53,379 nucleotides of DNA. It comes from an uncultured Gallionellaceae bacterium. GTDB lineage: Bacteria; Pseudomonadota; Gammaproteobacteria; Burkholderiales; Gallionellaceae. Shown here piece by piece: positions 1-53,379 of the stretch (position 1 is the stretch's first letter; every line of letters starts with the position of its first letter). A program made the translations under genes and the position numbers. Below the pieces are notes generated by a model, which was not told where the DNA came from, made no database searches, and was given only the letters and a program-made list of their open reading frames with translations. Location: NCBI GenBank assembly GCA_903876625.1, contig CAIRAO010000435.1, positions 1 through 53,379 on the forward strand. The letters are read 5' to 3'.

Positions 1-2
1 CC

Positions 3-1541
3 ACCGGCAGAATAATCTCCCAGACCATTAAAATAAATAATAAATTGTCTATTGGGTGTAGTACCTGTGTATCCACATGATATTGAACCTGCACCTGTAC
101 TACCAAAACCGCTTGTTGCATAGTCATGAACACCAAATGCAATCCCCGCACCTAACTCGCCTTGTAATGATGTAGAAGGGCATGTATAATTACCATACCC
201 AGTAATGCCGGTATTTGTAAAACTTATCCAACCATCCGTACTCATATATATAGATGTATAATTAGTTCCATAATAATTAAATGAAAAAGGAATAGCCAAA
301 GCACCACTCATAATATCATCTCCGGCAACAGTACCCACTGTAGTACCAATTGTAGCTAAACTATATGTTTGTGATGCAACGCCATAGCCCGGAGAGCTTG
401 GAGTTGGAATTGCAGTTATTGTAGAAGTAGAACCTACACATAAAGTTGTTGGCGAAGCAGTAGCAGTAGCAGTAAAAGTTGCTGCATTTATTGTAACCGG
501 TACGGTAACAAAACACCCACCCGGTGCAGTATATGTAATGGTTGCTGCCCCGGCAATTGCCCCTGTTACTATTCCTGTTGAACCCACTGTAGCATTGGTA
601 GAACTACTGCTCCAAGTTCCACCACTTGTAACATCAGACAATGACACACTACTACCTACACACATTGTTGCAGATGTTGGACTAATTGCAGCCGGTAAAC
701 TATTTACAGTAACATAAGAAGTATAACTTACAGTACTAGAACAACCGGCTGAAGAAACGGTTAAAGTATAAACACCACTATTTGCTGTTGTAACTGCAAA
801 AGCAGGCGGATTAGCAGCAATTGAAGAATAGGAACCAGGACCAGACCATGAATAGGAAAGAGAAGTACCACCCGTAATTGTAGAGGAAAGTGTTAAGTTT
901 GAACCTGAACATAAAGAGGTTGATGAAACATTGGCAACTACACTTGTTGGTTGGGAATTTACGATTACAGATGCTGTGTTAACAGTTACCGAACAACCAC
1001 CTACAGTTCTAGCCGTAAACGTATATACACCGGCAGCAGTACTACTTGCTGTTAAAGTAGCAATAGCTGTTGTTGCTGCAAAACCTGAAGGACCCGACCA
1101 CGAATAAGTTGTAGCACCTGTTGCAGCACCCGTTAACGTTAATGTGTTTGTAACACAAACAGGATTAGGAGATGCACTAGCACTAACCGATGTTGGTACT
1201 GCATTTACTGTTATCACTTGCGTAATTGGCGAACAACCTGTTGATGTATATGAAATAGTTGTTGTACCTGCTGATAATGCACTTACAACCCCACTGCTAT
1301 TTATTGTAGCAACACTAGTTGTGCCACTACTCCAAACACCACCTGTAATTGCATTGCTTAATGTTGTGTTTGTACCTGCACACAAAACAAAAGTACCTAA
1401 AATGGGAGATGGGTTTGCAACTGTTAATGCTGCACCTACATCTGTACCACAACCGGTTGAATAACTTATATTGGTTGTTCCTGCACCAATACCGTTCAAA
1501 ATACCTGTTAGAGAACCAATTGTTGCAAAAGATGATGAAGT
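3..1541 (-). CDS. Internal fragment of a Bacteroidota-type repetitive Ig-like/adhesin-type surface protein (open at both ends)
   Basis: Minus-strand frame (codons at 3k..3k+2) is open throughout and reads e.g. ...GTSSSFATIGSLTGILNGIGAGTTNISYSTGCGTDVGAALTVANPSPILGTFVLCAGTNTTLSNAITGGVWSSGTTSVATINSSGVVSALSAGTTTISYTSTGCSPITQVITVNAVPTSVSASASPNPVC...; repeated CVGS.../GVWSSG/ATI..TG.V units. Absent from the ORF track, probably because it has no terminal start/stop. Confidence 0.8.
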
Positions 1542-1914
1542 ACCCCGTTTCATGGGTGTGAAAAAAATGAGTCTGCATCAAACAGGTTTTCAGGAAGTGA
1601 TTGCCTGTGCAGCACTGACCGACAAATTACCGGAATCGATGGTACTGATCGGTGTACAACCGGAGCAATTGGAAGACTTCGGCGGCAGTTTGCGAGATTC
1701 TGTTAAAGCACAAATTCCGCATGCCATCGAAATTGCGCTCGATTTGCTGAAGGAATGGGGCATTCCTTATTCGGCCCGCACAACACCAATTGCCAGCCGA
1801 TGTGTTAATGGCGATTTATTGGACATGGAAAGTTATGAGGCAGGACGTCCTTCAGCAGAATTAGCCTGTCGTTTCGGGGATGAACGGTTTCTTACTGGCT
1901 CGGTAGAAGGCTAG
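1531..1914 (+). CDS. hupD: Hydrogenase maturation endopeptidase HupD/HyaD, 5'-truncated (C-terminal part)
   Basis: DDEVPRFMGVKKMSLHQTGFQEVIA...LIGVQPEQLEDFGGSLRDSVKAQIPHAIEIAL matches the C-terminal half of HupD/HyaD; N-terminal part replaced by foreign sequence. Confidence 0.88.
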   Translation, partial: DDEVPRFMGVKKMSLHQTGFQEVIACAALTDKLPESMVLIGVQPEQLEDFGGSLRDSVKAQIPHAIEIALDLLKEWGIPYSARTTPIASRCVNGDLLDMESYEAGRPSAELACRFGDERFLTGSVEG

Positions 1915-1918
1915 GAAT

Positions 1919-2242
1919 ATGTGTATAGGCATTCCGATGCAGGTTACCGAAGTTGAAGATGACATGTTTGCATGGTGCGACGGACGTAACGGGCGTAAGC
2001 GCATCAATACGATGTTGATAAATGCAGTTCAGCAAGGTGATTGGTTGCTGACGTTTTTAGATAGTGCACGTGAAGCCATTGATGCCGAGCGCGCCACCAT
2101 GATTAATTCTGCACTTGATGGACTTGAGAGAGTGGCAGCCGGCCAAGATGATTTTGAAGAATGCTTTGCCGATCTGATCAATAGAGAGCCGCAGTTGCCC
2201 GATTTTTTACGAACTGATTTAGTACAAAAGGGAAAATTATGA
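1919..2242 (+). CDS. hupF: HypC/HupF family hydrogenase assembly chaperone
   Basis: MCIGIPMQV start typical of the HypC family; operon position. Confidence 0.9.
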   Translation: MCIGIPMQVTEVEDDMFAWCDGRNGRKRINTMLINAVQQGDWLLTFLDSAREAIDAERATMINSALDGLERVAAGQDDFEECFADLINREPQLPDFLRTDLVQKGKL

Positions 2243-2715
2243 CTGCCGCTCTTGCCTGGAAACCACCCCGCTCTGCCATGAGTAATAACTTTAACGGGCT
2301 GTTGGATAAATTAGTTGAAAAGCATGGTATCTCAGAATGCGATCATGAAGGTTTTCAAGATTTTATAAATGGAACTGGAAATGGAATTGCGTTGCTAACG
2401 GAAGAGCCGGACACGGCACCGGAAAGCTGGGATATGTCAGTGATATTCCCGGAATTGCTGGCAGCGATTGGAGCTCAATTGCGCACGACTATCGTTAGAC
2501 CGGAAAGCGCCAAAATATTGCAGACCCGCTTCGGCCTGAGCAGACTGCCCGCATTAATATTTGTTCGTGACGGTGGTTATGTGGGCGCGATCGAAGGACT
2601 ACGAGATTGGTCAGAATTCGTCAGCGAATTCGCCGAGATGTTGCAAAAGCCAATCAGTCGCGCACCATCAATAGGAATTGCTGTGACAGCGATTTCTTCT
2701 TCAACCTGTCACTAA
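2239..2715 (+). CDS. hupG: Hydrogenase expression protein HupG/HyaE (thioredoxin-like)
   Basis: Overlaps hupF stop; FGLSRLPALIFVRDGGYVGAIEGLRDWSEF pattern; operon order. Confidence 0.8.
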   Translation: MTAALAWKPPRSAMSNNFNGLLDKLVEKHGISECDHEGFQDFINGTGNGIALLTEEPDTAPESWDMSVIFPELLAAIGAQLRTTIVRPESAKILQTRFGLSRLPALIFVRDGGYVGAIEGLRDWSEFVSEFAEMLQKPISRAPSIGIAVTAISSSTCH

Positions 2716-2730
2716 GCCAAGGATAATTTC

Positions 2731-3570
2731 ATGAGAGAATTTCCAATTCCAGTCGTTGCCTTCGGCGTCGGTTCACAACCGGAAGAAGAATCGGTAGAGT
2801 ACTTGCCGCTTCCGCACGAAATGACAACATTTGCGCTACCGGTTATAAACCTTGAAGCCGATCCGGAAATTCTTGAAGCCGCTTGTGAAGTCATTGAAAA
2901 TCTTCGCGCCGCAATGCAGGCAGGCAGTCATAAAAGCTTTGATTTGATCAATCTTCCACCTAAGGTGGTTGAACTCATTAATCAGTCAATGGGACAAGGT
3001 GAAGTCAGCGTATTGGTGCGTGAGCCGAGCAATCTACATATTCAAGAAACGGTATTCGCCGGGGTCTGGAGAGTTCAGGAGATTTCAGAGCAGGGGATGA
3101 TGTTGCGTGATTCTTTGCACGCTTGCTTTATTCCGCCAGAAGTTCAGCAATCTGCCTTGACAGGAATATCCAAAATAATCAGCGCGCCGCCGATTAATCC
3201 GGGAATCATGAATGCACCTCCAGTTTTGAACGAGTTATTGGAAAGGTCAGCCAAATATAGACCCGGACAATCCGCTCACGTCATTAATCTTTCATTACTG
3301 CCGATGACTCCCGAAGACTTGCAATATTTTTTTGATGCCTTCGGTACCGGTTCAGTAAGTATCTTGTCGCGGGGATATGGTAATTGCCGCATTACCAGTA
3401 CGCGCTTGGCAAATGTATGGTGGGTGCAGTATTTCAACAGCATGGACAAGATGATTCTCAACACCATCGAGGTAGTTGATATTCCGGAAGTGGCGAGAGC
3501 TGCGAAAGAAGACTTTGAGGAAAGTGCCGAACGTCTTGGCGAGTGGCTTGGCGTAATGCGAGAGCATTGA
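2731..3570 (+). CDS. hupH: Hydrogenase expression protein HupH/HyaF
   Basis: MREFPIPVVAFGVGSQPEEESVEYLPLP...; operon order between hupG and rubredoxin. Confidence 0.85.
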   Translation: MREFPIPVVAFGVGSQPEEESVEYLPLPHEMTTFALPVINLEADPEILEAACEVIENLRAAMQAGSHKSFDLINLPPKVVELINQSMGQGEVSVLVREPSNLHIQETVFAGVWRVQEISEQGMMLRDSLHACFIPPEVQQSALTGISKIISAPPINPGIMNAPPVLNELLERSAKYRPGQSAHVINLSLLPMTPEDLQYFFDAFGTGSVSILSRGYGNCRITSTRLANVWWVQYFNSMDKMILNTIEVVDIPEVARAAKEDFEESAERLGEWLGVMREH

Positions 3571-3593
3571 TTAAAAAATGTTGGGGGATTTCA

Positions 3594-3797
3594 ATGTTTG
3601 AAGGTTCCTATCTAGGCGATAACAGCAAGCTCGATCCGTCTGCCAAACTGGAATGCGGCATCTGCTGGTGGGTATACGATCCGCATGAGGGTGATTCCAT
3701 CGCCAACATCGCCTCATGTACAGCGTTTTCAGATCTGCCGGCCGACTGGCACTGCCCGAATTGTGACGCGCCTAAAAACAAATTCATGGTTTTGTGA
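3594..3797 (+). CDS. hupI: Rubredoxin HupI
   Basis: CGICWWVYDP...LPADWHCPNCDAPKNKF, two CxxC rubredoxin motifs. Confidence 0.92.
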   Translation: MFEGSYLGDNSKLDPSAKLECGICWWVYDPHEGDSIANIASCTAFSDLPADWHCPNCDAPKNKFMVL

Positions 3798-3798
3798 A

Positions 3799-4305
3799 AT
3801 GACAGGCGTAGTTCAAAAACTTGAAATAACTTTCAAAGAAATCGCCCGAACTCGAATGGTTGATGTTCCTATTTTAAATTCGGCACTGAGAGTAGAAACA
3901 GTCGGATTTCGCGAATGGGATGGGCGATGGATCGGTGTTTTGGTTACGCCTTGGATGATCAATCTGGTCTTGCTACCCGGCCAAGAAGTAACACTCGTTC
4001 CGCTGGCATTGGATGAAAAAAAAATGTGGTCATTCCCCTCGGGTGATTATGAATTCATGGGGCTGAATGAACCTGCAATCGGAACCTGTCACATTTGCTC
4101 ACTTATTTCACCGGTAATGGAATTCGATACGCATGATGAAGCGGTCTCAGTAGCTCAGGAAATAATGTTGGGATTGTTCTCAACACAAAAGACTACGGAT
4201 GAACTGGCGACAAGAATTGACGGAGCACGCCTCAAAGGAGAGTCGATCAGCCAGCAAAACATGTCCCGGCGTGATTTTTTACGCATGCCCTTTTTGGGAG
4301 GGTGA
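3799..4305 (+). CDS. hupJ: Hydrogenase assembly chaperone HupJ/HybE family
   Basis: NSALRVETVGFREWDGRWIGVLVTPWMINLVLLPG is HybE/HupJ-like; start re-set to ATG 3799 overlapping hupI stop. Confidence 0.82.
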   Translation: MTGVVQKLEITFKEIARTRMVDVPILNSALRVETVGFREWDGRWIGVLVTPWMINLVLLPGQEVTLVPLALDEKKMWSFPSGDYEFMGLNEPAIGTCHICSLISPVMEFDTHDEAVSVAQEIMLGLFSTQKTTDELATRIDGARLKGESISQQNMSRRDFLRMPFLGG

Positions 4306-4306
4306 T

Positions 4307-5410
4307 ATGCCCAGCTCGGGCAAACTGAATTTACGCGTCGTGTGGGACAGCAAAGTAGTGCGCGGCGTTGAGGTTAAATCAACTCGTCCCCAGGCTTATA
4401 GGTTGTTGAAGGGCAAATTGATAAAAGATGCAATACAGATGATACCGTTGTTGTATAGCGTATGTGGCAAAGCACAGCATGCGGCAGCAATAGCAGCGGC
4501 ATCAGCGGCGCAAGGAATTGATCTGAAATCCGATACTTTGTTTGAACGCGAAGTAGCTTGTGAGGCGATGCAGGAACATTTATGGCGGCTATTGTTGGAT
4601 TGGCCCAAGTTACTGGGGTTACCGCTACACCAGCAGCAATTTATAAGTTGGTATAACACGCTGAAAGAAATTTCGAAGGGGCATGGAAGTGCAAAAAATT
4701 TGCTGGGTGAATTGCATCAAGTATTGTTAGGAATGTCAGCAGCAGAGTGGAAGCAAATTGATAACTTTGTAACGTTGGAAGAATGGCAGAGTCGAGGGCA
4801 GGGATTATTAGCCCCATTGCTAATAGCCCTCGCTATTGAAGAAGAGAAATTTGAATTTGCCGGGAAAGTCGAGCAAACAGAATTAATGCCAATCTGGAGC
4901 GCAAGCGAGATTCTGCAATTGTTTAAGAATAATTTTAACAATCAATTTGCCGCTGAACCCCAGTTTGGAGAAAAACAAATGGAAACGGGTGCGCTGGCCC
5001 AAAACCAACAAGTGCCCTTGTTACGAGAAGTGTTAAAGAAAAACCCGGAAAGAATTCAGGCAAGATTGATTGCCAGAATTATTGATTTACTGGATAGTGC
5101 GGAATCATTAGTGTTAGGAAATCTACCAGGTTTGGTGCAAAGCCTTTCAGCTTCAAATTCGTCAGGATTATCCGTGGTGAAGACTGCTCGTGGAATGTTA
5201 CTTCACTATGTGAGAATTGAATCGGATCATATTGCCGAGTATTTTACTGTTGCGCCGACAGAATGGAATTTTCATCCTCGGGGAACATTGGTAAATGGGC
5301 TGATCGGGCTGAAAGAAAATGATGCGGAGCGATTGTTGAGAACTGCTAAAACATTTGTGTTATCGCTTGATCCCTGTGTGGAATATGAAATAGGGATCAG
5401 TCATGCATGA
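4307..5410 (+). CDS. hupK: HupK, degenerate [NiFe]-hydrogenase large-subunit-like maturation factor
   Basis: Large-subunit-like ends with one Cys kept in each motif (SVCGKAQHAAA and [15 protein letters not shown]); operon order; start re-set to 4307. Confidence 0.82.
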   Translation: MPSSGKLNLRVVWDSKVVRGVEVKSTRPQAYRLLKGKLIKDAIQMIPLLYSVCGKAQHAAAIAAASAAQGIDLKSDTLFEREVACEAMQEHLWRLLLDWPKLLGLPLHQQQFISWYNTLKEISKGHGSAKNLLGELHQVLLGMSAAEWKQIDNFVTLEEWQSRGQGLLAPLLIALAIEEEKFEFAGKVEQTELMPIWSASEILQLFKNNFNNQFAAEPQFGEKQMETGALAQNQQVPLLREVLKKNPERIQARLIARIIDLLDSAESLVLGNLPGLVQSLSASNSSGLSVVKTARGMLLHYVRIESDHIAEYFTVAPTEWNFHPRGTLVNGLIGLKENDAERLLRTAKTFVLSLDPCVEYEIGISHA

Positions 5411-5744
5411 GATGTCTTTGGCCGAAGGAATCGTTCAATTAGTAGAAGATGCAGCGCGAGCTGACGGCTGTTCTAAAGTTAAAGTCATTTGGTTAGAGAT
5501 TGGCCAATTGGCTGCCGTGGAAAAAGAAGCATTGCGCTTTTGCTTTGACGCAGTGACTCGAGACGGAATAGCAGAAGGTGCTCGATTGGAGATCATTGAA
5601 ACACCAGGACAAGGCTGGTGCATGAAGTGCGAAGGCAATGTGCCCGTCACGGCATTGTATGAGGCCTGCCCAGTTTGCGGCAGTTACCAGATACAAGTCA
5701 CCGGCGGCAGCGAAATGCGCGTCAAAGAATTTGAGGTCGAATAG
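5403..5744 (+). CDS. hypA: HypA nickel-insertion protein
   Basis: [18 protein letters not shown]..., CMKCEG...CPVCGS zinc site. Confidence 0.95.
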
Positions 5745-5752
5745 GGGGAAAT

Positions 5753-6631
5753 ATGTGTACAACATGCGGTTGTGGGTCAGGTCAAACGCTTATTGGTGGG
5801 CACGCACTTAAGACGCAGCGAATCGCTGCGGGTAAAGTGCAATATCGGGCGCGGGAAAACAACCATGAGCATACGCACGAACACTCACATACTCACGATT
5901 CAATAGATTTCAGTGCTGGACCAGCAGGCGCACACGCCCCCGGAATGAGTCAGGCGCGCATGGTGAAAATCGAGCGCGATATTCTTTCAAAGAATGATAG
6001 CTATGCAAATGAAAATAGAAACTATCTTGCGGAACACGGCATCTTTGCGCTTAATCTGGTCTCAAGTCCAGGTTCAGGTAAAACCACCCTGTTAGTAAAA
6101 AGTATCAACGAATTGAACGGAAGTTTGCCGCTCACCGTTATAGAGGGTGACCAGCAGACAGATAATGATGCTGCTCGCATACGTGCAACAGGTGCTCCAG
6201 CACTACAAATCAATACCGGTAAGGGATGTCACTTGGATGCCTACATGGTGGGTCAGGCGATGCAACAACTGAAATTGCAAAACAACAGCTTATTGCTGAT
6301 TGAAAACGTTGGTAATCTGGTGTGCCCGGCCAGTTTTGATCTGGGCGAAGCACACAAGGTGGCCATTCTTTCCGTGACCGAAGGAGAAGATAAACCGCTT
6401 AAATATCCAGACATGTTCCGTGCCTCGGATTTGATGCTGCTAAATAAATGCGACCTGCTACCCTATCTTACTTTTGATGCGAATCTCGCAATCGAGAATG
6501 CGCGCCGCGTTAACCCGAATATTCATGTCATCCGTATTTCTGCCACTAGCGGCGAAGGTATGGATGAATGGCTGAAATGGATAAAGGCGGGTTGCACGAA
6601 AGCTGCCACAAGCAGAATTGCCGGAAATTAG
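5753..6631 (+). CDS. hypB: HypB GTPase with His-rich stretch
   Basis: MCTTCGCG N-terminus, [24 protein letters not shown]-loop. Confidence 0.96.
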
Positions 6632-6658
6632 CGTTACCTTAACGAAATTTTGATCTCA

Positions 6659-8962
6659 ATGATCCACGCTCAAATCAGAGTATCCGGTCAAGTCCAAGGT
6701 GTGGGCTTTCGTCCTTTTGTTTTTCGGCTCGCGCATGAACTCGGACTTGCTGGCTGGGTGCGCAATGATAATGAAGGAGTCGAAATCGCAGTCGAGGGTG
6801 CGCGTCAGCAAGTGATGCGTTTGATCGAGCGTCTGCAAAGTGAACCGCCTGTCATGGCGCGAGTAGAAAAAGTCACGCACGAATTTGCAGATACGAAAGG
6901 CGATTTGCGAGGTTTCAGTATAGCAGCGAGCAAGATGGGGAAAGTGCAAACTGGCATTGCGCCCGACATGGCGATTTGTCCGGAATGTCTGGCCGAATTA
7001 TTCGATCCTGCTGACCGACGCTATCGCCATCCATTTATCAACTGTATTCATTGCGGGCCACGCTACACCCTAACCGCACGCATGCCTTACGACCGCATAA
7101 ACACTAGCATGGCAAAGTTCACTCAATGCGCTGAGTGTCAGCACGAATATGACAATCCCGACACGCGCCGTTTCCACGCTCAACCGAATGCCTGTCCGAA
7201 ATGTGGACCGCGTTTGAAGTTGAACAATGAACAATGGCAAGAAATTGTAACTGGTGATCCTATTGCAGCAACTGCAGAACTAATTCGCACGGGACATATC
7301 GTTGCAGTCAAAGGCATTGGCGGTTTTCATTTGGTGTGTGATGCACGAAATGATCAGGCAGTGGCTAAATTAAGAAGCGGTAAACAGCGTCAAGAAAAAC
7401 CTTTCGCGGTGATGGTGTTGAATCGACTGTCTGCAAGTTACTATGCACAGTTTCCCGAACATGAAGCGAGCCTGCTCGAAGTAAGCGAACGCCCAATCGT
7501 GCTGATGAACAAATCGGAAACATGCGATGCTGAATTAGCCGATATAGCCCCTGGCTTAAGTAGTATCGGTCTGATTTTGCCTTACACACCGCTGCATTAT
7601 TTACTCTTTCACGAATTGCTAGGCAAACCGGATGAAAAAGATTGGTTACAACAAGCTTCGCATTTGGCTCTGGTGATGACGAGCGCTAATCCGGGTGGCG
7701 AGCCATTGGTGATCAATGACATGGAAGCTCGTGATTCACTGACTGGTTTGGCAAACGCATTCCTGAGTAATGATCGTGAAATATTGCATCGATGTGACGA
7801 TAGTATATTGAAGTGGCAGGACACTGCTGCAGCATTTATTCGTCGTGCTCGAGGATACACACCACGTCGCATTATATTGCCGTTTTCAGGCCCCTCGGTG
7901 TTGGCATGCGGGGCATGGCTAAAAAATACAGTCTGCCTCACGCGAGGTAATGAAGCTTTCGTCTCACAGCATATCGGTGATCTCGATCATGCCGGCGCGA
8001 GAAATATGCTGGACGAGACTGTCGATCATTTGTGCCACATTCTTGATGTGAAACCGCAAGTTGTTGCACACGATCTGCACCCGGATTTTTATAGCACGCA
8101 GTTTGCCCAAACCTACGCAGCAGAACATAGTTTGCCTATCTATGCTGTCCAACATCATCATGCACATATCGCAGCGATTTGTGCCGAACATCACGTCAAT
8201 GAACCTGTATTAGGACTGGCTTTGGATGGAGTGGGTCTTGGATCGGATGGTAGTGCTTGGGGTGGAGAACTTTTACTGGTGGATGGAGCCGACTTTAAAC
8301 GTTTGGGGCACCTTGCACCATTGACTATGCCGGGCGGCGACCGAGCAGCCCGCGAACCTTGGCGGATGGCATCATCTATACTTTTTGATTTAAACCGTAA
8401 TGAAGAAATTACAAAACGTTTTCAAACACAGAGTGGAACAGAAACAGTTGTAGGCATGTTGCAGCGCAAGTTGAATTGCGTTCCCACAACCAGTTTGGGT
8501 CGCTATTTCGATGCTGCTGCAGGATTGCTTGGAGTAAATAGTATCCAAGGTTACGAGGGACAGGCGGCCATATTACTGGAAGGGTTGGCGACACAGTATG
8601 GATATGTTGCTGCACTCACTCAAGGCTTCACAATCTCAGCCGATGGAATATTAGATTTTCATGCATTACTAACTGAACTTGTCGATTGCACAGACGCAGC
8701 ATACGGAGCGGCAATATTTCATGCCACGGTTGCTGAAGGGCTGACAGCATGGGTACTTCGAGCGACCGAGCAAAACAAAATAATACATGTAGCGCTAGGT
8801 GGGGGCTGTTTTTTGAATAATATCTTATCGAATTTATTGGTGAAAAAATTGTCAGCCAACGGGTTGAATGTATTAACAGCCAGACAACTCCCACCAAACG
8901 ATGGGGGAATTTCATTTGGGCAAGCCAGCATTGCTCTGCAAAGTAAAAATAAAGGAGTTTAA
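6659..8962 (+). CDS. hypF: HypF carbamoyltransferase
   Basis: Acylphosphatase motif VSGQVQGVGFRPFVFRLA, CPECLAEL and CIHCGPRYT zinc fingers, YrdC-like and Kae1-like regions. Confidence 0.96.
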   Translation: MIHAQIRVSGQVQGVGFRPFVFRLAHELGLAGWVRNDNEGVEIAVEGARQQVMRLIERLQSEPPVMARVEKVTHEFADTKGDLRGFSIAASKMGKVQTGIAPDMAICPECLAELFDPADRRYRHPFINCIHCGPRYTLTARMPYDRINTSMAKFTQCAECQHEYDNPDTRRFHAQPNACPKCGPRLKLNNEQWQEIVTGDPIAATAELIRTGHIVAVKGIGGFHLVCDARNDQAVAKLRSGKQRQEKPFAVMVLNRLSASYYAQFPEHEASLLEVSERPIVLMNKSETCDAELADIAPGLSSIGLILPYTPLHYLLFHELLGKPDEKDWLQQASHLALVMTSANPGGEPLVINDMEARDSLTGLANAFLSNDREILHRCDDSILKWQDTAAAFIRRARGYTPRRIILPFSGPSVLACGAWLKNTVCLTRGNEAFVSQHIGDLDHAGARNMLDETVDHLCHILDVKPQVVAHDLHPDFYSTQFAQTYAAEHSLPIYAVQHHHAHIAAICAEHHVNEPVLGLALDGVGLGSDGSAWGGELLLVDGADFKRLGHLAPLTMPGGDRAAREPWRMASSILFDLNRNEEITKRFQTQSGTETVVGMLQRKLNCVPTTSLGRYFDAAAGLLGVNSIQGYEGQAAILLEGLATQYGYVAALTQGFTISADGILDFHALLTELVDCTDAAYGAAIFHATVAEGLTAWVLRATEQNKIIHVALGGGCFLNNILSNLLVKKLSANGLNVLTARQLPPNDGGISFGQASIALQSKNKGV

Positions 8963-8965
8963 TTT

Positions 8966-9220
8966 ATGTGCCTCGCCATACCAGCCCGAATTGAAGAATT
9001 GACGACCCCTGGCAACGCGATCGTCAATCTTGGAGGCGTACGCAAAGAAATATCATTGGCACTGGTAGATGATGCGCAAGTGGGTGAATATGTGATCGTG
9101 CACGTGGGGTATGCCTTGCAAAAGTTAGATCAGGAAGAAGCGGAATTGACTCTAAAAATGTTTGCAGAAATGGGCGTAATGGATGAACTGCGTGATGAAC
9201 TGAATGGAAGCATGGCATGA
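8966..9220 (+). CDS. hypC: HypC chaperone
   Basis: MCLAIPARIEEL..., VHVGYALQKLDQEEA. Confidence 0.95.
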   Translation: MCLAIPARIEELTTPGNAIVNLGGVRKEISLALVDDAQVGEYVIVHVGYALQKLDQEEAELTLKMFAEMGVMDELRDELNGSMA

Positions 9221-10329
9221 AATTCATCGATGAGTTTCGGGATGGCGAGTTGGCAAAAAACATTGCCTTAAACATCAAACGTGAAACCAAAACAAATAAA
9301 TCTTATCGCTTGATGGAGTTTTGTGGTGGTCATACCCATGCCATATCAAGATATGGCCTCGTGGATTTGTTGCCGGCAAATGTACGCATGATTCACGGCC
9401 CCGGCTGCCCTGTATGTGTCTTGCCTATCGGACGTGTGGATCAGGCCATACAGCTAGCGCGCGAACACGGTGTAATTTTGTGCACTTATGCCGATACATT
9501 GCGCGTGCCCGCTTCGAATAATCTTTCACTGATGAGAGCAAAGGCCAACGGCGCAGATGTGCGCATGATCTACTCGACACAGGATGCATTGAAGATAGCA
9601 CGCGAAAATCCGGCTCGGGAAGTCGCTTTTCTCGCAATCGGCTTTGAAACCACAACACCGCCCACAGCAGTAGCAGTCAAACAAGCTGCTGCAGAAAAGT
9701 TGAATAACTTCAGTATATTGTGTGACCATGTTCTAACACCAGCCGCGATGCATGCCATTTTGACAGTTGAAGGAGGAGTATCTATAGATGGATTTGTAGG
9801 GCCTGCTCATGTTTCAACGGTAATTGGCAGCAAGCCTTATGAACCATTCTCTGATGATTATGGCAAGCCAGTTGCTATCGCTGGTTTTGAACCCCTCGAT
9901 GTGATGCAAGCCATTCTCATGCTGGTGCGCCAGATAAACGAAGGGCGTGCCGAAGTTGAGAATGAATTCACGCGCGCAGTATCACGCGAAGGTAATCTCA
10001 AAGCACAAGCATTGGTGAATGAAATTTTCGAGTTGCGAGATCAGTTCGAATGGCGAGGACTGGGTAGCGTTCCCAAGAGTGCATTGAAATTGCGTTCAGA
10101 ATATTCAGCGTTTGATGCAGAATTAAAATTCAAGATCAATTACGTAGCAGTACCGGACAACAAGGCCTGTGAATGTGCTGCTATATTGCGCGGCCAAAAA
10201 CGACCGCAGGAATGCAAAATATTCGGCACGGTGTGTACACCCGAAAATCCAATCGGCTCATGCATGGTGTCATCTGAAGGCGCATGTGCAGCACATTACA
10301 GTTATGGAAGATTCAGGGAAAGCGCATGA
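9217..10329 (+). CDS. hypD: HypD
   Basis: MEFCGGHTHAISRYG, GPGCPVCVLP, FGTVCTPENPIGSCMVSSEGACAAHY. Confidence 0.96.
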   Translation: MKFIDEFRDGELAKNIALNIKRETKTNKSYRLMEFCGGHTHAISRYGLVDLLPANVRMIHGPGCPVCVLPIGRVDQAIQLAREHGVILCTYADTLRVPASNNLSLMRAKANGADVRMIYSTQDALKIARENPAREVAFLAIGFETTTPPTAVAVKQAAAEKLNNFSILCDHVLTPAAMHAILTVEGGVSIDGFVGPAHVSTVIGSKPYEPFSDDYGKPVAIAGFEPLDVMQAILMLVRQINEGRAEVENEFTRAVSREGNLKAQALVNEIFELRDQFEWRGLGSVPKSALKLRSEYSAFDAELKFKINYVAVPDNKACECAAILRGQKRPQECKIFGTVCTPENPIGSCMVSSEGACAAHYSYGRFRESA

Positions 10330-11378
10330 CAAGTTCAGTAAAGTCTAACTACACAAGACAACTTGATATCAAAAATGGTCGTGTGGATATGTCCCATGGT
10401 TCAGGCGGGCGTGCTATGGCACAACTCATTACCGAACTGTTTGCAACTGCATTCAATAACGAATATCTGGCTCAGGGTAACGATGGTGCATTGCTACCTG
10501 CAGCTAATGGAAGAATCGTGATTGCAACAGACAGCCATGTGGTATCTCCTTTGTTCTTTGCGGGTGGAGACATTGGATGTCTATCCGTGCACGGCACGAT
10601 CAACGATGTTGCAGTGATGGGAGCGAAGCCACTTTATCTGGCGGCTTCTTTCATACTTGAAGAAGGTTTCCCTCTCGCCGAATTGAAACGCATCGTTGAA
10701 TCGATGGCAAAAGCGTCTCGCGATGCGGGTGTACCAGTAGTTACCGGCGATACCAAGGTGGTCGAACGTGGCAAGGGTGATGGCGTTTTCATTACAACGA
10801 CGGGAGTAGGCGTGGTGCGTGAAGGCATCAACCTTTCGGGTGATCTTGCACAGCCGGGTGACAAAATTTTACTTTCAGGAACGATCGGCGACCACGGTAT
10901 GGCGATTCTGTCGCAGCGTGAAGGGCTGACTTTTTCTGCCCCCATTATTTCTGACACTGCAGCATTGCACGGTCTCATCGCCGCAATGCTCGACAGCGGT
11001 GTTAAGCCGCGAGTATTACGCGACCCCACTCGAGGTGGCGTTGCTACAACACTGAATGAAATAGCCAAACAATCCTCGGTCGGCATGATGCTGTATGAAT
11101 CTGCCATTAAGGTGAATCAGCCGGTTGAAGCGGCCTGCGAATTTTTAGGTCTTGATCCTCTATATGTCGCCAATGAAGGTAAATTAATCGCGATTTGTGC
11201 TCAGGAAGATACACAGAGGTTGCTCGAAGTGATGCGCGGACATCATCTTGGACAAGCATCATCTATCATCGGAGAAGTGTTGGAAGATGCTCACGGCTTT
11301 GTACAGATGACTACCAAAATGGGTGGTCGCCGTGTTGTCGATTGGTTGGCGGGCGAACAACTACCCAGAATTTGTTAG
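10326..11378 (+). CDS. hypE: HypE
   Basis: MSHGSGGRAM, DPTRGGVATTLNE, C-terminal PRIC. Confidence 0.96.
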   Translation: MTSSVKSNYTRQLDIKNGRVDMSHGSGGRAMAQLITELFATAFNNEYLAQGNDGALLPAANGRIVIATDSHVVSPLFFAGGDIGCLSVHGTINDVAVMGAKPLYLAASFILEEGFPLAELKRIVESMAKASRDAGVPVVTGDTKVVERGKGDGVFITTTGVGVVREGINLSGDLAQPGDKILLSGTIGDHGMAILSQREGLTFSAPIISDTAALHGLIAAMLDSGVKPRVLRDPTRGGVATTLNEIAKQSSVGMMLYESAIKVNQPVEAACEFLGLDPLYVANEGKLIAICAQEDTQRLLEVMRGHHLGQASSIIGEVLEDAHGFVQMTTKMGGRRVVDWLAGEQLPRIC

Positions 11379-11388
11379 AGGATTCCAA

Positions 11389-12837
11389 ATGGCAACATTA
11401 CCTACAATTTTGGTCATCGACGATGAAGTGCGTTCGCAAGAATCTTTGCGTCGCACACTTGAAGAAGATTTCACAGTGCGAACAGCAACCAGTGCAAAAG
11501 ATGGGCGCACGATCATGGAACGTGAAACGATTCAAGTCATTTTATGCGACCATCGCATGCCGGAAACGACTGGAGTTGATTTCTTAAAAGAAGTACGCGA
11601 ACGATGGCCAGACACGGTACGAATTATCATTTCGGGTTATACCGAAACGCAAGACATCATCGCGGGTGTAAATGAGGCAGGAATTTATCAGTATGTCATG
11701 AAGCCCTGGCATCCCGAGTCTTTGTTGCTAACGGTGAGAGCGGCCGCGCAGTTGTATGACCTGCAACAGCAAACTCAGCACATGAATCTGGAATTGCGTA
11801 CCGCCGAACCGGTGATGCGCCGCCGGGTGGAAACTAAGCGCGAGAAATTGCGTGACTACTATGAATTTTCCCGTGTTACCCGCGCCGCAGCGAGCCCTTT
11901 GAATGGAGTGGTTGACATGGCCTCTCGTGTGGCAGGTAGTGATATTTCAGTGCACATTGCAGGGGAATCAGGTACAGGCAAGGAACTGCTCGGACGAGCG
12001 ATCCATTATTCCAGTCCCCGCTCGGGTCGTGCATTCGTAATTGAAAATTGCGGGGCGATGTCTGATCAATTACTGGAATCAGAATTGTTTGGACACAAAC
12101 GCGGGAGTTTCACCGGAGCCTTTGAAGATCGCATCGGTTTATTCGAACAGGCTGATGGAGGAACGATATTTCTCGACGAAATAGGCGATACCTCTCCTGC
12201 ATTTCAAGTCAAATTGCTGCGCGTATTGCAGGAAGGAGAGATTCGACCCGTGGGTAGTTCCCGCTCGCGCAAAGTGGATGTTCGCGTCCTTTCTGCAACA
12301 AATCGCGACTTGGAAGAAGAAGTGCAGCGTGGGCGCTTCAGGGCAGACCTTTACTATCGCCTGACCCAGTTTGTTTTGGCGGTGCCTCCATTGCGGGAAC
12401 GCAAAATGGATATTCCATTGATCGCATTCGATCTGCTTAACAGCGCTGCTCAGAGCATGGGCAAAGATGTGGCGGGATTTTCACCCGAGTCTCTGGATTG
12501 TTTGACTCGCTATCATTGGCCTGGAAATGTGCGCGAATTGCAAAACGAAATTTTGCGCGCGTTGATGTTGAGTGAAAATCCGCATATCGGCGCTCATTTA
12601 TTTTCCGCAAGAGTACTGCGTGCGACACCGGAAGAAGACGCAACTGATATGCAGGTTCTTTCCGGAATAAACGGCAGCCTCAAAGAACGTATGGAAACGC
12701 TGGAGGCGCGGGTACTGCGTGAAACGTTGATACGCTTGCGCTGGAACAAGACTCGTGCTGCGGCTGAGCTGGGTCTTTCACGAGTCGGATTGCGCAGTAA
12801 GTTAACTCGCTATGGGCTGGAAAAGAAAATTGAATAA
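11389..12837 (+). CDS. hupR: HupR/HoxA NtrC-family response regulator
   Basis: Receiver TILVIDDE...CDHRMP; AAA+ [22 protein letters not shown]-terminal [20 protein letters not shown]; next to hupUV/hupT. Confidence 0.92.
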
Positions 12838-13849
12838 TACGGGCAATCGCGAGCCGCTTAATTTGCTCTGGTTGCAATCCGGTGGTTGCGGCGGTTGTAC
12901 GTTATCTCTGCTAAATGCAGACTGCAGCAATTTATTCGATACCCTGTCCGGATTTGGGATCAATTTACTTTGGCATCCTTCTTTGTCGGAACAGAGCGCA
13001 AAAGAAGCACGTCTCATCATTAACGACTGTGTGACAGGTGTAACCCGGCTCGACATTTTGTGTCTGGAAGGAGCAATTTTAAGAGGCCCTTATGGCAGCG
13101 GAGGTTTTCATCAAACCACGGGCGGTGATTCAATGATGTCATTGATTGAAAAACTTGCCGGTGTTGCGCGCCATACGGTAGCGGTGGGAAGCTGCGCAGC
13201 ATATGGAGGAGTCACCTCTGCCGGTAGTAATCCCGCAGATGCATGCGGACTCCAATTTGAGGGTGATGTTCCTGGTGGATTGCTGGGGCGTGAATATCGG
13301 GACAGTAGCGGTTTGCCTGTGATCAATATTGCCGGTTGCCCTACACATCCGAATTGGGTGATCGAAACACTTGCCTCGATCGCAACAGACATGCTGAACA
13401 CTCAAAGTCTGGATGTTTATCAGCGCCCGCGTTTATATGCAGATCATTTAGTTCACCACGGTTGTTCGCGTAACGAATTTTATGAGTTCAAGGCGAGCGC
13501 CCACAAACCCTCCGACCTGGGTTGTTTAATGGAAAATATGGGATGCAAAGGTACGCAAGCGCATGCAGACTGCAATATACGCCCGTGGAATGGAGAAGGT
13601 TCCTGCGTCAGGGGCGGGTTCGCTTGCATAGCATGTACCGAACCTGGCTTTGAAGAACCTGGGCATCCATTTGCTGAAACTCCAAAATTGGGAGGCATCC
13701 CGATCGGTTTACCTATTGATATGCCGAAAGCGTGGTTCGTCGTGTTGGCTTCATTGTCCAAATCTGCCACACCCAAACGTGTAAAAGAAAATGCGGTGGC
13801 AGATCATCAAGTCGTTACACCGGCAGCTAAAAGGACACGAAAGAAATGA
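12812..13849 (+). CDS. hupU: Regulatory (H2-sensing) hydrogenase small subunit HupU/HoxB
   Basis: LQSGGCGGCTLSLL, no Tat signal, C-terminal FeS Cys motifs; overlaps hupR. Confidence 0.93.
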   Translation: MGWKRKLNNTGNREPLNLLWLQSGGCGGCTLSLLNADCSNLFDTLSGFGINLLWHPSLSEQSAKEARLIINDCVTGVTRLDILCLEGAILRGPYGSGGFHQTTGGDSMMSLIEKLAGVARHTVAVGSCAAYGGVTSAGSNPADACGLQFEGDVPGGLLGREYRDSSGLPVINIAGCPTHPNWVIETLASIATDMLNTQSLDVYQRPRLYADHLVHHGCSRNEFYEFKASAHKPSDLGCLMENMGCKGTQAHADCNIRPWNGEGSCVRGGFACIACTEPGFEEPGHPFAETPKLGGIPIGLPIDMPKAWFVVLASLSKSATPKRVKENAVADHQVVTPAAKRTRKK

Positions 13850-15294
13850 AACGCTTAGTCGTGGGACCTTTCAATCGCGTCGAAGGCGATCTTGAGGTTT
13901 CGCTCGAAGTTGTGGATGGAAGCGTACACGCTGCCTATGTTAATTCCCCGATGTACCGAGGGTTTGAGCAGATACTAAAAGACAAGCATCCGCTAGACGC
14001 GCTGGTATACGTGCCAAGAATTTGCGGGATTTGCTCGGTGGCGCAGTCGGCAGCTTCAGCTCAAGCATTGGCTCATGCGATGGGTTTGCAGTCACCTGAG
14101 AATGGGCGTCTATCAGCCAACCTGACGCTTGCCACAGAGAACATTGCAGATCACTTGAGCCATTTTTATTTGTTCTTTATGCCTGACTTTGCCCGCGATT
14201 TTTACAAGGCAAAGCCATGGTTTCCCGATGCGCAATTACGATTCAAAGCGGTTAGCGGCAGCGCCAATGCGGATGTTCTGCCCGCGCGAGCAAAATTCAT
14301 GAACTTGATGGGTTACCTTGCGGGGAAATGGCCGCATACTTTATCTTTGCAACCGGGGGGTTCATCCAGACCAATCGAGCTTGCAGAGCAAATGCGGTTG
14401 TCAATTTTAGTGACTGAATTTCGAGTTTTCCTTGAACGGACTTTGTTTGGTGACAAATTAGAAACATTTGCCAGTCTGGATTCTGAAGCATCTTTACTGG
14501 CATGGCTGGAGTCGCGTAAAACATCAGCAGACTTACCTCGTTTTCTGACCATTGCTTACGATTTGGAGTTACATAAATTGGGGCGGGCAACGGATCGATT
14601 TATGAGCTATGGTGCGTATCATAATGGCGAACAGAATTTGTTTTCTGCGGGCCTATGGGAAGACAACAATTTGCAATCACTTGATATTGCAGAGATACGC
14701 GAAGATGTCTCACATAGTTGGATGGAGGGGGATATAGCGCTACCACCTGCCACAGGCAAAACCTTGCCTCTGCCCGGAAAGATTGGCGCATATTCCTGGT
14801 GCAAGTCACCCAGATTGAATCGAAGAGTTGTCGAAACGGGAGCACTTGCCAGACAAATTGTGGCGGGACATCCTATGGTGCGAGATTTGGTGGCACGTCA
14901 CGGCGGCAATGTGACAGCACGTGTAATTGCGCGATTGCTGGAAATTGCCCGCGTGCTCCCTGAGATGGAAAAATGGATTAGAAGGCTGCGCCCCGGTGAG
15001 CCATTCTGTTTCAATGCAACAAGCTTGGTAGATGCCAGTGGTATTGGTTTAATTGAGGCGGCACGCGGTAGTTTGGGTCATTGGCTTGAAGTTCGGCAGG
15101 GCAAAATTTACAATTACCAGATCATCGCACCGACCACCTGGAATTTTTCACCACGCGACGAATCCGGCGAACCGGGCGCTTTAGAGCAAGCCTTGGTAGG
15201 CGTAAAGATTGAAGACAATAATGAAGGCGCACCCGTTGCAGTGCAACATGTTGTGCGGTCATTTGATCCGTGTATGGTATGCACGGTGCATTAA
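13846..15294 (+). CDS. hupV: Regulatory hydrogenase large subunit HupV/HoxC
   Basis: RICGICSVAQ L1 motif and terminal DPCMVCTVH followed directly by stop. Confidence 0.94.
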   Translation: MKRLVVGPFNRVEGDLEVSLEVVDGSVHAAYVNSPMYRGFEQILKDKHPLDALVYVPRICGICSVAQSAASAQALAHAMGLQSPENGRLSANLTLATENIADHLSHFYLFFMPDFARDFYKAKPWFPDAQLRFKAVSGSANADVLPARAKFMNLMGYLAGKWPHTLSLQPGGSSRPIELAEQMRLSILVTEFRVFLERTLFGDKLETFASLDSEASLLAWLESRKTSADLPRFLTIAYDLELHKLGRATDRFMSYGAYHNGEQNLFSAGLWEDNNLQSLDIAEIREDVSHSWMEGDIALPPATGKTLPLPGKIGAYSWCKSPRLNRRVVETGALARQIVAGHPMVRDLVARHGGNVTARVIARLLEIARVLPEMEKWIRRLRPGEPFCFNATSLVDASGIGLIEAARGSLGHWLEVRQGKIYNYQIIAPTTWNFSPRDESGEPGALEQALVGVKIEDNNEGAPVAVQHVVRSFDPCMVCTVH

Positions 15295-15296
15295 TC

Positions 15297-16652
15297 ATGA
15301 ACGACTTCGACAAGTCACCCTTCGAGCATCTCACCTCGACAACACCACCTGATGCCATGTCCGAATCTACTTGGATAGATGTTGTGCACAAGATGGATGA
15401 GGTCTACAACGAACTGCTGCAACACGAAGTTGAACTGGAAGAAAAGAATGATGAACTGGAAGAAACCCAGCAATTTATTTTTAGTGTGCTTACCTCAATG
15501 TCCGACTTGCTTGTTGTGTGCGACCGACATGGAGTGATCGAAGAAGTTAATCAGGCGCTAATCATTTTTACCGGCAAGAAGGAGGATGAACTTAAACGAG
15601 CAAAATTTGTATCGTTACTTGCCGATACTGAGTCTGGTAGTGTTGCAGAACATGCTATTGCGCGGTTAACTGCCGAGCCGTCACATGATTTGGAGTTGCA
15701 ATTCAGTACGCGAGAGGGCAGCGCCACACCCGTAGCGCTTAATTTTACAGCACGAATGTCCGGAACCGGAAAACTTTTGGGAGCCGTTATCACCGGTAGA
15801 CCGGTTGGCGAATTGCGCCGCGCATATCAATCCCTGCGTGAGGCACATGACCAACTTAAACGCACCCAGCAACAGTTACTGCAATCTCAAAAAATGGCTT
15901 CATTGGGACAGCTGGTAGCCGGGGTCGCACATGAACTTAATAATCCCATCAGCTTTGTTCTTGGCAACGTATATGCCATGTCTCGCTATACTACGCGTAT
16001 TAAGCAGTATCTGGATTCGGTTCACGCCGGAGCAAGTCGCCAAGAGTTGGGCAAGTTGCGTGAAGAACTGCGCATAGATCACATTTTGAAAGATCTTTCA
16101 CCCTTGCTGGAAGGTGCGATTGAAGGCGCAGAACGTACACGCGATATCGTCGATGGCCTAAAGCGTTTTTCCGCTACCGACCGCAACGAAAATGTGAAAT
16201 TTAATCTGGCAGAAATTATCGAACGTTCAGTACAATGGGTAACACGTGCAACCCCTGCAAAGTTTCGTGTGAATTTGAATTTGCCCAATGATCTGCCAGT
16301 TTTGGGTTCGCCAGGGCAAATGCAGCAAGTGATCATCAACTTGATTCAAAATGCTGCTGATGCAACTGAACAACAGGCTGAGCCAGCATTGGCGGTGTCG
16401 GCACAGGAAGAAAATGGAGAAATCATTGTACGGTTTCGCGACAACGGAAGCGGTATTGCCATTGAAGCACTCGAGAAAATGTTTGACCCGTTTTACACCA
16501 CAAAGCCGGTTGGAAAAGGAACCGGACTTGGTCTATCAGTAAGCTACGGCATAGTTGAACGTCATGGAGGAATGCTTTCAGCCAGTAACCATCCTCAAGG
16601 TGGAGCGGAGTTTGTATTGCGACTACCACGTACGCTTGCTAATTTTGCTTAG
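15297..16652 (+). CDS. hupT: PAS-containing histidine kinase HupT/HoxJ
   Basis: PAS-like region, H-box LVAGVAHELNNPISFV, N/G boxes (NLIQNAADA, DNGSGI, GTGLGLSVSYGIV). Confidence 0.93.
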   Translation: MNDFDKSPFEHLTSTTPPDAMSESTWIDVVHKMDEVYNELLQHEVELEEKNDELEETQQFIFSVLTSMSDLLVVCDRHGVIEEVNQALIIFTGKKEDELKRAKFVSLLADTESGSVAEHAIARLTAEPSHDLELQFSTREGSATPVALNFTARMSGTGKLLGAVITGRPVGELRRAYQSLREAHDQLKRTQQQLLQSQKMASLGQLVAGVAHELNNPISFVLGNVYAMSRYTTRIKQYLDSVHAGASRQELGKLREELRIDHILKDLSPLLEGAIEGAERTRDIVDGLKRFSATDRNENVKFNLAEIIERSVQWVTRATPAKFRVNLNLPNDLPVLGSPGQMQQVIINLIQNAADATEQQAEPALAVSAQEENGEIIVRFRDNGSGIAIEALEKMFDPFYTTKPVGKGTGLGLSVSYGIVERHGGMLSASNHPQGGAEFVLRLPRTLANFA

Positions 16653-16709
16653 ACTGAGGATGACGACTACAATTCCAGCTCAGGTAATCAATTTATTGGA
16701 GAAATAATC

Positions 16710-17564
16710 GTGAAATTGGCAACAGATGAAACAGGTGAAGCAATGGTTTTTTCGGCTAGGCTCTTAAGCTCAAAGCGCATCACGCCTGAATCTTCTCGAG
16801 AAGACGTCAGACTAATGTCGTTTCAAACGGATAATCTTTATTTCGATAGCAAAGTAGGAAGTTGCATCCGCATTCTTGCACCAGGTCAGTATGGTAATCG
16901 CTACCATCCCAGGTTTTATTCGATAGCAGAAAGTGAACAGACAGACGACGGGGCACGGTTTGAGATTTGTGTTCGCCGTTGTTTTTATTTGGATGAAGTC
17001 AATGGTGAGGAGTATGGCGGCGTCGCTTCAAACTACCTCTGTGACATGCAACCAGGGAGCGCCATTAACTTTTCCGGCCCAATTGGTTACCCGTTTGTTG
17101 TCCCGGAAAATGTGAATGCTAACCTGCTGATGATTGGAATGGGTACAGGGATTGCTCCGTTCAGAGGATTGATTCGAATGATTTATGAGAAGCATGGGAA
17201 TTGGAAAGGGAAAGTGCGTTTATTTTATGGTGCGCGTACCGGCCTTGAAATGCTTTACATGAACGATGCCAACAATGATCTCGCTAATTATTACGACCAG
17301 CCAACTTTTAAGGCATTTCAAGCAGTGAGCCCGCGGCCTGCCTTTGAAGCCCATGCCTCTCTGGACAAAACTCTCGAACAGAATGCGGCAGAAGTTTGGG
17401 AAATTGTGAATAGTCCTGATAGCCGGATTTATGTGGCGGGTATGACACAGATGCTGAACATGATTGACAAAGCGATGACCTACATCGCAGGGTCTTCTCA
17501 AGCATGGATGACAAAGCGAAAAGAGCTGATTTCCGCGGGACGATGGCATGACGTACTTTATTAA
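16710..17564 (+). CDS. Plant-type ferredoxin-NADP+ reductase-like flavoprotein (GTG start)
   Basis: PRFYSIAES FAD motif, MGTGIAPFRGLIR NAD(P) motif, C-terminal GRWHDVLY ending in Tyr as in plant-type FNRs. Confidence 0.85.
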   Translation: MKLATDETGEAMVFSARLLSSKRITPESSREDVRLMSFQTDNLYFDSKVGSCIRILAPGQYGNRYHPRFYSIAESEQTDDGARFEICVRRCFYLDEVNGEEYGGVASNYLCDMQPGSAINFSGPIGYPFVVPENVNANLLMIGMGTGIAPFRGLIRMIYEKHGNWKGKVRLFYGARTGLEMLYMNDANNDLANYYDQPTFKAFQAVSPRPAFEAHASLDKTLEQNAAEVWEIVNSPDSRIYVAGMTQMLNMIDKAMTYIAGSSQAWMTKRKELISAGRWHDVLY

Positions 17565-17572
17565 GTACTTAT

Positions 17573-17600
17573 CCAAACGGAAGCGGACTTTCCGTTTTGG
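17573..17600 (+). terminator. Hairpin after FNR gene (possible terminator)
   Basis: ccaaacggaa / ttccgttttgg inverted repeat just after the stop codon; no strong T-run. Confidence 0.45.
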
Positions 17601-17737
17601 AAGCTTAAATCTTTGCTTTCGTGAATATTAGTTTGAAAAAAGCCGCAAAAATATTCCCGTGTAAAATATCAATTCTAATAATCAATTAGTTAAAACTGTA
17701 CCCGAATTATTTTTGCATCGACAAGGTGTTTTTTTGT

Positions 17738-17753
17738 TGGCATGTTTCTTGTT
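17738..17753 (+). promoter_or_regulatory. Candidate sigma54 promoter for the nickel permease gene
   Basis: TGGCATG-tttc-TTGTT compared with TGGCACG-N4-TTGCW; correct spacing, about 40 bp before the ATG. Confidence 0.55.
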
Positions 17754-17790
17754 ATGAAATAAATAATAATCTTCTTACTGGGGAGTGAGA

Positions 17791-18603
17791 ATGGAAACGA
17801 TTCATGAAAGCATTTACCCGTTAATTGCTCTGGCCTTTGTGCTTGGACTCAAACACGGAATGGATGCGGATCATTTGGCAACGATAGATGGGCTGACTCG
17901 ATTTAATAATACAGCAGGGAGATTGCGACTGGCGCGCTTGTGCGGTTTTCTATTTTCTCTGGGACATGGTGCCGTAGTTTGTATAGTCGCCGTTGCTACA
18001 GGTATGTTGTTTAATCATGCATTAGTGCCAACCTGGATGGATGATGTGGGTGCCTGGGTGTCGGCATTCTTTCTTATACTTTTAGGCGTACTTAATTTAT
18101 ATACGGTATTCACTACACCATCGCACGAAATGGTCCAGATGGTCGGCATCAAGGGGCGCTGGTTAAGCAACCTGAAGAGTGCCGGACACCCTGCACTGAT
18201 TGCTCTGGTGGGAGCACTATTCGCGTTATCGTTTGATACTCTTTCTCAGGCTGCACTTTTTTCAGTGACGGCTGCAAATTACGGTAGTCTCATTTACGCA
18301 TTGTTGCTTGCAGTATGTTTCATGGTTGGCATGATGGTTACCGATGCAGTTAATGGGCTTTGGATTTCTCACCTTTTGCGTCGCGCTGATTTCAGAGCTC
18401 GTATTGCTTCGCGCATCATGGGGATAACTGTTGCCTTGCTCAGTCTTACTGTGGCGGGTTTGGGATTGTCGCGTCAGTTATTGCCGGAGGCCGCAGCTTG
18501 GCAAGAAGGTCGGGAATTACTTATCGGAACCTCCGTTATCATGGTGGTTGCGTGCAGTTTTCTGTTTGCCAAATATACTCAACAACGTAGCACGGCTATT
18601 TGA
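17791..18603 (+). CDS. hoxN: NiCoT-family nickel/cobalt permease (HoxN/NixA-like)
   Basis: LGLKHGMDADHLATIDG signature, FSLGHGAVV, LFALSFDT; GGGGAG Shine-Dalgarno 7 nt before ATG 17791. Confidence 0.9.
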   Translation: METIHESIYPLIALAFVLGLKHGMDADHLATIDGLTRFNNTAGRLRLARLCGFLFSLGHGAVVCIVAVATGMLFNHALVPTWMDDVGAWVSAFFLILLGVLNLYTVFTTPSHEMVQMVGIKGRWLSNLKSAGHPALIALVGALFALSFDTLSQAALFSVTAANYGSLIYALLLAVCFMVGMMVTDAVNGLWISHLLRRADFRARIASRIMGITVALLSLTVAGLGLSRQLLPEAAAWQEGRELLIGTSVIMVVACSFLFAKYTQQRSTAI

Positions 18604-18633
18604 CCTGCTTTCACATTTTATAGAAATGTTGAT

Positions 18634-19077
18634 ATGGAACGTTTTACCATTTCACTGGATGAAAATCTGGCAACTGAATTTGACAAACTGATTCGCGAAC
18701 GAGGCTATCAAAACCGCTCGGAGGCGGTACGAGACATACTTCGCGGACAATTGAGCACACTTCATAAAACTAAATATCACTCACCCTTTTGCGTGGCGAA
18801 TCTTTCGTACGTATACAACCACCACGAGCGAGATTTGGCCGAACGCCTCACGGTAATTCAACATCACCATCATGATTTAGTCGTGGCTTCAACCCATGTT
18901 CATCTTGATCATGATAATTGTCTGGAAACGCTAATGTTGCGAGGAGCAACTCAATTGGTTCAAAAACTAAGCGATGCGTTGACAGCAGAACGTGGAGTAC
19001 GTCATGGACAACTCAATTTGATCCCGGTAGAAAAGGACGCTATTCATCATCACATCCATAGTCACCCAAAGATTTAA
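18634..19077 (+). CDS. nikR: Nickel-responsive regulator NikR
   Basis: Ribbon-helix-helix RFTISLDENLATEFD, ...HHHHDLVVASTHVHLDHDNCLETLMLRG metal site. Confidence 0.93.
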   Translation: MERFTISLDENLATEFDKLIRERGYQNRSEAVRDILRGQLSTLHKTKYHSPFCVANLSYVYNHHERDLAERLTVIQHHHHDLVVASTHVHLDHDNCLETLMLRGATQLVQKLSDALTAERGVRHGQLNLIPVEKDAIHHHIHSHPKI

Positions 19078-19121
19078 TTCGAATTTTTGAGACAAATAAT
19101 GGGGTTCTCTTTTACCAGATC

Positions 19122-20678
19122 TCATGAGCTACAAGACAACATCGAGCAACCAGGCTTGTTTATCGCCCACTCAGGTCGCTTGGCTATCAAGTCGGATGAA
19201 TGATTATCCGAGTAGGGGTTGCGTGCGGCTTCCATCAGTTTTTCAATAACACTTGTATCCCCAAGCGTCGCGGCATCGATTGCTTGTTGAGCAAGATAAT
19301 TGCGCAATACAAAACGGGGATTGACCAGATTCATGCGCAAGCGGCGCGATCCATCGGTATCTTCCTGCATACTAAGCCGGGTTGAATAACGCTGTAGCCA
19401 ATTACCAAAAAATGCACGGTGACTTTCGTAGATATCTGGTTGATAAAAGGCGGAGCGCAAAATTTCCAGATTAGGTGAGTGTTGCTTGATATCTGCCAGC
19501 CTTCTAAAAAATTCAGTCATATCTACTTCGGCTTTTGTCATCAATTCAAAAACTAGATTTACCAAGTCAACATCTTCGTCTTGCCATTTCAAAAAGCCAA
19601 ATTTTGCTGAAAGCATTGTCGTTATTGTGTTTTGCAATGTCTCATCAAAATGGACCAGCCCATCTTCAAGAATTGATTTTGAAGGTGCAACCCGGGCAAG
19701 CGCTTCGGCAAGGCGTTCCAGATTCCAGCGCACAACTTTAGGTTGTTTCCCAAGGCAATAACGATGGAATTCCGCGTCGGTTGTATTGGGTGTCCAATTC
19801 GGATCAAAGTTGTCCATCCAACCATACGGGCCGAAGTCAATCGTCAAACCAAGGATAGACATATTGTCGGTGTTTAATACGCCATGAACAAAACCAACAC
19901 GCAGCCATTCGACGACAAGACGCGCAGAACGTTCACAGACTTCACGAAACCAGTTGGCTAAAATTTCTGTTTGGCTACCGGTTATATTTGGAAAGTCTCG
20001 TGAAATAGTAAAATTGACTAACTGTTGCAATAGGTCATATTCACCACGCGCTGCATAAATCTCAAAGTGACCAAAGCGGGTGAATGAAGGTGCAACACGG
20101 CAAATTACCGCACCGGGCTCTGCTTTAGAATTACCATCGTAAAGCATGTCACGAATAACCGGCTCTCCGGTGGTTATCAAACTTAGTGCACGAGTAGTCG
20201 GTATACCAAGATGATGCATGGCTTCGCTGCATAAAAATTCTCTGAGAGATGAACGTAAAACAGCACGCCCATCGCCTCTGCGAGAGTATGGAGTCGGACC
20301 TGCTCCCTTAAGCTGCAGTTCCCAACGCTCACCAGCACTATTTATAACTTCACCCAGGCCAATGGCACGGCCATCGCCTAACTGCCCTGCCCAGCTTCCA
20401 AATTGATGTCCACCATAACAGGTCGCATAGCTTTCCATGCCAGGCAACAAAGAGTTTCCTGAAAATGCTTCAAGAAATTCCTCTGAATGCACATCCTCAT
20501 CAGAAAGATTTAAAAGATTGGCGACTTCACTCGAAAAAGCCAGCAAAGTCGGTTTGCTGACCGGTGTAGGAAAAATTTTGCTCCAACAAACGCCGTGAGT
20601 CTGTCTTGGTCGCAGGGATACTTCATGATATCCCGGCAGTTGATTGATGAAGCTATTATCAAATGAAAATTGAACCAC
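19122..20678 (-). CDS. selO: SelO (YdiU/UPF0061) family pseudokinase AMPylase
   Basis: YATCYGGHQFGSWAGQLGDGRAIGLGE, QLKGAGPTPYSRRGDGRAVLRSSLREFLCSEAM, C-terminal KRPEWAINKPGCSMLSCSS. Confidence 0.95.
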   Translation of the reverse strand: MVQFSFDNSFINQLPGYHEVSLRPRQTHGVCWSKIFPTPVSKPTLLAFSSEVANLLNLSDEDVHSEEFLEAFSGNSLLPGMESYATCYGGHQFGSWAGQLGDGRAIGLGEVINSAGERWELQLKGAGPTPYSRRGDGRAVLRSSLREFLCSEAMHHLGIPTTRALSLITTGEPVIRDMLYDGNSKAEPGAVICRVAPSFTRFGHFEIYAARGEYDLLQQLVNFTISRDFPNITGSQTEILANWFREVCERSARLVVEWLRVGFVHGVLNTDNMSILGLTIDFGPYGWMDNFDPNWTPNTTDAEFHRYCLGKQPKVVRWNLERLAEALARVAPSKSILEDGLVHFDETLQNTITTMLSAKFGFLKWQDEDVDLVNLVFELMTKAEVDMTEFFRRLADIKQHSPNLEILRSAFYQPDIYESHRAFFGNWLQRYSTRLSMQEDTDGSRRLRMNLVNPRFVLRNYLAQQAIDAATLGDTSVIEKLMEAARNPYSDNHSSDLIAKRPEWAINKPGCSMLSCSS

Positions 20679-20834
20679 GGGTTTTGTGAATCAATAAATT
20701 AGCAGGGAAATGATTTTACCTGAATAATTTTGTCGGGAATAGGAATAGCAAAGCTAAACCAATACCACTTGCAAAAAATCTTAACTATTCAGAATTAAAG
20801 AAATGCAACTAGATATTATTTTAGAATTATTAGA

Positions 20835-23231
20835 TTAAAGTTTTTCGTAGGTTGAGCGCCAATTCATAATTTCACCTGCAGGCATAGGTTTGGCAATGCC
20901 ATAGCCTTGTCCTAACTCACAACCCATTTCAACCAACATTTGATAATGAGTGGGTGTTTCGATACCCTCTGCTACAGTTTGGCGTTCAAAAGCTTTCGCC
21001 AACGCGATGATACCTTGAACGATTGCTCGATCACCTTTGTCCTCTAGCATGTCACGCACAAAGGACTGATCAATCTTAAGAGTATCAAATGGCAGGTTGT
21101 TCAAATAACTAAGTGACGAGTAGCCGGTACCGAAATCATCAAGTGCAAAAGATACCCCTAGATTTCGGCACAAATTAATGGTTTCACGAACAACAGCGAT
21201 ATCATTTAAAGCAACGGTCTCCAGTACTTCAATTTGTAGTTTGCCGAATACTGAATCGGGAAAGTTGGAAAATTGCTTCCTCAGTTTTGTAAAGAAATCG
21301 AAAGACTCAAGGTGATAACCGGAAATATTTATACTTACTTCGGTATCCAAACCAGCCTTATGCCATTCACTCATTTGGGTAAGTGCAGAAGTAATAACCC
21401 ATTCCCCGACTTTGATTTCCAGTTCAGTATTTTCTATCTGTCGAAGAAATTCTGACGGAGGTAGCAGTCCCCGCAGGGGGTGATTCCAGCGAATTAGGGC
21501 TTCAACTCCAACCATTTCCTTAGTTAACAAATTAACTTTGGGTTGGTAATACAATTCAAGTTGCTTATTTTCCAAACCGAAACGAAAACTTTTTATGAAT
21601 TCGTTCTGATCTCTGGCGTAACGATCAACTGCCGGGTCATAGATATGGAAACGATTTTTTCCAGATTGCTTGGCCAAGTACATAGATTGGTCTGCGTGGC
21701 GCAAAAGTGTATCTGCGTCCTCATCATCCAGGGGGTAGATACTGACGCCAATGCTGGCGCTGACCGTAACAGATTTATTATTAACCAAAATTGGCTCAGA
21801 TATTGCCGCAAGTAATCTTTCTAGCGTGGCCAAACTCTCTTGACCCTTTTCCTGTGCCAGCAATAAAACAACAAATTCGTCACCGCCCAATCGCGCAACA
21901 GTATCGCCTCCGCGTATTGAATTTTGAATACGCTTTGCAATTTCAACCAAAACCTGATCACCCACTGCGTGACCCAATAAATCATTGATGGGCTTAAAAC
22001 CATCCAGATCTAGATAGCAGACTGCCATCATATTATTCTCGCGGGAAGTTTTGGCAATCGCTTGATTCATTCGATCAGCAAGCAACACTCGATTGGGAAT
22101 ACCAGTAAGCCCGTCAAAATGAGCTATTCTGCTTAATTCAGCTTCATGATGCTTAATGTGACTGATGTCCAAAAACCATCCAAGAACTGCTTCTTTACCC
22201 ATATATTGAATGGGCATGAATGAAGCCAGAGTCCATAAACTTGAAGAGCCATGAACATTGAGTTCAATCTGACGATTAAGGACAGATTGTCCTCTCTCAA
22301 GTTCTGTCAATATTTCATCATAATCGTCAGGCCGCGCGTAATAATTTCTAGGATCATCGTCAAGTGCGGAAGGATTTTTTATAAGAGTTGAATAGCTGCG
22401 ATTATAAAAAACCACTTTACGTCCGCGATCGGTGGCAATTCTTACAGAGATGGGGCTTACATCCAAAATGGTTCGAAGATTATTTTCGCTATTGAATAGT
22501 GCATTTTCATTAAAGCGTATGCGTGAAACATTCAACCACGTAAAGAAGAATCCGATCAAAGTAAAAATAAGCGCAAGAGAAAAAATAGCAATTTGAGAGA
22601 TGCTACTTGCCCAACGTGATGAATCCGCCAGGGTGAGTGAAAATTGGTTTTCCTGCTCAGTCAAACGCTGGTTAATTACGTCCAATCGTTTAAGAATTAA
22701 TATAATTGGTTCCCGAATGTTGCCACCTGAAATAATTCGACGATGTAGCTCATTTGCTTCAAAATTGAGTTGCGCGATTAATTTATCACCTTCAGTCCAG
22801 TGTCCGATGGCGTCAGCCATAAAAGAAAAATGCTGAAACCGAAGGAATAAATTGATCATGTAGGGAATATCATCCGGATGATTGCCCCCGGCAAGAAACC
22901 CCTCGCGGGCTATCTCCAAATTTGGAACAGTTTTCTGCAATTCAACCCGGGATCTATTGTCACCTAAAGTGATTTCGATGCATCGGAGATAAGAAGTGAA
23001 ATCCTCTTCATTTTGAGAAATGGCATAGTGCTCCAAACTGCGTGTAGCATCTTTCTGGGCTTTAGCCCACATTCCCTCAGCACCGATATAGGAACGAACA
23101 CCCATCAACGCATTCATCTGAACTTGAACCAATGAAATAATGATTATTGTCAGAGCAACGAATAAGATGACGATTAAATATACGTGCTTAATCGTAGTCG
23201 TCGGAGAGGTCGTTTTTTTGATCATAGGCAA
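20835..23231 (-). CDS. Membrane-anchored PAS-GGDEF-EAL protein
   Basis: RGGDTVARLGGDEF (I-site RxxD plus GGDEF), GVEALIRWNHPLRG, LDDFGTGYSSLSYL; two N-terminal TM segments. Confidence 0.95.
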   Translation of the reverse strand: MPMIKKTTSPTTTIKHVYLIVILFVALTIIIISLVQVQMNALMGVRSYIGAEGMWAKAQKDATRSLEHYAISQNEEDFTSYLRCIEITLGDNRSRVELQKTVPNLEIAREGFLAGGNHPDDIPYMINLFLRFQHFSFMADAIGHWTEGDKLIAQLNFEANELHRRIISGGNIREPIILILKRLDVINQRLTEQENQFSLTLADSSRWASSISQIAIFSLALIFTLIGFFFTWLNVSRIRFNENALFNSENNLRTILDVSPISVRIATDRGRKVVFYNRSYSTLIKNPSALDDDPRNYYARPDDYDEILTELERGQSVLNRQIELNVHGSSSLWTLASFMPIQYMGKEAVLGWFLDISHIKHHEAELSRIAHFDGLTGIPNRVLLADRMNQAIAKTSRENNMMAVCYLDLDGFKPINDLLGHAVGDQVLVEIAKRIQNSIRGGDTVARLGGDEFVVLLLAQEKGQESLATLERLLAAISEPILVNNKSVTVSASIGVSIYPLDDEDADTLLRHADQSMYLAKQSGKNRFHIYDPAVDRYARDQNEFIKSFRFGLENKQLELYYQPKVNLLTKEMVGVEALIRWNHPLRGLLPPSEFLRQIENTELEIKVGEWVITSALTQMSEWHKAGLDTEVSINISGYHLESFDFFTKLRKQFSNFPDSVFGKLQIEVLETVALNDIAVVRETINLCRNLGVSFALDDFGTGYSSLSYLNNLPFDTLKIDQSFVRDMLEDKGDRAIVQGIIALAKAFERQTVAEGIETPTHYQMLVEMGCELGQGYGIAKPMPAGEIMNWRSTYEKL

Positions 23232-23371
23232 ATAGAAAACTGTAGAAATTTATGAGATGCACAATATGATTATCTAACAAAAGTGAAGTCAAGATGCAGT
23301 CTAGCACTTGAACTGCTTGATTTGTTACAAAGTCTGGATATGGTGTGAAAATACTTGCCAGAGCTAATATG

Positions 23372-23406
23372 AAAAAAAATGCGCACACCTTTTTAAAGGT
23401 GTGCGC
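23372..23406 (-). terminator. Strong intrinsic terminator on minus strand
   Basis: gcgcacacc/ggtgtgcgc stem (23381-23406) followed on the minus strand by A then T8. Confidence 0.75.
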
Positions 23407-23417
23407 CAATTAGGGGA

Positions 23418-23543
23418 GAAAAAACGGTAAGGGGGTTACCGTCTCAAATATTTTACTGAACGCACGAAACTATACAATCCGTAAGACTACTTATTGGATT
23501 GTAAGTATAAATACTCAAACTTTAGTATGAGTACAAATACAGA
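23418..23543 (-). ncRNA. Candidate structured small RNA (about 125 nt), minus strand
   Basis: Promoter-like TTGCGA (23574-23579)-17 bp-TACATT (23551-23556) on minus strand; long hairpin 23473-23503, hairpin about 23511-23532, terminator 23419-23442; no ORF. Confidence 0.35.
23419..23442 (-). terminator. Second, upstream intrinsic terminator on minus strand
   Basis: acggtaa-ggggg-ttaccgt stem; minus strand reads ACGGTAACCCCCTTACCGTTTTTT. Confidence 0.65.
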
Positions 23544-23600
23544 TTGAACAAATGTAACAATCTGTTGTCACACTCGCAAAGTTATTGAAAAGGTTAAACT

Positions 23601-23732
23601 ATGCGGGTGACATATCCAATTACGTCAGCGATCTCATCGATTAAAAAAGCAAAGCATCAAATAATGAATATTCTGATGATAGTGATTACGATGAGTATCG
23701 TCCTGTCCTCGCTTAGATTGGTTATTGCTTAA
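23601..23732 (+). CDS. Candidate 43-aa single-TM small protein
   Basis: ATG preceded by AAAGG; MRVTYPITSAISSIKKAKHQIMNILMIVITMSIVLSSLRLVIA*; absent from ORF track (below 60 aa). Confidence 0.35.
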   Translation: MRVTYPITSAISSIKKAKHQIMNILMIVITMSIVLSSLRLVIA

Positions 23733-23823
23733 TAAAAGCAATTTCTCGTCTAAGTGTGCACGCACACTGAACTGACAGACACTCATTTATACAATATGTA
23801 AGGCGAACTTACATGATGAATAA

Positions 23824-24066
23824 ATGAAATATATATATTTTATAGCGATGCAGGTATGTATGTTGGTTGGATGCGTTTCGCAGACAGAGTTAAATATGCA
23901 AAATTCAGCACAAGAAAAATACAACAAAGATTCCTTTGAGTGTGAAAGAGATACTCGTGAAAGCGGATTTTATGATGGTGTCATCGGAATGCGAGAGATG
24001 GAACAATTTTATTGGAAATGCATGGCTACTAAAGGTTGGAAATCAACACAATCACTTAAGTCGTGA
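23824..24066 (+). CDS. Small putative lipoprotein
   Basis: MKYIYFIAMQVCMLVGC lipobox then charged mature region ending in KCMATKGW. Confidence 0.6.
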   Translation: MKYIYFIAMQVCMLVGCVSQTELNMQNSAQEKYNKDSFECERDTRESGFYDGVIGMREMEQFYWKCMATKGWKSTQSLKS

Positions 24067-24100
24067 TAGCGAAGGCAGAGAATCTAAACATAAGTGACCT

Positions 24101-24125
24101 AAAATCGTGCGTTTTACTCGATTTT
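24101..24125. promoter_or_regulatory. Dyad AAAATCG-N11-CGATTTT, candidate enhancer-binding-protein site
   Basis: Perfect 7-bp inverted repeat, about 100 bp upstream of the sigma54-like promoter at 24214. Confidence 0.35.
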
Positions 24126-24213
24126 GGTGCAAAAGGCACTTAGGCAAATATTTACAAAATATTAATTTATTATAATTCAACAAGTAAAAGTAATTGGGCA
24201 TAAGGATCATTTG

Positions 24214-24229
24214 TGGCACGATATTCGCT
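24214..24229 (+). promoter_or_regulatory. Candidate sigma54 (-24/-12) promoter
   Basis: TGGCACG-atat-TCGCT; -24 half perfect, GG and GC invariants at correct spacing. Confidence 0.65.
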
Positions 24230-24239
24230 TTATAGAGTT

Positions 24240-24340
24240 CGTATGGAAGAATTTTGCGCTCCTCCTCCCTTGCACTCAATTTTTCTATGCATCTTTGTAT
24301 CTCCTCCTATTTGGGCATCCTGTGTGGATGCCCGTTTTTT
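24240..24340 (+). ncRNA. Candidate sigma54-dependent sRNA (about 100 nt) with two CTCCTCCT anti-Shine-Dalgarno motifs
   Basis: Bounded by sigma54-like promoter (24214-24229) and intrinsic terminator; CTCCTCCT at 24259-24266 and 24301-24308; no convincing ORF. Confidence 0.55.
24313..24340 (+). terminator. Rho-independent terminator
   Basis: gggcatcc-tgtgt-ggatgccc-g-tttttt. Confidence 0.88.
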
Positions 24341-24417
24341 CAGGAAAAATAAATTGAAATTTGATTTGATACAAACGTGTTTCGATGTAAAGTAACTCTA
24401 AGCAGATGGAGTAAGTA

Positions 24418-24600
24418 ATGAGTGCACACAACCACGAAACCGAAAGACTTCTGAAACGTATCAGACAATTACAAACTGAATACGAACTACAAGAAAATCA
24501 AAAGGAAATGGCATTAAGAACGTTAGCTGAGCAACTTGAAATAGCTCAAAAAAGAATTGTAGAGCTTGAATCGAAGTATATAAAACATGAAATTGTATGA
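24418..24600 (+). CDS. Small coiled-coil protein (60 aa)
   Basis: MSAHNHETERLLKRIRQLQTEYELQENQKEMALRTLAEQLEIAQKRIVELESKYIKHEIV; strongly helical heptad-like composition. Confidence 0.4.
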   Translation: MSAHNHETERLLKRIRQLQTEYELQENQKEMALRTLAEQLEIAQKRIVELESKYIKHEIV

Positions 24601-24866
24601 TCTATGATCAAGTAATTTTTCTTCCCTACACTAGCTTGGTTTCATAAGTTGCTTGCAAGAAATCGAATTCGTGAGAAAACGGCGTATCAGCTAGGATGTT
24701 ATGAAAGGGTTATGGTATTGCCACAGTTTTTTTAATTGCCGATCGGGCAGGTAACTGTTGAATTGAGTTCCATTGCTGGCATATCCGCTGTCAATCCCTA
24801 CTCTGCTGTCGCTGCTGATGCGGCTAGCGTCCTGATACTCTACCAGTAGCTAAGTAATTAGCAATA

Positions 24867-24900
24867 ACAAGAAAAGCGAAGTTACCCCCGCTTTTCTTGT
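24867..24900. terminator. Hairpin, possible terminator of minus-strand sORF 24961-25089
   Basis: acaagaaaagcg-aagttacccc-cgcttttcttgt, 12-bp perfect stem. Confidence 0.5.
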
Positions 24901-24960
24901 ATCTTCTTATCAAAGACTACACCGTTTCATAAGTAACGTTACTTCTCCCCCAACAACTAA

Positions 24961-25089
24961 CTACCGCAAAATTACTACCAAGGTAATTACCACTATGGCC
25001 AACGCATAAACCCACGCAGGTATAGCCTCAAGATCGTCATCAAATGGACTGTTGTTTGAGTGAAGATTTGAACGGGAGGAATTGTTCAT
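24961..25089 (-). CDS. 42-aa single-TM small protein
   Basis: MNNSSRSNLHSNNSPFDDDLEAIPAWVYALAIVVITLVVILR*; Shine-Dalgarno-like AAAGGAATGAATT before ATG; downstream hairpin; absent from ORF track. Confidence 0.6.
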   Translation of the reverse strand: MNNSSRSNLHSNNSPFDDDLEAIPAWVYALAIVVITLVVILR

Positions 25090-25419
25090 AATTCATTCCT
25101 TTCACTTGAGTTAACTGATAGAGATTGTATTACTCTATTACTCAAAAGCACAATATATAGTAGTATACACGTTGCAAAATAACTACATTTAGTTAAATTA
25201 TGTTTATTAAAAAGTGTGTTGTTCGTGCCTTAATTATTTAATAGTTGATTTCGTATTAGTTAAAGCGTATAAAATAATTGTTGCTTAAGTTTTATCAGAT
25301 TTGGAGTTGAAAGCGTTAATGAGGGAGGGGTTCTATCGAGACCAAGTTACCTTTTTATTGACTAAATTACTTCATTCAGCATTTATGCTGAGAAAATTGG
25401 CTCCCCATAAGCCAATAGA

Positions 25420-25441
25420 AACGCCGCTTGATTGCGGCGTT
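25420..25441 (+). terminator. Terminator-like hairpin upstream of hemerythrin gene
   Basis: aacgccgc-ttgatt-gcggcgtt followed by att; roughly bidirectional. Confidence 0.4.
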
Positions 25442-25462
25442 ATTCATTAAATGGATTGACTT

Positions 25463-25969
25463 ATGCAAAAACTCAGTGAATTAATTTCCCATATTTTGCA
25501 AACACATCATGTGTTCACTAGAGAATCTCTCAACAGAATCCAGGGAATAATAAATTCTCCAGCAATGCAAGGGCAAGTTGTGTCGGCAGACATTAGGCAA
25601 TGTATTGAAGCATTGGAAGAAGATTTGTTGCCGCATCTGATGAAGGAAGAGCAAATTCTGTTTCCCTATATCGTTAAACTTGAAGGCAATCCACGCCAAA
25701 ATTACGCTCCTGACTTCGGCAGTATTGCCAATCCTATTCGTGTGATGGGAAATGAACACAAATCAGTAATTAAACTGTTAGTACGCTTGCGCGAACTGAC
25801 ATCCGATTATCAGATTGTTACCGAGGACCAATCAGGTTTATCTCCACTTTTTTCTATTTTGGGAGAGTTAGACCGTGATCTAGTGACTCATATCCAATTG
25901 GAAAGCATTGATCTTTTTCCAAAAGCTAGAGAACTGGAAATACTTGCCATGACTAGTGGAAGGTCATAA
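25463..25969 (+). CDS. Hemerythrin HHE domain protein (RIC/YtfE/ScdA-like, no N-terminal ScdA domain)
   Basis: LQTHHVF, HLMKEEQILFPYI, MGNEHKS, HIQLESIDLFPKA ligand pattern. Confidence 0.85.
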   Translation: MQKLSELISHILQTHHVFTRESLNRIQGIINSPAMQGQVVSADIRQCIEALEEDLLPHLMKEEQILFPYIVKLEGNPRQNYAPDFGSIANPIRVMGNEHKSVIKLLVRLRELTSDYQIVTEDQSGLSPLFSILGELDRDLVTHIQLESIDLFPKARELEILAMTSGRS

Positions 25970-26064
25970 AAAAATAACACTTCTATGGGATGCACAAATT
26001 GAAGCTGATGCGGGCGTATATCTAGGCAAGTGTGCATTTTCCCTATTGATAGAGATAAATTCCA

Positions 26065-27285
26065 TCAGACTACCCGCTGCAACAACTCCAGCTGTGCAGG
26101 CAAGCAAATCGTCTGAAGATCATATTTCTCGATGATGGTGCGACGCGCGTTCTTGCGGATATCGGAATAGCCGTCTTTTCCCGCCATTAAAGCATCCACC
26201 ACGCGATGAGCAATTTGCTCAGCAGAGAAGAAATCCACCAAAAATCCATTTTTACCCTCACAGATAACTTCTTCAACCGGAGCTGTTTTGGATGCAACCA
26301 AAAGGCAACCGGCCGCCATAGATTCCAGCATGGACCAAGAAAGCACGAAAGGGAAAGTTAAATAAACATGCACTCTGGATACTTGTAGTACTTTAAGATA
26401 TGTCGTATAGGGAAGTCTTCCCAGAAAATGAACTCTTGATAGATCAAGTGAAGATCCCAATTCGGCCAGCATCTTCAGCCGATGTGTTTGACCATCCGGC
26501 AAACGTTGGCCGTACTTCACTTCATCACCACCCACAATTAACACATGCGCGTTGGGGCTTTTTTCAAGGATTGCTGGCAGGCTCCGCATGAAGACCGAAA
26601 AGCCACGATAAGGTTCCAGATTTCTCGCAACATAAGTTACAACTTCATCATCACGCGTTAGATCGATTCCAATATCAAGAATCGTGAAACGAGCATTTGC
26701 ATCAGGTACCGCAATCTGTGTATCGATTCCTTCATGTATTACATTCAATTTAGGCTGGTACAAAGCCGGGTAGGTCGAGCGTTGCCATTCTGTCGGTGTT
26801 TGTCCTAAATCAGCCGTATTCAATCCGAGAAGATTCCCAAGATTTTTGGTACGTACACTGAGTGCAACATCAAAGTTCAATTTTTCTTCAGGATCAAAAC
26901 CCACATCGGCACCTGTGAAGTGATAGAAAAACTCAAAATAACCTATCAGAGGAGTGTTTGGAAAAACATCTTTCAAATACCAAATCTCACCCCAGCCATT
27001 ATGTCCCAGCATTACATCGGGTGTGAAACCGGATTGCTTCAAACCCAGTGCGATGCGTACAACTGCCTGGGCATTCAATAAAGAGGATTCAGTATCGCTC
27101 AAATAATGGTGTTGCTTTTGTGTTATCCCACGGTGTGGTTTGTAAACAATCTTTTTTACGCCGGGCAAGACAGCATCATTTCGCTGTGTGATAAACACGA
27201 CCTCATTGCCAGGCATGGCACCAAGATGGCGAGCGAGATGTAAATATTGGCCGGGGAAGTTCTGGTGGGCAAATAAGATTTTCAT
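26065..27285 (-). CDS. GT4-family glycosyltransferase
   Basis: MKILFAHQNFPGQYLHLA..., RNLEPYRGF, VHVYLTFPFVLSWSMLESMAAGCLLVAS. Confidence 0.9.
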   Translation of the reverse strand: MKILFAHQNFPGQYLHLARHLGAMPGNEVVFITQRNDAVLPGVKKIVYKPHRGITQKQHHYLSDTESSLLNAQAVVRIALGLKQSGFTPDVMLGHNGWGEIWYLKDVFPNTPLIGYFEFFYHFTGADVGFDPEEKLNFDVALSVRTKNLGNLLGLNTADLGQTPTEWQRSTYPALYQPKLNVIHEGIDTQIAVPDANARFTILDIGIDLTRDDEVVTYVARNLEPYRGFSVFMRSLPAILEKSPNAHVLIVGGDEVKYGQRLPDGQTHRLKMLAELGSSLDLSRVHFLGRLPYTTYLKVLQVSRVHVYLTFPFVLSWSMLESMAAGCLLVASKTAPVEEVICEGKNGFLVDFFSAEQIAHRVVDALMAGKDGYSDIRKNARRTIIEKYDLQTICLPAQLELLQRVV

Positions 27286-27561
27286 GAAGTGTTACTCTAC
27301 ACCGCACCTGCACAACCTTTCAAGCATACCTAAAGCCAACGAATTAATTTGCTTGAAGGAATATTCATCCACTTGTGAGGATAACTTAAAAACCATTCAA
27401 TCTCCAAAGTCTATTATCGTTGACCAACGTACGCTAAAGCTAACTTTGATTACTTCTAGATTCCTGCTCATAGTGAAGGTCAGTCTGGCGCGGGGAACCA
27501 AAAAGAAACACGCCACTATCAAATTTGACATCCAACCCGAATTCGTAAAGCCAAAAGATAT

Positions 27562-28971
27562 TTATTGATTTTGAACCCACGCGACTAATATATCTTGAGC
27601 AGCTTGACCAAACTTGGCGTTAGGATGATTGATGAGAAATACGATGACCCATTCTTTGCCACTTTTTGACTTGACATAGCCGGCGATGGTCTTAACATTT
27701 TCCAGCGTGCCGGTCTTCAGATGCGCCTGACCAGATGCCGCGGTATCTTTAAGACGTTTTCTTACTGAGCCATCAACACCGAGTATCGGTAGTGAAGCTG
27801 TAAATTCGGCACTTAGGGGGCTAATTGCCGCGTTTTGCAAGAGCTGCGCCATATGCTCAGCGTTGATCCGCTCGATGCGTGACAAACCAGCGCCATTTTC
27901 CAAGATGAGTTCAGGAAAGTTCAGTTTCTTTTGAATAAGCCAAGAATGCATAGCCTGAATGCCAAGCGGAATGGAGGCGGTCGTATGAGTCGGATCAGCA
28001 GTACCCAACGTAATAAACAATTGGCGCGCCATTACGTTGTTGCTGAATTTATTGATGTCGCGAATAATCTCCGAAAGCGGTGCCGAGTAATGGGTGGCAA
28101 ACAACTGCGCATCCGTGCTGACAACACCTTCACGGGTATTGCCTTTAAGCGTTCCTCCAAGCTCCTGCCATATCGCGTTGAAAACGGCGGCCACATAACG
28201 TGTATGGGGCATGACGTTTAAATTTTGCTCGCGCTCACCGCATTCGCTGGGATAACCACCTTGCAGAATGACACTATCACCCCGAGCCTGAATTTTAATC
28301 GAATCATCCCAGTTTTCGCAGTTCGGGGCGGGTTGGGGCGCAAGTTGATTGTCCAATTGCACGCCATCCAGAGGTGGTTCGCTAATCACTTTCAGACGGT
28401 TGCCATCTGGAAGATAACGCAAGCGCAATGTGTTGAAATTTAGAAGCAATGCATCCGGTCCGACATTGTAAGCACGCATCGGGTCATTATCGAAAGTGAC
28501 GGAGTCTTCGACGGGGGCGTTAAAGAAGGTTCGATCCAGTATCAAGTCACCTTGAATTTCTCGTAGTCCGCGCGCGCGGAGTTCGCTTAACCATAACCAG
28601 AATTGCTCTATGTTGAATTTAGGATCGCCATAGCCCTTTAATACCAGGTTGCCTACCAGAATTCCTTTATCCAATTTGCCATCAAGGTAAGCCTCAGTTT
28701 TCCAGGTGTAGCTTGGTCCCAGCACTTCTAACCCGGCATAGGTGGTTAGTAGTTTCATGGTTGAAGCTGGATTCATCGCCTGACGCGCATTGATGCTGAT
28801 CAGGGGTGAGTGTGATTTGAGTTCGACGACCTCAACACCAATACTCGTCAGTGGAATGTGCTGTTGTTTAAGTGCTTCTCTAACTTCACTTGGCAATGCG
28901 ATTGCATGAGCGTTAGAAAAAACAAGCAGACTGATAAGAAATGTAAATAAGAATTTCATGTAATGCATCAT
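27562..28971 (-). CDS. dacB: D-alanyl-D-alanine carboxypeptidase/endopeptidase (PBP4, DacB)
   Basis: MNPASTMKLLTTYA (SxxK), SNNVMARQ (SxN), KTGTLENV (KTG). Confidence 0.94.
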   Translation of the reverse strand: MMHYMKFLFTFLISLLVFSNAHAIALPSEVREALKQQHIPLTSIGVEVVELKSHSPLISINARQAMNPASTMKLLTTYAGLEVLGPSYTWKTEAYLDGKLDKGILVGNLVLKGYGDPKFNIEQFWLWLSELRARGLREIQGDLILDRTFFNAPVEDSVTFDNDPMRAYNVGPDALLLNFNTLRLRYLPDGNRLKVISEPPLDGVQLDNQLAPQPAPNCENWDDSIKIQARGDSVILQGGYPSECGEREQNLNVMPHTRYVAAVFNAIWQELGGTLKGNTREGVVSTDAQLFATHYSAPLSEIIRDINKFSNNVMARQLFITLGTADPTHTTASIPLGIQAMHSWLIQKKLNFPELILENGAGLSRIERINAEHMAQLLQNAAISPLSAEFTASLPILGVDGSVRKRLKDTAASGQAHLKTGTLENVKTIAGYVKSKSGKEWVIVFLINHPNAKFGQAAQDILVAWVQNQ

Positions 28972-30281
28972 GTAAGACTATTGATGATTTTAACTGTTTG
29001 ATCAATCAGAAAGTGAATTTCGTTTTCGGTTATGACATAAGGGGGCATGAAATAAACGGTGTTTCCCATCGGACGCAGCAACAATTCATTTTCAAGAGCG
29101 AAGCTGAAACAACGCTGGGCGAAATCTTTATGCATCGTATCAACTTCAAACGCCCAGATCATGCCAGTGTTGCGAAAATGACTAACTTTGGAATGTTCAC
29201 GTAATGGTGTAGCGGTGTGGTTGAGATAGGACGCCTTGATGCGATTGCTATTCAAAACATCGTCAGAGGTAAAAATATCCAAAGTTGCCAGTGCAGCTCG
29301 ACACGCCAAGGGGTTGCCGGTGTAAGAATGGGAATGCAAGAACCCTCGCTCAACATCATCCGCGTAAAACGCCTGGTAAATATTGTCAGTCGTCATGACG
29401 ACCGAAAGTGGCAGATAACCACCGGTTATTCCTTTGGATAACAGCAAAAAATCGGGCGTGATTTTCGCTTGTTCACTGGCGAAGAGTGTTCCGGTACGAC
29501 CCATGCCGACGGCAATCTCATCGGCAATAAGATGGACTTGATATTGATTACACAACTCGCGTGCTCTTGTTAGATAGCTTGGATGATACATAGCCATACC
29601 AGCAGCGCCTTGAACCAATGGCTCGATAATGAATGCGGCAATATGTGAATGGTGTTGCTGTAAATGTGCTTCCAGTTGTGCAGCGCAACGCATGGCAAAG
29701 TCCTCGGCACTTTCTTCCGGATTGGCATTGCGGGTGTCCGGGCTGGGCACTGTCGCATTTTGAAAAATCATTGAACCGTACGCTTCTTTAAATAGCGCCA
29801 CATCGGTAACAGACAACGCACCCAGTGTTTCACCGTGATAGCTGTTTTGCAGGCTGATGAATTGAGATTTTTCGGGTTGATTGTTATTGCGCCAAAAATG
29901 TGCGCTCATCTTTAAAGCAATCTCGGTGGCTGAAGCACCATCCGAACCGTAGAAACAATGCCCCAGTCCGGCGGGTGCAAGTTCACGTAGTTTTTCTGAC
30001 AGTTGCACAACCGGTTCATGAGTAAAACCGGCAAGCATCACATGTTCCAGTTTGCCAAGTTGATCAATGATAGCTGCGTTGATGCGCGGGTTGCTGTGCC
30101 CGAAAAGATTTACCCACCACGAACTGACTGCATCCAGATAACGCTTGCCATCAAAATCATACAGCCAAACTCCGCTGCCTCGTTGTATGGGTACCAGCGG
30201 TAACGTTTCGTGCCGTTTCATCTGGGTGCATGGATGCCATACAGATGAAAGAGAGCGGGTGAGCAAATCAGTGTTGTGCAT
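28968..30281 (-). CDS. bioA: Adenosylmethionine-8-amino-7-oxononanoate aminotransferase
   Basis: SSVWHPCTQMKRHETLPLVPI, DAVSSWWVNLFGHSNPRIN, SYHGETLGALSVTD; internal ATG preferred. Confidence 0.94.
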   Translation of the reverse strand: MHNTDLLTRSLSSVWHPCTQMKRHETLPLVPIQRGSGVWLYDFDGKRYLDAVSSWWVNLFGHSNPRINAAIIDQLGKLEHVMLAGFTHEPVVQLSEKLRELAPAGLGHCFYGSDGASATEIALKMSAHFWRNNNQPEKSQFISLQNSYHGETLGALSVTDVALFKEAYGSMIFQNATVPSPDTRNANPEESAEDFAMRCAAQLEAHLQQHHSHIAAFIIEPLVQGAAGMAMYHPSYLTRARELCNQYQVHLIADEIAVGMGRTGTLFASEQAKITPDFLLLSKGITGGYLPLSVVMTTDNIYQAFYADDVERGFLHSHSYTGNPLACRAALATLDIFTSDDVLNSNRIKASYLNHTATPLREHSKVSHFRNTGMIWAFEVDTMHKDFAQRCFSFALENELLLRPMGNTVYFMPPYVITENEIHFLIDQTVKIINSLT

Positions 30282-30310
30282 GAATGGCTTTAGTATCCTG
30301 ATGGTACTGC

Positions 30311-31225
30311 TTACACCCAATCCTTAGGCACGAGGTACTTATCATACAACTCTGCTTCAGGCGATCCTTGTTCCGGATGCCAGTCATAACGCCACTTCAC
30401 CAATGGCGGCATGGAAAGCAAAATGGATTCGGTGCGCCCATTCGATTGCAGGCCGAAGATAGTGCCACGATCTATAACCAGATTAAATTCAACATAACGA
30501 CCGCGCCGGTAAAGCTGAAAATCGCGTTCACGTTCTCCGTAGGGCGTGTCCTTGCGCTTTTCCAACAACGGCACGTAAGCCGACAGAAAGTGATCACCAA
30601 CGCTCTGTTGAATGGCAAAGCAGCTTTCAAAATCCGGCACACTTAAATCGTCAAAGAAAATACCACCAATGCCGCGAGGTTCATTGCGATGTTTAAGGAA
30701 AAAATATTCATCGCACCATTTTTTAAAGCGAGGATGCAGTGAGGAGTCCAATGGATCAAGAGAATTTTTACATATCCGGTGAAAGTGTTTCGCGTCTTCC
30801 TCAAAGCCATAATAAGGCGTGAGATCCATGCCACCGCCAAACCAGAATACTATTTCACCATTGGGTTTATGTGCCATGAACATGCGCACATTCGCATGAG
30901 AGGTCGGTGCATAGGGATTGCGAGGATGCATCACAAGCGATACGCCCATTGCCTCCCAGCTACAACCGGCTAATTCGGGTCGGTGGGCAGTAGCTGAAGC
31001 TGGCATCTTGTCGCCTTGTACGTGGGAGAAAGCAACGCCACCACGTTCGAGCACATTTCCTTCTTCAATAATACAACTGATACCTTCACCTTTGCCTATT
31101 CCGCCGCTACCAGTTGCGCGATCCCATTTGTCACGCAGAAATTTATTACCGTCCACTTGTTCCAGACGGGTAACGATCATGTCTTGCAATTGAAGCAGAT
31201 ACTTTTTGACGGATTTACTATCCAT
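30311..31225 (-). CDS. hemF: Oxygen-dependent coproporphyrinogen III oxidase
   Basis: [26 protein letters not shown]-like/[42 protein letters not shown]. Confidence 0.96.
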
Positions 31226-31249
31226 GTTTACTCCGGGTTGAATACGTTG

Positions 31250-31807
31250 TTATTTGCGAATGATTTTACCATCCAACCACGAACGAATAGTTGACGGTTG
31301 TTCGCGATTGCCCACTGAGCCACGTAATACCCACACACTACTTCCGAATATTCTCCGGCATGCAGCATAGGTTTTTGCCGGTTGCTTTCCGCTACGGTTG
31401 GCGCTGGTAGAAACCAACGCGCTACCTGCGCTAAGGCACAGTTGCTTGGCAAAGGGGTGCGCGGTGAGGCGAACTGCCAGAGTGTTATGTTCGCCGCGCA
31501 GCCAAAGAGGGGTTGAGGGTCGGCTTGGCATTAAATATGTAATGACTTTTGCGCCGTCGCTTTGCAATTTTGACTGTTCACCCAGCGTAAGGGGTTGTAT
31601 GTAACGTTTCACTTGGCTGTAATTTGCAGCGATAAGAATAAGGCCTTTACGCTGTTGGCGTCTTTTAAGATTGAGCAGTTTTAAAACTGCTTGGCGATTC
31701 TCAGGATCGCAACCCAAGCCATAGCAGGATTCGGTAGGATAGGCAATGATGCCGCCACGTTTAAGGTGTACGAAAAGTCGACGAGATGATGGCAGAGAAC
31801 GGTGCAA
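31250..31807 (-). CDS. tsaC: Sua5/YciO/YrdC family threonylcarbamoyl-AMP synthase
   Basis: GGIIAYPTESCYGLGCDPEN, LVSTSANRSGKQPA. Confidence 0.93.
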   Translation of the reverse strand: MHRSLPSSRRLFVHLKRGGIIAYPTESCYGLGCDPENRQAVLKLLNLKRRQQRKGLILIAANYSQVKRYIQPLTLGEQSKLQSDGAKVITYLMPSRPSTPLWLRGEHNTLAVRLTAHPFAKQLCLSAGSALVSTSANRSGKQPAKTYAACRRIFGSSVWVLRGSVGNREQPSTIRSWLDGKIIRK

Positions 31808-31840
31808 AAAAACCTCTGATTAAAACTTGCATAAAGACTT

Positions 31841-33115
31841 CTATTTTCGACTGCCAATGGCGCGCCAGCCAATATCACGCCGCATCTGACTTCCATCGAA
31901 ATGAATTTTATCGGCAATTTCATAGGCATAGTTTTGCGCGTGCTTTACCATATCACCGAGAGCAACCACGCAGAGTACTCTTCCGCCACTGGTGACCACT
32001 TTGCCATCCTGAACCGTCGTACCTGCATGAAACACATGTGCATCATCCGGATTTTTCGGAAGTCCAGTGATGACATCACCTTTACGCGGTGTGTCAGGAT
32101 AGTTCGCGGCAGCCAGCACCACGCCGAGCGCTGTGCGCCTATCCCATTCTGCATCCACTTTATCAAGCGTGCCGTTGATAGCATGTTCAACGATATTCGC
32201 AAAATCACTTTTCAAACGCAGCATGATAGGTTGGGTTTCCGGGTCGCCCATACGACAATTGAACTCCAACACTTTTATGCCGCCTTGAGGATCGATCATC
32301 AAGCCCGCATACAAAAATCCGGTATAAGTGATGCCTTCACTTTCCATACCGCGAACAACGGGCTGGATAACCTCGCGCAATACACGCGCATGAATTGTTG
32401 GCGTAACCACAGGTGCGGGTGAATAGGCACCCATGCCACCTGTATTAGGGCCGTTATCACCATCCAACAGACGCTTGTGATCTTGGCTGGTCGCCATCGC
32501 CAACACGTTTTTACCGTCGACCATGACAATAAAGCTGGCTTCTTCACCCGCAAGGAATTCTTCTACAACTACGCGCGCACCGGCGTCACCCAGCTTGTTA
32601 TCCGACAACATCATGTCAATGGCATCAAACGCTTCATCTTTGGTCATCGCTACAACTACACCCTTGCCGGCAGCCAAACCGTCCGCTTTGATGACGATGG
32701 GTGCACCGTGTTTTTCTACATAAGCTTTGGCTGGTTTAATGTCGCTGAAAGTTTCAAAGAATGCTGTTGGAATATGGTGGCGCGTCATGAATCGTTTGGC
32801 AAAGTCTTTGGAGGACTCGAGCTGAGCTGCTGCTTTGGTCGGGCCGAATATTTTCAGTTCTGCAGCTCTAAATGAATCAACCACGCCAGCTGCCAGTGGT
32901 ACTTCCGGCCCAACAACTGTCAACTCAATGTGTTCGCGTTTTACAAATTCGATGAGGTCGGGAATGGCAGTGATTTCAACATTTTCCACGCCATCTTCCA
33001 AAGCTGTGCCCGCATTGCCCGGAGCAACATAAACCTTTTGCACTTTCGCTCCTTGCGCCAAGCGCCATGCTATTGCGTGCTCTCGCCCGCCGTTACCAAT
33101 AACAAGAATTTTCAT
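31841..33115 (-). CDS. purD: Phosphoribosylamine-glycine ligase
   Basis: MKILVIGNGGREHAIAWRLA, IKADGLAAGKGVVVA, FNCRMGDPETQ. Confidence 0.97.
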   Translation of the reverse strand: MKILVIGNGGREHAIAWRLAQGAKVQKVYVAPGNAGTALEDGVENVEITAIPDLIEFVKREHIELTVVGPEVPLAAGVVDSFRAAELKIFGPTKAAAQLESSKDFAKRFMTRHHIPTAFFETFSDIKPAKAYVEKHGAPIVIKADGLAAGKGVVVAMTKDEAFDAIDMMLSDNKLGDAGARVVVEEFLAGEEASFIVMVDGKNVLAMATSQDHKRLLDGDNGPNTGGMGAYSPAPVVTPTIHARVLREVIQPVVRGMESEGITYTGFLYAGLMIDPQGGIKVLEFNCRMGDPETQPIMLRLKSDFANIVEHAINGTLDKVDAEWDRRTALGVVLAAANYPDTPRKGDVITGLPKNPDDAHVFHAGTTVQDGKVVTSGGRVLCVVALGDMVKHAQNYAYEIADKIHFDGSQMRRDIGWRAIGSRK

Positions 33116-33221
33116 ATATATCTCAACGTAGAAGGGTGGGCAATATGCTCACTATTTTTATACACTTTTTTATGGCTGGCTACTTAATCGAATGAAACTT
33201 GCCCATTTTGCACTTATTATA

Positions 33222-33608
33222 TTAATTCCCCACGACACTTGATGCCCTTTGATAAGCCAAATCGACTAACCCGTGCATCTCGTCCAGCGACATAAGGATA
33301 AATGGGGTTTCTTCGTGACGTAAAACGACTGCGAACGGATTAAGCTCACTAAACTGCTCGGCAGGAAAAGGCATAGACACTTCGTGCTGCAACAGCAAAT
33401 CAACCAACTCATCTACATCGTGAGTTTTGCGAAATACAATGCCATGAAATTCGGCAACCGACTTGAGATACTTCTCTACTGCTTTTTGAGCGAAGAATCC
33501 CGAGGCTGAAATATCTACTTCCGGGTGCATAGACACTGCTCGAAAAGAGGTTATGTCACGTTGGGCAAGCACCAGCAATCGGTGCGCTATATCAATGCGC
33601 AGAGTCAT
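33222..33608 (-). CDS. HEPN-domain protein (paired with MNT nucleotidyltransferase)
   Basis: ASGFFAQKAVEKYLKSVAEFHGIVFRKTHDVDELVDLL is PF05168-like; start re-set to 33608, overlapping the MNT gene. Confidence 0.8.
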   Translation of the reverse strand: MTLRIDIAHRLLVLAQRDITSFRAVSMHPEVDISASGFFAQKAVEKYLKSVAEFHGIVFRKTHDVDELVDLLLQHEVSMPFPAEQFSELNPFAVVLRHEETPFILMSLDEMHGLVDLAYQRASSVVGN

Positions 33609-33912
33609 ATAACACTTTGCCTTCACGCAATGCCCAATAAACCGCAGTGGAGCAAGCATGTTGCTGCTGATTGACTTCCGCCTGCGAACAAACCAACACA
33701 TCAACAGGCACGCGTAGTGGACGAAGTACTTGCCGCAACCGCACCATCTCTCCAAATTTGTCTTGCAGCGTAGGCTCCACTACCAAGAAATCCAGATCAG
33801 AACTTTCCCCTGCATCTCCTCGTGCATAGGAACCGAACAGAATAACTCTTGCCGGCTTGGCCGCCTTGCCTAACAGTATTGCAGCCTGATTTATAGTTTG
33901 TTCGGAGATCAC
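33592..33912 (-). CDS. MNT-domain nucleotidyltransferase (antitoxin-like)
   Basis: GSYARGDAGESSDLDFLVVE. Confidence 0.85.
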   Translation of the reverse strand: MISEQTINQAAILLGKAAKPARVILFGSYARGDAGESSDLDFLVVEPTLQDKFGEMVRLRQVLRPLRVPVDVLVCSQAEVNQQQHACSTAVYWALREGKVLYDSAH

Positions 33913-33965
33913 AGGGTCACCTTGTTCATGTCTGATTTTGTGAATTACGCGACAAGTATACCGTT

Positions 33966-33992
33966 TCTAGACATGATTTATAACGTCTAGAC
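33966..33992. promoter_or_regulatory. Repeated TCTAGAC/GTCTAGAC palindromes upstream of MNT/HEPN (candidate operator)
   Basis: TCTAGAC-N12-GTCTAGAC immediately upstream of the MNT start. Confidence 0.35.
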
Positions 33993-34073
33993 TTGCACCA
34001 ATGACAGAAAGGTGGCTTTGCTGATAATCTACGGATTGGTTAATTTGCAGTCTCACACATTCCACCCACGAAT

Positions 34074-35774
34074 ATGAGCCAATCCAAACTGCGTAGCTTT
34101 CTCGGCATCACAATTACCATTCTCTGCCTGATTGCAGCCCCGCTTCAATCTCTTGCTGCAGATAAAAGCAAAACAAAGGCGGCGCACCCTGCGAAAGAGC
34201 GCCTTGTGCTGATGCCGATTCGCGTGCCCGATGAAGATAAGAATCTGACTGGCGCGATGGAGACTGCCTTGGTTAAAGGTTTGCAACAAAAGTACGATGT
34301 ATTCTCAGGTGAGCGAGTTGCACAAAAGGCTCACGAGATTTTCATGAAAGAGTCGAGGAACACCACGCACACAGAATGTGACGAAACGCGTTGCATGCAG
34401 AATATCGCTGAAGCCTTTCAAGCCGAACTCATTGCTACGGCTAATGTGACCAAGCAGGATGGTAGTTACTTTTTGGCGCTTAGTATTCAGAATATTTTTG
34501 ATAATAAGGTTGAGTATTCGGAATCATTGCCATGTAAAAATTGTGATGCAACTCAGGTGGTGGAAAAACTTAAAGATCTGAGTGGAACACCTACACCCAA
34601 GACGAATCAAGCCATTCGACTTCCAGCAAAAGAAAATTCATTGCGTCTTCCTGAGATGGTTAGCATCCCCGGCAAGAACTATGAGATTGGGAAATATGAA
34701 GTGACACAAGGCGAATGGCGCGCAGTGATGGATAACAATCCAAGCAAGTTTGCTAAATGTGGAGATAACTGCCCAGTTGAGCAAGTAAGTTGGAAGGACG
34801 TCCAAGAGTTCATTCAAAAACTTAATTCCAAAACTGGCAGCAATTATCGTTTGCCTTCTGAGGGCGAATGGGAATATGCCTGCTATGGTGGTAGCAAAGC
34901 AGAATATTGTGGCGGCAATGATATTAATGCTGTTGCATGGTACAAAGATAACAGCAATGACAGGACACATCCTGTAGGGCAAAAGCAAGCTAACGGCTAT
35001 GGTCTGTACGACATGAGTGGCAATGTATCGGAATGGATGAGCAACTGCTGGGACAATAATTATTGTGAAGGCGGGCGTGTGCTTCGCGGCGGATCTTGGT
35101 ATACCAACCCTAACTTCACGCGTACCGTAAGCCGTTTCAACGACTCCCTTGCAATCCAATACGACGCTTACGGCTTCCGGCTTGCCAGAACAATCAGTAA
35201 CAAAGAATCCAAATTCAAAGAACCTGAGATGGTTCGCATCCCCGGCAAGAACTATGAAATTGGGAAATATGAAGTCACCCAAGCTGAGTGGAAAGCTGTG
35301 ATGGGAAACAATCCGAGTCATTTTAAGGACTGTGGCGATACATGCCCAGTGGAACAAGTGAGCTGGGATGATTCGCAGACTTATATTAGAAAACTCAACA
35401 AAATGACGGGCAAGGAATACCGTCTGCCGTCAGCGGATGAATGGGAATACGCGTGTTATGGCGGCACTAAAACTAAATATTGCGGAGGCGACGACCTCGA
35501 TAGCGTAGCTTGGTACAGCAGTAACAGCGATAAAACAACACACCCTGTTGGTCAAAAACAAGCAAATGGTTACGGTCTTTATGACATGACGGGTAATGTA
35601 TGGGAACATATGCAAGAAAAATATGACGTCGAGCACGATTCCCCTCTTTCTAGAGGTGGCTCTTGGGTAACTGATCCTATAATGATTGATGCAACTTTTC
35701 GCCATGGTTTAATGTATCAACGCGACAGTCGAATATATGGGATCGGTTTACGTCTCGCCAGAACACTCCAGTAA
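34074..35774 (+). CDS. Secreted protein with two tandem SUMF1/FGE-sulfatase-like domains
   Basis: Signal peptide ITITILCLIAAPLQSLAA; duplicated PEMV(S/R)IPGKNYEIGKYEVTQ..., YRLPSxxEWEYACYGG, GYGLYDM(S/T)GNV, RGGSW, FRLAR. Confidence 0.9.
   Translation: MSQSKLRSFLGITITILCLIAAPLQSLAADKSKTKAAHPAKERLVLMPIRVPDEDKNLTGAMETALVKGLQQKYDVFSGERVAQKAHEIFMKESRNTTHTECDETRCMQNIAEAFQAELIATANVTKQDGSYFLALSIQNIFDNKVEYSESLPCKNCDATQVVEKLKDLSGTPTPKTNQAIRLPAKENSLRLPEMVSIPGKNYEIGKYEVTQGEWRAVMDNNPSKFAKCGDNCPVEQVSWKDVQEFIQKLNSKTGSNYRLPSEGEWEYACYGGSKAEYCGGNDINAVAWYKDNSNDRTHPVGQKQANGYGLYDMSGNVSEWMSNCWDNNYCEGGRVLRGGSWYTNPNFTRTVSRFNDSLAIQYDAYGFRLARTISNKESKFKEPEMVRIPGKNYEIGKYEVTQAEWKAVMGNNPSHFKDCGDTCPVEQVSWDDSQTYIRKLNKMTGKEYRLPSADEWEYACYGGTKTKYCGGDDLDSVAWYSSNSDKTTHPVGQKQANGYGLYDMTGNVWEHMQEKYDVEHDSPLSRGGSWVTDPIMIDATFRHGLMYQRDSRIYGIGLRLARTLQ
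34650..35771 (+). repeat. Intragenic tandem domain duplication (period 573 nt)
   Basis: cctgagatggtt..catccccggcaagaactatga.attgggaaatatgaagt at 34650 and 35223. Confidence 0.85.
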
Positions 35775-35842
35775 AGCATAGGGATGTAGCTTAAACAACC
35801 TTGCGCAATTCATTACATCAACTTTGCAGCCAGTCATTCACC

Positions 35843-36433
35843 ATGCCAATTGCTATAAATCTTGAAAAGAAACCTACACGAATACTTTCCCAGAATCTAG
35901 CTCGGATTTCGTTTATTCAACACATACAAACAGACTTGGGAAAATGTGGGGCAGAAAAGCTTGAACCGAAAATCCAATTTCTTAACCAAGCATATGTGCT
36001 CCAGTTGATTGCCTTTTGGCAAATTTTCGTTGAGGAGTTGGCAAAATACGGATTCAAACAAATTGAAGCCGTCGAAAATAATGGTGCATTTCGCGACATC
36101 GCGAAGGCAAAGTTAGACGAGTCACTTAAGAAATTTAATACTCCAAACAAGGAAAATATCGACAAGTTGTTCAAAGAGGCGCTCGGCATCCAGAACATCT
36201 CTAATCATTGGCATTCGGACCAGATGCCTCAAAGCGTCGCTACCGACACGTTATCCGAATTACTAGAGACTCGGCATCAAATCGCGCACACAGGACACAC
36301 ATCCAAACCTTTGTCGTACGAAACGAACTTCAAGAAAATGGAAATTGTGATGGAGCTTGCTGAGCTAACTGAAGATGCACTCATTAAGCAGCTTACTCTA
36401 CGCACAAATGGGTCAGTCCAGTATTTGAGATAA
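35843..36433 (+). CDS. HEPN-like protein with Rx4H motif (RiboL-PSP-HEPN/MAE_28990-like)
   Basis: LLETRHQIAHTGH, i.e. R-HQIA-H; all-helical; start re-set to 35843. Confidence 0.65.
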   Translation: MPIAINLEKKPTRILSQNLARISFIQHIQTDLGKCGAEKLEPKIQFLNQAYVLQLIAFWQIFVEELAKYGFKQIEAVENNGAFRDIAKAKLDESLKKFNTPNKENIDKLFKEALGIQNISNHWHSDQMPQSVATDTLSELLETRHQIAHTGHTSKPLSYETNFKKMEIVMELAELTEDALIKQLTLRTNGSVQYLR

Positions 36434-36563
36434 ATGTAATCAAAAAATCAAAGCTTCACCTGTTCAAACTTACCCTTGCCACTAAAATTCCATTTAACTT
36501 GAAATGCAGAAAACATACGGTGCAATGCGTTTCGCTTATTGAAACACTACATAACGACTTCAA

Positions 36564-36761
36564 TCACGCAGCCATCCGTTCAAACGAAAAGTTGGGCAAG
36601 TCCACTCGCTCTGCTGCATGTTCAATGGTAATGCAGCAAACCTTGCCCTTATCATCCAGATCTATCAGCGTATTTTCATCAACGTCTTTGGTTTCAGCAA
36701 CTTTTGCTTCGCGCAACTCAATGTATAGCGTGTCAGTATCTTGAAAATATTTAATCTTCAT
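36564..36761 (-). CDS. DUF2283-family small protein
   Basis: MKIKYFQDTDTLYIELREAKVAETKDVDENTLIDLDDKGKVCCITIEHAAERV. Confidence 0.85.
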   Translation of the reverse strand: MKIKYFQDTDTLYIELREAKVAETKDVDENTLIDLDDKGKVCCITIEHAAERVDLPNFSFERMAA

Positions 36762-36993
36762 CTCTGTAACTCCTGTCGAAGAAAGCATTGTGTACGGTCT
36801 CACCATCGGCGAGCAGAATAACACGGAGAAACTTTCCATCAGCTTCTGGGATCGATGCCCACCGACGGATGCGACTATCTGATTGAACCACTTGTTTAAC
36901 TGGCTGGTCAATCACACGCTGTATCCATTCTAGATGGATGTCCGACCGATCAGGGCGGAGTCGCATCGTATGGAAGTATTGAGTAAACTTCAA
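36751..36993 (-). CDS. DUF4258-like small protein, overlaps DUF2283 gene
   Basis: IQRVIDQPVKQVVQSDSRIRRWASIPEADGKFLRVILLADGETVHNAFFDRSY. Confidence 0.6.
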   Translation of the reverse strand: MKFTQYFHTMRLRPDRSDIHLEWIQRVIDQPVKQVVQSDSRIRRWASIPEADGKFLRVILLADGETVHNAFFDRSYRDED

Positions 36994-36996
36994 TGG

Positions 36997-38562
36997 TTAG
37001 TGACGGAAATGCCTGAAGCCCGTAAACACCATCGCCAAGCCATGCTCGTCCGCCGCCGCAATGACCTCCTCATCGCGCATTGAACCGCCGGGTTGAATCA
37101 CGGCTTTCGCTCCGGCTTGTGCCAGTACATCTATGCCATCGCGGAACGGGAAGAAGGCATCGGACGATACGACAGAACCGATCAAGCTTAAGCCGGCGTT
37201 TTGCGCCTTAAGGCTGGCAATGCGCGTGCTGTCTACGCGGCTCATTTGCCCTGCGCCTACGCCCAGCGTGTGGCCATCTTTACAGAAAACGATGGCGTTG
37301 GATTTAACATACTTCGCTACGCGCCAAGCGAACAGCAAGTCTTGCAGTTGTTCTTTGCTGGGTTGTACTTTACTTACGACCTTGAGCTGTGATAGTTGCA
37401 CATTGAGCGTATCCGGTGATTGAACCAACAATCCACCGCTGACTCGTTTGAAGTCGAACTGGTTGTGCGCGTTGGACAGCGGTACGGTGAGTACACGCAC
37501 GTTCTGTTTTGCAGCGGTTACTTTAAGCGCGGCTTCGGTAGCACTTGGCGCAATTATCAATTCAACGAATTGGTTGGCGGTGATTTGTGCTGCGCTCTCA
37601 GCATCCAACTCCCGATTGAAAGCAATGATGCCGCCGAAGGCGGAAGTAGTGTCGGTGGCATACGCCAGCTTATAAGCGCTTAACGCGGTATCGGCAATCG
37701 CCACACCACACGGGTTGGCGTGTTTGACAATGACGCAGGCAGGTTGATCAAAAGTCTTGACCAGTTCCCAAGCGGAATCGGCATCGCCGACGTTGTTGTA
37801 GCTGAGTTCTTTGCCTTGCAATTGGGTATAGTCGGAGATGCCGCCAGCCACCGGATTGAGGTCGCGATAGAACGCGGCACGCTGATGAGGGTTTTCGCCG
37901 TAGCGCATATCTTGCACTTTGGCGAAGTTGAAGTTGATTTGTGCAGGGAACGCGCTCTTTGTGCCGTCACTGTTGATCGCGGTGAGGTAATTGCTGATCA
38001 TGCTGTCATAAGCGGCTGTGTGCGAAAAAGCCTTTTTGGCCAAGTCGAAACGGGTTGCGTCGCTGACTGCGCCTTTGTTGGTTTGCATTTCTGCCAGTAC
38101 ATCCGCGTAATCAGCAGGGTCGGTAACTATAGCAACATGCGCGTGGTTCTTGGCAGCTGAGCGCACCATGGTCGGGCCGCCGATGTCGATGTTTTCGATG
38201 GCATCCTCCAGGGTACAGCCAGGTTTGGCAATGGTCGCAGCGAAGGGATACAGATTCACCACCACCAAGTCGATCGTCGGAATGTTGTGTTTCTTCAGGG
38301 TGGCAACATGTTCAGGCAAATCTCGCCTTGCCAGAATACCAGCGTGTACTTTCGGTTGCAGTGTCTTCACGCGACCATCAAGCATTTCAGGAAAACCTGT
38401 GTAATCGGCAACTTCAGTAACGGGGATGCCATTATCTGAGAACAGTTTTGCTGTGCCACCGGTAGATAAGATTTTTACGCCAAGTTCGTGTAGCCCTTTG
38501 GCGAATTCGAGTACACCGGATTTATCCGATACGCTAATAAGTGCTTGAGTAATGGTTGCCAT
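36997..38562 (-). CDS. purH: Bifunctional AICAR transformylase/IMP cyclohydrolase
   Basis: [46 protein letters not shown]-like [21 protein letters not shown]. Confidence 0.97.
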
Positions 38563-38575
38563 ATTTTTTCCAAGT

Positions 38576-38839
38576 TTAAGATTTGATCTTGTGTGTCTGG
38601 ATCTTTTTTCGCAACGTATTGCGATTCAATCCGAGCAGTTCAGCGGCACGAGTCTGGTTGCCACCGGCATGATACAAAACAGTTTCGATCAGCGGTTTTT
38701 CGACGCAATTGATCACCATGTCGTAAACCGCACAAGACGGCGCTTCTCCGTCCAGATCAGTAAAATAATCGTTGACAGCCTGGCGCACATATTGCGCTAC
38801 TTCATTTTCTTCTAACACAGCACGTTCCCCTTTTTTCAT
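38576..38839 (-). CDS. fis: Fis-family DNA-binding protein
   Basis: [35 protein letters not shown]; upstream of purH, overlapping dusB. Confidence 0.93.
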
Positions 38840-39843
38840 GCAGCTAATTCCTCGGCGTATTGCAAGCTTTCACCTGCTTGCAACAACCCTTCGAAAAAAA
38901 TATTTACAGCTTGTAATTGTTCCGGGATGGATTCCAGTTGATTCATTTGATGACGAAAATGTGCAGAGCCAGCCAAACCCTTGGTGTACCATGAGATGTG
39001 TTTGCGCGCCACGCGCAGCCCTGATTGTTCGCCGTAGAAGGCGTAGAGTTCATGCACGTGCCCGATCAGTATTTCTTGTATCTCGCTTACTCGAGGCGAC
39101 AGCAGATGTGTTCCAGTGGCAAGAAAATGTGCGATCTCGCGGAATAACCAGGGGCGTCCTTGCGCTGCGCGGCCAATCATGACGGCATCAGCGCCGGTAT
39201 GCTGCAAAACGAAGCGCGCTTTTTCCGGCGTAGCAATATCACCGTTTGCAATGATGGGGATTTTAACGGCGGATTTTACCGCGCGAATCGTGTCGTATTC
39301 GGCATCGCCCGTATAGGCACAGGATCGAGTCCGTCCGTGGATGGCGAGGGCTTGGATGCCACTGGATTCGGCAATGCGGGCGATGTTGGTGGCATTACGA
39401 TTGGCCTTGTCCCAACCCGTGCGAATTTTAAGTGTAACCGGCACATCCACTGAGCTGACAACAGATTGTAGAATTTCGGCGACCAGTTTTTCATTTTGCA
39501 TTAATGCCGAACCAGCCATTACATTGCAGATTTTTTTGGCAGGACATCCCATGTTGATGTCAATAATCTGCGCACCGTGATCCACGTTGTAGCGTGCAGC
39601 CTGAGCGAGCATCTTGGGATCGGCACCAAGGATTTGTACAGAAATGGGATCAACTTCGCCTTCGTGATTGGCGCGGCGTTTGGTTTTCTCGGAACCATAC
39701 AGCAAAGAATTGGAAGCCACCATCTCGGACACAGCCATGCCCGCACCCATTCGTTTGCAAAGCATACGGAAAGGCCGATCCGTTACGCCGTCCATAGGCG
39801 CCACGATGAGGTTATTCTTGAGTTTATAACGGCCGATCTGCAT
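38836..39843 (-). CDS. dusB: tRNA-dihydrouridine synthase B
   Basis: VAPMDGVTDRPFRMLCKRMGAGMAVSEMV, DINMGCPAKKICN, fis neighbour. Confidence 0.95.
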   Translation of the reverse strand: MQIGRYKLKNNLIVAPMDGVTDRPFRMLCKRMGAGMAVSEMVASNSLLYGSEKTKRRANHEGEVDPISVQILGADPKMLAQAARYNVDHGAQIIDINMGCPAKKICNVMAGSALMQNEKLVAEILQSVVSSVDVPVTLKIRTGWDKANRNATNIARIAESSGIQALAIHGRTRSCAYTGDAEYDTIRAVKSAVKIPIIANGDIATPEKARFVLQHTGADAVMIGRAAQGRPWLFREIAHFLATGTHLLSPRVSEIQEILIGHVHELYAFYGEQSGLRVARKHISWYTKGLAGSAHFRHQMNQLESIPEQLQAVNIFFEGLLQAGESLQYAEELAA

Positions 39844-39928
39844 GATGATTTCCAAAGGGGGCAGTGATTATAAATTAATCAATCGCCTCGTGCTATGATG
39901 CTGTCAAATTTTTATCGGTTTGAACGCG

Positions 39929-41101
39929 ATGGAATTCGATATTGTCATTATTGGCGGCGGATTGGTTGGTGCCAGTCTTGCGGCATCCCTTAAATCAAGT
40001 GGATTGAGGCTTGCTTTGGTGGAGGGTCAGTCCTCACCAACATTGCCAGATAAAATTAATGCGGACGTCTGGGATAGCCGAATCTACGCGATCACGCCGG
40101 GCAATGCCGAATTTTTACGACAATGTGGTGCGTGGCAAAAGCTGGATATGTCTCGTGTGCAGCAAGTTGAAGAAATGCGCGTGTTCGGGGATGCAGATTC
40201 TGAACTTGATTTTAGCGCCTATCAGGTAGGTGCTGCAGAGCTCACTTTTATTCTTGAAAGCAGTTTATTGCAACGTGCCTTATGGGATGGACTGCAACAG
40301 CAGGAAAACCTGACAATGTTTAATCCCGCCCGCTGTACAGACTTGACTTGGCATCCTGAAGCGGCGCATCTCAAGTTGCAAGACGGTCGTGAAATCAAGG
40401 CGAAACTAATCGTGGGTGCAGATGGACGCGATTCATGGGTGCGCCACCAAGCAGGTATGGCAGAGACACCAACGCCGTACCATCAGCATGGAGTGGTCGC
40501 TAACTTCAGCATCAGTAAATCGCACAACAGCACAGCTTATCAATGGTTCAAGCCGGAGAGCATTCTTGCTCTCCTGCCTTTACCCGGGAAACGAGTTTCA
40601 ATCGTATGGTCAGTCAGCCCGGAAAGATCGGCTGAATTATTGTCACTATCGCCTGGGGAATTATGCAAGCAGGTTTCTGAGGCTTCGCAGGGACAATTGG
40701 GAGACCTCGAAGTCCTCACGGCCCCGGCCTCATTTTCATTGCGGGTGTTAAATTTGGCGCATATCACCAAGCCCCGGTTGGCCTTGGTCGGCGATGCCGC
40801 GCACAATGTTCATCCTTTGTCAGGACAAGGCGTGAATTTAGGTTTTCGCGATGCGCGCCAGTTGGTTGAAGTTTTGTTACAACGTGGCGTCCAAAGCGAT
40901 TGTGGAGACATCAAATTACTTCGCGCATATGAAAAAGCACGCCGGGAAGATATTCTTTCAATGCAACTGACCACTGACGCTTTGAAACATTTGTTCATTA
41001 ACGATAACCCATGGTTACGTAAAATACGTAATCTTGGCCTTAACGCAACTAATCATTTTACTCCTCTAAAAAAATTACTTGCACGCCACGCTCTCAATTA
41101 A
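39929..41101 (+). CDS. ubiH: UbiH/UbiF-family FAD monooxygenase
   Basis: FDIVIIGGGLVGASLAASL, LVGADGRDSWVRHQAG, LALVGDAAHNVHPLSGQGVNLGFRD; exact Ubi paralogue not resolvable. Confidence 0.85.
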   Translation: MEFDIVIIGGGLVGASLAASLKSSGLRLALVEGQSSPTLPDKINADVWDSRIYAITPGNAEFLRQCGAWQKLDMSRVQQVEEMRVFGDADSELDFSAYQVGAAELTFILESSLLQRALWDGLQQQENLTMFNPARCTDLTWHPEAAHLKLQDGREIKAKLIVGADGRDSWVRHQAGMAETPTPYHQHGVVANFSISKSHNSTAYQWFKPESILALLPLPGKRVSIVWSVSPERSAELLSLSPGELCKQVSEASQGQLGDLEVLTAPASFSLRVLNLAHITKPRLALVGDAAHNVHPLSGQGVNLGFRDARQLVEVLLQRGVQSDCGDIKLLRAYEKARREDILSMQLTTDALKHLFINDNPWLRKIRNLGLNATNHFTPLKKLLARHALN

Positions 41102-41123
41102 ACTAACTCAAGGATGTTTAAAG

Positions 41124-41822
41124 ATGTTCAGAATATTATTGGCTACACTATTGTCGATTTCTATAGCTCATGCAGCAGAAGCGGACCCTGCTCCTAAACT
41201 TAAAAGCGACTTGAGCAAGATTCTGGGAGAGGTCACACAGGTTAACCAATCGCCTATCTCAGGTATTTATGAAATAGTAACTCTGGATCATATTTTCTAT
41301 ACCGACAAAGGTGGACAATACCTGATTGACGGTAGCCTGTTCGATTTGAAAGCACGCCGCAATCTGACAGATGCACGTTCGCGCCAATTGTTCGCCGTGG
41401 ACTTTAGTAAATTACCGTTGGAAATTGCAGTAAAAAAAGTGAAGGGGAATGGCAGTCGCAAGATGGCTTATTTTACCGATCCCAATTGTGGTTGGTGCAA
41501 GAAGCTGGAACACGAGATGCAGAATGTAACGGACGTTACTATGTACCTGTTCCTGGCAACTTATATCGGGGGTGAAGATTCAGCCCAAAAAGCACAGGCT
41601 ATCTGGTGCAGTGAAGACAGGGCCAAAGCATGGGACGACTTGATGCTAAACGGAGTCAAGCCCGCGACCGGAAAATGTGATGCGCCGACATCCAAAGTCA
41701 TGGCGCTCGGTGAAAAACTCAAAGTGAACGGAACGCCTGCGCTCATTTTTGCCAACGGAGTTATAAATCCCGGCTATATGCCTGCTGCCGATTTGAACAA
41801 GGCGCTGGACAGCAACAAGTGA
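41124..41822 (+). CDS. dsbC: DsbC-family thiol:disulfide interchange protein
   Basis: Signal peptide, AYFTDPNCGWCKKLEHEM (CGWC), NGTPALIFANG. Confidence 0.9.
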   Translation: MFRILLATLLSISIAHAAEADPAPKLKSDLSKILGEVTQVNQSPISGIYEIVTLDHIFYTDKGGQYLIDGSLFDLKARRNLTDARSRQLFAVDFSKLPLEIAVKKVKGNGSRKMAYFTDPNCGWCKKLEHEMQNVTDVTMYLFLATYIGGEDSAQKAQAIWCSEDRAKAWDDLMLNGVKPATGKCDAPTSKVMALGEKLKVNGTPALIFANGVINPGYMPAADLNKALDSNK

Positions 41823-42289
41823 CAGTCAGAAAAATTCCATATTTTCTGGCTAACTTAAGCACAGTACTTTGGGTCGGAGGTACATGGGCGGTTGGATATC
41901 TTGCTGTACCTGTTTTATTTCGAACATTGCCAGATCACCAACTGGCGGGCCTATTGGCAGGCAAGATGTTTGAGTGGATGGGATGTGTTGGCATCGTATG
42001 TGCGATATATTTGTTGGCATACCAATACGTTCAATCCGGGCACGAAGTCTGGAAAAGTCGATATTTTCTAATGGTAGCTTTCATGTTAGCGATATTGCTC
42101 GTCATTCAATGCGGTATCCAGCCTGTGATGGCTGACCTAAAGGCTCAGGCAATACCGCTTGATGTGATGCAAAGCCCGTTAGCATTTAAATTCAAGATGT
42201 TACACGGATTGTCTGAGATTCTCTATTTATCGCAAAGTCTACTAGGGATAGTCATAGTCCTCGGTCGGGTGCCCACTAAGAATATATAG
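41819..42289 (+). CDS. DUF4149 membrane protein (GTG start)
   Basis: Four predicted TM segments, LWVGGTWAVGYLAVPVLF; overlaps dsbC stop. Confidence 0.75.
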   Translation: MTVRKIPYFLANLSTVLWVGGTWAVGYLAVPVLFRTLPDHQLAGLLAGKMFEWMGCVGIVCAIYLLAYQYVQSGHEVWKSRYFLMVAFMLAILLVIQCGIQPVMADLKAQAIPLDVMQSPLAFKFKMLHGLSEILYLSQSLLGIVIVLGRVPTKNI

Positions 42290-42366
42290 GCCTTTTTTCT
42301 TATTGATTTTTTGTGAAATGGTGGCAAGCTTCGCTTTGTGAATATGCCGTTCTACGGGAGAAAGCC

Positions 42367-43542
42367 ATGCTGAATAATCTCAATCGGGAAATCTATGACG
42401 TAGGTGAAATCATCTTTAAAGAGGGCGATGACGGTGATGGCGCTTTTTTGATCGAGGAAGGTTTGATCGAAATCAGCGTGATGATTAATGGTGTGGAACA
42501 ACAGATCAACAAAATCGGCAAAGGCGAATTGTTTGGTGAAGTCGCATTGATCGATCATCAGCCTAGAACAGCAACTGCGAAAGCGATAGAAAAAACCGTT
42601 TTAGTCGCGATACAACGCACGTTGGTAAATGAGCTATTGGAAAAGACAGACCCCATTGTTCGCCACCTGCTCTTGGTAATTCTGGATCGCTTTCGCACCA
42701 AACAAGGACATTTGCAACAATCATTAACTGCCCCACGACTTGCAGAAATAACCTCAAAGAGAAATTCTTTACGTGGAGAAGCAACTCATAAATTGACTTT
42801 GGCAAATGATATCAGCCGGGCACTGGTTAAAGACGAATTTGAATTATTCTATCAGCCTATTTGTGCATTAGATTCATGCCAGATAGCCGGATACGAAGCG
42901 TTGATACGTTGGCGTCATCCAATTCAAGGCTTAATGCCGCCACTTGATTTCCTTTGGCTCGCAGAGCAAACCGGGCAAATTCGTGAAGTCGGACTTTGGA
43001 CTCTTGAGCGTGCGTGCCGTGACTGGCCGGTTTTGAAGAAAACCACAAAATCCGATTTGCCATTTGTCAGCGTTAACATGTCGCCGTCTCAATTGATTGG
43101 AGAAAGTTTTATTGAGGACGTGAAATCAATCATCGCCTTCTATAAAATGCCGCCGATAGAATTGAAACTTGAACTTACCGAGACCGTCATCATCAACAAC
43201 CCTGATCTGGCGCTGCAACTTCTGATGCAGTTGACGGAACTTGGCAGCACATTGGCTATTGATGATTTCGGAACAGGATACTCGTCACTGGAAACTTTGG
43301 ATCGTTATCCCATCGGTACGCTGAAGGTTGATCGTTATTTTACCAGTTCGATGTTAGCCTCACCCCAGAGTAGGGAAATCGTCAATTCATCTATCCATCT
43401 TGCTCATTCTCTCGGAATGGACGTCGTGGCGGAAGGAGTTGAGACGGAAGATGTGCGTAGAAAATTACTTGAGCTTGGTTGCAACTATGGACAGGGCTGG
43501 TTGTTCGGGCGTCCTGCCGAGTTAACCAATATCAAAACATAA
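42367..43542 (+). CDS. Cyclic-nucleotide-binding-domain plus EAL phosphodiesterase
   Basis: GDGAFLIEEGLIEI...GELFGEVALIDHQPRTATAKA (cNMP fold); YEALIRWRHP, NMSPSQL, LTETV, IDDFGTGYSSLETL, VAEGVE. Confidence 0.93.
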   Translation: MLNNLNREIYDVGEIIFKEGDDGDGAFLIEEGLIEISVMINGVEQQINKIGKGELFGEVALIDHQPRTATAKAIEKTVLVAIQRTLVNELLEKTDPIVRHLLLVILDRFRTKQGHLQQSLTAPRLAEITSKRNSLRGEATHKLTLANDISRALVKDEFELFYQPICALDSCQIAGYEALIRWRHPIQGLMPPLDFLWLAEQTGQIREVGLWTLERACRDWPVLKKTTKSDLPFVSVNMSPSQLIGESFIEDVKSIIAFYKMPPIELKLELTETVIINNPDLALQLLMQLTELGSTLAIDDFGTGYSSLETLDRYPIGTLKVDRYFTSSMLASPQSREIVNSSIHLAHSLGMDVVAEGVETEDVRRKLLELGCNYGQGWLFGRPAELTNIKT

Positions 43543-43590
43543 ATTTCGGTCGTAATATGGCACGAGTAAACGGCGCGTTGCCTATCTTAC

Positions 43591-44001
43591 TTACCATGCC
43601 CCGATTTTAAACCGCTCGATTTCTCTTCGATCTCTTTTGGTGGGACGCCCTTTTAGATCAGACAGCTTGGGTTGTGATTTGATTTCTGTGGCAAGCGTTT
43701 CACGCTTTAACTTGCCTGCTTCAGTTTCGCGATAAAGTTTTTGAGCCTGGGGTGCGGGTCCGCGCTTATCGGATAGAGCAAGCACCTCTACTTCAAACAA
43801 ATAGGGCCCAAGACGAATGGACAACATGTCGCCCGGAGTGATGGTCTTGGCCGGTTTCACTCGAGTGTTATTGTGAAGCACTTTACCGCACTCAATAGCG
43901 TCAACAGCAAGCGCGCGAGTTTTATAAAAACGTGCCGCCCATAACCATTTGTCGATACGAAGTTTTAAGCTATCTGGTTGAGGAGCCAAATTTTTTGTCA
44001 T
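43591..44001 (-). CDS. hslR: S4-domain RNA-binding protein (Hsp15-like)
   Basis: LRIDKWLWAARFYKTRALAVDAIECGKVLHNN. Confidence 0.88.
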   Translation of the reverse strand: MTKNLAPQPDSLKLRIDKWLWAARFYKTRALAVDAIECGKVLHNNTRVKPAKTITPGDMLSIRLGPYLFEVEVLALSDKRGPAPQAQKLYRETEAGKLKRETLATEIKSQPKLSDLKGRPTKRDRREIERFKIGAW

Positions 44002-44081
44002 CTTTTACCATTCATAAAATTACATCTCCGGCGCCGATTCGCTGAAGAAAGACTCGAAAGGTTCGACTATTAAAAGCCTGC

Positions 44082-45278
44082 TCAATTTAACGTAGGCTCC
44101 ATACCCTTGGGAAACAACACCCACATTTTCCCCGACTGTTTCATACTCCCCGCGTGTATGGCAGCCAATTCCCCAAATCCCCAGAAAAAATCAGCACGCA
44201 CAGCACCTCTAATTGCACCACCTGTATCTTGCGCATACATTAATCGATTAAGCGGTATTTGGCTATTAGGCATGGTGGTAGATAAAAATACTGGAACACC
44301 AAGTGGAATGATATGTGGATCAACTGCCAGGCTATATTCGCTAGTGAGTGGAACGCCAAGAGCACCAAGTGGAGCCGAAAGTGTATCCGGTAATTCTCGG
44401 AAGAAAATGTAGCTTGGGTTCTGATCCAAAAGAATTAATAGGCGTTCAGGGTTCGTTTCTGCCCAATTCTTGATTGCTTGCATTGAGGCTTCTTCTGGTT
44501 TGAGTTCACCCATTTCAATCAATTTTTTCCCGATAGAAACGTAGGGATGTCCATTTTGTTCGGCATAGCCAATTTTTACACGGCGACCATCTTCAAGTTC
44601 AATACGTCCTGAACCTTGAATTTGCAAAAAAAACAGTTCAACCGCATTTTCAACCCAAAATAATTCGTGACCCAGCAACGAAGATACGTCCGCATCTATT
44701 TCAGCTCGATTGAAATAGGGAACAACTTTTTTCCCCTCCAATCTTCCGCGCAAGCGTAAGCCTTTAAGCTGCGGGTAGACTTCGCTTAGATCAACCACAA
44801 GCATGTCATCCGGGGCGCTATAGATTGGATAACGGAAACGATCACTCTTGTGGCGACTGCCCAAGAGCAAGGGTTCGTAATATCCGGTTATAAGGCCATG
44901 ATCACTACCATCAGAATTAAGTACTTGATAAGGAGTGAACCAGGCTTCGTAAAAATTACGCTGCGCAGCGCTAGTGTTGGCATCAATTTTATCAGCGGCA
45001 ACGCAGACCGCCAGCCATCTGGTCTTGTATCTTAGAGCACGGCAAGTTTGCTGAAAAGCGGACCATGAAGGTGTGAGATCTAGTGATGTCCAGTCGGGGA
45101 TATCAGTCCACTTATTGAGCATGTAAGTCGGAGTGACAGCGGGCGGAATTTCAATCCGAGGAGGTTTAGGTGGAATCTTTGTTTGGCAAGCAGCCAGCAA
45201 AATTATTGCAGGCAAGACTAGCCAAAAATGTCGTTTCAAATCTAAAGCCATACAACTAATGCAAGACGCGGGGCACAC
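44082..45278 (-). CDS. mltA: Membrane-bound lytic murein transglycosylase A
   Basis: GLITGYYEPLLLGS, FFLQIQGSGRIELEDGR, YAQDTGGAIRGAVRADFFWG. Confidence 0.94.
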   Translation of the reverse strand: MCPASCISCMALDLKRHFWLVLPAIILLAACQTKIPPKPPRIEIPPAVTPTYMLNKWTDIPDWTSLDLTPSWSAFQQTCRALRYKTRWLAVCVAADKIDANTSAAQRNFYEAWFTPYQVLNSDGSDHGLITGYYEPLLLGSRHKSDRFRYPIYSAPDDMLVVDLSEVYPQLKGLRLRGRLEGKKVVPYFNRAEIDADVSSLLGHELFWVENAVELFFLQIQGSGRIELEDGRRVKIGYAEQNGHPYVSIGKKLIEMGELKPEEASMQAIKNWAETNPERLLILLDQNPSYIFFRELPDTLSAPLGALGVPLTSEYSLAVDPHIIPLGVPVFLSTTMPNSQIPLNRLMYAQDTGGAIRGAVRADFFWGFGELAAIHAGSMKQSGKMWVLFPKGMEPTLN

Positions 45279-45642
45279 TCAGGACAAACTGTTGGATGGG
45301 CACAGTAAATTCGGTGCCATCATCCAGTGCCATTTGATAGCTGCCCGACATCGTGCCAACTTGCGTCGCCAAAACTGTGCCACTGGTGTACTCGAAACTC
45401 TGCCCAGGGTTGATTACTGGCTGTTCACCAACAACTCCTTTACCATTTACTGATTGCAAATGATTGTTAGAGTCAGTGATAACCCAATGACGAGCCAACA
45501 GTTTTACTGCCTGCTTTCCCTCATTGCTAACTGTAATGGTATAGGCAAAAACAAAACGGTTTTCGGGTTCGTCAGACTGTTCCGATAAGTACTTGACGCG
45601 CACTGAAACTTGAATACGATAATCTGTTATATCTTCCATCAT
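45256..45642 (-). CDS. apaG: ApaG
   Basis: ARHWVITDSNNHLQSVNGKGVVGEQPVINPGQSFEYTSG. Confidence 0.95.
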   Translation of the reverse strand: MMEDITDYRIQVSVRVKYLSEQSDEPENRFVFAYTITVSNEGKQAVKLLARHWVITDSNNHLQSVNGKGVVGEQPVINPGQSFEYTSGTVLATQVGTMSGSYQMALDDGTEFTVPIQQFVLSVPRVLH

Positions 45643-45736
45643 CGTATTTCACCGTATTTTCCCTTCCATGACAAGCTCGATGTGGGTGTTTCAGTTAGAA
45701 TATCCCTCCAAATTTCAAACGAACAAGGATTAAATC

Positions 45737-46426
45737 ATGGATTTCCAGATCGCTCCCTCGATTCTATCTGCCAATTTCGCCAAGCTTGGCGAAGAAGTTG
45801 ATAACGTTCTTGCCTCTGGTGCGGACATTGTGCACTTCGATGTGATGGACAATCATTATGTGCCAAACTTAACGATCGGGCCGCTGGTGTGCGAAGCATT
45901 GCGCAAGCATGGAGTCACGGCTCCCATCGACGTTCACCTGATGGTTAAACCTGTTGATCGTATCATCCCGGATTTCGCCAAGGCAGGGGCAACTTATATT
46001 ACCTTCCATCCGGAAGCATCCGAGCACATCGACCGCACAATCGGACTGATCAAAGAAAGCGGTTGCAAAGCTGGTCTGGTGTTTAACCCGGCAACACCAC
46101 TGGATATTCTGGAGTACACCCTGCCTAAACTTGATATGGTATTACTCATGTCGGTGAACCCCGGTTTCGGTGGACAGAAATTTATTCCCCATGCACTGGA
46201 TAAAGCGCGTCAAGTGAGCAAATTGATCGCAGCGGGAAAATATAACTGTCGTCTGGAAATTGATGGTGGAGTTGGCCCGGCAAATATTAAAGAAGTCGCT
46301 GAGGCAGGCGTGGATACGTTTGTCGCAGGTTCTGCGATATTTGGCAAACGCAATGATAAAGACAAGAACCACTACAACACGATCATTGCTGAATTACGTG
46401 CGGAATTAGCCAGAGTGGCACGTTGA
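45737..46426 (+). CDS. rpe: Ribulose-phosphate 3-epimerase
   Basis: [48 protein letters not shown]. Confidence 0.97.
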
Positions 46427-46441
46427 AAAGGAAACAAAAAG

Positions 46442-46738
46442 ATGTCTTCACGCATATTTCTGATGTTGCTGTGTCTTATGCTGCTTGCCGGTTGTGACAA
46501 AATTAAATCCATGTTGGGAGCTCCGGCAGTTGCGGACCCAAAAGAACTTGATGCTCAAGCAATTGGGTACGCCTGCAGGGTTTCCAAGAAACAGCCCGAG
46601 CCATGCATGAAGGAGAATGATACACACAGTCCTTCGCAAATACTTAATGGTTGGAAAAACGCGGATAAAGACATCAAGGCAAGAGTAATTGATGCCAGTC
46701 CGAACGCTGAACCTTCTGCAAGTGCTGTAGGAAAATGA
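46442..46738 (+). CDS. Small putative lipoprotein
   Basis: MSSRIFLMLLCLMLLAGC lipobox; between rpe and gph. Confidence 0.75.
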   Translation: MSSRIFLMLLCLMLLAGCDKIKSMLGAPAVADPKELDAQAIGYACRVSKKQPEPCMKENDTHSPSQILNGWKNADKDIKARVIDASPNAEPSASAVGK

Positions 46739-46784
46739 TTCTGACCCCATGGGCAACAACTTAGTGTCCACAATTATGAGCAAA

Positions 46785-47456
46785 TTCCCGATACCAATAA
46801 AAGCCATCTTGCTCGATCTGGATGGCACCTTATTGCACACCGCACCGGAATTGGCCGAATCGGCAAACCGTATGCTGCGCGATCTGGTTCGTCCAGCAGT
46901 GTCGCAAGAATTATTAATGAGTTACATCGGCAATGGAATTTCATGGCTGGTCAAACGTGCCTTAACAGGCAATATGCACGCGGAACCTGACTCAGCTTTG
47001 TATGAAAAAGCCTTGCCGATCTTCGAAAAGCATTACAGCGAATTATTGCTGCAAAGCAAACCATTTATGGACGTGGTTAAAGGCTTGGACGAAATGAAAG
47101 CCGTAGGATATCGCATGGGATGCATCACCAACAAAGTCGCGCGTTACACCGAGCCATTGTTGAAAGGTCTCGGCCTCGCGAAATATTTTGAAATTGTGCT
47201 TTCCGGCGATTCCTTACCTGAGAAAAAACCGCATCCGATGCCGCTGTTGCATGCGGCTAAATTTTTTAATGTGCCGGTAAAGAGTTTACTTTTGATCGGC
47301 GACTCGCTCAGCGACACCCTTGCTGCCCGTGCTGCAGGCTGCCCGGTGTTTTGTGTTCCCTATGGATACAATCACGGCGAACCGGTGGAAAGTTTGGACC
47401 AGGATGCTGTTATTCCAGGATTACCTGCAGCGCTGACACTGATCAAGCTTGCCTGA
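46785..47456 (+). CDS. gph: Phosphoglycolate phosphatase
   Basis: ILLDLDGTLLHTAPELAESANRML, GCITNKVARYTEPLL, IGDSLSDTLAARAAGC. Confidence 0.93.
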   Translation, partial: FPIPIKAILLDLDGTLLHTAPELAESANRMLRDLVRPAVSQELLMSYIGNGISWLVKRALTGNMHAEPDSALYEKALPIFEKHYSELLLQSKPFMDVVKGLDEMKAVGYRMGCITNKVARYTEPLLKGLGLAKYFEIVLSGDSLPEKKPHPMPLLHAAKFFNVPVKSLLLIGDSLSDTLAARAAGCPVFCVPYGYNHGEPVESLDQDAVIPGLPAALTLIKLA

Positions 47457-47571
47457 AAATGAAATCAAACAAACTCCTCAGTTGGCGATGGTGCTGATGT
47501 AATTTTAGGTTGGGTTGTATGCTTTAAACTTCCCGACATGGCGCCCAAGGAATGCTATTTTAGGAGTTGTT

Positions 47572-49059
47572 ATGCTGTCCCCGATCACCCAAACTGAATT
47601 CGATAACCTTGCTGCACAAGGTTACAACCGTATCCCACTGGTTGTAGAAACATTAGCCGATCTTGATACACCTTTATCGCTTTACCTTAAGCTAGCCAAT
47701 CGACCCTTTTCTTATTTATTGGAATCGGTGCAAGGCGGGGAGCGTTTCGGGCGCTATTCGTTTATCGGGTTGCCTGCAGAGACCCGTATCACTGTGAGAG
47801 GTTCGCAAGTCACGCTGACCACACCCTCAGAAGAAACTTCACAGCAAGTTGCAAATCCGCTGGACTTTATTGAAGAGTATCAAGCCCAATTTAAGGTTGC
47901 TCCGCTATCCGGCTTGCCGCGTTTCACTGGCGGGCTGGCCGGATACTTCGGCTATGACACAGTTCGCTACATCGAGCCGCGCTTGGCCAAGACCGTCAAA
48001 AAAGATGTAATTGGCACACCTGATATTTTGCTTATGCTCACTGAACAATTAGCAGTGATCGACAATCTTTCGGGCAAGCTGTCTTTCATTGTGTATGCTG
48101 ATCCGGCACAAGAAGGCGCTTATCTCAAAGCAAGTCAGCGGCTGGATGCTTTGCTGCGCTCACTGCGCCAACCGGTAAAAATTCCTGACGCGCCGCAACT
48201 GAGAAACCTCGAAGCAAAGTCAGAATTCGGCGAGGCAGAATTCAAACGTGCAGTAGAAATCGCAAAACAATATATCTTTGACGGTGACATCATGCAGGTG
48301 GTGTTGTCACAACGAATGGTGCAACCCTTTGCAGCTTCCCCGATGTCACTATACCGCGCACTGCGCAGTATTAATCCGTCACCGTATATGTTTTATTATG
48401 ACATGGGCGACCATCATGTCGTCGGCTCTTCGCCGGAGATTCTCGCGCGTGTTGAAGGCAACACTGTCACAGTGCGCCCTATCGCTGGCACACGACCGCG
48501 CGGCAAAACTGCGCAGCAGGATATCGAACTGGCACAAGAATTATTAGCCGACCCAAAAGAGCTGGCAGAACATCTCATGCTGATCGATCTGGGTCGAAAT
48601 GACATAGGGCGTGTGGCGCAATATGGCACCGTAAGACTCACTGACAAAATGGTGATCGAACGCTATTCGCACGTCATGCACATCGTCTCCAACGTTGACG
48701 CGCAACTCAAGCCGGACTTAAGTGCGATGGATGTACTTAAGGCAACATTCCCTGCTGGAACAGTGTCAGGTGCGGCTAAAGTCCGTGCTATGGAAATAAT
48801 CGATGAACTTGAACCTAGCAAACGCGGCATCTACGCAGGCGCTGTGGGTTATCTCGCCTTCAACGGTGATATGGATGTTGCTATCGCTCTACGCACGGCG
48901 GTAGTAAAAAACCAAACTCTCTATGTGCAAGCGGGTGCAGGTATCGTTGCAGATTCAGTGCCCGAAAGCGAGTGGACAGAAACGCAGAATAAAGCCCGGG
49001 CTGTCTTACGCGCAGCCGAGATGGTGCTGGATGGGCTTGATGCCAAAGTGCATCGCTAG
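47572..49059 (+). CDS. trpE: Anthranilate synthase component I
   Basis: [65 protein letters not shown]. Confidence 0.97.
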
Positions 49060-49070
49060 GAGGAACGAAT

Positions 49071-49640
49071 ATGTTACTAATGATCGATAACTACGATTCC
49101 TTCACCTACAACCTGGTGCAATACTTTGCCGAGTTGGGCGCTGAAGTTGAGGTTTACAGAAATGATGAGATCACAGTTGAACAGATTGAAAAATTGAAGC
49201 CACAACACATCGTCGTATCTCCAGGCCCGTGTACACCTAATGAGGCTGGTATTTCGGTTGCGACGATAAACCGTTTTGCAGGCAAGATTCCGCTATTGGG
49301 TGTTTGTCTTGGGCATCAGAGTATTGGTCAGGCTTTTGGAGGCAAGATCATTCACGCCAAGACACTGATGCATGGCAAGACTTCTCAGATACATCATCAC
49401 GGGAATAGTGTGTTCACCGGTCTACCCAATCCTTTCACAGCCACTCGTTACCATTCATTAGTGATCGAGCGTGAAACGATGCCGGACTGTCTGGAGATCA
49501 CTGCATGGACTGATGACGGTGAGATCATGGGTGTGCGTCATAAAACATTGGCAGTGCATGGTGTGCAATTTCATCCGGAATCAATCCTCACCGAGCATGG
49601 ACATGAGATGTTGAAAAACTTTCTCGAAGGGAAGAAATAA
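49071..49640 (+). CDS. trpG: Anthranilate synthase component II (glutamine amidotransferase)
   Basis: [57 protein letters not shown]. Confidence 0.97.
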
Positions 49641-49642
49641 AT

Positions 49643-50665
49643 ATGATCACACCACAACAAGCACTAGTTCGGCTTATTGAGCAACGCGAGATTTTCTACG
49701 ACGAGATGTTGTCGTTGATGCGGCAGATCATGAGCGGCGAAGTCCCGCCCACGATGATTGCGGCAATCTTGATCGGCCTGCGCGTCAAAAAGGAAACCAT
49801 AGGCGAAATCTCCGCAGCTGCATTTGTCATGCGTGAATTCGCCAGCAAAGTTCCGGTCACAAAGCGCGAACACCTAGTGGATACTTGTGGTACTGGCGGA
49901 GATGCTGCGCACACTTTCAACATTTCGACTGCTAGCGCACTGGTTGCGGCTGCAGCGGGTGCGAGAGTGGCCAAGCATGGTGGGCGTTCAGTCTCTTCAA
50001 CTTGCGGCTCCGCGGATGTTTTAGAGGCACTGGGTGTCAACCTTAACTTGACGCCGCAGCAAGTAGGACACAGCGTCGACCAGATCGGTATCGGTTTCAT
50101 GTTTGCCCCCAATTTCCACGGGGCGATGAAATACGCCGCACCGGTTCGTCGTGAGTTGGGTGTACGAACCATGTTCAATGTGCTGGGACCGTTGACTAAT
50201 CCCGCCGGAGCAGAGAATCAGGTGCTGGGTGTTTTCCATCCCGATCTGGTTGGCATTCAAGCCCGTGTTTTGCAGCGTCTCGGTAGCCGCCATGTATTAG
50301 TGGTGAACGGAAGCGATGGCTTGGACGAAATCACCATAAGTGGATCAACTTATATCGCTGAGTTGAAAGAGGGTGAGGTAAAAGAATTCAACATCACTCC
50401 AGAAGAATTTGGACTGAGCTCAACAACATTGGATTCTATTCGTGTTTCAAATATTGGCGAGGCAAAAGCGATGTTGCTGGGTGTCTTGGAAAATAAAAAG
50501 GGAGCCGCACGAGACATCGTATTGCTTAATGCAGGCGCAGCAATCTATGTTGCTGGACTTGCTGATACTCTAGCGCACGGTGTAAAAAAAGCGTCTGAAA
50601 TTATTGCCAGTGGTGTTGCCAAAAACAAATTGGAGCAATTGATTCAGATTAGCAATGGGGGTTAA
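49643..50665 (+). CDS. trpD: Anthranilate phosphoribosyltransferase
   Basis: [51 protein letters not shown]. Confidence 0.97.
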
Positions 50666-50777
50666 GGTTCTATCAATTATCTGCGGATTTTAGCTTAAAT
50701 ATTTCGGCCTTATACATTTCAAAAATCAGGCATACAGCACAAGCTGTGAAAGATTCAAAGTGCTTGAAAGGTTTTTC

Positions 50778-53252
50778 CTAAGCTCGTTTCTTCTTGGTCT
50801 CATACATGGCAACATCGGCTTCCTTAATAATTTCATCTGGGTCCAATTCATCTCCAATGAACAGCTTGATTCCAATACTGGCTGAAAAATGATGCGTAAC
50901 ACCACCAAGCAAATATACATCGCTTAAAGTGGCACGAATTTTATTCACGATAAAACTGGCTTGCTCAGCTGCTATTCCGGATTTTGAATCCAGTCCTTCC
51001 AGTAGTATGACGAATTCATCACCACCTAATCTGGCAACGGTATCACTGACACGAACTTCTTTAAGTAGGCGTGTAGCAACCTGTATAAGTAACTGATCAC
51101 CAATATCATGGCCGTGGGTATCGTTTAATAGTTTGAACTTATCAAGATCGAGAAATAAAACAGCTCCATGACTTCCCTGCCGTTTACTGCTTCGTATTGC
51201 TTGCTGTAAACGGTCCAGAAGCAGCCGACGATTGGGAAGTTTGGTTAAGGAATCATGAAAAGCGATCTCGCGCAATTCGTCTTCACGATGTTTGCTTTCA
51301 GTTAAGTTAATCCCAAATGCCCAATGTTTGTCTCCAGAGCTAACAAAACTCCACAGAATGTGATTTTTAGAGCCATCCATTGATGTAACAACGACCTCAA
51401 TTGGTTGAATTTCGGAATTTGTTTCAAGCGCTAAAGAGGAAAGTCGTTGCCATTCCTCTGAAATTTGCATCAGGTAATGTTCATCTGGATATGCTTTTAA
51501 CCACCATTCCGTAATGGTCGGTATGTCATTCAGCGTATAGCCGAATATTTTGATAAAAGTCGGATTGATGTATTCCGTCTTTTGTTTCCTACCGGAGGTC
51601 ATTAAGATAGCAAGAGGTGAACTGTCGGCCATCTTCCTAAATAATTTGGCGCTATTTTGCAAATCCTGTTCTGCCAGCTTACGCTGGGTTATATCGACAC
51701 AGGTCCAAAGTGATTCCCCATATTCTTCGTTTAAAATGCCTCCGCTTACTTCGACAGTTTTATGGCTGCCATCCTTGCATAGGTATACAAGTTCTGTGCG
51801 ATATACCTTGCCTGCATTGATCAGAGGATAGGCTGTATCACCGAAAGTCTTATAGGCATCATCATTCAAGAAAATTAATTTGACCGGTTTCCCGATCAGC
51901 TCACCTCTTTCATATCCAAGCGTTTTTTCATAAGCAGGATTCGCCCATTGAAATATACGATCTTTGACTGTAACGATTCCAACCAATTCATTTTCGAGCA
52001 TAACGCGCATTCTGGATTCACTAGCACGAAGCATCTCCTGAATCTTTTTTGTTTGAATAAGATCAAAGACAAAGTCAGCTAACTGAAATACTATTTCAGT
52101 ATCTGCGGATATATAATCCGAGGGCTTATTACCAACCCCAATCATCGCTACAATATTGTTGTTACGCATGATAGGAACACTTACAAACCTGTCAACAACC
52201 GAATGGCCTTCAGGCATCCCCATCTTATGTTCAGAATGAGGATAATCATTTTCAATCACCGTAGCTCTTGTTCTAATGGCATTGGCCCAAACACCTGCCT
52301 GACTTACAGGATAATGTTGACCGGCACCTTCAGCTTTACACATATTTTCCAACGTATTGGTCGACCAAGTTTGTAGCGAGATGGTTTCCTGATCCTCTTC
52401 AACGTAGTGAAAAAATCCAATGGAACTACCTGTTAACTCTTCAGCCTTATCAAGCGTTTTTTGCATCAAATACTCGTGGTCAACCACGGATGCCATTTCA
52501 ATCAATTTCAATCTGAATTGCATAAGAGATTCATAACGTTTGCGCTCGGTGATATCACGACTTAGAGCAAAAAGACATTTCTCCCCGTCTAATTCAACCC
52601 CGGATGACACTATTTCAACATCGATCAGTACACCGTCTTTTCGCCGGTGAACCGTCTCCATTTGAGCTTGACTGTCAAGGGCCTCTTCAAGTCCCGCTCG
52701 AATTTGTTCAGGTGTCAATTTTGCTTCAAAGTCATATAAGCTGAGATTTAACAAGTCCTCACGAGAATATCCAAGATGTCGACAGAATGCTTCGTTACAT
52801 TCAATGACTTTTCCATGCCGGTTCAACACATGAATCCCTTCGTGGGTACTCTGCATAAGCAAATCATTGCGCTTTAATAAAGTATTCGCTTTTTGCTCTG
52901 TCTTCATCAATTGCAATGTATGTTTAGCGACGGTGTCATACATTGCAAGAACAGTATCAATCAGCGCTTCTGTAGAACCGCTCAATTCGTATTTGGCTTT
53001 GTCTTTGGCTTGTGCAATTGACATGCCCGATTGGACGGATAATGCGACCAAGCCAATTTGCTTATCACTCTGTAAAATATGATACGCAAGCCAATGGCAT
53101 AAAAAGATAAGAACATCTTCCAGCAACTCTTCCAACGGTTTGACACTTTCACCACTTTTTAATTTGGTGACATCAGCTATAAAACTTTCATGTGATTTTT
53201 TATGGCCGATTTCCCACGGATCGTCAGGAAGAAATTGATGCCATAAATTTTC
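50778..53252 (-). CDS. (Partial) hemerythrin-PAS-GAF-PAS-GGDEF diguanylate cyclase; 5' part disrupted by in-frame TAG at 53253-53255
   Basis: RVSDTVARLGGDEF; multiple PAS (NRHGKVIECNEAFCRHLGYSREDLL); upstream frame reads ENLWHQFLPDDPWEIGHKKSHESFIADVTKLKSGESVKPLEELLEDVLIFLCHWLAYHILQSDKQIG, with hemerythrin HxxxH and HxxxxD. ORF track starts at TTG 53135. Confidence 0.85.
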   Translation of the reverse strand, partial: ENLWHQFLPDDPWEIGHKKSHESFIADVTKLKSGESVKPLEELLEDVLIFLCHWLAYHILQSDKQIGLVALSVQSGMSIAQAKDKAKYELSGSTEALIDTVLAMYDTVAKHTLQLMKTEQKANTLLKRNDLLMQSTHEGIHVLNRHGKVIECNEAFCRHLGYSREDLLNLSLYDFEAKLTPEQIRAGLEEALDSQAQMETVHRRKDGVLIDVEIVSSGVELDGEKCLFALSRDITERKRYESLMQFRLKLIEMASVVDHEYLMQKTLDKAEELTGSSIGFFHYVEEDQETISLQTWSTNTLENMCKAEGAGQHYPVSQAGVWANAIRTRATVIENDYPHSEHKMGMPEGHSVVDRFVSVPIMRNNNIVAMIGVGNKPSDYISADTEIVFQLADFVFDLIQTKKIQEMLRASESRMRVMLENELVGIVTVKDRIFQWANPAYEKTLGYERGELIGKPVKLIFLNDDAYKTFGDTAYPLINAGKVYRTELVYLCKDGSHKTVEVSGGILNEEYGESLWTCVDITQRKLAEQDLQNSAKLFRKMADSSPLAILMTSGRKQKTEYINPTFIKIFGYTLNDIPTITEWWLKAYPDEHYLMQISEEWQRLSSLALETNSEIQPIEVVVTSMDGSKNHILWSFVSSGDKHWAFGINLTESKHREDELREIAFHDSLTKLPNRRLLLDRLQQAIRSSKRQGSHGAVLFLDLDKFKLLNDTHGHDIGDQLLIQVATRLLKEVRVSDTVARLGGDEFVILLEGLDSKSGIAAEQASFIVNKIRATLSDVYLLGGVTHHFSASIGIKLFIGDELDPDEIIKEADVAMYETKKKRA

Positions 53253-53379
53253 CTATGATAGAAAATAATAATTACAATATAGCAACTACAACTGAACCAG
53301 AACGAACCTACAAAACCCCCATCTATACCCGAATAGCATCCCAAAGGTATTATGTCAAGAACAAGGAAACCATCCAAGA

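Follow-up and report, generated by a model that had tools for sequence, protein, structure and literature searches.

The window, the whole stretch of 53,379 nucleotides that was analysed, contains on its plus strand a unit consisting of two NtrC-type sites, a sigma54 promoter and a predicted noncoding sRNA at 24240-24341. The -24/-12 element TGGCACGATATTCGCT (TGGCACG-atat-TCGCT) is located at 24214-24229. The predicted RNA starts 12 nt past the C of the -12 element and ends within the T run, and the covariance model R1 matched positions 24233-24341. Its first hairpin (24241-24290) has a stem formed by 24241-24253 and 24278-24290, and the loop holds a first copy of the octamer CTCCTCCT at 24259-24266. 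It is followed by a single-stranded linker (24299-24308) with the anti-Shine-Dalgarno (anti-SD) seed UCUCCUCCU at 24300-24308, containing the second copy of the octamer at 24301-24308, and by an intrinsic terminator of the form GGGCATCC-TGTGT-GGATGCCC-G-T6 (24312-24340), with the stem at about 24312-24334 preceding T6. Upstream, the NtrC-type sites TGACCTAAAATCGTGCG (24095-24111) and TACTCGATTTTGGTGCA (24115-24131) lie 20 bp apart and agree with 7 and 8 of the 10 consensus positions, respectively; the left half of both is degenerate. Two ORFs, of 48 and 60 aa, overlap with the unit, and the next gene on the same strand begins at 24418. Every element named in the sequence-only reading of this DNA was found at the place given there.

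The match to the promoter on its own was within chance, as two matches with at most one mismatch were present in the 53-kb window and 0.95 were expected. Therefore, the case for the unit rests on its conservation. With both strands of the window counted, the octamer CTCCTCCT was found three times, compared with 0.62 expected, and the occurrence of two copies within 50 nt is unusual.

To find relatives, positions 24101-24345 were used as BLASTN query against 150 genomes of the same family. Only one other genome of the genus, G030, yielded a close orthologue (82% over about 130 bases, E 6.6e-28). In about twenty other copies, which came mostly from a neighbouring genus, the match was confined to the linker and the terminator. 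TGGCACGATATTCGCT is letter-for-letter the same in the window and in G030 (16/16); the GTGCG half of the first NtrC-type site and GGTGCA of the second are also common to both, and the sequence in between has drifted. The dyad AAAATCG (24101-24107) and CGATTTT (24119-24125), previously put forward as a possible enhancer, is present in the window but not kept even in G030 and was rejected; the paired NtrC-type sites occupy the same place.

Of the 22 best loci, counting the window and G030, 19 carry TGGC-N8-GC at the corresponding position ahead of the first hairpin. The promoter had played no part in finding these loci, which were collected by the match of linker and terminator alone. The element was missing in L025, in L029 and in the second of two tandem sRNA copies, ∼190 bp apart, at L027 (G044:C1:592539-592828), which has no clear -24/-12 element. 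Model R1 extended the sRNA to other families of the order. At the level of the class its matches were weak and mixed, and those below about 30 bits were not accepted as members because many resemble terminators alone. Named genomes were also scanned for a pattern combining promoter, seed and terminator, which gave 25 stretches. By inspection, most are real members, from Sideroxyarcus, Sideroxydans, Ferriphaselus, a Gallionellaceae MAG, a Methylophilaceae MAG and further betaproteobacterial MAGs; L118, L131, L133 and L135 look like chance matches. Iron oxidisers are among the betaproteobacteria in which relatives occur.

In the predicted fold of the transcript (24239-24341), a hairpin of 13 bp is joined to the terminator by an unpaired linker that contains CTCCTCCT; the z-score was -7.0, with none of 200 shuffles as good. 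In an alignment of 38 sigma54-type members, standard pairs made up 91.5% of the pair cells, which dropped to 43-49% in slid controls. Changes on both sides were observed in 18 of 22 pairs compared with 9.5 in shuffles (0/500 as high); the alignment was fitted to the covariance model, which favours structure, but the double changes are numerous nonetheless. Covariation was strong in the first hairpin, the sequence of which diverges by group (AUGGAAGAAUU in the window, GAAAGCGG in the neighbouring genus and GAAGGCAAC in other betaproteobacterial MAGs), and the linker UCUCCUCC is near-invariant in the 38 members. Both octamers that had been proposed as anti-SD motifs are present and predicted to be unpaired (0.90 for the first, 0.99 for the second), but only the linker copy is conserved among relatives, so that two identical octamers were discarded as a signature. 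The loop copy is particular to the window: G030 has ACTCCCCC at that place, most other Gallionellaceae have a CU-rich loop, and several members have none. Conservation of the -24/-12 element, hairpin, linker seed and terminator in relatives, together with the lack of any Rfam match, supports the sequence-only proposal of a sigma54-dependent sRNA with an anti-SD seed.

Closed ORFs within the RNA have at most 22 codons and none is conserved, and the distances from start-like codons to the seed are spread evenly over all three frames. Therefore, the RNA is taken as noncoding, in agreement with the earlier statement that the unit lacks a convincing ORF; reading frames are not kept among relatives. 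The two overlapping ORFs and the same-strand gene at 24418 would fit a transcribed leader, an attenuator or a small-protein gene instead of an sRNA. However, the genes adjoining the sRNA differ between relatives and no frame is preferred, and with neither frames nor neighbours conserved this reading was rejected as very improbable. Sequence and comparison together establish the promoter and the boundaries of the gene, its hairpin, seed and terminator, its lack of coding function and, in relatives, the layout of the NtrC-type sites.

To characterize the upstream region, 42 sigma54-type promoters were scanned for 17-bp TGCAC-N7-GTGCA sites, which we take to be the NtrC consensus, with agreement in at least 7 of 10 positions and with positions counted from the -24 element. 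Sites starting at -97 to -103 or -77 to -83 were present in 31 of the 42 promoters, against an expectation of 3.3 and at most 9 in any of 200 shuffle rounds; 15 promoters had sites at both positions (expectation 0.03, at most 1 in any round). These statistics ignore kinship among the sequences. The conserved upstream elements are two such NtrC-type sites, 20 bp apart. Since the 42 promoters were gathered by requiring TGGC, promoter conservation among them is partly selected, and 19/22 is the fair figure. The consensus was put to the test by a search for the layout of sites plus promoter in 11 genomes, which gave 24 matches, compared with three for a reversed control pattern; no exact match to this pattern was obtained in the window's own species. 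The same layout was found upstream of glnA, of a urea amidolyase associated protein gene and of a NitT/TauT-type binding protein gene.

In seven genomes, a sigma54 promoter and the same NtrC-type site precede torF, which encodes a TorF-type porin, and in six of them a P-II/glnK gene is next (L151, L152, L154, L155, L160, L168, L170). NtrC-type sites and a sigma54 promoter were also present at rnfA in five genomes of the family (L148, L150, L159, L162, L164); the identity of one rnfA was tested by a family model, and the four others with this layout are presumed to be rnfA from reading of their sequence. This suggests that the Rnf complex may be under nitrogen control in these bacteria.

Because the layout of the sRNA is also found before glnA, torF-glnK, rnfA and the urea-amidolyase-associated gene, NtrC, and with it nitrogen, is the likely activator. 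The genome of the window encodes NtrC (703 bits, above the cut-off), NtrB, RpoN and Hfq. The features of an NtrC/sigma54-dependent sRNA, a -24/-12 promoter at the RNA start and upstream NtrC sites, are both found, the sites being clear in relatives and degenerate in the window. As their left halves are degenerate, the sequence speaks less strongly for NtrC control in the window species than in relatives, although such control is likely there too. Of the stimuli named previously, 'nitrogen, hydrogen or another', the conserved NtrC-type sites and the glnA/glnK/urea-gene layout leave nitrogen.

A further part of the window (5753-16652) includes an NtrC-family regulator gene at 11323-12837, the product of which scored in the profile search. 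The other genes in this part are presumably hydrogenase maturation genes, the small and large subunits of a sensor-type hydrogenase and a histidine kinase, and the cluster is likely an H2-sensing system. This regulator, or another enhancer-binding protein than NtrC, might activate the same anti-SD sigma54 sRNA, given that the genome contains at least seven high-scoring NtrC-family activators, one of them inside the window, and that the window's own NtrC sites are imperfect. However, the conserved sites are of NtrC type, their layout recurs before glnA, glnK and urea genes, and most relatives were not found beside hydrogenase genes, which makes a non-NtrC activator unlikely, although it keeps some weight.

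The seed equals the anti-SD core, and as an accessible, conserved, CU-rich seed complementary to Shine-Dalgarno (SD) sequences it places the RNA in the functional class of anti-SD sRNAs. A search for the extended complement AGGAGGAGANAC or AGGAGGAGA before ATG yielded no conserved target. The full complement AGGAGGAGA stands before just a few start codons in each genome, and these are not the same from genome to genome, which suggests that real targets probably pair over fewer bases, with other contacts in addition. The extended-complement matches were not accepted as targets, as they were partly the opposite strands of the sRNAs themselves and the remaining genes, which we take to encode YbhB-like, TetR-like, PilJ-like, SEL1-repeat and secreted repeat proteins, were not common to genomes. 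ntrB, considered by analogy with the sRNA NfeR1, was rejected because the complement is absent from its start region. A general decoy, which as a mimic of the 16S anti-SD end would dampen translation broadly or would act as an Hfq sponge, could account for a seed equal to the anti-SD core, for the lack of a conserved extended target complement and for the several siblings with the same seed. Nevertheless, the full seed has few strong SD matches, and ordinary target-pairing sRNAs have the same hairpin-seed-terminator architecture; a decoy is regarded as quite improbable.

The probable reading, held with good confidence, is a free-standing sRNA gene under control of NtrC and sigma54 that represses via an SD-pairing seed, probably with Hfq. 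Upon nitrogen limitation, phosphorylated NtrC would bind the two sites at 24095-24131 and activate sigma54 RNA polymerase at 24214-24229. An sRNA of about 100 nt would then run from near 24240 to the terminator near 24341, with the first hairpin, the single-stranded UCUCCUCCU seed and the terminator hairpin with its U tail. The seed would pair with the SD regions of selected mRNAs, probably aided by Hfq, and block their translation; dependence on Hfq is an assumption based on the U tail and on hfq being present. Expression, NtrC activation in this species, Hfq use, pairing and repression are predictions.

In the window's own genome, R1 matched five places with E < 1e-4 (C435, C35, C274, C7 and C299) and, more weakly, a sixth (C395, E 0.04) with two UAUCUCC motifs. 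All six have a hairpin, a CUCC-type linker and a terminator, and a recognisable sigma54 promoter is present only in the window copy. The candidate siblings are L098 (G000:C35), L099 (C274), L100 (C7), L101 (C299) and L145 (C395), all with a CUCCUCC-type linker like that of the window copy; as contamination of the assembly is estimated at 5.6%, they need not all belong to one organism. A sibling group that includes those on C274 and C299 and is found in many relatives has repeated ATATAGGCC/GGCATATATGC elements upstream (L099, L101, L108, L059, L061, L066, L102, L109, L052). The gene just upstream of these siblings in several relatives presumably encodes a monothiol glutaredoxin. It is tentatively proposed, at somewhat less than even confidence, that one SD-blocking RNA body was duplicated repeatedly in betaproteobacteria and came under different promoters, with one copy nitrogen-responsive via NtrC and sigma54 and others behind, for example, a TATATAGGC-type element, in several relatives directly after the monothiol glutaredoxin gene.

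Two other places were observed in the course of these searches. On the minus strand of the window, 23455-23373 combines a hairpin and a CUCCCC linker with a strong terminator and lies upstream of the GGDEF/EAL gene. It resembles a further sibling (28 bits), but was rejected as a second sRNA because the terminator alone is common to other loci. In L202 (G000:C443, in the window's own genome) and L198 (G030:C56), the stretch GTTGAGACTTTCTGAGTCAACCTTAAGACGG ahead of a terminator is conserved and may be a further unannotated RNA.

The window was compared with the 4227 families of Rfam release 15, with the gathering cut-off of each family as criterion, and no family matched in the window or at the sRNA in 30 related loci, which bears out the earlier impression that no described family is involved. 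Lowering the threshold for the unit brought up nothing but NsiR9, at 13.7 bits on the opposite strand, which is a chance match. No Gallionellaceae sRNA family was found in Rfam or the open-access papers searched, and no description of CUCCUCC or sigma54 sRNAs in these bacteria was found in the latter.

NrsZ of Pseudomonas aeruginosa is induced by nitrogen limitation via NtrB/NtrC and RpoN; it has at least 226 nt, is processed, adjoins ntrC and activates rhlA through a conserved ACAGGCAG motif (PMC9308961). Control by NtrC and RpoN, as predicted for the window sRNA, is the likeness, whereas the window sRNA has about 100 nt, lies away from ntrC, which is on another contig (C78), carries a CUCCUCC anti-SD seed and lacks ACAGGCAG in 24240-24341. 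The alphaproteobacterial NfeR1/alpha-r14 ('Cuckoo-type') sRNAs, which are linked to the nitrogen stress response, block ribosome binding with anti-SD motifs CCUCCUCCC; NfeR1 has three hairpins, each with the motif unpaired, and is activated by LsrB, repressed by NtrC and independent of Hfq (PMC10746234). Here too the anti-SD seed is fixed and hairpin stems vary, but the window RNA has one hairpin and a terminator instead of three hairpins with CCUCCUCCC, its seed lies in the linker between these two, and its sigma54 promoter has NtrC-type sites. The NmsR siblings of Neisseria meningitidis form a tandem pair with two anti-SD motifs, sigma70-like promoters and stringent control (PMC5362039). Compared by description only, they likewise come from betaproteobacteria, carry two anti-SD motifs and have siblings, and differ in the promoters under stringent control and the tandem pair. 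S17 of Bordetella pertussis and the Burkholderia bdhR1 'toxic sRNAs' (RF02278), predicted to block ribosome binding on many mRNAs, share with the window sRNA conservation in betaproteobacteria and this predicted block, but have a sigma-A promoter and are processed by RNase E from a longer RNA (PMC11722255); RF02278 had no match in the window or relatives. The unit represents an uncatalogued sRNA family and, on the features compared, is not a member of NrsZ or alpha-r14. By sequence, it is a real sRNA gene that matches no catalogued family, with a predicted control resembling that of NrsZ and a seed resembling the NfeR1 type.

The predicted sRNA would link nitrogen starvation, via a recognisable NtrC-sigma54 promoter, to control of translation by a seed that mimics the 16S anti-SD. 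With a covariance model and an explicit promoter at hand, it can be tested directly in relatives such as Sideroxydans and Ferriphaselus. The sibling set would be an example of several signals acting through one seed and, if the proposed copying is true, a single organism would dampen translation via one common seed in answer to many signals.
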